Source: Prorocentrum cordatum (lineage: Eukaryota > Sar > Dinophyceae > Prorocentrales > Prorocentraceae). From it: a DNA stretch of 64,000 nucleotides. Of the stretch, positions 1-64,000 are shown in pieces (the first letter of the stretch is position 1; each line of letters starts with the position of its first letter). The DNA lies in assembly GCA_963575745.1 (NCBI GenBank), contig CAUYUJ010005669.1, forward strand, positions 1 through 64,000, given 5' to 3'. A program made the translations under genes and the position numbers. The notes under the pieces were generated by a model, which was not told the DNA's origin, searched no databases, and saw nothing but the letters and a program-made list of their open reading frames with translations.

Positions 1-6
1 ACCACC

Positions 7-1968
7 GTGTTCAAGAGTCTGTGCAAGTACTGTTGCATCCGCAACCCTGACTCACGGATCCCTGTTCTCTTGGATTCCCAAGTGGCACTAGGCGCGGCCG
101 CCCACGGTCGGAGCAGCTGCCCTGGCCTTTCGCACGTGTTGAGCACCTGCTTGCCCTACATTTTGGGGGGCGGGCTCTACATGGGCGGGCTCTACGTCCC
201 GACCGACGTCCACCGAGCGGACGACCCCACGCGCAATCGCCCTGTTCGCCCCCCCTCGCGTGTCGAGCCTGCTTGGTTGCTTGACATAGACGAGGGTCGC
301 TTTGAGCGATTCGACATGATAGCGGCCGCCGACGCCGCCTCCGCGTACCCGACTTGTCTGTGGGGCCGGTTCGTGCTGCAAGTACTGGCTCGCAGCCCCG
401 CCGCGGGCGCAGGCCCGCTCGGGCACCCCGAGGATCGCCACGTGGGAGCGCCAGCCCGGGTCGACAGGGGCGACGCGACGGCCTCCGCCGAGGCCCGCGA
501 CGCATATGAAAGCGCCGCGCCGCGCAGGGGGGCTCCTGTCTCCGTCAAGGTGCCCTCGAGCGCGGCGGCGGTGAGCTTCTCCGCGTCGCGCTGCACTCGC
601 GCCCGTGACAGCCTGCCGGCCGCCCCTCGGGTACCAAGCCCTTCGCCGTCCCCGCCGGTAGGCATGCGCCCCTCCAGCGATGCTGTTGCGGCCCCGCAGG
701 GAAGGGTTCGCGCCGCCGGTGGAGGGCCAGGAGAGGGCGCGCCCGAGCGGAGGTCACGCGCCAAGAGCGACGCAATCGCCGCTGCTCGACCTGGTACGCC
801 CAAGGGGGACGCTCACCCCGTCTCGCTTCTGTCGGAGGCGAACGGCTCGGCTCCAGCTTCGTGGGGGGGTCTTCTGGGTCGTCCGTCCGTCACGATTCAG
901 ACTCGCCACCGCCAAGATCGTGCCGCCAAACTTGTTGCCGCGCTCGATTTGCTCCACCTGGAGCGCGGTGCGACCACTGATCGCGTGAACGCTCAATTTC
1001 GACGGATGGGTTGGGCCTGCCATCCCGACCGCGATAAGTCGATCGAGGCCAGCAGGAAATGGCGTGCTCTCTGTGACGCCAAAGCCTTCCTCCTCGGGCC
1101 TGGGCGCGATGTTACCGGCCCCGATGCCCCGGCCTCTGGCGGCGCTACTCGCCGTGCTTTGGGCAGAGGGCTCTTGGCGGCGGGAAGGCGTGACGACGCG
1201 AACCGCTCGCGCGGGGTCGCCACTCGGGATTCGGCTCTCGACGCCTCCCTCGGTGCTCGCCTCCGCGGCATGCCGGGGGTGCGTCGGAGCGCCCCTGGCG
1301 CGTCTCCAGACGCAGAGCCGAGCGCGGTCGCTAGCTGCAGCGACCCAGGGTCGCGGGCTGCGCCACGTTGTACGGTGCAGACCCCCGCGATGCCTACTGC
1401 CGCCATGCGACGCACGCAAGCTCGCCCGGAGGCCGACCTGGGGGCCGCCCGTACCGCGGCCGCGGTGCCCCCGCCCTTTCGAGCCAGCACCCTGCCCCCC
1501 CTGCCCTGCCAGGGTGCCGCGCCGACGCCCATAGCGTCGCGCCGCGCGCCAGCTCTGCACCTGCCCTGCTGGCCGGGCGCTCGCTGGGCGCAGCGGCTAT
1601 GCTGCGTGCTACCCGCGAGCGGGCTGCCAGTGCGGCCACCGCCGGGGCGGCACAACACAGGGCCGTGCTTCCGTGGGGCCACAGCGCAGAGCGCAGCGAG
1701 GTGTCGCCGGCTCCCAGCTTTGCCGACTCCTGCTGCGCCGGCCAGCGTGCCGACTCTTGCGCCGCCCAGCTCACCGCGTCCCGCGGCGACCAGCTCACTG
1801 ACTTACAGCCCTCCCAGCTCACCGACTCCCGCACCGACCAGCTCGCCGACTCCCGCGCCGACCAGATCGCCGACTCGCGTGCCGAGGGGCTCGCCGACGC
1901 CCGCACCGACCAGCTCGCTGACGCCTTCACCCGTTCCGACTCCCGTGCCGATCCTCTCCCCGGATTAG
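7..1968 (+). CDS. J-domain-containing ORF upstream of a tyrosine recombinase
   Basis: A 653-codon open frame. Residues about 308-366 form a recognisable DnaJ-type J domain: a helix ending in LLHLERGAT, the HPD tripeptide at residues 339-341 (within CHPDRDK), and a helix III-like stretch RKWRALCDAKAFLLG. J domains stimulate Hsp70 ATPase. The rest is low-complexity Arg/Ala/Pro sequence and a C-terminal Pro-Thr-Ser tract (about residues 590-650) encoded by an imperfect 24-nt tandem repeat. No Cys-rich zinc region or client-binding domain is seen, so this is not an ordinary chaperone. It overlaps the recombinase ORF by 600 nt in another frame (reaching it is a -1 shift), which suggests the two belong to one mobile element or one decayed polyprotein. 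The first in-window ATG is used; the true start may lie left of the window. The J domain is fairly certain, the gene model is not. Confidence 0.5.
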   Translation: MFKSLCKYCCIRNPDSRIPVLLDSQVALGAAAHGRSSCPGLSHVLSTCLPYILGGGLYMGGLYVPTDVHRADDPTRNRPVRPPSRVEPAWLLDIDEGRFERFDMIAAADAASAYPTCLWGRFVLQVLARSPAAGAGPLGHPEDRHVGAPARVDRGDATASAEARDAYESAAPRRGAPVSVKVPSSAAAVSFSASRCTRARDSLPAAPRVPSPSPSPPVGMRPSSDAVAAPQGRVRAAGGGPGEGAPERRSRAKSDAIAAARPGTPKGDAHPVSLLSEANGSAPASWGGLLGRPSVTIQTRHRQDRAAKLVAALDLLHLERGATTDRVNAQFRRMGWACHPDRDKSIEASRKWRALCDAKAFLLGPGRDVTGPDAPASGGATRRALGRGLLAAGRRDDANRSRGVATRDSALDASLGARLRGMPGVRRSAPGASPDAEPSAVASCSDPGSRAAPRCTVQTPAMPTAAMRRTQARPEADLGAARTAAAVPPPFRASTLPPLPCQGAAPTPIASRRAPALHLPCWPGARWAQRLCCVLPASGLPVRPPPGRHNTGPCFRGATAQSAARCRRLPALPTPAAPASVPTLAPPSSPRPAATSSLTYSPPSSPTPAPTSSPTPAPTRSPTRVPRGSPTPAPTSSLTPSPVPTPVPILSPD

Positions 1969-3866
1969 CATTGCGCACCAGCCGGGTCGTTGGCCCGACG
2001 GCCACGGTTGCGAGGCGCGTGCGTGACGAACGGCGCGCTCTGGCGCGGTTCCGTGCCTCGGTCGAGGTTCTCGACGCCGCTCTTACCGAAGTTGAATTCG
2101 GTCGAGGCGCGGAGGCTTGGGGTCCAAGTGCAGGAGAGCTGGCTGAGCTTTTGCAGACGACACTGGCCGAGCTCGAGCGCCAGAAGGCTGCGTTGTGCAT
2201 CGCCCGCTCTCGCACTGCCGAGTGCGTCAGAGGGTCCGCTTCCGCCTCGGGCTTTTCGGGTGGAGGCGCCGCCGCAGCCGCTGCCGGCGCACCCCCGAGA
2301 GCTCCCGCCACGGCTGGTAGCGCTACTTTTGCAGCTCAAGCGAAGGAGCGTGCGGATAAGCACACGGCTAGCTATCGCGACGTGGTCGAGGCTAGGGCTC
2401 ATTCGGGCGCCCAGGCGTCGCATCCGCGCGAGCGCCGTGGCGTCGGGCGCCCGTGCTCTGCGGCGCCCGTCACGCCACGGACCGCCATTAGTTGCGATGA
2501 GCGCTCCCGCTCCGCAGCACCTGCCGCCGCCCGCTCGGCTGCGTTTTCCGAGACGCTGTGCGCTGTTGACCGCAGGCGGCGCGAGCACTCCCCAGGACTC
2601 AGGCCTCTGATCCTGGACGGCACGGACCGCCAGCCGGAAGCCGCGCCGAGCACCGGCGAGGTCGTCGAGGCCCCCCGCGCCGAGCAACGCGGCCGCACCT
2701 CGCGTCGCAAGCGCAGGCGTGTTCGGGCTTCCGCCGGAGCGGCAGCTACCACTCCTGCCAATCCCTCTGGTCAAGAGCCGCCCGCGTCAGCCTTCGTGGC
2801 AGGGCGCCAGGACTGGCCTGCCTCTCTGGAGCCTGCCCTTCCCGAGGGGGCTTCCGAGGCCCTCGGGGTGAAGGTGGAGAGCCACTCTCGGCGCGTCCCC
2901 TCTTGCGGCGACCAGCGCACTCGTTCGCTTAAGGCGTTTGACGTGTGGTGCGCCGAGCACACAGGAGTGGCGCTTGCCACATGGGCTCGCAGCGGCATCT
3001 TGCTCGGGAGAGCGCTCGCGACCTTCGGCGTGTGGTTGTACGATGCTGGCTTCCCCCGCCTCGTCCTCGTGAATGCGATCCGGGGAGCACAGGCCCTTCA
3101 GCCCCACTGGAGGGGCTTCCTCACCGAGGCGTGGGATGTGGCGGAACGGTGGATCCCTTCCAAGCCTCCCTGCCCCCTCCCACCGCTACCGCGTGCTCTG
3201 CTGCGCGCCATGGTAGCGTTGTGCCTCGCATGGGACTGGCCGGATATGGCCACCCTGCTGCTTGCCGGGTTCACTATGTCCGTGAGGCCTGGTGAGTTGG
3301 CAACCGCCCGCCGGAGCGACCTCACTCTGCCCATTGACCGCCGTGAGTCCACGGGCGACGCTTTGCTGAGCATCTCTGTTCCGGAGGCCCGGGGGTCTGG
3401 CGGAGAGCGTCAACACGCTCGGTGCTCCGATCGTGCAGTGGTCAGGATGATGGAGCTGGTCTTTAGAGATTTGAGTCCCACCGATCCCCTATTGACCTTC
3501 GGTCAAAGCGGCTTCCGCACTCGGTGGCTCGATCTTCTTTCGGCGCTGGGCGTCCCGCTCGCCAGAGCGCCATCGGGGTTCGATCTGTCCCCTGCGCTGC
3601 GCTTCAGAACCGATATTTCGGACGGCATTATTCGCGTCTTCTGGCGTGATCGCTGGCGGCTAGCTTCCAGTACAGAGCGCTATCTCCACGATGCTGCCGC
3701 CTCTGCAGTCCTCCCATCATTGGCTGAAGCCGCTCGGGACCGCGTTTCTTACCTCGCCGAAGCAAGCGACCTCCTCGTCGCATCCTTTCTGAATGTTGGC
3801 CCAGCTGTGTGGCCCATTCAGCTCGCGGCCGCCCGCCGAAACCTTGTCACTTCGCAAGGGCTTTGA
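1368..3866 (+). CDS. Tyrosine-recombinase (phage-integrase-fold) ORF of a mobile element
   Basis: An 832-codon frame. The N-terminal half is low complexity and includes 8-residue repeats of the type DQLADSRA (nt about 1786-1960). Residues about 510-800 look like a tyrosine recombinase: a helical core-binding part, the box I arginine in SVRPGEL (R640), a box II-like arginine in SPALRFR (R745), a WRDRW segment (759-763) where HxxR-GRW normally leads to the nucleophile, and a candidate nucleophile in ERYLHD (Y772). The usual box II histidine and the GRW glycine are absent, so activity is doubtful. Such recombinases integrate DIRS/Ngaro retroelements and Cryptons. No reverse transcriptase is seen upstream in the window. 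A 165-bp direct repeat starts 11 bp after the stop, which fits a recombinase element terminus. Confidence 0.6.
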   Translation: MYGADPRDAYCRHATHASSPGGRPGGRPYRGRGAPALSSQHPAPPALPGCRADAHSVAPRASSAPALLAGRSLGAAAMLRATRERAASAATAGAAQHRAVLPWGHSAERSEVSPAPSFADSCCAGQRADSCAAQLTASRGDQLTDLQPSQLTDSRTDQLADSRADQIADSRAEGLADARTDQLADAFTRSDSRADPLPGLALRTSRVVGPTATVARRVRDERRALARFRASVEVLDAALTEVEFGRGAEAWGPSAGELAELLQTTLAELERQKAALCIARSRTAECVRGSASASGFSGGGAAAAAAGAPPRAPATAGSATFAAQAKERADKHTASYRDVVEARAHSGAQASHPRERRGVGRPCSAAPVTPRTAISCDERSRSAAPAAARSAAFSETLCAVDRRRREHSPGLRPLILDGTDRQPEAAPSTGEVVEAPRAEQRGRTSRRKRRRVRASAGAAATTPANPSGQEPPASAFVAGRQDWPASLEPALPEGASEALGVKVESHSRRVPSCGDQRTRSLKAFDVWCAEHTGVALATWARSGILLGRALATFGVWLYDAGFPRLVLVNAIRGAQALQPHWRGFLTEAWDVAERWIPSKPPCPLPPLPRALLRAMVALCLAWDWPDMATLLLAGFTMSVRPGELATARRSDLTLPIDRRESTGDALLSISVPEARGSGGERQHARCSDRAVVRMMELVFRDLSPTDPLLTFGQSGFRTRWLDLLSALGVPLARAPSGFDLSPALRFRTDISDGIIRVFWRDRWRLASSTERYLHDAAASAVLPSLAEAARDRVSYLAEASDLLVASFLNVGPAVWPIQLAAARRNLVTSQGL

Positions 3867-3877
3867 GCCTGGGTATG

Positions 3878-4305
3878 GCTGCTGCGGCCTCCCTTGGCCG
3901 CCCGGGTGCCCTCGTTGGACGAGGCCGCCTGAGAGCGTCGCACGGCCCGCCCGCGTAGGCCTGTCCCGCTTTACGGGCCGCCGCGGGCGCGCGCCGCGCG
4001 TTCGCCCTGAGACGACTGCTCACTTGCGCAGCGTGCGGGGATGCTCCTTCTTATCCCCATCGCGCCCGCTGATTGCAGTCGTCTGCAGCTTCTCGGCCCC
4101 CTCCCTCTCTCCTCCCTCCTTCTTCGAAGGCTGACCTGCGGCGCTGCTGCGGCCTCCCTTGGCCGCCCGGGTGCCCTCGTTGGACGAGGCCGCCTGAGAG
4201 CGTCGCACGGCCCGCCCGCGTAGGCCTGTCCCGCTTTACGGGCCGCCGCGGGCGCGCGCCGCGCGTTCGCCCTGAGACGACTGCTCACTTGCGCAGCGTG
4301 CGGGG

Positions 4306-4307
<2 letters not shown>
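3878..4307 (+). repeat. 165-bp perfect direct repeats around a 100-bp spacer, just after the recombinase ORF
   Basis: Positions 3878-4042 and 4143-4307 appear identical by eye over 165 bp, at an offset of 265. The spacer 4043-4142 differs. The array starts 11 bp after the recombinase stop and ends against a CAT microsatellite. The order B1-A2-B2 is the 3' end layout of Ngaro/DIRS elements with split direct repeats. A plain tandem duplication is the alternative. Confidence 0.65.
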
Positions 4308-4366
<59 letters not shown>

Positions 4367-4369
4367 GCA
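4308..4369 (+). repeat. (CAT)n / (CAG)n trinucleotide tract
   Basis: About 36 nt of CAT/ATC repeats followed by about 24 nt of CAG repeats. A related CAT tract followed by GCAGCAGCAT lies at about 5160-5210, so this tract belongs to the duplicated block described next. Confidence 0.85.
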
Positions 4370-5167
4370 TCAACGGTTTCCGAACACCAACACCATCGCC
4401 AACACTTTCATCACCAGCATCAACACCAACAATACCATCACCACCACCGTTGTCATTTTAGGGAGCTTGTCTTGTGAACTCACGTCATCCTGACCCCTGG
4501 CGCCCCTTCCCACGTCTGCCAGATAACTACCCCTCACTGCACTCCACTTCATTCGACTCTACTCCACTCCTCCGCCCTCCTCTTGAGACCGACTCTATCA
4601 TCCCGAAGCTCCTGCGTTCTTCAGACCTTCTCCCCACTTTTCCCCTCCTCGGGGCCTCACGTGAAATGCACTCAGTTTGAGTAGCGCTCATGTATGAACC
4701 GGTCTTTGAAACACGTCTGGGTAAGAAGAGTTTCGTGGTTTCGTTGATGTGGATGTACATGTGGGCGTGCAGGTAACAGGGCGTTGCCCCCTCCCGCCGC
4801 AGGCCTCTGCTCTCGCGGAACTGGTACAACTGGATGGAACTGATCACTGAATTGGTCCATTGAAAATGTGGTCCGGCATAGAACAGGTCGACATTCTGAA
4901 AAGAAAGAATAGAAATATGTTCAATTCTTTACTTGAAGCGACCAGCTCTATGCCGGACCATATTTTTAATGGACCAGTTCTATGACCAGTTCCATCCATT
5001 TATACCAGTTCCGCGCAAGCAGAGGCCTGCGGCGGGGGGGGGGGCAGCGCCCTGTGACCTGCACGTCCATGCGACCTGCACACCCACATCTACATCCACA
5101 TCAACGAAACCACGAAACTCTCTCTCTACCCAGACGTGTTTCAAAGACCAGCTCATCAATATCATCG

Positions 5168-5198
<31 letters not shown>

Positions 5199-5567
5199 GA
5201 GCAGCAGCATCAACGGTTTCCGAACACCAACACCATCGCCAACACTTTCATCACCAGCATCAACACCAACAATACCATCGCCACCACCGTTGTCAGTTTA
5301 GGGAGTTTGTCTTGTGAACTCACGTCATCCTGACCCCTGGCGCCCCTTCCCATTCCTGCCAGATAACTACCCCTCACTGCACTCCACTCCATTCGACTCT
5401 ACTCCACTCCTCCGCCCTCCTCTTGAGACCGACGCTATTATCCCGAAGCTCCTGCGTTCTTCAGACCTTCTCCCCACTCTTCCCCTCCTCGGGGCCTCAC
5501 GTGACACGCACTCAGTTTGAGTAGTGCTCACATCTCATAGCTATATGAACCGGTCTTTGAAACACGG
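4361..5567 (+). repeat. About 360-bp direct duplication flanking an inverted repeat
   Basis: 4361-4719 recurs at 5201-5567 with an offset of 840 and few mismatches; both copies contain CAACGGTTTCCGAACACC and end near ACCGGTCTTTGAAACACG. Between them lies an imperfect inverted repeat with arms 4696-4892 and 4941-5154 and a loop of about 50 bp. The short frames seen here are repeat translations, not genes. Confidence 0.75.
4696..5154. mobile_element. Foldback (inverted-repeat) element, about 200-bp arms
   Basis: The left arm begins GAACCGGTCTTTGAAACACG and the right arm ends with its complement near CGTGTTTCAAAGACCAGCTC. The arms match over about 200 bp with scattered substitutions and small indels; the loop is AT-rich. 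It has no coding capacity. The copies of the duplicated block on both sides share its outer sequence. Confidence 0.6.
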
Positions 5568-5573
5568 TGGGTG

Positions 5574-5822
5574 GACAAAAAGTGTCCACCCCATCGCGCC
5601 AATGCGATGCGACATCGAATTGCGTCGAACAAATATCCATCGCCTCCGCCCCCCCAACCCAAAGTTGACGGGGTTGGGTGCGAGGCAACGCGCGGGGGAC
5701 AAAATATGGACACTTCAACTTTGGGTCTGGGGGTGATGGGGGGCGAGCCACATGTATATTGCAAGTGTCGTTGCCATCATGCCTGACTGTCTTCACGCCG
5801 TCGGTGTGGACACTTTTTGTGC
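5574..5822. mobile_element. Foldback MITE-like element, about 250 bp
   Basis: The ends are inverted copies of ACAAAAAGTGTCCAC (left about 5575, right about 5808-5821 as its complement). Internal arms also pair: AACCCAAAGTTGA on the left with TCAACTTTGGGT at about 5716. No frame of note and no clear target-site duplication. Confidence 0.55.
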
Positions 5823-6585
5823 GGGGACCGCAGCTCATCCAGAATCGATGTTCCGGTGAGGTAAAGGACCTGAAGGCAAGTCGCTCCAGAGTTTTCTGGA
5901 GCGCTCTGAAACGGCCGCGACGCCCTACACATTCTCTGGGGATCGCCAGCTCTCAGCGAGTCCCGCTTAAGTTTCATCCGAATATATCTTCATCCTGGCT
6001 TCGTCTTAGAGACTTGTTTTGACCGCGGAATTGTAGGAGCAGATCGTGACAGAGGGGGGGTGCAGTCGCCGCATTGTTCGTGGGATCTCCCGGACAGAGT
6101 CGCCGCGAATGCTTGACATGGCTGCTTGCTCGTTTTGTCCGTGACAACACAGAGGCGCCGAGAGATCGGTAGACTGCCATACAGGCCTTCCCCTCTTGGA
6201 GCCATGTCGGTGCTCTCGCCATCGTAAGACCTCCAGAAGCCATGTGGAACCGATAGACCCAATGAGGAGCCACCAGTCCTCCAGGTAATTTACAATTTCT
6301 TCTGCCTAAGGCTTCACTTAGGGTTTTTCAAAGCGTCTGGTTACCTCATTGTTCGCCTCTGCGGACCTCCTGTGGCCCGTTTGGGGGCATGTTGGGGCTT
6401 CCTTGGCCCGCGCCGCCCTCGACGCCTCGCTGTCTCGGCGACGTCTCGGAGACCTCTTGGGTATTCAGCTCTCCCCCACTTGTTTCGAGGCCTCCCAGAT
6501 GGGGTCAGAGAAAATGGGATCGGAGGATCGCGCCACATCGCCGATGCATCCGACCTCATCTACTCGGACCCCATTTGGGAGCTAT
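5823..6585. other. No gene recognised
   Basis: Moderate-GC sequence with no conserved domain in six frames. A short inverted pair (AGATGGGGTC near 6496, GACCCCATTT near 6570) leads into the palindromic element that follows. Confidence 0.5.
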
Positions 6586-6770
6586 GGTTCGGGGGCGGCC
6601 AAGAGGGGGGAGTGGGGCGCGGATGACTGGGAGGGGGGTGGATATCCTGGCCGCGGCCAGGAGATCCCCCCAAATCTGAACCCCCACTCCCGTCTTTTTC
6701 GACACGCCCCTTGGCTCCCCTTTCGGCCGCGCACGCGCCTCGGGCCACGATCTGCGAACCCCCCTCTTGG
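6586..6770. mobile_element. Palindromic element, family 2, copy 1
   Basis: It contains GGGGGCGGCCAAGAGGGGG near the start, a central palindrome ATCCTGGCCGCGGCCAGGA, and CGGCCGCGCACGCGCCTCGG near the end. The same arrangement recurs at 34598-34765 inside the glycosyltransferase gene. Non-coding. Confidence 0.55.
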
Positions 6771-7017
6771 ACGTCCCCCTCTGGGACGCCCCCGACGGGT
6801 GACTCTGCCCCCTCCCCCCGCGGTCAAATTTGCGACGTGTGGTCTCGGGGGGAGGGACGGGGGGGGGGAGGGTCCGACGAGCCCGGTGGTGCCGGCGGGC
6901 CCTTTGCCAGATTGCTTTCTGCCAGGGCGAGGTGTGATTGGAGGAGGATCGGGCGGAAGGCGACGGGCGGGCAGTACACGAGAGGGGATCGAGCGTCGCA
7001 GAAATCGAGTCGAACAA

Positions 7018-7175
7018 CATAATGGATACACGTAAATTTTCAGAGCTCCGCGCGGATCTGTTGGATCGGCGCTGGGCCTCGCTGGCAGCGCCCCCGGCGC
7101 CCGCCCTGGCGCGCTCCGCGCGCCAGGGATGGGGCCCAGCACCGTTCCGAGCGGAGCTCCGACAGTTTGTGTTTC
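7018..7175. mobile_element. Palindromic element, family 1, copy 1
   Basis: The left end resembles ACTTTCGGAGCTCCGCGCGG followed by TTGGATCGGCGCTGG. The centre is CTGGCGCGCTCCGCGCGCCAG-like. The right end is the complement, GCGGAGCTCCGACAGTTTGTG. The whole unit could fold into one hairpin. It is the type example of the commonest short element in this window. Confidence 0.65.
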
Positions 7176-7224
7176 GCCGTTTAGGAAGGCGGCCCCAAGG
7201 GCTAAATGGACTCTAATTTAACGG

Positions 7225-7320
7225 CCGCCGCGGGCTTCGCTGGAGCAGGAGGAGGAAGAGGAGGAGGAGAAGGAGGAGCAGGAGCAGGAGGAGTAGGAGG
7301 AGGTTCCCCTGGCTCCCTCT
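7225..7320 (+). repeat. GGA/AGG purine repeat
   Basis: About 70 nt of GGAGGA-type triplets on the + strand; low-complexity only. Confidence 0.7.
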
Positions 7321-7439
7321 GTCCCTTTGTCCGAGCCTTCTCTATCATTCATCCCTTCCCCCCTTCTTTGCTCCACCTGCCCTTCTATCTGCAACGCTCT
7401 GCCATCTATCCTCGCGCACGCACTGCTCTTTAGTTTTTC

Positions 7440-7660
7440 CTCCTAGGGGGGATGTCTGTCTTCTCGCAGGCGCCTCTCATGGCGTCTTTGGGGCTTTGGG
7501 GGGGGTTCGGGGGGCCTCCTGGGGTCTCATGGGGGCCTCTTGTGTGATTATCGGGGGCTCGCTGGAGTCCTCTCGGGGGCCTCTTGAGGACTCCTGGGCA
7601 CCTCTGTGGGCTGCCTTGGGGCTCCCCTGGGGGCCTCGGGGGCCATCTAACAGCCATCTG
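7440..7660 (+). repeat. Degenerate GGGGGCCTC tandem repeat, array 1
   Basis: Loosely repeated words of the type CTTGGGGGCCTC at intervals of roughly 20-35 nt. The same vocabulary, often on the other strand as CCAAGAGGCC, recurs at 8.1-9.0, 10.7-11.3, 28.0-28.5, 30.1-30.7 and 39.2-39.6 kb. Confidence 0.6.
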
Positions 7661-8072
7661 GGAAGAAATCGATCAAAGGAGGGGCCGTGCTCAATTAAGG
7701 CCCCACCCTTCTGGAGGCCAGCGCGTGGCCAAGACCTTGGCGCCAATAGTGTTTCGGCTTCCTCGACGAGGCCATCTTGGACGCTCTAACTGCTCGCGAC
7801 CCTCACCTCCGAACCCAGAGAGGGAGGGGGGAGGGGGGGGCAAACCCCTCCCCGAAAGGGAAGATGGGGGGGTGGAAGGGGAACCGCTCTAAGCCACTCG
7901 CGCCTTAGAGGGCTCGTTGGATTGGCCTGGTCGTGCTCCCGCCTTCATTCGCGAAAAGCGACAAAAGACCACGCCGACCTCGCCGTCTTCTTCCTCCACC
8001 TCCTCCTCCTCCTCCTCTTCCTCCTCCCCCCTCCTCCTCTTACATCTTGCTCGCGCACGTCTTTAGCCCCCC
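7661..8072. other. No gene recognised
   Basis: GC-rich unique-looking sequence ending in a CCT-type pyrimidine tract at about 7985-8040. No conserved domain. Confidence 0.45.
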
Positions 8073-9030
8073 CAAGATGGCGCCTGTAGCCTCCCAAAGA
8101 CACGCAAGAGACCTCTGGCAAGCATCCCAGAAAGCCCAAGAGGCAACCAGCGAGCCCCCAAGAGGCGCCGAAGAGCTCTCCGAGAGGCCCCGCAAAAGCG
8201 CTCCCAAGCGAGATGCCGCGGCGTCTCGCTCGCTGAGTTTTTTGTGCCTCGCAAGGTGGCCCATAGAGCCTCCCAGAGACGCCCCGCAAGCCCCCGGCAA
8301 GCCTCCCGGAGAGCCTAAGAAACCACCAGTGCCCCCCCAAGAGGCGCCCAAGAGTTTTCCAAGAAGCCAAACAAAAACGCGCCTGGGCGAGATGCCGCGG
8401 CATCTCGCTCGGGGACATTGTTGGGGCCTCCCGAGATGGCCAGTAAAGCCTCCCAGAGACGCTAAAGAGGCCCTTACCAAGCTTCCAGGAGAGCCCACGA
8501 GACCCCAAGAGGCGCCCAAGAACGCTTGCAGAGGTTCCACAGACACGCGCCCGAACAACATACCGCGGCATCTCGCTCGCGGAAATTGTTAGTCTCCCCG
8601 AGATGGCGCCTGGAGCCTCCCAAACACGTTCCACAGACCCTCCCAAACACGTTCCAGGAGAGCCCAAGAGGCTACCAGTGAGCCCCCAACAGGCGCTCAA
8701 GAGTTCTCCAAGAGGCCCCACTCGCTCGCGGACATTTTGAGCCCCCCAAGGTGGCCCGTGGAGCCTTCTAGAGACGCTCAAGAGGCCCCCACTGAGCTTC
8801 CAGGAGAGCCCAAGAGGCCCCAAGAGGTGCCCGAGAGCTTTCGAAGAGGCCCGCAAAAGCGCTCCCGGGCGAGGTGCCGCGGCATCTCGTTCGCAGACGT
8901 TTTTGGAGGGGGCCCGCCAGGTGGTCCCTGGAGCGTCCCAGAGACGTCTAAGAGTCCGCCAGCAAGCCCCTACAAGAGCCCAAGAGGCCACCAAATGAGC
9001 CCCCGAGAGGCGCCCATGAGCTCGCCATGA
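8073..9030 (+). repeat. Satellite array, about 6 units of 150-180 bp, with a 20-bp palindrome
   Basis: Unit starts (AAGRTGGCSC...GAGCCTCCCA) fall at about 8073, 8251, 8432, 8600, 8748 and 8916. Most units carry a version of the perfect palindrome CGAGATGCCGCGGCATCTCG (exact at about 8389-8408, variants near 8210, 8555 and 8870) followed by CTCGCGGACA-like sequence. A long minus-strand frame across it is repeat-encoded and not a real protein. Confidence 0.7.
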
Positions 9031-9096
9031 GCTTTTCTCATGCAGGCGCAGTGCAAGGCAGTGTGACCAATTGCAGAGCACCCCTTCGCATTGTAT

Positions 9097-9277
9097 TGGC
9101 GTGTGTGTGTGTGGTGTGTGTGTGTGTGCGTGTGTGTCTCTATGTGTGTGTCTGTGTATGTGCGTTTGCGTGTGCGTGTACGTGCGTGCGTGCGTGTTCG
9201 TGTGTGTGTGAGTGAGTGAATGAGTAAGTGAGCGTGTGTCTGCGTGTGAGAGAGAGAGAGTGTGTGCGTGTATGTGT

Positions 9278-9342
<65 letters not shown>

Positions 9343-9343
9343 C

Positions 9344-9392
<49 letters not shown>

Positions 9393-9430
9393 GGTGCGCG
9401 TGTGTGTGTGTGTGTGTTTGTGGGTGTGCG
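9097..9430 (+). repeat. (TG)n microsatellite with CG interruptions
   Basis: About 330 nt of alternating purine-pyrimidine, mainly TGTG with CGTG and a run of CGCG at about 9280-9292. Potential Z-DNA former. The Val/Cys and His/Thr frames through it are artefacts. Confidence 0.95.
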
Positions 9431-10116
9431 CACCCTCCTTCGTTTGCGCGTTCTTTCCCTCCCGCTTCCCTTCCCCTCCCGTTACCGTTCCAACACGGGA
9501 TCATCCCCCCCCCATCCCCATCTTCCTCGCAGGAGCTATCCTTCCTCCTCTTGGTTCCCTTCCCCTCCCCCTCTTTCGCCTCCTCCTGGTCTTGGCGCAG
9601 TTCCCCCCTGAGAGTCCGAAGTGTTCCTGGGGAGCGAAGGGCCCCTAGGGATCGAAACTCGCAGCTTTTTTTTTCTGTTCGCGTGAGACTCGATCCAACA
9701 CAAGTGCTGCTACTCGTCCCTTTCATCCAGCTGCTGCCGCCGATCGGCACGCTCCTCCTCCGCCTCCTCGTCCTGCCCCTTCACGCCCGCGTTTGACCCT
9801 GAGTGCTTGCGCGCTCGTGCCAGGAACCTCCTCTCCTTTGCGTTCTCCTCCCTCCTCCTCTCTTCTTGTGCCTGCTCTGTGCTATACTGGGGCAGCTTCC
9901 GTGCAAGCTAGGGTGGAGTTTGGGCCCGCGGAGTATCGAATGCCTCCACACCCGACGTCTCATCCTCCGGCAGTCTTGCCTCTGGCCCCCTTCTTCGCTG
10001 CGCCCCGCGACCGGCGCCTAGCGACTGCCTCGTCGCGCTGGACCTCGACGGCTCCGAGGAGGACGCCGTGTGTCGCGGCAAGACTAGCGGCCGATTCTTA
10101 TAGAATGAGAAAAACG
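9431..10116. other. No gene recognised
   Basis: Pyrimidine-rich then mixed sequence; no domain in any frame. Confidence 0.45.
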
Positions 10117-10262
10117 ACATGAACATACATTTTCGGAGCCCCGCGGACTTCTTAGCTCGGCGCTGGGCTCCCCTTGCGGCGCCTTGGGCGCCGCCCCTGG
10201 CGCGCTCCGCGCGCCAGAAATGGGGGGCTCAGGCGGACCTCTGGAAGTTCTGTTCATGCAGT
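10117..10262. mobile_element. Palindromic element, family 1, copy 2
   Basis: Left end ACATTTTCGGAGCCCCGCGG then TTCTTAGCTCGGCGCTGG; centre TGGCGCGCTCCGCGCGCCAG; right end GCGGACCTCTGGAAGTTCTG then TTCATG. Same architecture as copy 1. Confidence 0.65.
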
Positions 10263-10679
10263 TTGGTTTACCTTCGCTTTTGCATTGGCGCCAGCTTGGC
10301 GCCAGTGCCATGGTCCCTGGGACCTCAGAGGAAGGGTGGTTTCCTTAAGCCTCAGTAATTAGCAAACAAATGTCACAAGGAGTGGTTTCGAAAATTACGT
10401 CGCCAGGAAGGATTTCGGCCCCTCAAATGTGTTTTGCGCTTTAGGATTAGAAACTGCAGTCGGGAACTTCAAGATTCCGATTGGACAACGCAGCCGCACA
10501 GTATAAAGAGTAGTGAAGCGCGTGCGGTCAATGGTCGCATGCGTTTGTGCGGGCCCAAGCGATTGGCCCTTGCATCATAATCTCACACGCCTATGTGCCC
10601 CAAGGGGTCGGCGGATGACGGGAAGCGCCCCTGGCGTGGACCGCTTGTTGGTGGTAAAAATTTATAATCGAACGGCCTC

Positions 10680-11335
10680 CAGTGGCCTCAAGATAGCCCA
10701 GAACCGTCCAAAATGTTCTGCAAACTGGCTCCGGAGGGATCCAGAGGCCTCCAACTTCGCCCAAGATGCCTCCAAGACGGCCCGAGTGGCCTCCAAACCG
10801 ATCCAAGAGCCCTCCAAGACGCCCCAACGGGCCTCCAAGAGGCCTCCCAAGAGAGGCCTAAGAGGCACAAATCACTGATTGTTGAATGGTTTTCGAAGTT
10901 TTTTAGGAATTTCGCTTTTTCAGATCCCCGACGCTCCAAGACGGCCCCAGAGGTCCCTAAGCCCCCCCCGAGACGGCCCAAAAGGCCGCCGAGACGGCAC
11001 CACGACAGCCCAACAGGGCAGCCACACGGCCCCAAGACGGCCCAAGAGGCTTCCAAGACGACCCGAGAGGCCCTCAAGACGGCTCCACGAGCGAGCTTCG
11101 ACGGGGTACCCGAACGGACATTCAGGGCTCTCGGCCCCACTTGGCTCCCGGGATGCTCCAAGAGTCCTCCAAGACGCCCCAACAGGCCTCCAAGAGAGGC
11201 CCCCCAAGAGAGGCCAAAGAAACAACAATCATGAATTGTTCAATGGCTTGCGAAGGTTCTTAGGATTTTCGCTTTTTCGAATCCCCTACGCTCCAAGACG
11301 GCTCCAGAGGTCCCTAAGACCGCCCTGCTGTCAAA
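10680..11335 (+). repeat. Degenerate CCAAGACGGCCC tandem repeat, array 2, with a 350-bp internal duplication
   Basis: Words such as CTCCAAGACGGCCC and CCAAGAGGCCTCC recur every 20-35 nt. Two longer blocks, about 10845-10965 and 11190-11315, align over about 120 bp (both contain TTTCGCTTTTTC and CCAGAGGTCCCTAAG), giving a higher-order period near 350. No gene. Confidence 0.6.
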
Positions 11336-11884
11336 TGCATAGGGGAAGACACAAAGACACGATCCTCCTTATCAATTGTCGGTTTCTTCCGCGTGACCAA
11401 CAACGAGAAATTAGATTTCAAATTCAGTTTATGACTTGAGGTGGCGTCAATCGCCATTTTTGTTTCGAACAGGAATATTCCAGTAGATAGCGCCAGTAGC
11501 AGCATCACGTCTGTTATTCAGCCAACGCATTAACTTTAGGCCATGTGTGGCCTAAGATGACGTATCAGTTTTGATGTTCGATCCCGCTCAAATTGGCTTG
11601 ATCCCTTTGAATCCGGCTCAATCCCAGAATTAGGTTCGGTCAATTTGGTATAAGTTGTTTTCTTCTCATCCAAAGTTGGCATCTTGTTTTCTCTGGGCGC
11701 CCCGCGCATTCTTCACTTCACCTCACCCCCCTCTCTCGCACACACTCACACATCAACATCATCATCATCATTGTCATCACTGAACTTTATCATCATGACA
11801 CTCACTCATCATCATCGTTTTCACGCCACCACCGTCATCATCGTCATCATCGTTGCATACACTTGCACACAAGTCCACACACTC
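11336..11884. other. AT-richer unique sequence, no gene recognised
   Basis: Lower GC than its surroundings, with a short CAT tract at about 11758-11770. No conserved reading frame. Confidence 0.45.
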
Positions 11885-12440
11885 AATTTGATGAAGTCTC
11901 AGGCGGGAGCCTCGTCTGCGAGTGACTTGTGAGGAAGTCTCAGGCGGGAGCCCCCTCCCTATGGGCCCGCAGATCATGTTACGAATCCGAAGGGGGTCTG
12001 TAACTGTCGTCACTTTCGGCCACCTGAGGCCTGAATCTTGATGAAGTCTCAGGCGGGAGCCTCGTCTCCGAGTGACTTGCGAGGAAGTCTCTGGCGGGAG
12101 CCCCCTCCCTATGGGGCCCCGCACCTCATGCTCAAATCCGAGCGAGTCATCTTCAAACTTGTACCTGTCGTCCCTTTTGGGCCCCTGAGGCTTGACTCTT
12201 GCGGAAGTCTCAGGCGGGCGCTTCGCCTGTGAGTGAACAGCGAGCAAGTCTCAGGCAGGCGGGAGCTCTCTTTCTCTCTACGGGTCCCGTAGCTCAAGTA
12301 ACCAATCAACGCCCGCACGCGTTGTCTCTTTGGGGCTCCTGACGCTTAGAACTGGAGGAAGTGTTGAGCGGGAGCCTCGTCTGGGAGTGGATCGCGGGGG
12401 CGTCTCCAGCTCGCACTCGGACAAACTCGCCCAATCCTTC
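11885..12440 (+). repeat. Tandem repeat, about 150-bp period, built on AAGTCTCAGGCGGGAG
   Basis: Units start near 11889, 12038, 12200 and 12354. Each has two versions of GAAGTCTCAGGCGGGAGCC about 40 nt apart, then a tail resembling CCCTATGGGGC...CTTTTGGGCCCCTGAGGCTT. The same core occurs in reverse orientation throughout 15.27-17.95 kb. Confidence 0.7.
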
Positions 12441-12779
12441 GGAGCTCGACTCTCCGTTGGCTTGCCGCTGGCTCTCACGGGCCACCCCTCCCTATGGGGC
12501 TCGTACTTCGTGTTGGCATTCCGAGTGTTGTGTGCCGAGCTGGTCGTAGGCAATTTTGTTGTTGTCATGGGCCCGCGTGCCCGAAATGGGGAATTCCCGC
12601 GTGTCCGCAGTAGCGTAGGACACAAAGGCGATTGAGGAACTGACGACGACGACGAAGAGATGGCGGCCGGGCGCAGGGGTAACCTCCTGTGTCCGGGCCG
12701 GGGGTGGTAACCCATCCCCGGCCGATGCATTTGGGAATCGCGCTCGCTCGAAGCCCGCGTGGTTGCCCCAACGGCATGG

Positions 12780-13110
12780 TCTCGCGCGCTAGCGGCTCGC
12801 GGGGTTGCCCCGACGGCCTAGCCCGCGCGATTGCCCCAACAGCTTAGCGATGTGGCCATTTGAGAACGCGCCCGTGCTGGCCGAAGCGGCGGCGGCGCCG
12901 AGGAACACCGCCACGCGCGCTCATGCAGTAGAAAGGGGAGAAGGTTGCGGGGTTCGAATAAAAACAGTTGGGCGAGGAGGGTGCGACGTAGGGAGCGGGA
13001 GGAGGGACTGCGCCAGGGAAAGAAGGATAATGACGCAGAGGAGACGGTAAGGACGCCTCACCAATCACGAGGACGACGATATACGTCATTCCCAGATTAG
13101 CCGAAAAGAT
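12780..13110 (+). repeat. Dispersed repeat R1, copy 1
   Basis: Begins GCGGGGTTGCCCCGACGGC; contains GATGTGGCCATTTGAGAACG, then a GA-rich stretch with CGCCAGGGAAAGAAGG, and ends near ACGACGATATACGTCATTCC. It aligns with 26130-26460 in the same order, so it is a decayed dispersed element. Non-coding. Confidence 0.45.
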
Positions 13111-14254
13111 GTTCATGTGGGGTCCCACCGCCGGAATAATTTGCAGGATTCAATCGCCCTTTAATCGTCCTTGCGAAGACCTCGCAGGAGTAGTTTCCCA
13201 GTCTTCTTTTTCTTCGTCCCCCCCCCACCCCCCACCCCAGCGAGGAGAGCATGTTGTCGGCTGGCCCAAGGATCTCTTCAATATGTTTCCCGCCTCCTGC
13301 TCGTGCGATTATGGAAGAGGCGGGTCCTGAGGGAGGCAGGTTTTGAACCCCAGGGCTTTCCCCCTGGACCAGCTTTTTTTCATCTGGAGTCGTTGTTTGA
13401 GAAGTTCAGGGATGAACTGAACACATCATGCGGACGAGACGCCACAAGCCAGCATGGGCGTGCCACGGAGTTCAGCCCAATCCCCACCTGGACCCAAAGT
13501 TCCAGGAAGGCCAGGAGGGAAGGGTAAACACCCAACGGGCATACGCGCGTCAACTTGTGCTATTTGCCAAGCTGTTGTCATTGCGGCGGCCTCGGTCACG
13601 GCGCGGCGGGGCGGGAGCGCAGCATGGCCTTCAAGGAGGAGGGGGCTGTGAGACAGCCTTGGCACGTCTCGGCCCACGAGGGCCGGCAAGGGCCTTATGA
13701 AGCAGAAAAACGGTATGAAAACCCTCAGCGTCCGATTCTTTTCTCGCGCGGCGAACAGATCGTATCCGCGCTGTCGCGGTTTGGACTCCAGGGCGTGATC
13801 CCGCGGATACGCGGTCGTACGGAAACATTCTGCGCGGCGGGTCCACGAAAACACGCGCGGGTTCGCGCATCAAGGGCCTGGCCAGCGAGGCCGCGGATAA
13901 GGAGACGTTTTTCGCCGATGATTTTTCATGGCGAGTGATCTCTCCACCCCACTCCTGGCCACTCCGCGCCCCGACCCTCCCTCTCGCCACATGCCGCCGG
14001 CGAGGAGGTGCGAGAGGTGGCCGTCAGGCTGCAGCTGCCGGTCTGCACCAATTTGGCGCGTGCCCGCCCGCGCCTCCCCCCCAGCTCGGGGGACGCGAGC
14101 CGCACACGCGCAGACACGAGGCACCGACGCGTGGATTGGGCGGGCCCCGCTTCCCTACGGACTCGGCGCGATCCGTCGCCAAATCAGGCGGCATCGGCCT
14201 CATGTTTCGGGGGGGAGCTGCCCGATCCGTGGGTGTGGTGCCCACGCGCCGGAT
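13111..14254. other. No gene recognised
   Basis: Several frames of 60-140 codons are open on both strands but show no domain, membrane pattern or homologous partner in the window. Left unannotated. Confidence 0.45.
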
Positions 14255-14400
14255 CCACGGATCCCTTGGTATCGCTCGGACGTGTATTTTTTTTCTGGGG
14301 AGGGCCATCGAGGAGCACCCTGGATCATCGAGCACCAAAAACACGCGCGATTCCAATAATGCACGGGGAATGGACGTCCGAGCGATTGCACGATCCCTAA
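14255..14400. mobile_element. Short foldback element
   Basis: Left arm GGATCCCTTGGTATCGCTCG-GACGT (about 14261) pairs with right arm GACGTCCGAGCGATTGCACG-ATCC (about 14368-14396). The loop is about 80 bp. No coding. Confidence 0.4.
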
Positions 14401-14980
14401 TCCATGTTAACGTGTGCCCGACGATCCTGGCCGGACCCATCCTGGGCCCAGGATGTCCAGGTCTCCGTGGTTTGGGGTATCGGTGAGGTGGTCAGGCCAT
14501 GTTGCACTCAGATTGTGGGCGTCGTGGAAAAGTGGCGACCGCCGTATTATTCGGACCAATGCCGCCGCGCCTGCCGCACACGCGGAAGCGTGCGTCGTAT
14601 TGGTCTGGTACACGGCTGGCGTCGTCCAGGTTTTGGCCCCGATCACAGGGCTCAGGCCTTCTTGAATATCAATCGGCTCGAGAGGCGCCGCAGAAACCAT
14701 ATTGTAGAGTCGAGGACTTTGGCTTGCGGGTTTTTTTGTGGCTTGGAGTCTCGGGCCCCCCTGGGGCCCGCAACCATGAGAGTGTTTTTTTATTAGTTGA
14801 GCCCGGAACGTCCGTTGCGGGGGTCGCCGTGGGTGGTGCCCGCTACCCCTCGGATATGGCGCTATGCTCGCAGGCGTGATGTTGTACTGACAGGCATGTT
14901 ATATGTCTTGGTGTTCACAAGCATGTCGTGGCGCTCGCAATCATCCACTTCGCTGGCAATACGAGGAACGCCCGGAATAC
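14401..14980. other. No gene recognised
   Basis: Mixed sequence before the GTT tract; no domain found. Confidence 0.4.
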
Positions 14981-14981
14981 G

Positions 14982-15067
<86 letters not shown>

Positions 15068-15110
15068 CTTCTTGTTTTTCTTGTTCTTGTTTTTGTTGCT
15101 GTTGTTGAAT
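14981..15110 (+). repeat. (GTT)n microsatellite
   Basis: About 87 nt of pure GTT/TTG followed by degenerate TTC/TTG triplets. It stands immediately before macrosatellite unit A, as similar tracts stand before units B and 4. Confidence 0.95.
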
Positions 15111-15118
15111 TATCCCTT

Positions 15119-15743
15119 CTGAAGAATACTTTTCGTTGATCCCCCCCACCGGTACAGATTATTTTTTCTCGATCAAAGTGTGCCCCTCGATGCTCGCACC
15201 CTGTTTTTTGACATGGAAAGTCTTGATGCTCAAACTGAGCCCCTGGCCCCCAGGTTACAACAACAACGGCTCCCGCTTTAGACTTCCTTACATTTTAGCC
15301 AGGACCCCCGCTCCCGCCCGAGACTTCCTCGCATTTTATTCAGGAATCGCTCTCCTGGCGCTCTGGGGTCGCGCTCTCGCTGGAGACTTGCTTGCAACTT
15401 ACTGAAGAATGGCCTTGCGTTGGAATTTCTTGCAATTTGCCCAAGCGCCGCGCTCCCGACACCCAGGCACCCAGGAGTCGCGCCCGTTGTGGCCCCATGT
15501 GCATGCCCTTCGTGGCCCCGCTGTCGCAATTTGTGTCCCCCTCACTGTCCTACCAGTTGCTACCCTCAGTGGCCCCATAGTTGCCTTCTGTGGCCCCGCA
15601 TTATCTGCACTTCGTGGACCCCGCTCGTTCGCGCTCTTCGTGGCCCCATACGCATTCCCTTCGTGTCCCCGCTGTCGCCCTTCGTGGCCTGCTTCGTGCC
15701 CTTCGTGGCCCTGCTGTCGTTCTCTCTCGCTCTCGCTTTCGCT

Positions 15744-15774
<31 letters not shown>

Positions 15775-16055
15775 TTCGACGTCGTCGTCGTCGTCGTCGT
15801 CGTCGTCGTGGTCGGTCCCCTGTCCGTCCCTCTTGGGGTCGGGTCGACGGTCCGCGGCCGCCCCGCCGATCATCGCTGCCGCTGGCCAGGCCGACGGTCC
15901 GCGGCCGCCCCGCCGCTTGCCGGGGCCCGGCCTGCAGGGAAGAAAGGTATACCCCCAAAAGGGGTTCGATCGAAGACGAAGAGGGCGGGTATCGAGGGTT
16001 TGGGAAATACGCGTTATTGGACACTCGAGCATATACGGCCGAACAGTCTTAAAAT
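15119..16055 (+). repeat. Macrosatellite unit A
   Basis: Opens with GAAGAATAC...GTTGATCCCCCCACCGGT and CAAAGTGTGCCCCTCGA, then reverse copies of the CTCCCGCCTGAGACTTCC core, a short CTTCGTGGCCCCGCTGTCG repeat region, a GTC/CGT triplet tract (15745-15810), a block with two GGTCCGCGGCCGCCCCGCCG copies, and closes with GCGGGTATCGAGGG...GAACAGTCTTAAAA. The same order recurs in B (partly) and C. Confidence 0.75.
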
Positions 16056-16277
16056 AGTGTTGTTGGTGGTGTTGGTGTTGGTGTTGGTGTTTTTGTTGTT
16101 GTTGTTGTTGTTGTTGTGGTGGTTGTTCTTGTTGATGATGATGGTGATGCTGATGTTGTTGTTATTGTTGTTGTTACTGCTGTTGTTATGCTGTTGCTGT
16201 TGTTTTGGAGTTGGTGTTGTTGTTGGTGTTGGTGTTGTTGTTGTCGTCGTCGTTGTTGTTGATTTTGAATTTGCACT
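16056..16277 (+). repeat. (GTT)n/(GTG)n degenerate tract between macrosatellite units
   Basis: About 210 nt of GTTGTTGGTGTT-type triplets before unit B. Confidence 0.85.
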
Positions 16278-17074
16278 TCGGAAGAATAATTATTGTTGGT
16301 TCCCCCTCGCCGGTGCAAATCTTTTTCTCAATCAACGTGTGCCCCTCGACGCTCGCACCCTGTTTTTTGACAGGGGAAGTCTTGGTGCTCAAACTGGGCC
16401 CCTGACCCCTCGGATTACAACAACGGCTCCCGCCTAAGACGTTGTCCAACTTTACTCAGGACCCCCGCTCCTGAGACTTCCGCACAATTTACTCAGGATC
16501 GGTGATCCCGCCTGTGATTTCCCCGTAATTTAGTCAGGACCCCCGCTCCCATCTGATACTTCCTCACAATTTACGCAGGAACAGCGCTCCCGCTTGAGAC
16601 TTCCTTGCAATTGCATCAAGACTCCGTCGCATTTTAATCAAGACCCCCGCTCCCGCCAGAGAACCCTTCACATTAATTAGAAATCGCGCTTTCCACGCTC
16701 AGGAAACACGCTGCGCCAAGGACGCCGTTACAATTTACGTGGTATTCGCACTCTCGCCATACTCAGGCATCCCGCTTGAATGTCCCACCCGCCCGACCCG
16801 CCCGTTGATCGCCCGCCCGTCGTGGGCTCCCGCCCGAGACTTTCTTCAGGAACGGCGCTTTCGCTTAGGATCTCCTCGAACGTTCACGCTCTTACCTTCC
16901 TGCTCCTCCTCCCTCTCCCTCCTCCTTCCGCCCTCTTCTCCTCCCTTCTCTCTCCCTCCTCTCTTCCCTCATCCTTATGCCTCTCTTCCCTATCCCCTCT
17001 CCCTCCTCTCCCTCCTCCCTTCTCCCTCCCCTCTCCTGCCTCCTCCCTCCCTCTTTCTCTCTCCCCCATCTCTC

Positions 17075-17105
<31 letters not shown>

Positions 17106-17485
17106 TATCTGTCTTTCTCTCGCTCTCTCTCTCTCTCTCTCTGCCTATCTCTGCCTCTAATCAGCCGCCCCCGTCTTCGCTCCTTTTCTCCTGGCGTTTT
17201 CCCTCTTCCTTCGTCCCTCCCCCTCCCTTCCTCCCACTCTCCCTCGTTCTCCCCCTCCTGTTAATGCAGGGCCCACACCAATTCGAATGGCGGGCACATG
17301 TACGCCAACGAATGATTGTCCGCCCGTTCAGGTTTGCCCGCCCGTCTAAGCCCGTCGCCTCCCGCAAAAGAGAAATAATCCCCTAAAGGGGGTGTGATCG
17401 AAGACAAAACTGGCGGGTATCGAGGGTGTTGGGGAACTCGTTTTGAATGACACGCGGGCATGTAAGAGCGAACGGTCTTATAATG
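16278..17485 (+). repeat. Macrosatellite unit B
   Basis: Opens GAAGAATAATTATTGTTGG and TCAACGTGTGCCCCTCGACG. It carries at least six reverse copies of the CTCCCGCCTGAGACTTCC core spaced about 40 nt apart (16426-16600). The CTTCGTGGCC block of A and C is replaced by a CT-rich tract (16905-17250). Closes GCGGGTATCGAGGGTGTTGG...GCGAACGGTCTTATAATG. Confidence 0.7.
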
Positions 17486-17505
17486 CTTGTTGCCGAATTT
17501 TCACT

Positions 17506-18995
17506 TTTGAAGAATAATTTTTGTTGATCCCCCCACCACCGGTGCATGCTGTTTTTTTCTTAACCAAAGTGTGCCCCACGACGCTCGCACCCTGTTTTTT
17601 GACAGGGAAAGTCTTCCTGCTCAAACTGGGCCCCTGGCCCCCGGATTACAACAACAACGGTTCCTGCCTAAGACTTCCTTACAATTTAGCCAGGACCCCC
17701 GCTCCCGCCCGAGACTTCCTCGCATTGTCTAAAGGAATCGCGCTCTCGCCTGGGACCTCCTTACAATTTATTCAGGAATCGCTTTCCTTGTGCTTTGGTA
17801 CTCGCTCTCTCGCTGGAGACTTGCTTGCGATCTACTGACGAATAGCGCCCTTGCGTTGAAATTCCATGCAATGTACTCAAGCGACGCGCTCCCAACACCC
17901 AGGCACCCAGGAGTCGCTCTTACGCTTAGGACTCCCTCGCAGATTTCCTAGGAATCGGGATCTCGCTGCACTTCGTGGCCCCGTTGCAGCCCTTCGTGGC
18001 CCCGTCGCTTTGTTTCGTGGCCCCGTTGCAGCCCCTCGTGCCTCCTCGCTGCCCTTCGTGGCCCCGTTGCAGCCCTTCGTGGGCCCCTCGCTTTGTTTCG
18101 TGGCCCCGTTGCAGCCCTTCGTGGCCCCCTCGCTTTGTTTCGTGGCCCCGTTGCAGCCCTTCGCGGTTCCGTTGCAGCCCTTCGTGGCCCCCTCGTTGCC
18201 CTTCGTGGCCCCGTTGCAGCCCTTCGTGGCCCCCTCGCTGCCCTTCGTGGCCCCTTGTATGCCCTTTTGTGTCCCCCGCTCTTTCGCGCCCGTGGTGGCC
18301 CCATATGCATGCCCTTCGTGGCCCCGCTGTCGCCCTTCTGCTGCCTCGCTGCCCTCCGTGGCCCCGTTCTTGCCCTCCGCGGCCCAGCATACGTATGCCC
18401 TTCGTGGCCCCCGCTCGTTCGCGCCCGTTGTGGCCCGGCCCCATGTGCATGCCCTTCGTGGCCCCGCTGTCGCCGTTTGTGGCCCCCTCACTGTCCTACG
18501 TGGCCCAGTTGCTACCCTCAGTGGCCCCAGCGTTGCCTTCTGTGGCCCCGCATTATCTGCCCTTCGCGCCCCCCGCTCGTTCGCGCTTTCCGTGGCCCCA
18601 TACGAATTCCCTTCGTGTCCCCGCTGTCGCCCTTCGTGGCCTACTTCGCGCCCTTCGTGGCCCTGCTGTCGTTCTCTCTCGCTCTCGCTTTCGCTCGTCG
18701 TCGCCGTCGTCGTCGTCGCCGTCGTCGTCGATGTCATCGTCGTCGCCGTCGTGCTCAGTTACCTGTCCGTCCCTCTTGGGGTCGGGTCGACGGTCCGCGG
18801 CCGCCCCGCCGATCAGCGCTGCCGCTGGCCAGGCCGACGGTCCGCGGCCGCCCCGCCGCTTGCCGGGGCCCGGCCTGCATGGAAGAAAATACCCCCCAAA
18901 AAGGGTTCGATCGAAGACGAAGAGGGCGGGATCGAGGGTATGGGAAATACGTGTTTTTGGACACTCGAGCAGATAAGGGCGAACAGTCTTAAACT
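17506..18995 (+). repeat. Macrosatellite unit C, with expanded minisatellite
   Basis: Opens GAAGAATAATTTTTGTTGAT and matches unit A closely through the core repeats. The CTTCGTGGCCCCGTTGCAGCC minisatellite (about 27-30 nt units) is expanded to 17965-18660. The double GGTCCGCGGCCGCCCCGCCG block (18790-18860) and the closing GAACAGTCTTAAA match A almost exactly. The unit length of about 1.6 kb is explained by this expansion. The long plus and minus frames across it are repeat artefacts. Confidence 0.75.
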
Positions 18996-18997
18996 GA

Positions 18998-19145
18998 TTG
19001 TTGTTGTTGTAGTTGTTGTTGTTGTTGTTGCTGTTGTTGTTGTAGTTGTTGTTGTTGTTGTAGTTGTTGTTGTTGGTGTAGTTGTTGTAGTAGTAGTAGT
19101 TGTTGTTGTTGTTGAACATTATTTATTCTAAAGAATAATTATTGT
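18998..19145 (+). repeat. (GTT)n tract and start of a fourth macrosatellite unit
   Basis: About 115 nt of GTTGTT/GTAGTT triplets, then AAAGAATAATTATTGTTGGG, the opening motif of the units, after which similarity is lost. Confidence 0.7.
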
Positions 19146-19876
19146 TGGGACCCCTGGTGCGCGGCCCCCTCGCCGCGCCTAGGCCGCAGCCACATTTTCA
19201 TCATTTTCGTTAGGAAGTCTCAGGCAAAACGTGGGTGTCCGGATCCGGTTGTTTTGCTGTCCCCCGTTATCCCTTGCAAAAAATAAGCTAAAGTTGACAT
19301 TTCTTGTTCTAACATAACCAAACTTCAAGAATCCCTTGTAAAAAATAAGGTAAAGTGGACATTCGCGCGCGCAAGACGAAATTCTTCCAAAACCTTAGTG
19401 TTCGTAGCGATTTCAACATAAAAACATCGAAAAACCAATGGTTTTTCAAAAAAAAAGTGTCAACATTTCATCCCGCGCGCTCTTGCGGATTTGTAGGAAA
19501 CCCAACACTTTTTAATCATTTCTGTCAAACGGGCTTTTGCGAGCAACTTTTTCGAACTTCTGCAACAACGGTTGCGCACCTGCCAGGGCCATCATCCCTG
19601 TCAAATAATACCATGCGGGACACATTCGTTTTTTCTTCGCGCGCGCACGCCGTCGTCGTCGGCCGCGGGGCCCTGAATAGTAGCCACGGTCGTCCGCATG
19701 CCACGAAGTGAAGTGTCCGAACGTCATAGGGCGGGAAGCTGGGTGTGGGTGGTGGCGAAGAGTCGTTTGGAAATTTGGTAGAGCTTGAACCGGCCCCCCC
19801 ACAAAGTGGGGGTATTGCCCGCCTCCTATGAAAACCCTTGCACTGGTGAGAACGGTGTGTCCCCACGTGCTAGTAA
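19146..19876. other. No gene recognised; short direct repeat
   Basis: AATCCCTTGTAAAAAATAAG-GTAAAGTGGACATTC at about 19330 repeats a sequence near 19267 (CCCTTGCAAAAAATAAGCTA, AAGTTGACATT). One further AAGTCTCAGGC core lies at 19215. The rest is AT-rich with no domain. Confidence 0.4.
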
Positions 19877-19974
19877 TTGTTGTTGATTGTTGTTGTTGTT
19901 GTTGTTGTTGGTGGTGTTGGTGTTGGTGGTGGTGTTGGTGTTGGTGTTGGTGTTGGTGTTGGTGTTGGTGTTGG

Positions 19975-20005
<31 letters not shown>

Positions 20006-20035
20006 GGTGGTGGTGTTGTTGTTGTTGTTCCTGCT
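19877..20035 (+). repeat. (GTT)n/(GGTGTT)n tract
   Basis: About 160 nt of GTT and GTTGGT units, then degenerate CTGCTC triplets to about 20155. Confidence 0.9.
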
Positions 20036-20439
20036 GCTCTTGATGCTCCTTCTGCTGCTTCTGTTTCTGCTTCTCCTGCGGCTCCTGCTGCTCCTGCTGC
20101 TGCTCTGGTGTTCGTCCTGCTCCTCCTCCTCCGGTCCGCCTCCTCCTCCTCTTGTGAGGTGGTTTTAGCGCCGCGGCCGTTTTGCGCAACCATTTTTCGC
20201 ACGGCCTCATTCGCTCAGCCCCCAGTCGCCAGGTGCCCGAGGGGCGGGCCGTCGTGCATGGCCGATGTGTGTCGCCTCCCTTGTGCGACCTCCTCTGCTG
20301 CGCGACGAAGGGCACGGGCGCGTCGGGTGGCCGCTCGCCAGGCCCAAGCCAGCGCCAGGCACCCGCTGGCCATCCTCAGGCCCGCGCCCGCGCTGGACAA
20401 GGCGGTGAACCCGACCAGCTTGCCCACGGCCGCAGGTGT

Positions 20440-20800
20440 TGGGCTTGCTTCGCAATGGCTCCGTGTTGCCGCTGCTGTGCGCACGCCCCTTCGGAGTCAA
20501 GCTGCCGTGTACCATCCTGCTGGTTTTCGTGCCGTTCATCCTGCCGACCCTGTGACGGATGTCGACAGCGACGGCGCCGCGCCGCCACTGAGCATCGTCA
20601 ACTCCGACGCCTTTGCATCGTACTGGTCGTGCTGTGGCGATCGTGCGGATGCCGAGGGTGGTTTTCCTGAAGCCGATGGCGACCAAGGCGCTGCTCACGT
20701 CGGCCGTCGGCCATGCTGCCGCTGCTCAGCGGAGTGTTTTTTTCGCCGGCCTCCGTCGTTCCACGGTCCACGGTCTTCTCGACGAGTATTGTCTAGCTGA
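20440..20800 (+). pseudogene. Possible membrane-protein (ion-channel-like) relic
   Basis: One frame encodes a hydrophobic helix (LPCTILLVFVPFILPTL, stop at 20553), then after a second stop an arginine-spaced stretch (AVAIVRMPRVVFLKPM) followed by a moderately hydrophobic segment. The second part is reminiscent of the S4-S5 region of voltage-gated channels. Two in-frame stops and no start mean that, if real, it is a broken fragment. A chance arrangement is quite possible. Confidence 0.2.
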
Positions 20801-20836
20801 ATCTACATCGTTGCCGTCACGTCGTCCCATCTGTAT

Positions 20837-21548
20837 TCATCGTTGCACTGTCCGAGAATGGCCGTAATGCTCGGCGATGCCGATATTTGCCAACTTGAAC
20901 CACAAGTATGGTCTCAGGGTTTTGCTTACTGTAGTATGTGCTGATCGTGACCTCAACCTTTCATACTCCGTCTCTCGCTTTGATATGTCATCTCGAGCTG
21001 ACTCCCTCCGATCGCTGTCTGAGACCTTTGAAGAAACACTCGTCGAATGCCTGCTGCTTTTGTAGTGGTGCGATCCTCTCACATGCTGTTCGAACTGTCG
21101 CCATTACCACTTGTGTTGCAGCAAGTGGGTCATCGTCTGCCTTCTCCCGAACTGCTTGAGTAGTGATCTCGGCCGTCTTACGTGTCAGATTCCATGCCTT
21201 TCCATTGAGTGCGTTCTTGAGCTGTATTGCGTAGAGCTTCTGGATTTTGCCTTCACTCGCATGGTAGCAAAGGATCGCTCTCTCCTCGATTTCCTCTCCG
21301 TATGCAGGGTCGCCGTTTTAGTGAACCGCGCCCTCCTTGTCCACGTAGAGGGGTCGGCCCTGGAACTGTTGCTTGGAAGTCGTCATCTTGATGCGCACGT
21401 TGCAGCTGATGATGTTGTCGTCCTCGCCCAGGCTGTCGCTACTGCTGTCGTCCAAGCTGTTGGTGATGAGGCCGTCGGTGGTTTGCAGTGCGCGGTGGTA
21501 TATCACTAACGAGAGAATGAGCGCCAACATGTAGTCTTGCACGGCCAC
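20837..21548 (-). pseudogene. Copia-like retrotransposon gag remnant
   Basis: On the minus strand a frame runs from 21548 with RPLYVDKEGAVH, meets TAA at 21318-21320, continues in the same frame with NGDPAYGEEIEERAILCY and LKNALNGKAWN, and ends at TGA 20988-20990. It resumes in another frame with SKRETEYERLRSRSAHTTVS and LRPYLWFKLANIGIAEHYG. The order (YVD start, GKAW box, aromatic-rich helix, late hydrophobic helix) matches gag proteins of Ty1/copia elements as I know them from dinoflagellates. One nonsense codon and one frameshift make it non-functional. No zinc knuckle or pol follows. The window here is AT-richer than its neighbours. Confidence 0.5.
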
Positions 21549-22135
21549 TCTATATGAAATCTTCGTGAACGTGGAACAGAAACTGCTCCGCTACCAGTGC
21601 ACACGATAGTCACACTATCCAACCAACCGCTCTTGATGCCGGAAAATACGTAAGCAATGTCTGTTTCTTTCATTCCGTATTTACGGTAATCGTCAGTAGG
21701 TGCGTCCCTTTTCCTTCCCGGCGGTGAGCCAATTGATTATGGGCGGCAGGAAACAGCAAGCACGAGCGAGAGAGAGAGAGAGCAGAAGCAGCAGAGCAAT
21801 ATTCTTATCTCCACTCTTTCAGATCACATTTCTACGAATCTGCATTTCACAGTAGGGACCGGGGGGTAACGCAACCTGCTGCATGCAGGTGCGTTCAGCC
21901 TTGCCGCCGGGCGGTGCGTTCGATACACAGGCGTTTCTGGCGCCGGGGGACGTCAGAAACACCAGGTGTATGAGCTGATTCGGTACCCCTCCGCTGTTCC
22001 CCCCTTCGTCCGCCCGGAGCCAACCAGACAGCGAACGAGCATTCCAACGCGCCCCAAGATGGTGATGGTAAGGTGTCAGCCTAGTGCACCGCAGCCGAGG
22101 TGCCGACAACAGCCAAATAGCCCCGATTATTCAAC
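21549..22135. other. No gene recognised
   Basis: Contains a short (GA)n tract at 21768-21784. No conserved frame. Confidence 0.4.
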
Positions 22136-22490
22136 AGTGTTGGGTCGCGGGTGGGTCGCAAATGGGTCGCGGCTGGGTCGCGGCTGGGTCGTTGTTGGGT
22201 TGCGGGTGGGTCGCGGGGTGGGTCGCGGGTGGGTCGCGGGGTGAGTCGCGGGTGGGTCACAAGTGGGTCGTGGGTGGGTCACGGGTAGGTCGCGGATGGG
22301 TCGCGGGGTGGGTCGCGGGTGGGTCGCGGGGTGGGTCGCGGGTGGGTCGCGGGTAGGTCGCGGGGTGGGTCGCGGCTGGGTCACGGGTTGGGTCGCGGGT
22401 GGGTCGCGGGGTGGGTCGCGGGGTGGGTCGCAGGGTAGGGTCGCGGGGGGGGTCGCAGGGTAGGTCGCGGGTGGGTCGCGGGTGGGACGA
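22136..22490 (+). repeat. GGGTCGCGGGT minisatellite
   Basis: About 355 nt of 10-12-nt units GGGTCGCGGGT/GGGTCGCGGG. The G-runs on the + strand could form G-quadruplexes. The Pro/Thr/Arg frames on the minus strand are repeat translations. Confidence 0.9.
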
Positions 22491-22497
22491 CGACAAC

Positions 22498-22513
22498 AAA
22501 CAACCACCACACT

Positions 22514-22559
<46 letters not shown>

Positions 22560-22612
22560 CCAACAACAGCAACAACAACAACATCATCAAAAACAATAAT
22601 AACAACAACGCA
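22498..22612 (+). repeat. (CAA)n microsatellite
   Basis: CAA/AAC triplets directly after the minisatellite, degenerating toward 22612. Confidence 0.9.
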
Positions 22613-22721
22613 CCAAGCAGAATCTTCACCACGGATCCCCACTTCAGCCACGCACCCAGGCACAATGCATGACCGTTCGGTCCCTTCGCTCTGATAATGT
22701 TTCTTGGTAAGGTTGCTCGAT

Positions 22722-22866
22722 GCGTCATGTTATCTGCTTGGAGGTCCGCGCGGATTTCTTTGATCGTCGCTGGGGTACATGACGCCGCCACTGGCGCGCT
22801 CCACGCGCCAGGGAGCACGGTCCACCACCGATCCAGGAAATTCGCACAGACCTCATGTTGATTATG
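22722..22866. mobile_element. Palindromic element, family 1, copy 3
   Basis: Left TTGGAGGTCCGCGCGGATTT; centre CTGGCGCGCTCCACGCGCCAG; right GATCCAGGAAATTCGCACAG then ACCTCATG. Diverged but complete. Confidence 0.55.
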
Positions 22867-22899
22867 ATTGTGCACGATGTTTTCTATTACAGGTCCGAG

Positions 22900-23349
22900 C
22901 ACAGAATATGACTACCACCACCAAGATCGAGAATAATATACGATGCGATTTGGCGCAGTTTTGCTATGCTGAGAAGCCCGCTGCCCACCTCCCGCCGCCA
23001 ACGGCAAACGGGCTGCCGCCTCTCTCTTAAGGACCGAAGCAGGATTCATCAAAGCACGCGCGGTGGTGGTGTATAAAATGTTGGTTACTAAGGGGAGCGA
23101 TTTTCATACACCACTACCAAGAAGTGCTGTTTCTGCTCCAGGAACTCCCCATGCAGCGGAGCCTGCGAGCTGCGCCGCGCTCCTTTTCGCCGTGGCGTCG
23201 CAGCGTCGTCTGGCACGACCCTGCCCCAAACCCTTTTTGTGGTGATTTATTGTTGTGGGCGGTGGTGGTGTATAGAAATTGGCCTCGCAATCGGGTCCAG
23301 GTTACTCTCTAAGTATCTTGCAACATGGTTGGGCACCCTCCTTCGTATA
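22900..23349. other. No gene recognised; small hairpin
   Basis: GTGGTGTATAAAATG (about 23066) pairs with TTTTCATACACCACTAC (about 23101), and a further GTGGTGTATAGAAATTGG lies at 23267. Otherwise unremarkable. Confidence 0.35.
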
Positions 23350-23523
23350 GAATGCGAAGCTAAATCTGACATCTCGAAGGTTCGCGCAGGCTTCTTGGAT
23401 CGGTGCTGGACCCCTTCGCGGCACATCTGGCGCCGCCAGTGGACAATGCTTGCTTATGTGCGTTCCGCTGAGCACACTTTGTCGGAAGTCCGCGCGGACA
23501 TCCGACTATTTATGTTTATGCAT
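23350..23523. mobile_element. Palindromic element, family 1, copy 4 (diverged)
   Basis: Left CTCGAAGGTTCGCGCAGGCT then TCTTGGATCGGTGCTGGACC; right GTCGGAAGTCCGCGCGGACA. The centre is less symmetrical than in other copies. Confidence 0.45.
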
Positions 23524-23629
23524 GTGTTCTCTTTCTTCGATCCAGGTCACCCCATGTGTCATGTTAAGTGTTCTGGGCTCTCTCATTTACACGTCCTCGC
23601 CCACGGGGCGCTCGCCGTGGCTCGGCGCG

Positions 23630-23800
23630 TCTCGCCCCCCCAGGCGGCGTGCATGATCGAGTCCGGGAAGTACGCCCGCTGCGTCGAGATTTGCGACATC
23701 GCGTTGGGCGTGGACCCAGATTGCGCGAAGGCGAGCGCGGAAGCCAAACAGCGGCACGATCGAATCGAGACGGGAAGAGTGGACACGAACACCAACATCA
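23630..23800 (+). CDS. TPR-like exon (putative)
   Basis: One frame encodes MIESGKYARCVEICDIALGV followed by DPDCAKASAEAKQRHDRI, with the helix-turn-helix residue pattern of a tetratricopeptide repeat (small residues at G/A positions, DPDCAKA at the end of helix B). The block follows a polypyrimidine run ending in AG at about 23642, so it could start at an acceptor. A second TPR helix pair lies 3.3 kb downstream at about 27020-27115 on the same strand. The gene cannot be named. Confidence 0.4.
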
Positions 23801-24742
23801 GTTCTCGTGTTCTGTTTTACCTCTGGGCTCGCCGCCGATGCCGCCGCGGACGTTGCCATCTGCGGCAAGAAGTCGTCTGCCCAACAGTGACCGTCTTTTG
23901 CTTTGGCAACTATGCGTTCTGGCATCGTGTCGTGCCCATTTTTGCAGTACCTCGTCGGGGCGTTTCAACAAATTGGTTGTGCAAGGGCAGTTGCAGTTGT
24001 CAGATACGCGGTCGAGTTGCAAGTTGAACGAGGGAAAGTGGAGGGTTAGGTTCCGGACGATCGCGAGAAGGAGAGACGGCTTGCGAGAGAGAGGGAGTAT
24101 GGGATATGCAAGGGGTGCATAATCAGGTGAAGAGAGAATGACAGATTGAGAACACCAAGCAGGCGACAACGGCGGATACTTGCTCGGGGCCGTTCGGTAC
24201 CTACCCAAGGCTCATCATAGAGCCGATCTTCAGGCTTTCTGGTCTAGTAAAGTAACCCAGCCGGGCTCTTCTTGGTGTGCTCAGTCTGTTATGGGAGCCT
24301 GCTTATCCACGTGTCAGATTGTTGGCGGACCCACTTAGTCTACAGAGATGGCGTGTCGCATGACTTGCGCGTCGTTGTTCAACTTGGGATTGCGCGTATG
24401 TCTTACAATATTTCAGCTGTGTTAAATCTGTACATATAGATAAGAAAAAGTCCAGCTGTCTGCGGCACACCCCGCCACCGCGCCTGTGCAACAGCGCAGC
24501 AGGGAGTAGACTGAGTGTAGGAACGGCACAATGCCGCCTGCTGGTTTGAAATGGGGCGGGTCGTGATCTCGACCTCGTCTCCTTCCGCGCGGTAGGGGAC
24601 AGGTCGAGTTCTCTCCCTTCTGCAGCTCAGCGAGCGGTCTGAACTGAGGCGGATCCTGATTTCGACCTTGTCTTCGTTCGCGCGGTCGGGAGGAGGAGGA
24701 GGAGGAGGAGGAGGAGGAGAGGGAAACCATAAAGACAATGAG
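23801..24742. other. No gene recognised; tandem pair of about 55 bp and GGA tract
   Basis: TGAAATGGGGCGGGTCGTGA-TCTCGACC (about 24547) is echoed by TGAACTGAGGCGGATCCTGA-TTTCGACC (about 24639), both ending in CGCGCGG. A (GGA)n tract occupies 24690-24720, just before the spliced-leader relict. Confidence 0.5.
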
Positions 24743-24779
24743 GCCGTAGCGATTCTGGCTCAAGCCATTCTGGCTCAAG
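24743..24779 (+). other. Tandem relict dinoflagellate spliced leader (DinoSL)
   Basis: 24743-24764 matches the 22-nt dinoflagellate spliced leader at 20 of 22 positions: G, CCGTAGC, then GATTCTGGCTCAAG in place of CATTTTGGCTCAAG. It is followed without a gap at 24765-24779 by CCATTCTGGCTCAAG, the last 15 nt of the leader with one T-to-C change. The second piece begins exactly after the internal AG of the leader (CCGTAG|CC...), which can serve as a trans-splice acceptor. This is the known signature of an mRNA that was trans-spliced, reverse-transcribed into the genome, transcribed again and retroposed again. Confidence 0.85.
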
Positions 24780-24780
24780 T

Positions 24781-25398
24781 TTGAAACTCGTTCCGCGGGG
24801 TTTCGAGTTTGTGGTTCCCGCCGCCGTGCGGCAAAAACCGTTGTGGCGCCCGACACATCTGTTCTCTCCCGTGTGCGGGGGGACGTCCGTTCTTGTGGAG
24901 CCACGAACGGCCCCCCAGTCTCGCTGGTGGGAATCATCCAGTCTTCGCCATGCTGACCCGTGGACGTGCGGGGCCTGCAGCAAAAGGGGACATTTCGCCA
25001 CGCAGGTTCAGTGTCGATCGTGTTTCGACCCAGCCCCGAAACATGCGCAACGTTACATCAGCAAGGCCGCCCCCCTGTAGCCCAAGGGGCAGGGCAACGG
25101 GGGCAAGCCTGATGGTGGCGGCCCTCGCGCCCCTCGCGGCGCTGCTCGCGGCGTTGGCGGCCGCGCTGGCGGTGATGGCGCCGCTACTTGGGGCTTGCAC
25201 GGGTCTGGGGCAGCCTTCTTCGCCAAGCAGGCTGACAGAGACAACCTTCTCGCCAAGATCGACAAAGTCATCGGCACCCTCGAGGCCTTGCTGGACTCCC
25301 TGAACGCCGAGATCGAGCGCGAGAGGGCGGAACGAGCTGTCCTGGTGGCTGAACAGCGTGTTGGCAAGCCCGTCAAAGGGGCGCGTTCATCTCCAAGC
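24781..25398 (+). pseudogene. Retrocopied zinc-finger plus coiled-coil protein, frameshifted
   Basis: Directly after the spliced-leader relict, one frame gives a Cys4 motif WTCGACSKRGHF...VQCRSC (nt about 24959-25026). A second frame, from about 25195, gives a heptad-like helix RDNLLAKIDKVIGTLEALLD and ALLDSLNAEIERERAERAV. A WxCxxC...CxxC finger followed by a coiled coil resembles the N-terminal protein of dinoflagellate LINE-type or other retroelements as I know them. The frame change between the two parts and the leader relict indicate a retrocopy that has decayed. The finger could bind nucleic acid; a host gene origin is also possible. Confidence 0.45.
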
Positions 25399-25639
25399 GG
25401 GCGCGCGCGACGGGGCGGGCGCGCCAGTCGCGAGCGCCCCGACCCAGGCGCGCCGAGGAGAAGAGGAGCATCCACTTCTTCCCCCCTCCTCCCTTCGCCC
25501 GCTGTCTTCGGCTGGCGGGGGGGGGGGTCCCATGTGCGATGCGTTATCATCTATGGAATGGTGTAGTTATGGGTTCCGGCGTAAACGCACGCGGTTTCAG
25601 AAATCCCGCCGACCGGGATCCTCCTGTGCCAGCGCAAGA

Positions 25640-26086
25640 CGATCGAATCTCAAGCCATGGCGAAACATATGCCAGGCCGAGGTATTCAGGCCCTTCGAGC
25701 AGGAGCTCACGTGGCAGAGGTTTGGGCCGCACGTCGCGCGCCGTTCGGGGTTCACCCTGGCGCGCGCGTCCTAGCTGACCTCAACACTGTCGCGGGGCTT
25801 GACGCTGCGCAACAGCGTCACCATCGACTGCGCCAAGGGTGAAGACGCTGGTCCCACGGGCATGTCGGATGAGCAGCGGCGGCTGCACATATATGTCATG
25901 TTTTCCCGCGCCACGCGCATACGGAACATGCTGGGTCTGCGGTCTCTCACGCGAGAGTTCCTACAGCGCGGGCCGCCGTTTCCCCCGCGGACGGCCTTCG
26001 GGGATCTCGGCATGACGGCGGAGAGCTCCAGGGCTGAGGCGGAACAGCTCGCGGCAGAGTTGGGCTTCGCTCTATCTCCCGCCTGA
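25640..26086 (+). pseudogene. Pif1/SF1-like helicase C-terminal remnant with in-frame TAG
   Basis: One frame reads WQRFGPHVARRSGFTLARAS, TAG at 25772-25774, then LTSTLSRGLTLRNSVTIDC and, further on, RRLHIYVMFSRATRIRNMLG and REFLQRGPPFP, ending in a normal stop at about 26084. GFTLxxA...QGxTL and YVxxSRAT correspond to the last helicase motifs (V/VI) of Pif1/RecD-like SF1 enzymes. The expected A(x)TxHxxQG segment is changed and interrupted by the stop. The N-terminal Walker A and B regions are not present nearby, so this is a 5'-truncated, broken copy, probably from a mobile element. Confidence 0.45.
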
Positions 26087-26129
26087 GTGCGGACGCGACT
26101 AACTCGAGCACCGCGGGCACATCCCAGTG

Positions 26130-26460
26130 CTTTGATCCCGCGCCCCAGCGGCCCGCGGGGTTGTCCCAAGGGCTTAGTGGGGGTTGCCCGAACTGCTTCG
26201 CGATCTGGCCATCGGGAACGCGCCCATGCCAGCTGTTGCGGTAACGGCGCCAAAGGGATCGATTTGCGTGCCATTGCTAGAGGGGTGGGGGAGGAGGTGG
26301 ACGGGGTAGAAGAGGCAGGAGGACAAGAAGGAGGCGAAGCAGGGGGTGGGATGAGGGCCTCCGCCAGGGCGAAAGAAGGAGAATGCTATGAGGACACGGG
26401 AACGGAGCTTCTGCATTCACAAGGGCGACGATGACATTCACCTCCAGATTCGATTGGAAG
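26130..26460 (+). repeat. Dispersed repeat R1, copy 2
   Basis: GGCCCGCGGGGTTGTCCCAA, CGCGATCTGGCCATCGGGAA, CGCCAGGGCGAAAGAAGG and GACGATGACATTCACC occur in the same order as in 12780-13110. Diverged. Confidence 0.45.
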
Positions 26461-26985
26461 ATTATCATCATTCCCCTCCCTCCAAGTTCAAAGTTGGCAG
26501 TCGCGGAGTGGAACGTTGGGGGGAGGGGGAGGCGTTGACCGATGAATTGTGACAGCGGCGTGAATGCTAGTTGTTGTTTTTGTTGTTGTTTCTTCCCCCG
26601 AGGCGTGTAGCATGCACAGCAGAAGCCCTGGCATGGCAATGGCGCGCACAGAGAGGGCCCACGCGGGGGGATCGTTTCACAGGGATAGCTGTGGTTTTTC
26701 TCGGATGTCGACGACGCACGCTATCCCCCAAACGCCAGCCGTAATATGCGGATGCGTGGAACATGTTTGGTGAGCTTTCGGGCTGCGCACAGACAACCTT
26801 TAGGTGGTTCCAGCTGGCATCAACAGTCCCCCGTAGTAGCCCGTGGCAGTCTCAACCCTCCAAGCTTGGGACGCGGAGCGCCCCAGGGGCGCCGACAGAG
26901 GCGGCGCCAGAGTGTTGAGACCGCGCAGGACAAATCAGGGGGCCTGTTGATGCCAGCCAGGACCAAACTTGTCGCGATCTTCCAC
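26461..26985. other. No gene recognised
   Basis: Contains a short (TTG)n at about 26570-26590 and GGCCTGTTGATGCCAGC at about 26940, one copy of a motif that recurs at 27.42-27.47 kb. Confidence 0.4.
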
Positions 26986-26999
26986 TGCATCCTCCTCTT

Positions 27000-27125
27000 C
27001 ATTAGATGCGGCCGCCAGACGATGACCGTCCCTGCACCCGCTGAGGCCCTCTACCGGCGCGGCCTTGCCCAGTACCGCATGGGCAACCATGCGGGCGCGC
27101 GCCCAGACTTCGAGTCGGAACGCAG
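27000..27125 (+). CDS. TPR-like exon (putative), second block
   Basis: The frame encodes APAEALYRRGLAQYRMGNHA and GARPDFE. ALYRRGLAxYRxGNHxxARxDFE is a near-textbook TPR helix pair. It may belong to the same gene as the TPR block at 23.63-23.80 kb, in which case the 3.2 kb between them would be an intron holding the spliced-leader retrocopy, the helicase relic and repeat R1. Splice sites are not clear; downstream it runs into a stop at about 27166. Confidence 0.4.
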
Positions 27126-27999
27126 GGGGTTGGGGCGGGTCGGTGGCTGCACTCAGAATTGTCGATAGCAGGTCGTGGGGGCCTCGTATGTCATTGCAGC
27201 TTCGTGTTTAGAGTGCATTTGCGTGCACGAATTAGTGTATGGTAGTCGATGAGCAAACACCAGTGTAGGTCGGTTAGCGTCGATTTCGCGTTGATTAGCG
27301 TTGACGCGCGTCGATTCGCAAGAGGGGGGAGTGTCAGAGCTTCGGGTCGCGCACAAACAGGCCCCACAGGGAGTCTCGGCTGGCCTCATCAGGCCCAGAC
27401 CGCCCCGGCCAATAACTCGGGGGGCCTGTTGAGGCCAGCTGGGACTCCTTGGGGGGCCTGTTGAGGCCAGTCCGAAGTTCCTGGGGGGGGGCTGTCTGTA
27501 CGCATCCCGGAGCATCACCAGGGCCCATCTCGATCTCATCGGTCGTTTCGATATCGATTCCCGCCGATTCGATATCCCGACGACCTGGTGCATCCCGACG
27601 GTCGCATGGCGAAGTTGTGCATCTTGGCGCAGCCGATCCGATCGGGTGTCGACTCCGTTCCGATGCATATTCTATGTGATTCGGTTTCCCGACTCGATGT
27701 TGGCCGATTGTGGAACCGGCGTTGAGGTGAGCTTTTGAGGCGAGGCCCCTTTTCATCTCTCGGTTCTGGGCGCCGGCGGCGGATTGGCCTCCTTTGTGTC
27801 CTGGCATCCTGGCACGTCCGGGTGCACGTCGTCGTCGACGATCTCTTTTTATCCACGCCTTTCCGCCGACCCCCAGCGGAGTAGAGATGTCCAGGGCGTT
27901 CGGTAGGCTATGCTGGAGTTGAGTGGCTGCGTGTCTTTGTTCACGTTCGTGAGGGTTCAACTCTCAGGGTCCTCTCGGAGGCTTTCGAGGGCATCTGGT
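27126..27999. other. No gene recognised; GGGGGGCCTGTTGAGGCCAG repeats
   Basis: GGGGGGCCTGTTGAGGCCAG occurs at about 27419 and 27453, with an opposing CTCGGCTGGCCTCATCAGGC at about 27373, giving a small inverted arrangement. The surroundings have many GATCGG/CGATTC words but no frame of note. Confidence 0.45.
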
Positions 28000-28500
28000 T
28001 GTTTTTTGGGTGCCTCTTGAAGCTTTTTCAAGCCTCTGGGGGGCCTCTTGGAGGCCTTCTGGGGGCCTTTTGGGGGCGCCTCGGGGGCCATGACAGAGGA
28101 AAGGCTGGAGATGTCAGTTCGTGTTGTCCCTCTTGGGCCTTTCTTGGGGCCCTCGTGGACCGTCGTATTCGGCAGTTTTCGGGCCCTCTTGGGGCCCCTC
28201 GCGCCGTCTTGGGAGGATCTTGGGGGCCCCTTGGATCGTATTGGACGCTGCTAAGACGAGGAAGGCGAGTACGTCGAGCATCTATGTTGTTCTGCAGGAG
28301 TGAAGCGATGTTTGCGTGTTATGGCTCTTCTGAGAGCATTCTCGGGCGGTCCTGGGGGTTTCGTTGGCCGTCTTGAAACCATCTTGGACCGTTGCGGGTT
28401 TACCTGGGCCGTCTCGACGTTCTCTTGGACTGTCTCGGCGCTCTGGTTGGGCCGTTTTGGGGCTCTTTGGAGGCTCTGGAGAATCCCCAGGATGCGTTGA
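28000..28500 (+). repeat. Degenerate GGGGCCTCTTGG tandem repeat, array 3
   Basis: The same word set as arrays 1 and 2 (CTCTTGGGG, GGGGGCC, CCGTCTTG) at intervals of 20-35 nt. Any reading is repeat-derived. Confidence 0.55.
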
Positions 28501-30119
28501 GGAGCTCGTCCCCCACCCATGGAGACAGCCAAATGTCTCACACGGCTTTTCGCCCCCGGCAAGAGGGGGTCGGCGGATTAGTTCCTGGCGTTGCTGGAGG
28601 CTCTCGTCGCCACGGCTGTCGGGCGGACAGTAGCGTGGGGCATCGAGGATTGCAGGACAGCAGTCAGCCCGAAAGAGGCCATGAACGGTCCCTAAACTGC
28701 CACCGCGGGTCCAAAGTGCGCACGAAAGGGCACGCTTCCTCATTCTTCCCTCCTCCTCCTCCTCCTCCTCCTCCTCCTCCTCCTCGGAAGGGCCTGGAGC
28801 AGCGAGTACAGTGCCGAGCCAGGCTGCGTCTCCCGATGCTGAGGAGGAGGCGGCGGCCTGGTTGTTTTCGGAGGGTGGGTCGAGAAGTGGGGCGCCCTCT
28901 GGCCAGAACCCTGTTATTTCATGGGGTGCCCCGACACCAGGAGGGAAGTCCGGGAATTTTCCAGAAAATCCTGGATTTGCCGGGGGGGGTCTCGACCCAG
29001 GCCCAGCGTTGCCGCCTCCCGCGGCGCCGTGAGCTGTGTGTGCACGAGTTTGTTTGGAGGGCCCCTGCTATGCCTGGTGTTGGCTTCGGCTCTCACCAGC
29101 GGTGGCTCGGTGATCGCTCGCGCCGCCTGAGGCGCTCTTTTAGAATCCATCGTTAGAATCCTCCCTTCTCCATCCTCCTGCTCCTCCTCCTCCTCCGCCC
29201 TCCGCCCTCCTCCTCCTCCTCCTCCTCCTCCTCCTCCTCCTCCTCCTCCTCCTCCTCCTCCTCCCCACGGTTACAGTGTCCCCCTCGTTAACGAACATTC
29301 GAAGCTTGGCGCGCCTCTGGAGGCTGTCCGCGACGGGCCCTGGGACGGGTCCGGGGGCGAGCAGAGACTTTTGGCGATTCGGCGACGACGCGCCGAGGGT
29401 TTGTCGCGCTTGCGCCCGCTGGGAGCGCACTCCGAGTTTCACACCAAACAGGGGGGGTCACATCTCTCGCGGACGAGCAAGTTTCGACCCCCCTGGCCAG
29501 CAATGAAAGGGCAGCCCTCTGCCCAGAGTCCCCCGGAACCCTTCAAGACAGCTCAAATCAGACCCCCCCAAAAAATCAGACCACCCCCATTGCAGTGTGA
29601 AATTCGTAGTAATTTGGTGTTCTCCATGGTGCTACGAAGCGTGTGAGGGGTGCGACGGAAAAGACGCAGCAGGCACCGTAACGGCATCAGCGGCGCGGCG
29701 GGGAGGAGAAGGGGACGGAGAGGAGAGGAAGGTGAGGTTCGGCGTTGTGGATTGAAAGTGAGGGCCCAACTCCACAGGAAAGTTGGATAAAAGAAGTGAC
29801 GAGGGTAGTAGGGAGTGGAAGTGGAACATGCCGCAACACCCAATGTTCGTTCAACTTCTCACGTAGTGCTCGTTTTTCCTACCCACTGTTCAGGGGCGAT
29901 GACCAGCAGGGTATGTTCTCAGGGCGGCGCCGTGGCATGGGAGGAGATGGCGCGCTCATCGGTGATGGCTTGTTTGCCTCGAGCTTCATTACACTTGACA
30001 TGCGTACGGTGCTCGTGCGCGTACGCTCTGCTACTCTGCTACTGCCCGCAAGTCGCAAGCGTGGAACGCAATCTTGTGGCCAAAATTATGAATCCTCCTG
30101 ATGTGATTCAGTAACCCCT
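28501..30119. other. No gene recognised; two CCT tracts
   Basis: (CCT)n at 28747-28787 and a longer (CCT)n at 29190-29265. Between them several 70-90-codon frames are open but none shows a domain. Confidence 0.5.
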
Positions 30120-30660
30120 GCGCTTTCGCCTTTTTCGGTCTTGCGAGCAAGAGGTGTGCCCAGCTGGTCCCAAGACTGATGTCCAAGAGGGGCCCAAATC
30201 AGCCCAATGGGACCCCAGGACAGCCCAGAGGGTTCCAGGAGGATTCCAAGAAGCCTCCAAGACGGCCTCGAGGGGTTCCATCCAGCCAAAGATAGCCCAA
30301 TAAAGCTCAAACACTGGTATATCGAGGCCTTCGATATACTGCAAGAGCGGCACAGGTAAGCTGCCACGAGGCCCCCGCAGACAGCCCGAAATGGCCCAGC
30401 GGAGGCGCCTTGCGAGCCCCAAGATGGCCCCACCGCAGCCCAAAAGCTTGGACCTGTTAGTTTGTGTTGCCCTAAGCTTGGACTTGTTAGTGTGTTTTGC
30501 TGTCAGGCGTTTCCCCTTCAGGTGTGTTGGGGAACGGTTCAGAAGCCCCGGTGACGGCCCAAGACGGTCCGAACGAAGCAGGCCTCAAGACGGCCCACGA
30601 GAGTTTACGGAAGGGGCCATGAGAGCCCCAAAACAGCTCAAGTGAGCGTTTAGTTGACGT
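30120..30660 (+). repeat. Degenerate CCAAGA/GGCCCA tandem repeat, array 4
   Basis: GTCCAAGAGGGGCCC, TCCAAGACGGCC, CCCAAGACGGTCC and similar words recur. Two copies of AGCTTGGACTTGTTAGT-like sequence at about 30449 and 30475 form a local duplication. Confidence 0.55.
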
Positions 30661-31624
30661 AAGAAGCTCTCCAAAGAGTTCCAAGACGCGCAAATAATGC
30701 CCAAGACGTCCTGATGATCTCCCAGGAGTCCCCACATATCCGTCAGGAGGCCCCCCAAAAGTCATCAAAATTGCCCACATTAGGTCCCACCAGCGAAAGA
30801 TTCCTGCTACGCGCAGGACCTCGAGTACGTTGGTACGGGGCCCTCGTGTCAGGCCCCAAACGCTCCGAGGGGCAGCACAAGGCAACCCACACGCGCTCCG
30901 AGGTGGCCTTCGAGGCCTCCTGGGCGATCCATGCTTCCCCAATGAAGCACATCGATGTGCAGCTGCTGGGAGAGGGAGGAAGAGGTGGAGGAGGATTAGG
31001 AGGAGGGGAGGAGGCTGCGCAAGAGCAGGACAAGAAGAGGCGGCGGCAGAGGACGATGAGGACGACAACGATTTTGAAGACGGAGTATAATGAAGTGGAG
31101 AGAGAAAGGGTCAAGTGTAAGGAGGGGAATGGGAGATTGTGGAGGGGAAGGTGGAGGATGCGGACAGGAACACAAGGAAGATCAGGAGGCGAATGTGCAG
31201 CTGTATTGGTCCAACATTGTGTTACGAGGGCGATGCGCGTTGTCACCGTCAACGTTGCTCCACTACGCAAAGGTATTTACCTGGCGACGTAATAATCATA
31301 GTTGCCTACACGAGCAAATGCGAGGTCATCAGCGTCACGTTTTATCATAACCTTTCGTTCACGGACAATGTGGTCGGTGGTGGAGGGGCTTGAGCTTCCA
31401 AGAGAGCGAAGCGCACGCGTGGTTCTAGGATCGCACAAATGGCGACGGGCTCCACAGGACCAAGGGTGGCCCATGGTTCCGAAACGCCCCCCCTTCCTTT
31501 CTCCCTCCTGGGGGTCTGCCCGGACTCCTGAAAGCATTCCTAGACAGCCTGAGAGGGTCCAGGGCCCAGGGAAAGGAGGGCCCCCCGAGGGGTCCTCAGT
31601 GGGCTTCAAGACGTAACGGGGAGC
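30661..31624. other. No gene recognised
   Basis: A GGA-rich stretch at about 30965-31010 and mixed sequence. No domain in any frame. Confidence 0.4.
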
Positions 31625-31815
31625 TTCGAAGCTCCCAATCGTTCCTGGGCGTTCTCCAAGCGTCTTCAGGCGCTCCCAGATGCTCCAAGCGCCCCCAAGC
31701 GAAGCCCCGAGTCATGTTCGTGTGCTCCTGAGGCGCCCCCCAGCGCCCCCAAGCGCTTCCCAGGTGCTCCCAGGCGTTCCCAGGCGTTCCCAGGCGCTCC
31801 CAGGCGTCCATTCGG
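31625..31815 (+). repeat. GCTCCCAGGCGTTCCCAGGC minisatellite
   Basis: 10-11-nt units TCCCAGGCG(C/T), most regular at 31745-31812. Confidence 0.75.
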
Positions 31816-31944
31816 CGCGCTGCCCGGTGTTCCAGGGGCGCTCTCTGAGGGCCCCAGGGCCGAAGAGTGGAGCTCCGAGATGACCCCGAGTGGTCTTGTC
31901 GAGGCGGTGTATTCCGAAGCGGGTCTGCCGAAGCAGACCTGCCG

Positions 31945-31995
31945 ACCTCCCCTTCCTCCTCCTCCTCCTCCTCCTCCTCCTCCTCCTCCTCCCTT
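31945..31995 (+). repeat. (CCT)n microsatellite
   Basis: About 17 CCT triplets. Confidence 0.9.
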
Positions 31996-32394
31996 GTCCT
32001 CCTCCCTCCGACCTCGAGACCATTTCTTTATTGCTTGGGGCATGACGGGCGTCATGGCCCCCGCCCCCCCCCTACGACGTAACGCTCCCTCCCCCAGTGC
32101 GCTCCGGGCACTGCCGCCGTGCGCGTTGTGATCCGCGTAAGTGTCCGCGTAGGAATCCGCATAGGAGTCTGGTCCGCAGTCGTCGTCGACGTCGTCGTCG
32201 TGGCTCGTCGCTCGTCGCTCCTCGCTCATCGTCGTAGTGCGCGCGGACGCGGCTGGAGCCTGTTTTCTTATTCTGGGCCGATGACGGCAATCATCTGGGG
32301 GGGGTGGAGGGGGTCGATGACGTCACGCTTCGCGCTGGCGGCGCCTGGGAATGCTTAGGAATGACGGAGGACGCGTGGCACCAGCATGTTGGTG

Positions 32395-32635
32395 GCGATC
32401 TGCACCACAACGACTGTGTACACAGAGCCTGCGTGCACCACAGCGCCTGTGTACAGCACGCCGCCTATGTACACCACAGCAGCCGCGTGCCACACAGGGT
32501 CAGTCTGTGCCACCGCGCGCGCGGGCACAGCAGCTCTTGTGTACACCACAGCGCCTGCGTACACAACATCTGCCGTGTGCAACACAGCAGAGCAGCCGTG
32601 TGCAACACAGCACCACTGTTGTATGTACAATATGT
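32395..32635 (+). repeat. Minisatellite array, forward (CACAGCGCCTGTGTACA)
   Basis: About 240 nt of 15- and 30-nt units such as CACCACAGCGCCTGTGTACA. It is the inverted partner of the array at 33065-33370. Each can be read as an open Tyr/Thr/Ala-rich frame, which is an artefact of the triplet-sized period. Confidence 0.8.
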
Positions 32636-32639
32636 CAGA

Positions 32640-32890
32640 AGGATTCGGTATGACAAAATGGAGCGTTTGTGCATTCCACCGAAAGAACCAGAAAATAATC
32701 CTTATGGACAAGGGAGCGCCAGGGGAATCGACGAGTCCTTCCGAGTTCGCTCGCATCACCGTAATTCCTCCCACCTGCGTCCAGGAGGCTCCAGCCAAAT
32801 TGGCCGTCCGAGAACCAAGTGGGCCGATTCAATCGACCATTTTGCGGTGCACGCTGAGTTGCGCACGTGCGCTGTAGCGCCAATCCGCAC
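32640..32890 (+). pseudogene. Possible LINE C-terminal fragment between inverted minisatellites
   Basis: One frame reads HRNSSHLRPGGSSQIGRPRT then KWADSIDHFAV. GRPRxKWxDxID is a motif often found near the C terminus of LINE reverse-transcriptase proteins after the RT domain. Only about 60 residues are interpretable, no RT motif accompanies it, and a GGA tract follows. Confidence 0.25.
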
Positions 32891-32904
32891 GACAGGGGGT
32901 AAGG

Positions 32905-33002
32905 AGGAGGAGGAGGAGGAGGAGGAGGAAGAGAAAAGGAAGAGGAGGAGGAGGAGGAGGAGGAAGAGAAAAGGAGGAGGAGGAGGAACTGGAGGAGAAG
33001 GG
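32905..33002 (+). repeat. GGA-rich purine tract
   Basis: AAGGAGGAGG-type triplets, about 95 nt. Confidence 0.85.
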
Positions 33003-33064
33003 AAGAGGGAAAAATGTCGCGTGGCGCTTCCGCAACAGATCCTCACGTACAGGCTCCTCCTACC

Positions 33065-33370
33065 TGTCCTATGCACGCAGGCACTGTGGTGTACAATAGC
33101 GCTGCGTTGCACGCGGGTGGTGTGGTGTAGACAGGCGTTGTGGCATGCATAAGCGCCGCGATGCACGCAAGCATTGTGGTGTACACAGGCGCTGTGTTGC
33201 ACATGGTTGCCTCCGGTGTGCACATGTACACCGGCGCTGTAGTGTACGCAAGCACTGCAGTGTACACAGGTGCTGCGTTGCACACGGATGTTGCGATGTA
33301 CGCAGGCGCTGTGGTGTACACGCGCGCTGTGGTGCACGCGAGCGTTGTGGTGTACACAGGCGCAGGGGGG
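33065..33370 (-). repeat. Minisatellite array, inverted (TGTACACAGGCGCTGTGGTG)
   Basis: About 300 nt of 15- and 30-nt units, the reverse complement of the array at 32395-32635. The pair could form a long imperfect stem with a loop of about 430 nt. Confidence 0.8.
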
Positions 33371-33519
33371 CAGATCGCCACCTAGATGCTGCTCGCGTCG
33401 TCGTCGTCGTCGTCGCTTGTCGTTTGTCGCTCGTCGCGTCGTGCGCGCGGGCGCGGCTGTTGTGCCGGAGCCACACGGCGGGGGTGGGGCGTTACGTCAT
33501 TCCCCCCCCCACCGCTGAC

Positions 33520-33700
33520 GCCCGTCATCGCCGAACATAAAGAAACGCTCAGCTCCGACCTTCGAAGCGGCGTCTGCCGATACGGGCCTCTGCCGAAGCA
33601 GTCTTGCCGCAGGGGGCTGCCGAAGAGGAGTCGCCGAAGGTGATTGCCGCAGAGGGTCTGCCGCACCCGACGTCTGCCGAAGCCGTGTTCAGGGCTCGAG
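33520..33700 (+). repeat. Short TCTGCCGAAGC repeats
   Basis: TCTGCCGAAGC, CTTGCCGCAGG, GCTGCCGAAGA, GATTGCCGCAGA and similar 15-20-nt units. Two isolated copies lie at about 31908-31945. Confidence 0.55.
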
Positions 33701-33923
33701 GTGGTGGCGACGCTTTACCAAAAGTGTCCTCATTGGCTTGGTTTCCATTCAAGATCAGCCTCGGGGCTTCGGAGAGGCCTTCTACGAGCTCCAAGAAGGG
33801 CCAGCCGGCCAGCCATAGCAGTCTAGTTCGAGCGTTAGTTTTGCCAGCTCCTGTTGAGAGTTGTACCAATCCGAACTCACGCGGCTTGACACTTGCTGAC
33901 TGTATTGCGTAGGACTGCTGAAG

Positions 33924-34595
33924 ATGTTGTTCCACCAGTGCGTTCCACCTTGGACTGGTTATCGAGGATATGATACTTCCTATGCCAAAAAGGTCGTATA
34001 TTACAAGTTGCGGTGGGTTTATCGTCGATGTTCAATACCGATATTGGGAACAAGTTTTATCGTGTTCCTCAATTTGGCGTTCTTCGTCCAGAGTCGTAGT
34101 TTATTTTCGGACGATTCTGATGCGCAGGTGCAGACGCTCGGGGTTGATTCACTGACTCCTCCGACAGTTCCTGTTGCGCAGCCGCAGACGCCCGAGGTTG
34201 ATTCACTGCCTCCTCCGCAAGAGAAGAAGGTGCCGACCGATGGCCAGCCAGGAGCAGCTGCTGTGGAGGGTGATGTAATTCGGACACCGGCACCAGGCGT
34301 GCCAGCTGCAGTGGAGAGTCCCGCGCCTGCGCGGGAGACCCCGGGGGCTCCAGCTGCAGACCCCCGGGAGCTCCTGGTGTCACAGTTTCGCTTGGTGCCG
34401 GTCACCGCGGACACTTTCGCCAAGTTCAAACCGAGGGCGAACGTGTCCGAGAAGGAAGTCGCGTCCCCAGCGCTCGGTGTGCATGAGGTCATGAATTTGT
34501 CGAGCGTCTGGCCACGCCTCGGGTATTGTCGCCGTGGGCAGAGCTTGATTCCCCAGATCCCGGACAGCGTCTGCGACTGGCGTGCGTGCGTGGAG
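33924..34595 (+). CDS. Glycosyltransferase exon 1: membrane anchor and stem
   Basis: The start ATG is followed by a Tyr/Arg/Lys-rich cytosolic stretch, then IPILGTSFIVFLNLAFFVQ as a signal anchor, then a Pro/Ala/Glu-rich stem. The block ends near CDWRACVEV where a GT (34596) meets palindromic element family 2. The frame stays open through that element, so intron status rests on its repeat nature. Confidence 0.55.
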
Positions 34596-37500
34596 GTCTT
34601 GGGGGGCGGCCAAGAGGGGGTGACGCCAAGGCCGGGGGGGGCGGAGATCCTGGCCGCGGCCATGAGATCTCCACGGAGTTCCTGGCCCCCTCTTCTTCTG
34701 TCCGCACGCCCCTCGGCCCCCCCCCCGTCGGCCGCGCACGCGCCTCGGGCCATGACGTGCCCGAAGGTCGACGGGACGGCCTACAACGTCGACCGCCTGC
34801 TCCTGGGGCGCCAGGCGGCCGTGGAGAGGAGCGCCGAGGGGTGCCACCCCGTCGCCGGGGGGCAGACGGCGCGCGGGCAGAGTGCCGGGGACCCCCCGCT
34901 GGTCAGCTTCATCTAGGCTCGGAGGGGGGCCGGGCGAGGCGGCGGCGGCCCTGAGCCCGGCGCGGTTCGCCCTCGTCTTGTTGTGGGAGGGGGGAGGGGG
35001 CCTCGTGTCGCCGCCAGGGCTGGATCCGCCTCGACGAGGGGTCGGGATGCACCCCAGGGGCGGGTTGGAAGTTGGAAGCGGGGGCGGGCCAGGCGAGAGG
35101 GGCGCCGTTGTCTCGGCCGGCACTCCCCCGGTGCATACCCTGCACAACAATCCGATCATGTCCTCCAAGGGTCTGCTGGCTGCGTTCCGCACCGCGCACG
35201 AGGTGCCCAGCGCGGAGTTCGTGCTGCTCGACGACCACAGCAGTCAGGACATGACGCCGTTCGTCGGCGTCGCGGAGACGCTGGAGTCGGTGTTCGGCAC
35301 GAGGATACAGAAGTGGCGGGCTCCAGAGCCCTTGGGATACACGGTCGCGAACACCGTGGCTCTGAAGCTTGCGTCGGGCACGTACGCGTGCTTGATGAAC
35401 AGCGATGTGTTCCCGTTGCCGGGCTGGCTGGCAGCGATTTACCAGACTCGGGCGTTCGGCAGCGGGGGATCAATAACCTTATGCCGGTAAGGATCCCACC
35501 CTGGGGATGGTAAAGTTTGGGGTCTTGGGAGGATAGTTGTTTTTCCCAGAGATCTCGATGGTGGGATGTCTGGATGGATCTTGAATTACCTCCAAGCTGA
35601 TCTGGAGAAGCCTTCCCCAGGAGCTTGTTAGAAGGAGTTGTGTGAGCACGAGTCGTGAGCCCAGCGCTCACTGTCGCTCTCACATTGAGCTGCGGGGACG
35701 GAAGAAGGGGAGGGGAAGCTCGAAACATTGAGCGTCTCGCTTGAAACACCCTCGCGCAACTAACACGTTCGCGACAGTGCTTTTAAGCGTACCAAGCGTC
35801 TTGCTTGAGACATCCTCGAAAGCTGCTGGCCGTGAACTCAACGAATCTTCGAACATTTGCGTTTCGCTCGATATATTTCCGCGAAATTGCTAATAGGGGT
35901 CACTCATGGTCTCATTGTGCTGTGCATGATATGAAGATCAGCGCGACGATCCCGCCCGCGCCTCTTGTGGCAATTTGAACCCACATACACCCCGTCCATA
36001 ATCAGATACAGGCGGCGAAGGGGGGTCACTTTTGTTATCCGCGGCATGCGGTTAAGCAGTATGGGGTCGAGGATTGCATGAAACTGGCTCTGAAGGAACC
36101 CCAAACAGCTTCTAAACTGCCCGCGCGGTCCCAACAAGTGCCGGAAAGGTGCACATTGTTGTTCGCCCCTTGTGTATTCCAATCGTATCCCATCGTTGAC
36201 GAACGCCCGACCATACTTTGATATCGTTACCTGGGGCGGGTATTGTTGGACCTCTGCAAGTTAGTCCAGCCGCCCGCGTCATGGAGGCGGGCGGCACCGT
36301 GTTCAGGCAGGGCCACCCTTACAACACTGGGCGTTCTGCGTGGCCCTGGGAGTTGCCCTACTTGCACACTCACGTGGTCGACTACATCAGCGCAGCCTGT
36401 ATCATCTTTGATCGCGCGGAATTTTTGGGACTCGGCCTCTTCGATCCTCAGTTCGCGCCAGCCTATTTCGAAGATACCGACGCGGCCTTGGTGATGCGCC
36501 GGTCGGGGAAGTTGGTGGTATCGGTGCCCTTAGCGGTCGTGGTCCACAACGAGGGGAGTTCGTACAGCAACGCGAGGAAGGAGGCGTTGATGCAGACCAA
36601 CACAGAGAAGTTCACGGCGAAACACACGGAAGTACTCGACCTTCATTGCCCTTCGCCGAGGGGGTGGGCCCAGACTTGCGGGGACATGCGGGATATCGTA
36701 AGTGCCATGCATTTCAACACGATCCGGCGCCAGGGCACCCAGGTATTGATCTTGGATAATGACGTGCCGTTAGTGGACCAAGATTCTGGCTCCGTTCGGA
36801 TGATGGAGTTGATCCAGATCATCATCGATATGGGCTACGGGGTGACCTTTCAGCCAGAGTCCTCGCAGAGTTTCTTGAAGTACGTCCTCCCAGTCCTCGC
36901 CTTGGGCGTGCACGTGCTACCCCCAGGCTCCGTGAAGCAGCTGTCGGAGCGAGTGGGCATCGAGGCTGGTCGCGGGATGGCTGCCTGCCCATGGCAGGTG
37001 GCCATTTTGTCTCGCCGGGCGGTGTTCGCATCTCAGATCAATCATCTGAGGAAGGTTTGCCCCACGGTCCCTCTGATCTACGATACGGTTGACCTGCACT
37101 TCGTGCGAGAGCGGCGGTCTGTGGAGTTGGCGCGGGCGACTGGGGACAAGGCCCCCGTCTTCCTGTCCGACACGTTCGTAGACGTGCACAAAACGCCGAA
37201 AGAGAAAGTCGAGAAGCTTTTGGCGGAGGGCGATCGAGCAACAAACAGCCGCATACACAGAACTTTCAGAGTTTCTTGGATCGGAGAGGCCGCGCGACTT
37301 TTCTCGGGTCGGTGTTGGCCCCCCTGCTGGCAGCGCCTCCAGCGCCGCCCCACCACGGTGCGGTGACCACACCGTGTGGTGGGTCAGTGAGGACGTGGGT
37401 CGTTCTCCTAGGATGTCTCGGGCGACTGTGGCCTCCAAGGTCCCAAACCCACGCGGTGACGGACCGCGCGGTGAGGTCATTGGGGATTCGGAGGTCACCA

Positions 37501-40500
37501 CACGGTCCGTCGCCACACTGGTGGGATTCAGCGTCGACCCGAAGAACCCGCGCGGATATCCGAAAGGTTCTGTTTGTGTGGTTGTTGGCCCAGGCGAGGA
37601 GATGGAGGTCTCCTTCATGCGGATGTCGCAGTACGTCCTCGTGGTCGGCAGTAGCGAGGTCGACCTCGCAGCCCAGAAGGCGGGCAAGGACAAGGTCCGG
37701 CTCCTGACCAACATATACCCGGATCCTGACCCGAGTGTCACCGGCCTCCCTTTCGAGGATTGCGGTCGACCAAAACGTTCTTTTGGTGATCTGTTTGACC
37801 GATTTGGTTCGTTTGTGTTTTGTAATGTTTTCGTTATAGGGCTTTTGTTTGGCCAACCGTGCATTCGGTTTTGCGCCAAAGCATTGTTTTGGGCAATCGG
37901 TCGGACCGTTTTCGATGTAACGCCTCAAAGCTAAAGCGAAAAGAACGCGCAAAACGATACGTTTGTTGGCCCCTGTCGAGGAGAGGGTGGGTGGGCTGTT
38001 CGTGGGCAGCATGTGCCACACGCCCAACATCGACGCATCTCGAAGAAGAAAACACAACACTGACATACACTTTCGGAGCTCCACGCGGAGTTCTGAGATT
38101 GGCGCTGGACCCCCCTCCCTGGCAGGCGGAGCTCGTGCAGCGTCGATCCAAGGCATCCGCGCGGACCTGCAACCGTCGACAAAATTAACCTGAAAAGTTA
38201 TCGACGCGCCTCTTCAATGTTGCGTCCTTTCGTCCCTTCGATGTCGCCCCCTTCAATGCCGAAGCTGACCGAGACGCGGTCTGGGCCAGCGCGACTCGGA
38301 AGTTCCACGATGACGGTGGCATCGGAGAGTGGGCGCCAGCAGGCATTTCACGTTTAGCGCGCTTCTAAGGTTAATTTTGACGAAGGTAGTGCTAGAGTTG
38401 ATGTCCATGTAGATGTTTCTTCTTCTGGCATCCAAGTTCATAATGCATGAGATCCTCGCCGACCACGCCGCATTTCCGGAGGGCTTCACGATACACATGG
38501 TGTGGTCGGGCACCCGCAGGTGCGCGCAATTGCTCGGCGACATGATGCAAGAGGCGGCGGATCACCCCTTGATAACCTTGCACCTCGACGTCACCAACGA
38601 GGACCGAGGAGCAAAGCGCTGCGTAAACATGAACTTTCGGAGCTCCGCGAGGATTTCTCGGATCCCCCCGGCGACGCCTCCTTCACCGCCCGTTGCGGGC
38701 TCCGCGCGCCAGGGGAGGGTGGCCCATTGCCGATCCAAGAAATCCGCGCGGAGCTTAGAGGTTGCGTATGCGCCGCAGCGGCACAGTCGTTATGCCCTTG
38801 TTTATCCGGATGGGTTTCGCAAAGTTTTGCCAGCCCCTTCTCTATCAGGATGGGACATATCAGAGTCGCGTCGGTGCGTCTCGGCGCTGTCTTGGCGCAT
38901 CTGTCAACATCATGCGGGGGCGGATAAGAATCATCAGCGCAGATTGAGATGTTGGCGTATTCGAAGACGCCTACGGCGAGTCACCGCCGCCCCCTGCCTT
39001 TCGGAATTGTCCATGTGGCCGAGCGTTGTGACAAGAGCTCTTCCAAGCTATCGAGTCATGCGTTCCCCAAGCCGTTGTAGAAACCCTTCGGGGATCACTT
39101 GGGCGAGGATGGCGGGGAAGATCAGGATGAGGAGGAGGAGGAGGAGGAGGAGGAGGAGGAGGAGGACGGTGCATCTTGGGAGCCTCTGGGGGCACTCTTG
39201 GGGCCTCCTGGGAGCTTCCTAGGAGCCTCTTGGAGGCAGCTTGGGGGCCTCCTTGGGCCTCTTGGGCGCCTTTGGGGGCTCTTAGGGAGCCTCTTTGGCC
39301 GTCTTAGCGCATTCCTGGCCCGCCTGACGCCGTCGGAAGCCGTCTCAGGGGCCTCTCTGGGCCGACTTTGGGGCCGTCTCGGAGGCCATCTAGGGCGTCT
39401 TGGAGCCATCTCGGGGCCCTCGTGGGGCTGTTTTGAGGGCTTCTTTGGCAGTTCTGGGGCCATCTTGGAGGCCTCTTGGGAGATCTTTGGGGGCTCTTGG
39501 GCTCTCTCGGGCCTGTCTGGAGGCCATCCCTGGCGTCGTGGATCGCTCTTGGACCGTCTCGGACCACGTTGAGCTCTCTTGGAGGCCATTTGAAATGCTC
39601 CTGGAACTCTCTTGGGAACCTGCTGGGAACTGGCCGGGACCTGCCTGGGACCTTCCTGGGACCTTGCTGGGACCTGCCCGGGACCTTGCCGGGACTTGCC
39701 CGGGACCTTGCCGGGACCTTGCCAGGGTACTTGTCGTTTGGAGGCCCCCAGGGGCGCCCCCCCGCGCGCGTTTTAGCGATATTGTTAATCAGTTACCAAA
39801 GATTTTAGCACGCCCTTGGCCCGTTGGGCCGGCGAATTTGTTCGACGCATCCGCATCCCGCCCTCCCGAACCCCTCGCCCTTCGACGTCCTCACGCACGT
39901 GTCACACGCATGGCAGGTCCGCTGACACCCTGGCGCGCTGACATTCAGACCCATTCGCAAGCAAACCCGCTGACACTAGAACCCACTCACACCCGACGTA
40001 GACTCACTCACGCCATGCTCGCACATAGTCATTCAGGCTCACTCGCCCCCACAGTCAACCATCTGTAGACCAATCGTGCCTTGATGCACTCATTCAGCTC
40101 ACCGAGATGCAGCAGGCGTAGCAGTGCGGTACACCAAGGAGGTGCCGCCTGGGAATGATCGTTTGGTGGAACACACCCCTATGGTTTGACAGACGCGCGA
40201 TTGCGTGGAATTCGGGCGGGCGCCAGGGGGTCGGACGCGCGTCTGGTCGTGATCTATTTGTGAGGACGTCCCAGGCTGTTTGTTTGTTTGTTTGGCAAAC
40301 AAACACTTTTATATTAAAGGACGCATGATCAGGGCGGCATAGCAAGCCTGCCACTTGGGCACCCCAAGAAGGAGCCGCCAAGGAGCAACGCACCTGCCCG
40401 TCCGCGCCCAGATTGTGGCGGTCTAACAGTTGTGCGGGACAGACTTCTCTCTCATGAGATCCGTATGGTCGCCGCGACAAGGCAGGCGTGGCACTTGGTC

Positions 40501-42415
40501 ACCCCAAAAAGGGCCGTGCCCATTCGCGCCCGCATTGTGGTGGATGTCTAAATCGGTTTGCACGTTTCCTTGATTATATCATGTTTTGTTGAACAACCAC
40601 ATGACCGCCGCGATATAGCAGGCGCGGCACCAGATCACCCAAATGATAAACCGCTAGGATGTGTGATGTGTGCCCCCTCGCGCGAGTGTCGTGGGGATGT
40701 GTTCGGCGGTGTGCTCGTTTTGCGAATGGGAGGCGCCTTTTGCCAGGGGCACATGATCACCGCGATATAGCAGGCGTGGCAATCAGTTCGCCTCAGCGAC
40801 GAACTGCCAATGAGGGGGGGCACTGGTCCGCTCGCGCCCAGAAGCAACTTGTTCCCCCTATTCACAGTCAGTTCCGCTCGGACTGGGCTTAGGCATATTC
40901 AGGCTCATGCGCACAACGCGTTCACACACGGTTCATTCACGTTCAGATTTATGAACGCCCATACCGGCCAGATTCAGACCACGTTCATTCAATCCCATTG
41001 ATACCCAGACGCATGCATTCTCCGATTGGTTACCCTTTCTCGGACACACTCGCGTTCATATTCATTCGCACTCAGACCCACCCATACTCAGACACACTGG
41101 CGCCGAGGCTGAACACGCTCATTCCACAAACGTTCACATATATTCAATACGTAGCAATGGGGCATGCTAGTGGGGGAGCCGCCATGGGGTGTTAGTTACA
41201 CTTGCCCGTTCCCAGCTTCAATGTGGGGACGCATCAGGAGAAACACCCCAGATCTTATGTTGGAGTCCTAGTTCTTCGCGGCGCAGCAGATGTGACACCT
41301 GTGCACCCCAAAGGGTAGGTAGCCGTTAGAGAACGCTCAGTCACCACAGGCTAATACGTTCCCACTCGAACACTCACATTGGGACGTGCCCAGGAACAAT
41401 ATGCGCGCATGGGGATATGGTTGGTTGGTTGGTTGGTTTGTTGGTTGGTCGATCGGTTTGTTGGTTGGTTGGTCTGGTCGGCCTGCCCCCGCATCCCATG
41501 CGGCCCATGCTGGTGATATGTGCCATCTGGAGGATGCGGCCTTACGTTTTTTTGCGCATTGTGTCGGGCCCATGTGGAATCTTCGATTTCCGCGCGCCGA
41601 ATATCTCGCCGTCCGCGCGCAGGTGTCGCCCGTGTCAAGGGCGTCATGAGCACGCGGGCAACGATCCTCTGTTTTTGTTGTACCGGGATTGTTTCGGTTT
41701 CCGGCCAGGCGGCGCCATGCGACACATTCGTACAAAACAATGGTTTTGCTCAGATGTCTGGCAATTGTACGGAAATCTGGCCAGATTTGTATATTTTTAC
41801 ATGTCCCACGCCCCCCTTGGGAAGTCAGCTCTTTTCGCGGACTTCAACAATTTTCGGTTGAAAGCAGAGAGCAGGACTGCAACGTTGGAGACTTGAAATT
41901 GCGACCGTTGCAGGGAGCAGCGACCCTCACCCTACCGCCTGGTGGTCCCGCACGGAGACTGGCGGGTTTTCCTTCCAGAGGAGTTGCACGATCTACACAT
42001 GCGGGTCACATTTTTTCTGGGGGCCCTGCGCGTCGGCGCGGGGGTCAAGGGCAAGCTGTGTCACGCCCTCCTCTTCGGCCTGCCCATCGTCGCCAGTGAG
42101 GTCGCGTCGGAGGGCATGTTCCTGACCTCCGAACTGAACGTCCTGTCCGCCTCCGCTCCTGATGATTACCGGAGGCAAATCACGAGGCTGATCTCGAACA
42201 GCACGTTGTGGCACGACCTCCGCAAAGAGGGCATGCAAGTCATTAAGGCTAGTTTCAGCCGCAGCGCCGCGCGCGGCACGCTGGAAGGGATCTTCGGCAC
42301 GCTGGGCGTCGAGCCGCGCATCGCCCGCGCCAGCGGTGGCGAGTTCCGGGCGCGATCGACCTGGGAGACCGGGGGCAACGATGGGGAGGGTAATTACAGG
42401 CAAGTCGCATGGTAA
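33924..42415 (+). CDS. Bifunctional glycosyltransferase (GT2 + GT4/GT1 type), multi-exon
   Basis: Coding blocks, approximate: 33924-34595, 34760-34915, 35125-35466, 36238-37246, 37586-37764, 37981-38036, 38430-38604, 41979-42415. The product has a short basic N terminus, one membrane helix (residues about 38-56), a Pro/Ala-rich stem, a GT2 domain (LVSFI, then VLLDDHSSQD, LMNSDVFPLPGW, and FDPQF...YFEDTDAA) and a GT4-type domain (VLILDNDVPLVDQDSGSVRM, IYDTVDLHF, LLTNIYPDPDP, GLFVGSMCHTPNID, VGAGVKGKLCHALLFGLPIV). GT2 followed by GT4 in one chain is an arrangement known from bacterial polysaccharide synthesis enzymes, so bacterial ancestry is inferred. The topology suggests a type II Golgi or ER enzyme; substrates are unknown. 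The exon order matches domain order, so the gene may be intact apart from uncertain splice sites. A GGTAAGG at about 42413 could be a donor to a further exon near 42760-42865. Confidence 0.7.
34598..34765. mobile_element. Palindromic element, family 2, copy 2, in glycosyltransferase intron 1
   Basis: TTGGGGGGCGGCCAAGAGGG at the start, central GAGATCCTGGCCGCGGCCAT, and GTCGGCCGCGCACGCGCCTC at the end, as in 6586-6770. It sits between two glycosyltransferase coding blocks. Confidence 0.55.
34760..34915 (+). CDS. Glycosyltransferase exon 2: start of GT2 domain
   Basis: Encodes TCPKVDGTAYNVDRLLLG through DPPLVSFI. PLVSFI is the first beta strand of the GT-A fold; the strand is completed by VHTLHNN at the start of the next block. 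Stop codon TAG follows at once, so an intron (about 34916-35124, GC-rich, no element recognised) is needed. Confidence 0.5.
35125..35466 (+). CDS. Glycosyltransferase exon 3: GT2 nucleotide-binding core
   Basis: Encodes HNNPIMSSKGLLAAFRTAHE, EFVLLDDHSSQDM and YACLMNSDVFPLPGWLAAIY. DD and NSD take the places of the conserved aspartates of GT2 enzymes. The 3' end is unclear: a GTAAGG donor-like site lies at 35489, about 20 nt beyond the last clearly conserved residue. Confidence 0.6.
36238..37246 (+). CDS. Glycosyltransferase exon 4: end of GT2 and first half of GT4 domain
   Basis: Encodes GIVGPLQVSPAARVMEAGG, VDYISAACIIFDRAEF, the GT2 acidic box FEDTDAALVMRRSGK, VVHNEGSS, then after a linker the GT4 Rossmann start QVLILDNDVPLVDQDSGSVR, VAILSRRAVFA and PLIYDTVDLHFVRERRS. 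This is the longest and clearest coding block in the window. Confidence 0.7.
37250..37588. mobile_element. Palindromic element, family 1, copy 5, filling glycosyltransferase intron 4
   Basis: The left end CATACACAGAACTTTCAGAG pairs with the right end GGATATCCGAAAGGTTCTGT (complement). Inner GTGACCACACCGTGTGGTG and GTCACCACACGGTCCGTCGC also pair. At about 340 bp it is longer than other copies because of these extra inner arms. Its limits nearly coincide with the ends of the flanking coding blocks. Confidence 0.6.
37586..37764 (+). CDS. Glycosyltransferase exon 5: GT4 middle
   Basis: Encodes EEMEVSFMRMSQYVLVVGSS and VRLLTNIYPDPDPSVTGLPF, the helix-strand (LVVSxxE) and NIY segments between the two Rossmann halves of GT4 enzymes. 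Starts after CAG at about 37592; ends at CGAGGATTGCG|GTCGAC with a GT donor. Confidence 0.55.
37765..37980 (+). other. Glycosyltransferase intron 5, 216 nt, internally palindromic
   Basis: GT start and AG end (CTGTCGAG). AACGTTCTTTTGG and GACCGATTTGG on the left pair imperfectly with CAATCGGTC and CGAAAAGAACGC on the right. It shares no sequence with families 1 and 2. Confidence 0.45.
37981..38036 (+). CDS. Glycosyltransferase exon 6: HTPN motif
   Basis: A mini-exon encoding ERVGGLFVGSMCHTPNIDA, equivalent to the VFVGxxxHxPNxDA box of GT4 enzymes. Flanked by AG upstream; palindromic element copy 6 begins about 25 nt downstream. Confidence 0.55.
38059..38172. mobile_element. Palindromic element, family 1, copy 6, in glycosyltransferase intron 6
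   Basis: Left ACATACACTTTCGGAGCTCC then ACGCGGAG; right GCATCCGCGCGGACCTGCAA. Short copy with a compressed centre. It starts right after exon 6. Confidence 0.6.
38430..38604 (+). CDS. Glycosyltransferase exon 7: GT4 second Rossmann half
   Basis: Encodes KFIMHEILADHAAFPEGFTI, HMVWSGTR and ITLHLDVTNED, matching the strand-helix unit before the nucleotide-sugar binding EX7E-like region. A CAAG acceptor-like site is at 38433-38436. Confidence 0.55.
38628..38775. mobile_element. Palindromic element, family 1, copy 7, in glycosyltransferase intron 7
   Basis: Left ACATGAACTTTCGGAGCTCC then GCGAGGATTTCTCGG; right GATCCAAGAAATCCGCGCGG then AGCTTAGAG. Starts about 24 nt after the last coding codon of exon 7. 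Confidence 0.65.
39130..39740 (+). repeat. GGA tract, degenerate array 5 and GGGACCTTGCC minisatellite (inside intron 7)
   Basis: (GGA)n at 39127-39166; GGGGGCCTCTTGG-type degenerate repeats to about 39590; then at about 39610-39725 some ten units of TGGGACCTTGCC/TGGGACCTGCC. All lie between exons 7 and 8 of the glycosyltransferase. Confidence 0.65.
40100..41330 (+). repeat. Spaced repeats with CCGCGATATAGCAGGCGTGGCA (intron 7)
   Basis: Related copies near 40103, 40335, 40462, 40607, 40755 and 41279, each followed by a TCACCCC/CACCCCAA-like word. Spacings of about 130-230 nt (one of 520) mark an old tandem array. Confidence 0.5.
41420..41485 (+). repeat. (TTGG)n microsatellite
   Basis: TTGGTTGGTTTGTTGGTTGG pattern, about 65 nt. 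Confidence 0.85.
41979..42415 (+). CDS. Glycosyltransferase exon 8: sugar-nucleotide site and C terminus
   Basis: Begins after CCTTCCAG. Encodes EELHDLHMRVTFFLGALRVG, AGVKGKLCHALLFGLPIVAS and EVASEGMFL, the highly conserved GAGVKGKxxxAxxxGxPxVAxxxxxEG box of GT4/GT1 enzymes, then a helical tail. Reads to a stop at 42413-42415, which overlaps a GTAAGG, so termination or a further splice are both possible. Confidence 0.65.
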
Positions 42416-42567
42416 GGATGAGCAACGTTCCAAGGCTACCCTTGCACCGTTTTCCTTCGGCCCGTCTTTGGCGACTTTCGCTGGCCTTCCCCGTTCGAAA
42501 ACGCCAACATGGCCTTCAAAGGCCCTTGCATCTTTACTGCGCATCCTTCTTATGCGACTTGACTGTA

Positions 42568-42735
42568 GGCATGGGAGGTGTATCGACCTCGATTGGCTGA
42601 TCCATCGACGATGCATCGTCCATACCAGGGCGATGCATCGACGGTGTATGGACGATACGTGGCGCAGTCTGCATCGACGCTACATGGGCGATGTATCGGC
42701 CATTCGAGGTCGATGCATCCCCCCCTATGCCCTTC
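42568..42735 (+). repeat. CGATGCATCGAC-type short repeats
   Basis: CGATGCATCG, GATGCATCGACGGTGTATGG, CTGCATCGACGCTACATGGG and GGTCGATGCATCC; many are self-complementary around ATGCAT. Confidence 0.55.
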
Positions 42736-42882
42736 CCCCCCTTATCGCTGCCCCTCAGGAGTGCCCGCTGCCGGAGGCTGACGGCGGGAAGAAGGGCCTG
42801 TTCCCTGGCCGCCAGGACTCCAGGGCTCAAAACCCTCAAGGGCCGGGGCTTCCCATGCTTCGACGAAGGAAAATTGCAAACA

Positions 42883-43028
42883 CATGAACTTTCGGAGCTC
42901 CGCGCGGACTCCTTGGATCGGGGCTGGACCCCAAGCAGCGGCGCCTGTGGCGCCGCCCTTTGCGCGGCCCTCGCGCCAGGGAGAGGGGCCCACCGCCGAT
43001 CCAAGAAGGTGCTACTGTGCGTATGCAT
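42883..43028. mobile_element. Palindromic element, family 1, copy 8
   Basis: Left ACACATGAACTTTCGGAGCT then CCGCGCGGAC and TTGGATCGGGGCTGGACCCC; right CCGCCGATCCAAGAAGGTGC. The last 20 bp of the right end are lost. The preceding 100 bp (42760-42865) form an open block that could be an exon, as seen beside copies 5-7. Confidence 0.6.
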
Positions 43029-43620
43029 TCGGCGCTGCGCCGCTCTCCGCATCTACGAGGCCCGTTCGAAACAGACAAGTACACAACCAGTGTAGGATAC
43101 AGTGTGCCAGACGGCACACCACCTGTCCAGCCCCGCCGCCCCGGCCAAATGCCAGAGGGAAGGGGGGTGAAAGACTGAGCGCGGGCAAGGACGCCCGGCG
43201 ACAAGGGGGGATACCCCGGAGGGGGAAAAAGGGGGAGGAGGAGGGGAGAGGAACCAGAAGGCGGAGGAAGCGGGCGCGCGGCCGTGGGACCTGAGCCACC
43301 GACCCCCACCGTTAGGCGCGCACGCGCCCGCCCGGGGAGGCAAGGAACGGGAGAAAAGAAGGAAACGGGGGGGGGGGAGGGAGGGAGGAACTCACGACGA
43401 ACAAGAAAGAATATGGCCGGCAGGAGGGGTAGCTGACAGAAACTCCCGCGTTGGCGCGGCGCCCGTCGGAGGGGGATTTTTTGCAGGTCCCAGGCGGAGG
43501 GCGTTATCCCGCCAGGGCATCTCGGACAGGGCGCTGCGCCGCACAGCATCGCGACCCCGAGCTTTTGGGAAGACGAGGGAGGGGGGGAGGGGGGGCAAAA
43601 GAAACGGAGGAGGGGGACGA
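43029..43620. other. No gene recognised
   Basis: Purine-rich GC sequence with GGGAGGAGG runs between the palindromic element and the LINE 3' end. Confidence 0.4.
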
Positions 43621-43626
43621 GGAAGG

Positions 43627-46540
43627 CTAGGAGTCGTCGTCGCCCGGAGCCGCTACCAGGCTGAGAGCACCAGACAGCGCGCCCCCATATTCGGGGGGCT
43701 CTGCGTGCCTACGCAGCAAAGTCTGCGCCGTGGCCCTGCGAATGGGCACAGAGAGCTGCTGGAAGAGGCGAGCCGCCGCGGCGCCCGCGTCTTCTCCGAG
43801 GCGTCCGTCGCTGGACCGAGCCAGGCGGCGGAGGGCGTCCGCGCCCGAGGGGCCCCATCCGCCCGACGGTTCCGCCACGAGGGGGACGAACATGATCCCC
43901 TGCCGCCTGCACTGTGCCTCGGTGTCCAAGTGCTCACGCTTGGTCGCCTCGTACGCTTGGGCCGCACGCCCTAGGCCGAGCCGAGCCATGCCGAGAGCAG
44001 CCTGCCGATGCGGCGAAGATACCGCAACGTCGACAGCAGCAGGTGTCCTTCGGAACGAAGATGGCACGTAGACGTCCGCAGGGCGACGCCCGTTGACCTG
44101 AGTGTCGTCAGGCCGGGGCGGCAAGAGCCCTGGGGCGGCAAGAGCCCTGGGCGCTCCAGTTCCAGGTTGAAGCCGGCCGACGAAGCACAGCAACTGACCA
44201 GGTTTCGGTCGGCGCTGCGTCGCAACACCCGGTCCCCAACGCCTGCGCAAAGACCCGAGTGGCGGCCGTGCTTGTCGCACGCGCCGTCGCAGCACGGGCA
44301 GTAGCGTTCGGATTCGTAGACGGGCACTAGGACCCGGCGCTTGACCTCAGTCACAAACTCTTCTGGTTCGAAGAGCAGCCACGGGTTATCATGCGGCGGC
44401 GCTTCCAGAAAACCGCTTGCGCCGGGGAGCTGTTCGGATAAGATTTCCGCCTGACTCGCTCAAGCCAGCGCAGGAGGCCTCGTGGTCGTGGTCGTCCACA
44501 GCAGCAGAAAGGCCCTTCTGCGCGGCGCCCTCGAGGGCTTCTGGGCGCGCTCCGCTCGCCCCTGGCAGCCGGGCGTTGTAGGCGAGGAGCGCCTGCCTGG
44601 CCTTCGTGCTCGCGTCCTCTGGCGCCCGCCTGTGGGCTGGGTCCAGCGCGGCGCAGAGGTTTCTGGTCGCAGTCAGGCTCGCCAGGTAGGCGCCCGGCGC
44701 GCGGGCCTCCAAGCGCCGCGAGCCTAAGACTGCAAGAACCAGTCCGCGGGCCGCCTGGTGCCACCGCGCGTCCGTCAGGTCCGCCGCCGGGAGGTCGGCG
44801 AGCGCGCGACGCTGGCGCAAGTCGAAGCTGCCAGGGCCAAGTGCTTCCGAGTGCAGGGCTGGCGGGGTCGTGCGGGCGTTGTACACGAGTTTGCCGAAGC
44901 TCGCGCAGTAGCGTAGCAGCAGGAGGCCCACCTGCGGATGAAGGTCTGCGAGTGCCGCCAGGGTGAGTTTGGCCTTGTCTGCTTTCTTCTGCGCGAAAGC
45001 CTCGCAGTAGGCCCACTCGCCGATGGGCGCGCCCAGCAGCTTGAACCCGCTCCGCAAGGCGACGCGGCGAACGCCAGTTTCAGCCTCCGTTAGCAGAGGG
45101 GCGGGGAAATGTCCGCCGAGGTCTGCGGGGGCACGCCCAGACGGGGCAACGAACTCGCACTTGCCAAGGTGAATCTCCAAACCGCGTTCCAAGCACCAGG
45201 CTTGCGGTAGAGCCAGCGCATGCGCCGCGGCGTCCGCGGGGCCTGCCCGGAAGCCGTCGCCCAGGTAGAACGCGCGCAGGTCCGAGGCTTGCTGGCCAGC
45301 CAGTTCCCCCGAGACCGCACGGCCTGGGCGACGAAGAGAGGCCCCAGAGGGCCCCCTGGCTGCGCGGCCGCCTGAGACGAGAGCCTGCGTTGGCCGAGCC
45401 GCAGGGTTGCGTGCCCCGCGCAGGTCCAGCGCGCCCGACGCTCGAGCTTTGGGAAGCGGGAGCGCGCGGCCTGAAGCACGGCTCCCTGCTTCAAGGAGTT
45501 GGAATCGCTGGCGGAATCCAGCTTGAGCAACACCTTGCCGCTGTCGCTGGCGTTCCGTTCGCGCCACTGGCGCGCGGCGTGAATCGTCGCTTCCGCGCCG
45601 AGAGGGGCGCGGCAGCCTGTCTGCAGCGGCCAGGGGGTCTGGCGGGCGCGGGCCTTCACGTACTGGCAGAGGACCTCGCCTTTGAAGCGGCGGAGGTTCT
45701 CGCCGATAGCGATCTGCCAGAGCCCCCCGCCCTCCCTTTCTTTTCCAGGGCGACCGTGCTTGCTCTGGCCAGGCGCGGCGCAAGCTGACGGGGGGGCGCC
45801 CCCGTCGGCCAGGGGCTGGCCGACGGCCGCGAGCTGCTCGCGCAGGGGCGCCCGCGCGGCCGGAGAGAGGGCAGCGTTGCGCCCGCGAGCCGGAGGGGCC
45901 GGCAGCCGTGCCCTTTGGGAAACCGCGCAAGGCCTTGAGCACCGAGCTCGGGGCGACCTCTGGCGCGGCCACGAGCTCTCCCAGGCGGCCTCGAGGCAGG
46001 GCGGGCGCAGCAGGGCGCGGCCTCTCGAGTGCCAGCACGGCCCCCCGCGCAGGCGTCGCGAGGCCCGCGGCGGCCAGGGCGGCGCAGCCATTCCCCAGCA
46101 GGCCCTTCGCCGCGAAAGCGGCGGCGCGGGCGGCGCGCTGCTCCGAGGTCGGCGGCCTCTTCGCGCGTTGCCGCCGCTCTCCCGGTCGCCCGCCGCGCGC
46201 CCCCCAGGGTCGAGCGCCCCCCGGCTTCCCGCCGGGCCAGCCGCTCCAGCGTGAAAGCGGCGAGCGCGGCCTCGTTCTTCCTGCCCGCGCGCGGCGGCGC
46301 GCGGGGGGCGCGCTCGGCCACCGCCTGCAGGTCGGCCCAAGCAGAGACCGAGTTGTGCACCACCACGTTGGCGAGGCACTGGGAAAGCGTTCGAGGCCAA
46401 GCTGGTCGGGCCCCTTTTGGCAAGTAGCGGAGGGTAGACGCGGCCGCCGCGCGGGCGCCGCCCAGGGACGGGCGCCCCTCAACGTCTTGGCCGGCCGGCG
46501 GGGCTCCAGTCTCTGCCACGGGCGGGGCTGCAGGCCGCGC
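43627..46540 (-). pseudogene. LINE retrotransposon: reverse transcriptase plus restriction-like endonuclease, frameshifted
   Basis: Read on the minus strand the parts come in order but in changing frames. N-terminal LRYLPKGARPAWPRTLSQCL (about 46350-46435), then KALRGFPKGTAAGPSG (about 45890-45945), IAIGENLRRFKGEVLCQYV (45660-45710), RT motif A LLKLDSASDSNSLKQG (about 45500-45545), motif B SSQAAAQPGGPLGP (about 45345-45385), motif C AFYLGDGF (about 45250-45275) where YxDD would be expected, GSGFKLLGAPIG-like thumb, then the zinc motif CPCCDGACDKHGRHSGLC (about 44250-44307) and RRPADVYV...AAVDVAVSSP with WGPSGADALRRL, resembling the PD-(D/E)xK endonuclease of R2-type LINEs. At least four frame changes, a changed motif C Asp and a motif B Gly for Asp show it is dead. 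The 3' end is near 43627; no poly(A) tail is evident. Confidence 0.65.
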
Positions 46541-46549
46541 GGCAGCACG

Positions 46550-46655
46550 GTCGGCGGGGCGGCGAGAGGGGCGCGCGCCCCCCCTGGCAGCCGCGCACAG
46601 GCCGCGCAGGCCGATCCGAGAAATCTGTGCGGACCTCCGAAAGTTAAGACGCATC
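46550..46655 (-). mobile_element. Palindromic element, family 1, copy 9 (half)
   Basis: On the + strand it ends GATCCGAGAAATCTGTGCGG then ACCTCCGAAAGTTAAGACGC, the family right end. The left half is replaced by LINE sequence, so the LINE 5' region either inserted into the element or truncated it. Confidence 0.5.
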
Positions 46656-47266
46656 GGCTGCGAAATCCCAATCCCATCCTCGCCGATCAACGATTCGTGC
46701 AACTCGATGGGCGGCGAGGGTAGTGTTCGGAATGCGTCGAACACGCACGTGGCGAAATCCGAACCCTGCCTCCGCCTGCGTCGGCACGGGGGCGTCGATG
46801 GCTGGCTGGCGGGGGCAGGGTTCACGTGGCGTCATCTACAGAGGAGGGGGCGAGTTGAGACAACGGAGGTTGGCCTCCGGAGGGGCTCCCTCGTCGCCGC
46901 GGCTGGGCGCATGTCGGACAATTGGCGATTTCGCCGGGGGGCCCGCTTTGAGCCCTCGTTGATTGAATTCGCCTTGCTCCTTTACGTGGGGCTGGCTCGG
47001 AGGCCCCGGACTGGATGGGCGCGGGGCGCTTTCGGCCCTCGAAGGGTTTGAGATGGGCGCTCGGTCTTCAAAGGGTTCGACGTGGAAGCGCTCTCTTCCC
47101 GTCTCCGTTCCTGCGTTCCCTCTTCTCACCCCCCCCTCCCCCCCTGCTCCTCCGCCGCGTCTGCGTCCGTGCCCTGACATTGCCCTCCGCCCGAAGAGGG
47201 CCCGCGCGCGCGGCGCCCCGGCGAGGGGCGAACGACAAGAAGAAGCATAATCATAAGATGAAGAAG
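46656..47266. other. No gene recognised
   Basis: GC-rich; open frames without domains. Confidence 0.4.
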
Positions 47267-47735
47267 AAGACCCCACCCAAACGCACGCGCGCACACGCGC
47301 GCACACGCATGCACACACACACACACGCACACACACGCACACACGCACACGCACGCACACGCACACGCACACACGAAACACACACACACACGCACGCACG
47401 CACGCACGCACGCACACGCACTCACACACACACAAACACACACACACACGCACGCACACACACACATACACACACACACGCACACACACACACACACCAC
47501 ACCACACACACGCACACAATCACACACACACACGCACACACGCACACACGCATGCACACACACACACATTCGCACACACGCACACACGCACACACACACA
47601 CACACACGCGCGCACACGCACGCGCACACGCACGCGCACACGCACACGCACACGCACGCGCACGCGCACGCGCACACACACGCACACACACACACACACT
47701 CACGCACACACACACACACACACATCGGCATAACA
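47267..47735 (+). repeat. (CA)n/(CACG)n microsatellite
   Basis: About 470 nt of CACACA with CGCA interruptions (alternating pyrimidine-purine, possible Z-DNA). His/Thr and Val/Cys frames are artefacts. Confidence 0.95.
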
Positions 47736-47792
47736 CAACAGCAAGAAACAAACATCCAACAAACCAACTTCTGGGATTTAGTCAGGGAGTGG

Positions 47793-49310
47793 GTGGCGGG
47801 GGTGCACGTAGTGTATATTATTCTCTTGCGCGGGGTGTCTAGAGCTCCGGCCGCGCCATTCCGCGCCGCGCCCCCCCCCCGCGCCCCCGGCGCCAGAGCG
47901 GGGCCCCCGCGCCGCGGCCCCTGCCCCGAGCCCCCCCGCGCCCCCAGCGTTCCAGCGGGGGCCCCGTCCACTGCCCATTCCGCCGCGAACGCTGCATCCC
48001 GCGTCGCGCACCTCCCCCCCCGCAGTGGCAGCCGCGATCGGCGCCGCCCGCGCTCGGTGGGCCGCCGCCGCGGCCCCTCGCCGAGCCGCGAGGGCCGCCG
48101 TGCCGCCGCTCACGGCGGGGGGGCGGCGCACCTGGCGAAGGCCCCGGCCAGCCTTGGCCCCCGTCAATCCGGCCGTGAGGAGTTCGACGGCGCGACGCGC
48201 AAGGCGTCGGGGGGTGCGCCGAAGGCAGGCACCCCGCAGGCGGCGACAGTCCCACTGGCCATGCCCTGGGCGGCGGGGCCGTCGCCGCCGCCGGCGGAGT
48301 GGCCGACGCCGTTCGGCCCGATGGCGATGGCGTTGGCCGCGGGACAGCTGGCCGGGGCGGGAATGCCATGGGCGGCCGGCCTCATGGGGCCCCCCAGGCG
48401 CGCGCGGGGCAATCCTCTGCGCGGCGCGGCAGGATGGGCGGGCGCGACGCCGCCGCCATCGGGGCCGCCGAAGGGCGGGGTGGCGCCCCCCGTCGCCGCG
48501 GCCATGGCCGCGCGCGCCCCCGCGCCAGTCCCGGAGCCGACCGCGCCGTTGACGACGCCGCCGTCGCCCCCGGCCGTTGGAGCGGGCGGCGCCCCTCCAC
48601 CCGGGCATTTGGTCGAGGGCCCGCCGGGAGCAGTGGTGGCCCCGGGCGCGCGCGCCCCCATGTGCCCGCCGCCGGGGGCCCCCGTGGGCAGCGCGGTGCG
48701 CTGGGCGGGGGCGCCGCAAACGCCGCCCGCGGCGCCCCTGGCGCCGGCCGCGCCCGCCGCGACGCCGGGCGGCGCCGCGCAGCACGGGGCGGCGGCCGCC
48801 GACGCGGCAGACCGCACCGGGGCACCGCCGCCCGCCATGCAGCCGCCCCCCGGTCACCGGGCGGCGGGCGGCTCGCAGCCGCCGCTGGCGTTGCGCCCGC
48901 CCCCAGGCCTGGCGGGGCCGGCGGCCGCCCCCGAGGAGGATTTGTGCGGAGGTGCTGTGATCGCGCGGGAGGCGGCACCTGCCGCCGCCGCCGCCCGGGG
49001 CGGGGCGGGCGCGCCGGCGGCGGCCCCCGCCGAGAGGGGCGACGCGGAGCCTGACGACGACGGCGTGGAAGAGCTCGTCGCGGCCGTCCGCGCTGACATC
49101 GAGCTGATCGAGATCGAGGGGGCGCTCGAGCACGCGAAGATGTGTCGGGGCCGTGCTGGGCAGCTCCTCGCCGGGAACTGCCGGCTGCTGCCGCCCGTGC
49201 CCCACGGGGCAAGGTCGCCCTTGAGCTCTTCAGCGGGGCGGGGCGGTGGGCGCAGGCGTGGCGGCAGGAGGCAGGTCTCAGGGGCATCCCGGTCTTCGAG
49301 TGGGATCTGA
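47793..49310 (+). CDS. Proline/alanine-rich ORF upstream of methyltransferase-like domain
   Basis: A 505-codon frame in sequence of extreme GC. It is dominated by Pro, Ala and Gly. The only structured-looking part is near the C terminus: an acidic stretch ERGDAEPDDDGVEELVAAV then RADIELIEIEGALEHAKMCR (nt about 49035-49145), a likely helix. The methyltransferase-like domain starts about 50 nt later in another frame, so the acidic helix may be its natural N-terminal extension and the long frame itself a by-product of GC content. No signal peptide or named domain. Confidence 0.3.
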   Translation: MAGVHVVYIILLRGVSRAPAAPFRAAPPPRAPGARAGPPRRGPCPEPPRAPSVPAGAPSTAHSAANAASRVAHLPPRSGSRDRRRPRSVGRRRGPSPSREGRRAAAHGGGAAHLAKAPASLGPRQSGREEFDGATRKASGGAPKAGTPQAATVPLAMPWAAGPSPPPAEWPTPFGPMAMALAAGQLAGAGMPWAAGLMGPPRRARGNPLRGAAGWAGATPPPSGPPKGGVAPPVAAAMAARAPAPVPEPTAPLTTPPSPPAVGAGGAPPPGHLVEGPPGAVVAPGARAPMCPPPGAPVGSAVRWAGAPQTPPAAPLAPAAPAATPGGAAQHGAAAADAADRTGAPPPAMQPPPGHRAAGGSQPPLALRPPPGLAGPAAAPEEDLCGGAVIAREAAPAAAAARGGAGAPAAAPAERGDAEPDDDGVEELVAAVRADIELIEIEGALEHAKMCRGRAGQLLAGNCRLLPPVPHGARSPLSSSAGRGGGRRRGGRRQVSGASRSSSGI

Positions 49311-49960
49311 TCCACGGAGACTGCCACGACCTGACGAGGCCATGCATTCAGAAGTTGATCAGAGGCTGGCTGCGAAGTGGCCTCATCTGCGCTGTTTGGA
49401 TGGGAATGCTGCGTTCATCGCGGTCCATGGCGCGGCGAGGCGGCGCGACGGGACCGCCGCCGCTACGCAGCAGAGAATTCATCATGGGGCTTCCCGACCT
49501 TCGACCAGCGGACGCCCAAAAAGTGATCGCGTGCAATAGGCTAATGCAATTATGTGCCAGCGTGCTCCAGATATGTTTGCAACTTCGCATCCCAGTGCTT
49601 GCAACTTCGCATCCCAGTGCATCTTGAGAGCCCTCACTCGTCTCGCGTGTGGAGTGCCCCCCCCCCATCTCCCGAAACCTCAACCAGGCATTTGCGAGGC
49701 AGACAGTGGTATATTTCTGTCTCTATGGAGTGCCGTGGAGAAAGAGAACTAGGCTGCTCGCGCTCTGGGTAGATTTGTCATCGCTTCAAGGGATGTGCCG
49801 GTCGTCTAAAGGAATATGCACATGCACTGGTCTTCCTCACGTTGAGTTGACAGGAATATGTAGAGATGCTTCAGGGCAAGCTGTGCAGTTCATGACTAAA
49901 GTTGCAGAGCCATATCCGAGACCATTGTGTAAAGCCATTGTGAGATGTTTTCGACAGGCT
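49150..49960 (+). pseudogene. Methyltransferase-like ORF (DIRS-type element), broken by a 22-bp duplication
   Basis: The frame from about 49200 reads VALELFSGAGRWAQAWRQEA, a class I AdoMet-binding start of the C5-methyltransferase type, then VFEWDLIHGDCHDL, RRGGATGPPPLRS and MGLPDLRPADAQKV. At 49572-49615 a 22-nt word (TTGCAACTTCGCATCCC...) occurs twice in tandem; without one copy the frame would run on into RIPVHLESPHSSRVW. After a run of ten C residues (49660-49669) the original frame returns with LYGVPWRKRTRLLALWVDLS, GLPHVELTG and AEPYPRPLCKAI. The catalytic Pro-Cys expected after the VWMG segment is missing. Similar methyltransferase-like domains occur with tyrosine recombinases in DIRS elements, as in the 1.4-3.9 kb ORF here, though the two are 46 kb apart. 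Confidence 0.5.
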
Positions 49961-50016
49961 CTCGCACATCGACTTTGTCAAAGCTTTTCGCAGAAGGTTT
50001 TGCATGCATGGATGCG

Positions 50017-50090
50017 ACCGGTGCCCTTTTCTTGTCGGCTGGAAAAGAAAAAAGGGCACCGGTGGACCGGTGCCCTTTTGCAGTCGGCAC
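50017..50090. repeat. Strong hairpin, three copies of ACCGGTGCCCTTTT
   Basis: ACCGGTGCCCTTTTCTT (about 50019) pairs with AAGAAAAAAGGGCACCGGT (about 50045-50063) around a 10-nt loop, and a third direct copy ACCGGTGCCCTTTTG follows at 50066. Only three bases separate copies two and three, so alternative stems are possible. No gene overlaps. Confidence 0.7.
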
Positions 50091-50179
50091 ACAAAGTAAA
50101 ACAGGCACCATGCACATGTTGAAGATTTGTTTGAACGCACGGCCCAAAGGGGCCAGCCGAACTCTTTGGAGTCGTTGTT

Positions 50180-50320
50180 TGGGGCAGGATCGGCAAAGCC
50201 GCGATCGCCGGTGCAGGCTGCACATCACCCGTTGATCTGTGCTCGCAGGCTCGGTTGCGCCGCTCGCCCAGTCAGAAAAGGCGACCGTCTGGCCTCAACG
50301 ACGGAGCGGGATGATGTTTG
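50180..50320 (+). repeat. Dispersed repeat R2, copy 1
   Basis: CGGCAAAGCCGCGATCGCCG through GGAGCGGGATGATG; 135 bp, about 90% like the copy at 50425-50560. Confidence 0.7.
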
Positions 50321-50424
50321 TGCTTGCACGTTTATCGTCTGGCGATCGTGAGCGCCCATGGCCGTATATGTTCCATAGCTTCGCCTCCCTCCTCTCCCCC
50401 CCTGTCTCAGCCCTGGTTTCGGGG

Positions 50425-50552
50425 GCGGGATTGGCAAAGCCGCGATCGCCAGTGCAGGCTGCCTCGCCCGTTGATATGTGCTCGCAGGCTCGGTTGCGCC
50501 GCTCGCCCAGTCAGAAAAGGTGGCCGTCTGTCCTCAGCGACGGAGCGGGATG

Positions 50553-50560
<8 letters not shown>
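50425..50560 (+). repeat. Dispersed repeat R2, copy 2
   Basis: TGGCAAAGCCGCGATCGCCA through GGAGCGGGATGATA, offset about 241 from copy 1. The shared GGTTGCGCCGCTCGCCCAGT looked tRNA-like at first, but no cloverleaf can be drawn. Confidence 0.7.

Positions 50561-50605
<45 letters not shown>
50555..50605 (+). repeat. (TA)n microsatellite
   Basis: About 38 nt of pure TA, then degenerate TATG repeats. Confidence 0.9.
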
Positions 50606-51010
50606 CATTGACCTACCCATACGTGAATGTGCACACGTGTGTCTATACATGCTATATATGTTTGCGTTGGTGTCCTAGCTTATTTCTTATATTCTGCATG
50701 CGTGTACCTCCCTCTCGCTCACTCTCTGTGTGAACACCTCATTGCATTTCGTAGCTACCCCGCCCCGCCCTTCCAGGAGAAAAAAAACGCCCCCGAGACG
50801 GCCAATTCGACCCGGGGGGAAGAGGAGGGGCGCAGCCAAATGCGCGCGCAATGCGGCCCCCAGAAGGTCACGGCGCTGCCCAAGGCGCGCCCAAGACGGC
50901 CCTGCGCCGCCCCAATAAGGCCCAAAGGGAGAGTCTCTCGCGACACATGGGGCCACGCATAAGCGCAATAGCATCACGCAGCCATCCATTCAGGGATCAT
51001 CGCGACATTG
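50606..51010. other. No gene recognised
   Basis: Mixed sequence with CCAAGACGGCCC-type words at about 50890-50920; no domain. Confidence 0.4.
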
Positions 51011-51011
51011 A

Positions 51012-51350
51012 TTGAATCACCTTGCGTATTTGTTTGGCTCGAGTGTTATTGTGGCGGCGGCAATGCGGCCGTGGGCGGCTGCAGCCCAACGCCACCAGGA
51101 CTGGCGGGCTCAAGCCGCCAGGTCGCGCGCGATGCCGTCCACTCATGTGCGCGCGGGCCCTTTTCCTCTGCCAGGCACGGGGTGCGGCGCCATGGCGCAT
51201 CTCGACCGCGATCGGGTATTCAACGCTACTGGCGTGAGCATTGCAATCAGGAAGCGGCCTGGCTGGAACGCAAGGATGCTCGCCCCCAGCGGCCCCGCGG
51301 CGCGCGCCGACGTGGCCGGGGGCATGGCGGGCGAGATCATTCTGTGTAGC
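51012..51350 (+). CDS. Possible 5' block of the RapZ-C-like gene
   Basis: One frame gives RDRVFNATGVSIAIRKRPGW then NARMLAPSGPAARADVAGGM, AGEIIL, a beta-alpha pattern faintly like a KH domain. It stands directly before the RapZ-C-like ORF but in another frame, so splicing or a frameshift would be needed. Weak. Confidence 0.25.
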
Positions 51351-51361
51351 CAGCGAAGCTC

Positions 51362-51937
51362 TTGGTCACATTCGTTCGAGCACAGCCGTTGGGAGTGCGG
51401 TGGAGAAACGAGGCCTTCATCAAGTTCTACGTCATCGGCCTCCAGCAGATCGGCATGAACCCGAGGATGGGCCACGGCAACGAGCTCATCCAGCAGATGC
51501 GTCAAAGATCGAGCAGCATGTACGAGATCGATCACATCGACCAGGTCGTCGACGCCAGGTGCTTCCATCGCCCAAAAGTGACGCGGCCGCGCATGGGCGA
51601 GCACATTCGGTTCTTGGGGAACGCTGCGAGCCACAACTCGTTTCCAGGTTGGCTGTCTGCGGCGAGGGCGGAGTTCGTCAATCGTTCGTCTACTGACAGT
51701 CACGTCATTGCCACGTACTGCAGGCAAGGTATTCACAGGAGTTTAGGGCGCTGTCGGGTTCTTGCAGGTATTTTCAAGACACTAGGGCACGGCGCGGGAG
51801 AACCGACGTGGTGCACTCAGTTCCACTCGCTCCGCAACAAGTCCTGCCCGCGGGGCTGTTGCGAGCGCGCTGGCCCCCGTGAGGGGCGCGCCGAAGCGTT
51901 TGCCCAGGCTGCCGACGTTTGGCGCAGCATCGGGTAG
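51362..51937 (+). CDS. RapZ-C-terminal-like domain ORF (CxxGxHRS motif)
   Basis: 192 codons. The order of motifs is DQVVDARCFHRPKVTR (a VVDARxFxxP strand-turn), FLGNAASHNSFPGWLSAARAEFV, then IATYCRQGIHRSLGRCRVLA, in which C-x-x-G-x-H-R-S sits between a beta strand and an alpha helix, and a Cys-rich tail NKSCPRGCC followed by EAFAQAADVW. This matches the C-terminal domain of RapZ/YvcJ, where the same loop binds a phosphorylated sugar or nucleic acid in the bacterial proteins; the Walker A ATPase half of RapZ is absent. Copies of this domain appear as many small ORFs in dinoflagellate genomes as I know them; function there is unknown. The first ATG after an upstream stop is used; the true N terminus may be spliced from 51.0-51.35 kb. 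Intact over its length. Confidence 0.45.
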   Translation: MVTFVRAQPLGVRWRNEAFIKFYVIGLQQIGMNPRMGHGNELIQQMRQRSSSMYEIDHIDQVVDARCFHRPKVTRPRMGEHIRFLGNAASHNSFPGWLSAARAEFVNRSSTDSHVIATYCRQGIHRSLGRCRVLAGIFKTLGHGAGEPTWCTQFHSLRNKSCPRGCCERAGPREGRAEAFAQAADVWRSIG

Positions 51938-52515
51938 TGCAGCTCGAGCACCCGACGTGCAAAGGCGCGCCGCGTTTCGCATGCTGCTGCGAGTCGGGGC
52001 CCCGCCGGGTGGCAGCGCGCAGACAAGTCGCAGCGAGGGAGGGGGGGGGGGGTGTCTTGGACATCGGGGCGTTTCCTGTAAAACACGCCCGATTCCTCAC
52101 GGCCCCCAGCCCCGAGAGGGGAGAGGGGGGCGGGGGGAGGCGGGCGCCCCGAGGGGGGGGGGGCGAGAAGGGGGGGGGGCGGACACTGATGGCGAATGGC
52201 AAGGAGGAGGAGGGGAAGGAGGAGGAGGAGTTGGGCAACTTGAAGAAAAAAGGGAAGTCGGCAATTCCATTTTTTTGCTTTAGAAAAGTTGCGGAGGAGG
52301 GCAATGAGGAGGAGGACGAGGAGGAGGGGGGTGAAGGAAGGCAGGGGGAGGATGAGGGAGGCGAAGGGGAGGGGGGGGGGGGGGCAAGGGGAGGGGGCGC
52401 GACCCTGTGGGCCACTACGAGAACGCCCCTAAACCGGATGCAACCCCCAGCCGCCTTGGCCGCCAACATCATTTCATAATTGTTTTACGAACAAGGGGCC
52501 ATTATGCGCCGCCAG
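51938..52515. other. Purine-rich G-run region, no gene
   Basis: GGAGGAGG and runs of up to 12 G at 52036-52400; possible G-quadruplexes on the + strand. The 60-80-codon-per-frame readings are low complexity. Confidence 0.6.
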
Positions 52516-52660
52516 ACTACCCCCCCCCGCCACCCCCCCCCCCCCCCCCCCCACCCCACACCCACCCCACCCCACCCACCAGCACCACCACCACCAACCA
52601 CCGCCACCACCACCACCACCTCACCCCACCAGCACACACGCAACACGCACACCACAGCAC
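52516..52660 (+). repeat. Poly(C) and CCCCACC/CCACCA tract
   Basis: A C-run of 20 (52532-52551) followed by CCCCACCC and ACCACC repeats. Confidence 0.85.
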
Positions 52661-52972
52661 ACACACACACCACACACGCACACGCACACGCACACGCACA
52701 CGCACACGCACACGCACACGCACACGCACACGCACACGCACACGCACACGCACACGCACACGCACACGCACACGCACACGCACACGCACACGCACACGCA
52801 CACGCACACGCACACGCACACGCACACGCACACGCACACGCACACGCACACGCACACGCACACGCACACGCACACGCACACGCACACGCACACGCACACG
52901 CACACGCACGCACACGCACGCACGCACACGCACACGCACACGCACACGCACACGCACACGCACACGCACACG

Positions 52973-53005
<33 letters not shown>

Positions 53006-53403
53006 ACACGCACACGCACACGCACACGCACACGCACACGCACACGCACACGCACGCGCACACGCACGCGCACGCGCACACGCACACGCACACACGCACA
53101 CGCACAACGCACACGCACACGCACACGCACACGCACACGCACACGCACACGCACACGCACACGCACACGCACACGCACACGCACGCACACGCACACGCAC
53201 ACGCACACGCACACGCACACGCACACGCACACGCACACGCACACGCACACGCACACGCACACGCACACACGCACACGCACACGCACGCACACACACACAC
53301 ACACACACACACGCGCGCACACACACGCACACGCGCACGCACACACACACACACACACACGCACACACACACACACACACACACGCGCACACACGCACAC
53401 ACC
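52661..53403 (+). repeat. (CACACG)n hexanucleotide array, about 740 bp
   Basis: Nearly uninterrupted CACACG from about 52675 to 52905 and again with single CGCA or CACA slips to 53403. The CG dinucleotide every 6 bp and alternating pyrimidine-purine order favour Z-DNA. Not the dinoflagellate telomere repeat (TTTAGGG). The open frames are artefacts. Confidence 0.95.
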
Positions 53404-53424
53404 CGTTATCACATGCTGCCTCTG

Positions 53425-53605
53425 CAAACGATTCGCGCAGATAAAGGGTGCAACACCGCTGTGACACCCTGTAACACCTTGTAACCCCGCTGGCACTGAC
53501 GACCTGTAACACCGCTGCGGCTGCAGCGTCAGTGGTGTTACTCCGAGGCGCCGCTGCGACACCAATGTAACACCTTGCAACGCCACTGCGTCCCACCGTA
53601 ACCCT
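53425..53605 (+). repeat. TGTAACACC-type short repeats
   Basis: GTGCAACACCGCTGTGACAC, TGTAACACCTTGTAACCCCG, TGTAACACCGCTGCGGC, TGTAACACCTTGCAACGCC. A related cluster on the other strand (GTTACAGC, TTGCAACATG) is at 57795-57890. Confidence 0.55.
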
Positions 53606-53702
53606 TTTTCGGCTCGAGGTTTAGAGGCTCCAGACCAATGTTGCGCCGCGAGGCTTCAGCCTAGCTTGCAACGCCAGCTTAGCCAACCTTTCGGCGCTCG
53701 CG

Positions 53703-54404
53703 GTGGCGATTGGCAACGTTTCCCCGTTGCCCGAGGGCCCTGGAGGGGCTCGGACTCGCCGCGGAGATCGCCGTAGGATTGGCGCCAAGAAGGCAGACGA
53801 CGAGGAGCGCCGTGCCATGGGCGAAGCCGCTCAGGCAGAGGAGCTGGCATATGGTCAGGACGGCCAGGTCTCTCCAGAGGCACCTGCGGGCACTTGCGAG
53901 TATGGAAAGCCGAAAACATCTGGCGCCACGCGCCGCCACGGCTGCCAAACCGACGCTACCAGCATGTGCAGGGCATTGGAGTCTCTCGGCCATGACATGG
54001 CGGAGCGCTGGGGGGATGTCATCAACGCTGGCGGCGTCGACGGCGACGAGTTCAAGAAGCTTGCCTCGGGCAAGCCCCCGAAGGAGATCACCGAGATGAT
54101 GGAGTTCAGCATAGGGGGTGCGTTCGCCGACGAGCGCGCGCTAGAGATGGTCGGCACTGGCGACTTCTTGGACGAGGAGGACATGGCGGAGGAGTGCAAG
54201 AGCAAACCCAGGCGACTCGCAGCTATCCTCAAGAATGCGCAGCGCTTCTATTGCAACATTGCCGAAACGGGGCTCATCGAGGACATGGCGCACGAGAGCA
54301 GGGGGCCTCGCATGCAGAAGCGCTCGCACGGGAATCAGCGCGTTTTTTTTTTGGGGGGGGGGCGAAACTCAAGTCAGTCGAGGTGGGGAAGGAGAAGCTT
54401 GTGA
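53703..54404 (+). CDS. Unrecognised acidic/helical ORF, first block of the 53.7-57.0 kb locus
   Basis: The frame opens after a TTCGGCGCTCGCGGTGGCG context and gives a basic, Glu-rich start (AKKADDEERRAMGEAAQAE), then a distinctive helical part ALESLGHDMAERWGDVINAG, FKKLASGKPPKEITEMMEFS, IGGAFADERALEMVGTGDFL and RLAAILKNAQRFYCNIAETG. The second part resembles a family of unnamed dinoflagellate ORFs often linked to mobile elements. A G9 run at 54352-54362 shifts the frame; a continuation with KSVEVGKEKLVKEGG and TGAQSARVTKMIAAVKTEKE follows in the next frame. Function unknown. Confidence 0.35.
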   Translation: MAIGNVSPLPEGPGGARTRRGDRRRIGAKKADDEERRAMGEAAQAEELAYGQDGQVSPEAPAGTCEYGKPKTSGATRRHGCQTDATSMCRALESLGHDMAERWGDVINAGGVDGDEFKKLASGKPPKEITEMMEFSIGGAFADERALEMVGTGDFLDEEDMAEECKSKPRRLAAILKNAQRFYCNIAETGLIEDMAHESRGPRMQKRSHGNQRVFFLGGGRNSSQSRWGRRSL

Positions 54405-54830
54405 AGGAAGGCGGTGAACATGCGCCGCTCACTGGGGCTCAGAGTGCGAGGGTGACGAAAATGATCGCGGCGGTCAAGACAGAAAAGGAGGAGCTCGTTG
54501 AGAAGGTCGAGAAGCGCAGGCTGCCGACTCCGCCGACTGGGCGAAGCACGCGCCAATCTACGTCGTGCCGAGGTCCGAGGCTGCGACCGCCAAGCTCGAG
54601 GCCCACTTGCTTATTCCCGAGTCGATATCCGAGAGTGGCTCTTGCCTTGACTTCCAGTCGATTGCGAAGGAGCGCAAGGACATCGCGTCCGGCTTCAAGG
54701 AGATGGAGCGAGCGTTGGACGCGCAGATGGGCGAGGCTCGGGCCGCCGCTCGCGCGGGCGGGGCCTGGGCGCCACATGCCGGCGAGGTTTCCCGCCTTGT
54801 TGTCTCTCATGGCAGCTTGATCTGACGCAA
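54405..54830 (+). CDS. Second block: coiled-coil ORF
   Basis: Two frames in succession encode VTKMIAAVKTEKEELVEKVE (to about 54510), then EAHLLIPESISESGSCLDFQ, SIAKERKDIASGFKEMERAL and DAQMGEARAAARAGG (54600-54770). Both are heptad-like and acidic/basic mixed. The stop at 54823 ends the block. It fits as the middle of the protein begun at 53.7 kb, with a frameshift near 54530. Confidence 0.3.
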
Positions 54831-54909
54831 TCGGGGCACCTGCTGCGATCTTGCTCGCGAGATTTGGGACGGGGGCCGCAGCCACAGAACAACAAAAACA
54901 TAAAGAAGA

Positions 54910-55250
54910 AACGCATAGCTGGGGGGGGAGGGGGGCAGGAGGAGGAGGAGGAGGAAGGTGAGGGCCTTCGAGAGCCTTGCAAGAGCGCATTTCCAACTAT
55001 GCTGCAACGTGCCCCCCGCTCTGTCCCCAGACCCCAGACGTTCCTCGAATCGACGTTCCCCAGGCCCCAGACCCTCCTCCTTCCCCCCCCCCCCCCTCCT
55101 CCTCCTCCTCCTCCTCCTCCCCCTCCCCCTCCTCATTCTCCTCTTCATTCCCCTCCTCCTCCTCCTCCTCCTCCCCCTCCTCCTCCTCCGCATCCTCGTC
55201 CTCCTCTTCCTCGCTTCCCCCTCCTCCCCCAACTTGGCCCGCTCTGGGCT
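54910..55250 (+). repeat. GGA and (CCT)n tracts
   Basis: GGAGGAGGAGG at 54938-54957 and (CCT)n at about 55086-55225, with C-runs. Confidence 0.8.
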
Positions 55251-55390
55251 TCGTCCTGGCGCCCCTGACCCCTGACCCCCAACTGGGCTCAACATGGCCC
55301 AACGTGACTGCGCGCTGCCATTCGGCTCAACTTGGCCAGCGCGCCACCGCGAGGCTTAAGCCCTGCGCCTCATTGACCTTTTAGATTGCA

Positions 55391-56092
55391 TCGATGGTCA
55401 ATGCCTGCATTAGTGAGTTCGTGGCCAAGCGCATGTAGTACATCGAGCTCATGCAGGCCGGCGGTGTCAGCCCTGGGACCGCGAGGAGGGAGCAGCTGCT
55501 GTCGGACGGCGTGACGGGCATCATGCAGATGATCAGGGTGCAGAGGCACTTCGCGGTTGACGAGGCGATGGATGCACGACAGCAGCTGGACGACAAAGCG
55601 CTCCTGTCGCCAGAGTCCGCGGACGCGATCACGCAGCAGCTTGACGCGAATGTCGACATCAGCAGCGGCGCGTCGTCGGGCCTGGGCGCCAGCCCCCCGA
55701 AGCAGACGCATTTCTTCCTGGGCAACTACGGGGTGGAGCAGTGGGCCTGTCTACAGGGCCAGTCTGTGGCGAAGGAGAACCAGATGGTGGCCGTCGTCGA
55801 GCTCTTCCTGGCGCTGGGGATGCGAAGCCCCAGCGAGCAGACGCACGCGCTGGGGTGCGCTCTCGCCACGCGTGCTCACGGACTCGAGGTGAACGCGCCG
55901 TTGATGGACCTCCGCAAGTCCAAGATCTGTTTCGGGGCGATCATGGAAAAGAGCCCAGGCCTCCTGCGTGGGCCTGACACGTGCCCCGAGACCACCGCGA
56001 AGTTCCAGGAGTTGCACCCTGAAGTATGCGCGCAAGCGCACATGGTCAGCCAGCCCCTTCTATGTGGCCAACTGACTATCGCGCCATGGTAA
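55391..56092 (+). CDS. Third block: unrecognised ORF with in-frame TAG
   Basis: The frame reads MVNACISEFVAKRM, TAG at 55435-55437, then YIELMQAGGVSPGTARREQL, VGRLxxIQ-like helix MQMIRVQRHFAVDEAMDARQ, PPKQTHFFLGNYGVEQWACL, VAVVELFLALGMRSPSEQTH and LGCALATRA. The NYxxxxxW...LGxRxPSEQTxxxGxALA order recalls unnamed dinoflagellate ORFs I know as mobile-element associated. Apart from the one TAG the frame is open for 230 codons. No catalytic motif is visible. Confidence 0.4.
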
Positions 56093-56955
56093 AACGGATG
56101 ACACCGTGCAGAGACACCAAGTCAGGCGTTGACAAGGCGATGATCCAATATTCAGCTTCCTCCGTCAGTGCGCCAGCCTCTCGCAGCTGCGGCCCATTGC
56201 CTGGATTTCGGCTGTGCCCTCCGAGACCCAGGGCCCCAGGTCGCCGGATGGCTGCGATCCCGAACTTTCCCAGTGAACCGCCCGCGGCGCCGTGGGCGTC
56301 GGCTGCTCCTGTTCAGGCGCCACTGGCGCTGCCGCCGCCGCCGGGCCCAGGGTTCCAAGCGCAGCCTGCGGCGTCGACGATGCCCCCGCCTGCGGCGCAG
56401 CCCGCGGCGCCGACCCCGCCCGCGGAGCAGCCTGCGGCGCCGACGCGGCCGCGGCCTGCGTCTGGCGCCGAAGGCCTGCAAGTGCGGCCGCCGCCGACAC
56501 CGGGGGCCGCGGGAACGGCCGGCGCCGCCGTCGCGCCGACCTTGGCGGAGGCCACCGATCGGATCAGGCAGAGGTTGTTCGCTGCCAAGACAGACGCCAA
56601 GGCTGAAGCCGCCGGCCAAGAGGCCGATGGCGCGACCGACGAGGACGACGCGCCCACCCCGAGTAGGAAGAGGCCTGCCGCAGCACCTGCAAGCGGCAAG
56701 TAGGCGAAGATGCGGGGGCCAGCAGCTGCCCCCACGGTTCTCTGGGAGAGGGGGCCCCCTTGCCCGCGCGAGGGGTCGGCCGCAGTCAACTGCAAGGAGG
56801 GCAAAATCTACGCCAGCACTCCAAGGAAGGGTTCCAGGGCGATTCGCGCCGCGCCCGACTACGCGACGGAGATTGGCGCCCCCTGGGGGGGCGACAAGCC
56901 GAACGAGGCAGCCTGGAAGAAGGCGCTCAAGGCGATCGAGGACTACCATCGTTGA
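56093..56955 (+). CDS. Fourth block: Pro/Ala linker and conserved C-terminal module
   Basis: The frame from about 56200 encodes a Pro/Ala-rich linker (APVQAPLALPPPPGPGF, PAAQPAAPTPPAEQP), then TLAEATDRIRQRLFAAKTDA, a basic patch SRKRPAAAPASGK with TAG at 56701-56703, and in the same frame GGKIYxS-like EGKIYASTPRKGSRAIRAAP and PNEAAWKKALKAIEDYHR. The KIYxS...W+xALxAI ending matches the small C-terminal module of the same unnamed family. One stop separates linker and module. Confidence 0.35.
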
Positions 56956-57059
56956 GAGTAGAGGCTGCAGCCCTACTGAGCTGCGTTTAGCCATGCGAGG
57001 CTTGAGCCAGAACTCGGCGCGGGGTTGCCTAGCGCGCGTGGGCCAACAATGGAAAACAC

Positions 57060-57200
57060 ATCATCATGACCATCATCACCATCATCATCGTCATCGTCAT
57101 CGTCATCATCTTCAGCATCATCATCAAACCGACCTTCGCCATCATCATCATCAACAACATCATCACTATCATCAGTACCATCATCATCATCATCAACGTG
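57060..57200 (+). repeat. (CAT)n microsatellite, degenerate
   Basis: CATCATCACC/CATCATCGTC triplets, about 140 nt. Confidence 0.85.
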
Positions 57201-57329
57201 GACGCCAAAAAACGCCACCACTGATACCTTGGGTGGGGATCCCTTTGGGGCCACGAGCCGTGGGAGGAGTGCGCCTAGATGGGGCACGGGACCGAATGGG
57301 GACGTCGACGCTGGAACCCCTGGTAGACC

Positions 57330-57390
57330 TACCTCCCCCTCCTCCTCCTCCTCCTCCTCCTCCTCGTCCTCCTCCTCATCATCATCATCT

Positions 57391-57424
<34 letters not shown>

Positions 57425-57590
57425 CCCTTCCCCTCCTCCTCTTCCCTTCCTCCTCTTCCTCTCCTCTCCTCCTCCTCCTCCTCCTCCTCCTCCTCCTCTC
57501 CTCCTCCCCCCCCCCCCCCCCCCCCTCCCCCTCCTCCCCCTCCTCCTTCTCCTCCTCCTCATCCTCCTCCTCCCCCTCCTCCTCCTAGCG
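57330..57590 (+). repeat. (CCT)n/(TCC)n microsatellite
   Basis: About 260 nt of CCT with C-runs of 9-18. Confidence 0.95.
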
Positions 57591-57599
57591 ACCCTCGTG

Positions 57600-57900
57600 C
57601 CACCGCCTTGTTGTGGTATGCTAATATATGTTAACTTCTGCTAACTTATGTTAACGTTTGTTAAGTTCCACGGTTCCGGCTTAAACTTTGATAACGTAGC
57701 CTTATTAATTTAATCAGGGCCCCGCGTCAAAAACCGCATTCAGTTATGAGTTGTTACGCTATGATGTCACGCGAGATGGTTTAGGCGACGGAAAAGACTA
57801 TGTTGGTTGTTGCAACGTGGTTACAGCAGCGTTGCAAACGTGATGCAACATGATTACAGCTTGCAACATGTGAATTACAACCGTCGGACAAACCACAAAT
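57600..57900. other. AT-rich intergenic patch with GTTAAC and TTGCAAC words
   Basis: TATGTTAAC, TATGTTAACGTTTGTTAAG at 57620-57665, then TGGTTACAGC, GTTGCAA, CATGATTACAGCTTGCAACA (57795-57880). GC is much lower than around it. No gene. Confidence 0.45.
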
Positions 57901-57901
57901 C

Positions 57902-58240
57902 ATGGTAGGGAGCTACGCCAGCAGGTCCCACAACTTCCCGGCTGCCCCCGTCGAGCCCGTTCGCCCCACCCCTGCTCCTCCACCTCCGCGCCGCGATGGC
58001 CCCGCCGCCGCCTCTGCTCCTGGCGGCGCTGGCTGGGCCGACGCCGCTGGCTGGACTGGCGGCGCCGGCCCTTCATCGAGCTCGCGCCGCCCCATCGCGC
58101 CACCGAGATGGGCGCCCGACGACGCCGAAGAGCGCGGCCGCAGCAGGAGCGCCGCACGCGAGCGCCGCAACATCTACACATGGTGGCGCCGTGATCTCCA
58201 GCATTGCCAGCGCGATGCATATCGATACTGGTCGCGCTGA
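57902..58240 (+). CDS. Short Pro/Arg-rich ORF, not recognised
   Basis: 112 codons from ATG at 57902. The first half is Pro/Ala/Gly-rich; the end reads RSAARERRNIYTWWRRDLQH then CQRDAYRYW, which looks more protein-like than the rest. The base composition changes sharply (GC island inside an AT-rich region), which could mark a retrocopied exon. No domain. Confidence 0.25.
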   Translation: MVGSYASRSHNFPAAPVEPVRPTPAPPPPRRDGPAAASAPGGAGWADAAGWTGGAGPSSSSRRPIAPPRWAPDDAEERGRSRSAARERRNIYTWWRRDLQHCQRDAYRYWSR

Positions 58241-59960
58241 ATCCATGTGGTCATTTGATAACTTCAGGACCATCACTATCAGTTGGTTCAACAACTATGG
58301 ATATCTTGTCTGGGACGAACGCTATTACTGATCGTTTTAGACACTCGATTTGATTCGCATTGTCTCTCTGCTTATTCCACTGCATAGTGCGTTATTGTTT
58401 GGTCTGAGGTGAGTTGACACCTGTGTTTCTCATGCATGCGCACATTGGTGCATATTGCAATCTTTTATATTTGATTTGTTATATAGGACTTTACATTGTC
58501 TGTCGACGCCGATTTTAGTAGTTACGACGCGCTCCGGCAACCGGGCATGAATGCACCCTGGCAGGTCGCCCGCCAGTAATTTTATATTTAATGAGTGTCT
58601 ACCTTCTTGGACCATGAGACGGCGTCTGTGCACGACCGATGCTTGGCTTATCCCCCATGCGTACGGTGCGACCTGGAGTGCCTCGCACTATGCGTGGCAT
58701 AATTTCAGATATCAGTCGGCATTGCAAATATTATAATGTGCATCAGAACCGGGCCTGGAGCGCCCTAGCAACCCTTTGGGCCTGGAGGGCCCCGTGAATG
58801 GGAGTTCTGTTACTTCGATCGAGTTGTCGTCGCAACTCTGATCCGCTTCATTTTACGCCGTCTGCGCGTCGGTGGCGACACCTGCATCGAAGGATGCTGG
58901 TGCCCCCTCGCTGCTGTTCCCCCCCCATTGCCTCCCCAATCCTGTCGCCCGCGGTGGCGGAGTGTCGCCCAGGAGCGCCGAAACGTTTTGGGGGGCGCCC
59001 CGCGAATTGCGGGTGGACACTCCTGAATACCCCGCGTGGCGGGCATCGTCCTTTCTTTCACTTTTCCTTGCCGATGCGCCCCCGTTTGGAGGGGCGGCGG
59101 GCAACGCGGGGGGGCGAGTGGGCCTCGCACTTATGTCCCCGACTTCTGCCGTCGTCTCCCGCGGGCCCGAGGCCGTCGGGAGTTGGCTGGTTTCGGGGCG
59201 GGGGGCGTGCGTGAAATCCGCTCACTTCCTTATTGCATCCTCTCTTACCGCAACTGTATTGGCACAGGTATTAGCAAAACACTGACGGTGCACTGCCCCC
59301 TGCACAGTGCTCCTGAAAAGGAGTCGCGCTCCTCGGCTCTACGGACCCTGCTTAGGAACGGCCCCTCGGCCGTCTCTCTATACACGCGTCGCCCTCTGCA
59401 TCTGGGCCCGCGGCGCCGCCCCGCGGTGGTCTCGACGTCCGTCTCTCGCAGATGCAGGCCGCGGAGGGGGCGCCCGCGGCGCCGGCGATGCCCTCGGCCG
59501 AGGAGGAGAATGACGCCCGCGCATTCCTCGGGGGCCAGGACTGAGCGGGCGGCCGCAGGCGCGAACGGGCAGGGGATTCGCGCGGGCATCGCGGGCAGCG
59601 CCGGCGCCCTCAGCGCGCCCCCAAATGAGCTGGGGGCGCAGGCCGCCATAATCTGGTCAACATGTGCTATATTGCTAAGGTTCCCCGCAGGCAAACATTA
59701 TCGTCGTCTCTATTCGGCCGACATCGTCGCCGTCGCCGCCGCCGCCGTCGCCGCCGGCGTCGTCGCCGCTGCCGTTCTCGGGAATCCAGCGCCCCCCCGC
59801 GTGCTTCAGGCGAGTTGTTGGCGCTGCAATCGCCGTCGTTCCCGCGCGCTGCTGCGCGCGCGCTTGCCCGCAGCATGTGGGCCCCATTGCGCCCCCCGCC
59901 CCCCCCGTCGCTTCTCGCCGCCCCCTCGGCGCGCCGCGCGCTGTCCCACTGGCGGCCGGG
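58241..59960. other. No gene recognised
   Basis: AT-rich to about 58760, then GC-rich. Short GTC/GCC triplet tract at 59720-59770. Open frames on both strands lack domains. Confidence 0.4.
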
Positions 59961-59961
59961 C

Positions 59962-60110
59962 GATGGCGAAGTCTGCGATGAAGTCCGCCGCGAGGACCCT
60001 CGCGAAGCCCGCCCCGAAGGCCGCCATGAAGTCGGCCGCGAAACCGAAGAAACCCCATGCTCGAGGCGCCCAGCTTCCACGGGGGAGGCGCGCTCCAAGG
60101 AGGCCGTGAA
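59962..60110 (+). CDS. Lys/Ala-rich basic N-terminal block
   Basis: Encodes MAKSAMKSAARTLAKPAPK then AAMKSAAKPKKPHARG. Repeated (A/K)-M-K-S-A-A units resemble the basic tails of dinoflagellate histone-like proteins and of many dinoflagellate mobile-element ORFs. It may be the N-terminal DNA-binding tail of the transposase-like ORF 500 bp downstream. The frame ends at 60109 without a globular part. Confidence 0.35.
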
Positions 60111-60569
60111 GATGTCCGCTTGCGCATCGCCTGGAAAGACGCTGCTGCCTGAGCCAAAACAGAGCTCGACAGGGCCAGGGCGACTGAGTTGCCGGGCCCC
60201 CGCTACAGCGGCAGGAACAGCGGCGCAGGGGAAACGGCGCCTCTCGCTTAAAAAGGCCAGAGGAGAGCGGGGCAGCGCAATGTCAAGTCATCCCAATTCT
60301 TGGTGGTTTGAAAAAAAGAGTTGCTCGCGTTGACAATGATGCCATCTCTTCAGGTGCACGCCCCGACCTTGCGCAGGTACCGCTGCGGCGATTGGGCGCG
60401 CGCTGGCACGAGAGCGGGCGTCGCGGTTCAGCGAGTGGGCGCGCCAATCTCTCTCGGGGGACGCGGGGGTGCACCCGCGGGGGAAGGGCTACTCGCAGTT
60501 CACGTGGCGCGCGCGCGCCGCGGGCTGCGCGCCGCCCGAGCCGCGGGGATTGCACCGTCGCGCGCGGCA

Positions 60570-61379
60570 TCTCGAAGGATTGCATGGCGCTGTGCCTGGA
60601 CGGGGTCCGCCGCCACATGGCCCAGCTGAGCCTTCCAGAACAGGCTCGCGTCAAGTTCAAGGGCGGCGCGCTCGCGGAGCTCGACGAGTGCGGCACCAGG
60701 GCCGAGAGGGTCAGCTGCAAGAAGCCTCGCGAGATGTGCAAGCCCGAATGCCCTGGCCACCGCTTGCTCTGGAACCGCTGGCCCATCACGGCAGAGCGCG
60801 GCAACAGGGCAAACGCGGTGCTCATTCGGCTCCCCTGGGAGACCAGCGTGGCGAGAGGCGGCGGCGCGCCCTTGGGCGTGGCCCAGTGCGACGAGGCCGT
60901 CAGGGGGCATTTCGGCCGCGGTGCGATCGCCCAGGCAGACGGCGCCGGCTGCCACGGGGTTTTCGCCGCTGGCGGCTTGATATGTTCGCCCCGCTGCGAC
61001 CGCGGGGATTGCCTCGCGCGCGCGAGGGCAGCGAGGCCCGCCAATCAATGCCTGGGGTCGCGGCCGAGGAACGGGCGGGACCGCGTCGGCGCCCGCTGCC
61101 GCAGGCTGGCCTTGTCGCGCGGCGTGGTGGGCCACAATGAAAGGTGAGCGGGCGGTCGCGAAGGCCGTGCGCGCGCGGGGCAAGGGCGGCAATGCCCGCG
61201 CGGTCAAGCTCAAGCGCGGCGCGGAGGCGGCGGATGGCAGTTGGGACGAGGTCAGGACGGCGCTCCCGTCCTCGATCAAGAGCGCCGACCACGACCGCAT
61301 TGCCGAGTACGCCCACGCGTGGACGTGGCACGCCAGTCGCCACGGAGCGGATCTCTGCGTTGCTGTGTCCTCGAAGTAG
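60570..61379 (+). pseudogene. DDE-type (ISXO2/IS1595-like) transposase relic
   Basis: The first frame encodes RGISKDCMALCLDGVRRHMA, VKFKGGALAELDECGTRAER, CKPECPGHRLLWNRWPITAE, RGNRANAVLIRLPW, GGGAPLG, then HFGRGAIAQADGAGCHGVFA and RGVVGHNER before TGA at 61145. After a shift a second frame (from 61137) continues KAVRARGKGGNARAVKLKRG, DGSWDEVRTALPS and RIAEYAHAWTWHASRHGADL. LAELDECG, IAQADGAGCHG and the late YAHAWTWH helix take the places of the first acidic residue, second Asp and C-terminal helix in ISXO2-type transposases. The third acidic residue cannot be assigned. The frameshift makes it non-functional as it stands. Minus-strand frames are shadows. Confidence 0.4.
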
Positions 61380-61604
61380 GCCAGCTGCTTCGGGGCCCGA
61401 TGTCGGGGGCCGCGGGGCGCGCGTGGTTCGGGGGGCGCGCAAGGCGTGAGACCATGCTCACTCATTATATCGGCGGTTGGGGTGAGTCCGACGTGAAACG
61501 GAGACCCCCCCTACCGGGAAATCGATTTCGGTTTCGGGTTCGTGTCGTGCGTGCCGTGCGTGCGCGCGGGCGAGGCGAAGCTGCGTGGGCGGGCGAGAGG
61601 AAAT

Positions 61605-62030
61605 CCTCTTGTGGCTGGACCGCGACCGGACCAAATGTTTCTCCTCCGGCGGCCGGTGGCCCGCGGTGTCCCGCCGGCGCCCCGCCGGTGTCCCGAAATT
61701 TTCTTGTGGCTGGGCCGCGGCCGGACCAAATGTTTCTCCTCCGGCGGCCGGTGGCCCGCGGTGTCCCGCTGGCGCCCCGCCGGTGTCCCGAAATCCTCGC
61801 TGGGCCGCGGCCAGACCAAATGTTTCTCCTCCGGCGGCCGGCGCCGCGCGGTGTCCCGCCGGTGTCCTGTTGTCCCGAAATTCCCCTGTGGCTGGGCCGT
61901 GACCGGACCAAATGATGCCTCCCGTCAAACGGTGGCCCGCGGTGTCCCAGTGGTGTCCCGCGGTGCCCCGTGGTGTCCCGCGGTGCCCGGTGGTGTCCGC
62001 CGCTGCTACTGGGGCGGTGGAGGTGTTTAT
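61605..62030 (+). repeat. Tandem repeat, about 95-bp period
   Basis: Units near 61612, 61708, 61800 and 61890, each with GGACCAAATGTTTCTCCTCC (last unit diverged), GGCCGGTGGCCCGCGGTGTC and GGTGTCCCGAAAT. The last unit breaks into CGGTGTCCC/GTGGTGTCCC short repeats to about 62000. Confidence 0.8.
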
Positions 62031-62640
62031 TATGTTGTTGGAGTGGTTGTAGGTGGTTAGTGGGTGGTTACCCTACTTACCTATTCAGGTTAGCAACATA
62101 GATACATAAGCTGGATCCGAGCCCTTAAAACTAGGTTACTAAGTTGATTAGCTATCTGAGCTAACCTACTTACGGAACTTCGGCGTAACTAGGTTAACCT
62201 ACACTACATATAAGTACTTGTTTTTTTTTGCATTGAGTTGTTTTTTGTTCTAACTTCATAGTTTTGTCCTCGTTCATTGTTTTTTTTCTTCCCGCGTTGT
62301 TTTTTATCCTCCTGCATTGTTTTGCTTCGTCTGCTATGTTTTTTTTTTTTGGGGGGGGGAGTGGTATGTTTTTTTGTCGTGGATGTCCCCAGGATCCAGG
62401 AATCAGCACCATGCTCCAGGAAAAAACGGCCCTGTAATCCATAAACACACAGTCGATAATTCACAAAATGGTTGCTATATACCCAGAGGCGCAGCCCTGC
62501 ATGTGTAAGTTGACGCGCACTCGCACTTACAAGACCAGCAACACATGAACGGGATGCGGGCGACGAGCATTATTTTAGCAGAGAGCCCCACTCTCTATAT
62601 ATCCCGAGACGGTGCAACCCACTGCAGCCGAAAATTGCTC
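62031..62640. other. AT-rich region with T-runs, no gene recognised
   Basis: ACTAGGTTAACCTAC, AGGTTAGC and TAACCTACTT words at 62080-62205, then several T8-T10 runs and a G9 run (62340-62360). Sharp GC drop marks the boundary with the right-end ORF. Confidence 0.45.
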
Positions 62641-62644
62641 CACA

Positions 62645-64000
62645 TCATGTTTTGTATGAATTCTTGCGAAACGCCACCCTCAGCTTAGGAGGAACTATGA
62701 TGTGAGAAACCTGTCCTACGCATGCTTTCCACGAGATGCAAGGCTCGGACACAGAGGCAGTCGACACAAAGGCAGGTGCTTCTCGCACCACGCATTTAAC
62801 TACGTGCGCTTGGATATCCACGATATCCCACACAGAAATGCACGAAATCGGAACACCAGCAACTCTAAAATGCGACCACACCTCACCGTATTTGATCGCA
62901 CCATCATCCCCCATAAACGCAACGACGTGTGCATTACTGACAATCTTCATATTCACAAACGCTTGAGGGCTGGTTCGGATTTCACACCCTGAGTCCAGCA
63001 AGAAAAATGATGAAATCGTATCCCGCACTTTTCTGTTGACTGGGTGAGGGTCCACCAAATCAGTCTTCAACAACGGGCCTCTGATATGGTGGACGCTCTG
63101 GAGGGCGATCTCCTCCACAAGGCTTCGCTCGAATTGCTTTATATTGTGGCGCGGTGCAACCATGGTCTTGATCACGCGGTGCTTCCTCTCCATGAGGAAG
63201 CACGACGCTAAATGCCCAAACCTTGCCAGTTGGTCTGGAAGGTGCAAGGCCCAATGACACTTGGGCTTCCAGTCTGTCTCAGTATCATATGCTCTCTGGT
63301 GGGCTCGAGAATGGGCCTGGATCGCATTCGACAAATCCTCAGCGCTCACGTGACCACTGTTCGCCGCTGTCAAAAGTTCCAGAACCCTACACGCGAGCAA
63401 CATTGAGTCAACCTCTTCCGTGAGCACACCAGTCTTCCTTACCACGTCTGTGAGAAAATTACACAGCACTGGCGCGAGTGAAATCATTTCGCTCGCGGCG
63501 CCTCCTGGGATGAACGACTTATTCCCGCAGCGCGCGTCTCTGGCGTGCGCGTGCGCAGCTGGCCACCGAAATCGTTGGAGATATTCATGAAGAGATTCCC
63601 CACCCAAATTGTGAGACTTGGGTCTCGATACAAGATTGCTCAGTTCATTGCAGAATATCCCGTCAACGAGGTAGATGTGCACCCAATCCCACCCGAAACA
63701 TGACGCCACTGGGAATTGAAGGTGGGGATCTTGCAACACACCAGTCTCGATGTAATTGAACCCGTGGGGTCGCTCAAGGGCCTAGGCTTTCGCGTTGCGC
63801 ATCGTGGCCCATGCGTCTTTCAACCTGGTCTGTATTGAAGCCAGCGAAGCATCCGTGTGCAAGTGGAACTCTGAAACATTCAACGTTGTGAGGGGCTTGA
63901 AGAAACCACTAGCATCTGGAACCCAGGGGCACCTCTTGCCGACAATGTTGGCGCAGAGGGGGCAAACCTTATGCCCTCCGTGACCATTCATTTCAAGCAT
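62645..64000 (-). pseudogene. Unrecognised dinoflagellate mobile-element-type ORF with one in-frame TAG, 5' end outside the window
   Basis: On the minus strand one frame runs from the right edge with GHKVCPLCANIV (CxxC), FHLHTDASLASIQTRLKDAW, then TAG at 63782-63784, then without a frame change ERPHGFNYIETGVLQDPHLQ, FGWDWVHIYLVDGIFCNEL, a helical region, WKPKCHWALHLPDQLARFGH, SCFLMERKHRVIKTM, and a C-terminal strand-rich part ending SYKT with a stop at 62645. The WDWxHxYxVxGI box and HxxLHLPxxLxRxGxLxxxFxxERKHxxxK box recur in a large set of unnamed dinoflagellate ORFs I associate with transposable elements. Single substitution would explain the TAG; base composition is more AT than the GC islands to the left, which suggests a separate, younger insertion. 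Confidence 0.5.

Follow-up and report, generated by a model that had tools for sequence, protein, structure and literature searches.

What do the two spliced leader (SL) sequences standing one behind the other at 24743-24779 of the window belong to, and whose mRNA do they record? The window is the whole stretch of 64,000 nucleotides of Prorocentrum cordatum DNA that was analysed. In an earlier note, a 20/22 match to the dinoflagellate leader was described with the last 15 nucleotides of the leader directly behind it, and both the letters and the coordinates were correct on re-reading. By direct reading, 24743-24764 is GCCGTAGCGATTCTGGCTCAAG, which is identical to the SL DCCGTAGCCATTTTGGCTCAAG at 20 of 22 positions (changes C9G and T13C), and 24765-24779 is CCATTCTGGCTCAAG, which equals SL positions 8-22, again with T13C. 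The second copy does start immediately 3′ of the internal AG (SL positions 6-7), and the T-to-C change said to be common to both copies is found in both, at 24755 and 24770. When the SL 21-mer was searched with at most three mismatches, one match was obtained in the 64-kb window and none in 100 dinucleotide shuffles. At a single fixed position, a 15-mer would be matched by chance with no more than one mismatch at a probability of about 4e-8, if equal base frequencies are assumed. The stack is thus composed as follows.

24743 to 24764, forward strand: full-length SL relict, 20/22 (C9G, T13C); the younger copy under the splicing model
24765 to 24779, forward strand: SL relict cut at the internal AG, SL positions 8-22, with T13C; the older copy under the splicing model

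Stacks with this anatomy have been published, so the feature itself is not new. Relict dinoflagellate SLs (Slamovits and Keeling 2008, as conveyed in the accessible text of PMC3229502, PMC6050394, PMC7245778, and PMC12014239) have the same SL and, directly behind it, an SL truncated after nucleotide 7 at the AG (SL 8-22), which matches the window. They are likewise read as products of repeated splicing and reintegration, and the AG-reuse model itself is given in the corresponding parts of three of these papers (PMC3229502, PMC6050394, PMC7245778). Two AG acceptor sites are described as conserved in the SL (PMC3229502), and P. cordatum transcripts with the dinoSL have been reported (PMC10666404). 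In dinoflagellates, genomic SL relicts are used to recognise host retrogenes and to count how many rounds of retroposition took place. While the published relicts are discussed, in the text available, as host-retrogene tags, most of the copies sampled here with enough downstream sequence head non-LTR retrotransposons (LINEs), commonly in microsatellites. What is new is what the SL relicts belong to, i.e., LINE 5′ ends, many of them in microsatellites, and this most likely applies to the window copy.

How frequent are such relicts in the genome? I searched the assembly (4,128,499,153 bases in 21,875 contigs) for the SL 21-mer, allowing Y in place of one T and up to three mismatches. The search gave 50,263 sites, 318-fold over the 158 sites of the reversed pattern. 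About 0.8 SL-like sites are thus expected per 64 kb, and a single relict in the window is ordinary for this genome. By another method, 496 and 244 putative DinoSL sequences were counted in two Symbiodinium genomes, according to the accessible part of PMC8045281. Exact-SL loci were sampled as 88 of the at least 100 places listed, in listing order and from low-numbered contigs only, in a first set of 48 and a second set of 40; as for the remaining listed places, C26:180892 falls inside the locus L039 and 11 were left out. A second, truncated SL copy with at most one mismatch is present in 14 of the 88 loci (6/48 in the first set and 8/40 in the second set). L094 has two exact truncated copies behind the SL, and L040 has a degenerate third SL unit; under the splicing model, the height of a stack thus gives the minimum number of cycles.

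Long open frames are present downstream of the 5′ UTRs in the sampled SL loci. By tblastn, endonuclease and/or reverse transcriptase (EN/RT) matches were found in 28 of the 40 loci having 4.2 kb of downstream sequence and in none of the other 12; L001-L008, with at most 1.5 kb downstream, were left out of this count. The queries were ten EN/RT frames from 10 of the same 40 loci, self matches being excluded, and as controls matches were also sought in the window, in the upstream flanks, and on the opposite strand. All of the 110 matches lie on the SL strand, the first match being 1.1-3.2 kb behind the SL start, and none was obtained in 43 kb of upstream flank or in the 64-kb window. In Pfam, 9 of 17 locus frames have EN and/or RT: L028 (RVT_1, E 7e-13; Exo_endo_phos, E 2.7e-6), L011 (RVT_1, E 1.7e-8; Exo_endo_phos, E 8.2e-8), and L009, L010, L017, L019, L024, L041, and L047, several of them below the Pfam cut-off. 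Neither domain was found in the frames of L014, L032, L036, L038, L048, L018, L037, and L042. Among PDB sequences, the LINE-1 ORF2 protein (8sxt) was matched by L028 with E 4.9e-10, and the L010 ORF matched only exodeoxyribonuclease III (E 0.004). A search for homologous proteins with the L009 ORF returned 7,995 candidates, none of them at E 0.001. In summary, many of the sampled SL relicts head APE-type LINEs inserted into microsatellites.

The 5′ ends fall into families. By blastn, 55 of the 88 loci were linked, and all 87 matches are on the same strand; three of these 55 loci have the appearance of a single local triplication in tandem. L064, L065, and L066 are near-identical SL units with a near-identical upstream flank on one contig, where the relict was copied at the DNA level. 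SINE-like elements were considered when the families shared only about 70-110 nucleotides after the SL, and this idea was dropped on finding the long EN/RT ORFs. There are also SL-headed loci of another kind. L030 encodes a WD40 protein behind a complete SL and a degenerate second relict (4 mismatches), has neither an upstream microsatellite nor an EN/RT match, and looks like a good candidate for a host retrogene. Given the LINE-headed loci and L030, SL relicts of LINEs and of host genes seem to coexist in this genome. In L043, L046, and L012, the SL heads an ORF of unknown family without an EN/RT match, and these may be non-autonomous passengers; L043 and L046 sit in microsatellites, and no Pfam family was found in the L043 and L012 ORFs.

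In 61 of the 88 exact-SL loci, a simple repeat, in most cases (CCT)n or (GGA)n, lies within the 45 nucleotides before the SL. The first set contributes 39 of 48 (23 CCT, 11 GGA, and 5 other) and the second set 22 of 40, where the strict repeat rule misses several short tracts visible by eye and 18 loci were scored as being without a repeat. As controls, such a repeat was found in 78 of the 1,422 tiles of the window and in 72 of 3,416 tiles located further downstream of the SLs. Moving upstream from the SL in the first set, the next three tiles have it in 28, 10, and 6 of the 48 loci; in the other direction, none of the 48 has it in any of the first seven 45-nucleotide tiles. The microsatellite goes with EN/RT, which is found in 26 of 32 loci with the repeat versus 2 of 8 loci without it (Fisher P 0.005; 40 loci). 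The 3′ end was reached in four of seven extended loci, and a repeat of the same class was found there in all four, although these ends were placed partly by the repeat itself; for L009, L010, and L028, an extension of 1.5 kb did not reach the 3′ end. L017 has (CCT)n before the SL and (CTC)n at 5,626, L011 has (TA)n before the SL and (AT)n at 5,224, L042 is CCT-rich before the SL and TCC-rich from about 6,060, and L019 has CCT before the SL, an ORF at 6-8,364, and a short (CTC)5 at 8,457. No poly(A) tail was seen at the 3′ ends of L011, L017, and L042. The same symmetry is seen in the shorter L043 (CCT before the SL and CTC at 1,604) and L046 (AGG before the SL and AGG at 2,637), which lack an EN/RT match.

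The simplest reading is that SL-headed elements are inserted into microsatellites. A mere polypyrimidine tract of a splice acceptor was considered for the microsatellite and is insufficient, because repeats such as (GGA)n, (TA)n, and (CAT)n are present as well and because the repeat standing before the SL is found again at those 3′ ends that were reached. A permutation test of family by target gave P 0.003 and was discounted, since its 22 loci were grouped by eye and L039 was labelled by its other SL copy. That locus has two SL copies of the same orientation about 1.5 kb apart (L039:800-2360), both behind an ACAGAC-type repeat, perhaps adjacent insertions. In L068, an inverted degenerate SL stack borders the same CCT/AGG tract from its other side, and two SL-tagged elements seem to stand head to head in a single microsatellite.

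Does the window copy resemble these elements? The following features were found around the stack.

24688 to 24717, forward strand: (GGA)n microsatellite, probably the insertion target on the 5′ side, separated from the SL by 25 nucleotides
24780 to 24948, forward strand: probable 5′ UTR of the element, for which the nearest of the 88 loci is the LINE L028 (z 5.3)
24742 to 25077, forward strand: frame open in translation through the SL into an ORF1-like zinc finger, with TAG at 25078
24967 to 25023, forward strand: zinc finger of ORF1 type, W-x-C-x2-C-x11-C-x2-C, found by profile; the Trp codon is at 24961
25216 to 25356, forward strand: heptad-rich stretch after a Gly-rich linker, a possible ORF1 coiled coil judged by eye, as in other ORF1s
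26281 to 26301, forward strand: degenerate stretch, by its GGA richness a possible (speculative) 3′ flank of a 1.5-kb defective copy; further GGA-rich stretches occur beyond it, up to 33 kb on

At most other repeat-bearing loci, the repeat directly adjoins the SL. The runner-up for the probable 5′ UTR among the 88 loci is L058 (z 4.2). This region opens with an inverted repeat AAACTCG...CGAGTTT (24784-24790 and 24804-24810), and its RNA folding was no better than that of shuffles (z -0.94 and -1.04). At the nucleotide level, the first 550 nucleotides of the window copy had no match at E 1e-3 among the 88 loci. The open frame encodes PWTCGACSKRGHFATQVQCRSCF and has no in-frame ATG upstream of the zinc finger, the ATG at 24950 being in another frame. 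With a zinc-finger profile trained on 14 loci picked by regex (a 15th locus, L028, was dropped as spurious by eye), the window frame ranked first of the 1,346 window ORFs with E 4.3e-5, the next being 0.15. In the second set, 10 of 40 loci scored E < 0.05 on the SL strand, and the best opposite-strand E was 0.094. Within 480 nucleotides of the SL, the finger regex matched 16 sequences out of 49, the window being one of them and L028 being spurious by eye; the opposite strand gave 0 of 49, and shuffles gave 0.14 on average. Among tiles of the window, the regex alone was matched in 4 of 133 on the forward strand and in 3 of 133 on the reverse strand. By tblastn with 745 queries, the L037 ORF1 matches the window finger with E 9.2e-6, and it is the only query that does so; the best-scoring matches, from other queries, fall 3-9 kb behind the SL on repeat-like stretches of low complexity.

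Neither EN nor RT was found behind the window SL by tblastn or in Pfam. Since EN/RT is missed by Pfam in 8 of 17 locus frames, the Pfam silence in the window is weak and tblastn is the better test. The stop codon at 25078 and the lack of EN/RT indicate that the window copy is dead and incomplete, and its LINE membership thus rests on the zinc finger, the 5′ UTR, and the context. By its sequence, it can be filed only as a 5′ fragment resembling APE-type LINEs. The idea that 25775-26083 resembles a helicase C-terminus was dropped, as nothing was found in Pfam.

In my view, and with a probability of roughly 0.7, the stacked relicts belong to a dead SL-tagged LINE, whose 5′ end they mark. The following mechanism would produce them. 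An element residing in a microsatellite would be transcribed, and a fresh SL would be trans-spliced onto an AG within its resident SL relict. The resulting SL-5′UTR-ORF1-EN-RT mRNA would encode its own proteins and would be reverse transcribed up to its first nucleotide into another microsatellite. The new copy would then start with an SL again and would carry ready-made acceptor AGs. If the terminal AG were used as the acceptor, the old SL would presumably be replaced without a scar; if the internal AG (CCGTAG) were used, a fresh 22-nucleotide SL would come to stand before 15 nucleotides of the old one. It is the latter arrangement that is found in the window, so that at least two cycles may be counted. 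The earlier note had concluded that the locus records at least two cycles of splicing and reintegration, and it had read this as mRNA recycling, taken here to mean that of a host mRNA. The relict, its truncation at the internal AG, the reuse of the AG, and the published model support the two-cycle part, which is probable, and two rounds of splicing are likely recorded at this locus. The host part is not supported, since in the sample the majority of exact SLs head non-LTR retrotransposons, often within microsatellites, and the window SL runs on into a zinc-finger stretch of LINE ORF1 type. The mRNA that was recycled was probably the LINE's own.

Classical recycling, in which the trans-spliced mRNA of a host gene was reverse transcribed and reintegrated twice, would leave an identical SL anatomy, and such copies seem to be present in the genome, as judged from the WD40 locus L030. 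In the window, however, the frame resembles a LINE ORF1, 24781-25560 in the finger frame contains no Pfam family, and (GGA)n lies upstream of the SL, a kind of flank that is associated with EN/RT in the sampled loci. I thus regard a host-gene origin of the window copy as unlikely. A slightly lower probability is given to an event at the DNA level, in which the last 15 nucleotides of a single SL relict were tandemly duplicated by slippage or unequal exchange after only one retroposition. Such a duplication would explain T13C in both copies at once. Against it, the break lies exactly behind the internal AG, as in the 15-nucleotide stacks of the 14 other loci, and T13C recurs at other loci.

The shared T13C is the weak point of the splicing model, because a newly added SL is expected to have the wild-type sequence. 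Among 21 rows of imperfect SL copies, which include one duplicated row and two register artefacts (none carrying T13C), T13C accounts for 6 of 57 substitutions, two of the six being the window's own. T13C and A10G are the commonest substitutions, with 6 each of 57, so that an independent recurrence of T13C is plausible. Its recurrence may be due to a mutational hotspot, to an old SL variant, or to a modified base that the reverse transcriptase misreads. Its presence in both window copies may reflect a variant active leader, as suggested in the earlier note, and also fits a hotspot or a local DNA duplication. Outside the window (24755 and 24770), T13C is carried by copies starting at L012:2423, L026:822, L040:837, and L061:172. 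Unlike T13, the adjacent T12 has no substitution among the 57.

An SL RNA gene or a cluster of its pseudogenes would also contain the SL exon. At this locus, the SL is followed by CCATT instead of a GT donor, and no Rfam family reached the gathering score in the window, although the weight of this result depends on Rfam containing the dinoflagellate SL RNA. Without a donor site and an Rfam match, this reading was rejected as highly improbable.

Returning to the SL-tagged LINE, how does it compare with known elements? APE-type non-LTR retrotransposons such as LINE-1 have the same order of endonuclease and then reverse transcriptase, and an ORF1 zinc finger and a possible coiled coil are also shared. 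The present elements differ in their putative trans-spliced-leader 5′ end, in their microsatellite ends, and in the lack of a poly(A) tail in L011, L017, and L042, whose 3′ ends were read. Togen, found in (TG)n, and some families of the HERO clade likewise insert into simple repeats; those described in the accessible part of PMC4640811 belong to restriction-like-endonuclease lineages, and no SL tag is mentioned for them there, whereas the elements here are of APE type and carry an SL. Several LINEs are known from organisms with SL trans-splicing. NeSL inserts into SL sequences, whereas here the SL is part of the element. SL sequences are also the target of SLACS, while here the SL belongs to the element itself. 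The trypanosomatid L1Tc/Pr77 elements are likewise LINEs of such organisms. In contrast to the present elements, in which the SL is part of the element, L1Tc is described, in the text available, as having its own promoter and unspliced transcripts (PMC8190864). Neither SL-headed LINEs nor SL relicts in microsatellites were described in the literature searched, most subscription journals being outside its scope. Likewise, that literature held no description of a retrotransposon renewing its capped 5′ end via trans-splicing onto its own relict leader.

For the genome as a whole, a wider proposal seems evenly balanced to me. Several LINE families would have incorporated the host SL, and the SL of each new copy would be a ready trans-splice acceptor, so that any read-through transcription would re-cap the element without its own promoter. 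These families would favour particular microsatellites and orientations, would supply the reverse transcriptase for host retrogenes, and would make up most of the approximately 50,000 relicts. If most relicts in this 4-Gb genome are LINE 5′ ends, the counts of retroposition rounds need re-reading, and if this wider proposal is true, relict counts are badly inflated as a measure of host-mRNA recycling. The elements would also be a candidate for the source of the reverse transcriptase, which has so far been assumed but not firmly identified; Ty1/copia elements were found in an EST study seeking the reverse transcriptase behind the recycling, according to the part of PMC3942190 available.

Elsewhere in the window, a Pfam match to a glycosyl transferase at about 35.2-35.4 kb (E 9e-4, below the cut-off) is unrelated to the stack. 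Long degenerate tandem-repeat fields occupy 47236-47840 and 52510-53400, and they are related to 9106-9481 in inverted orientation.
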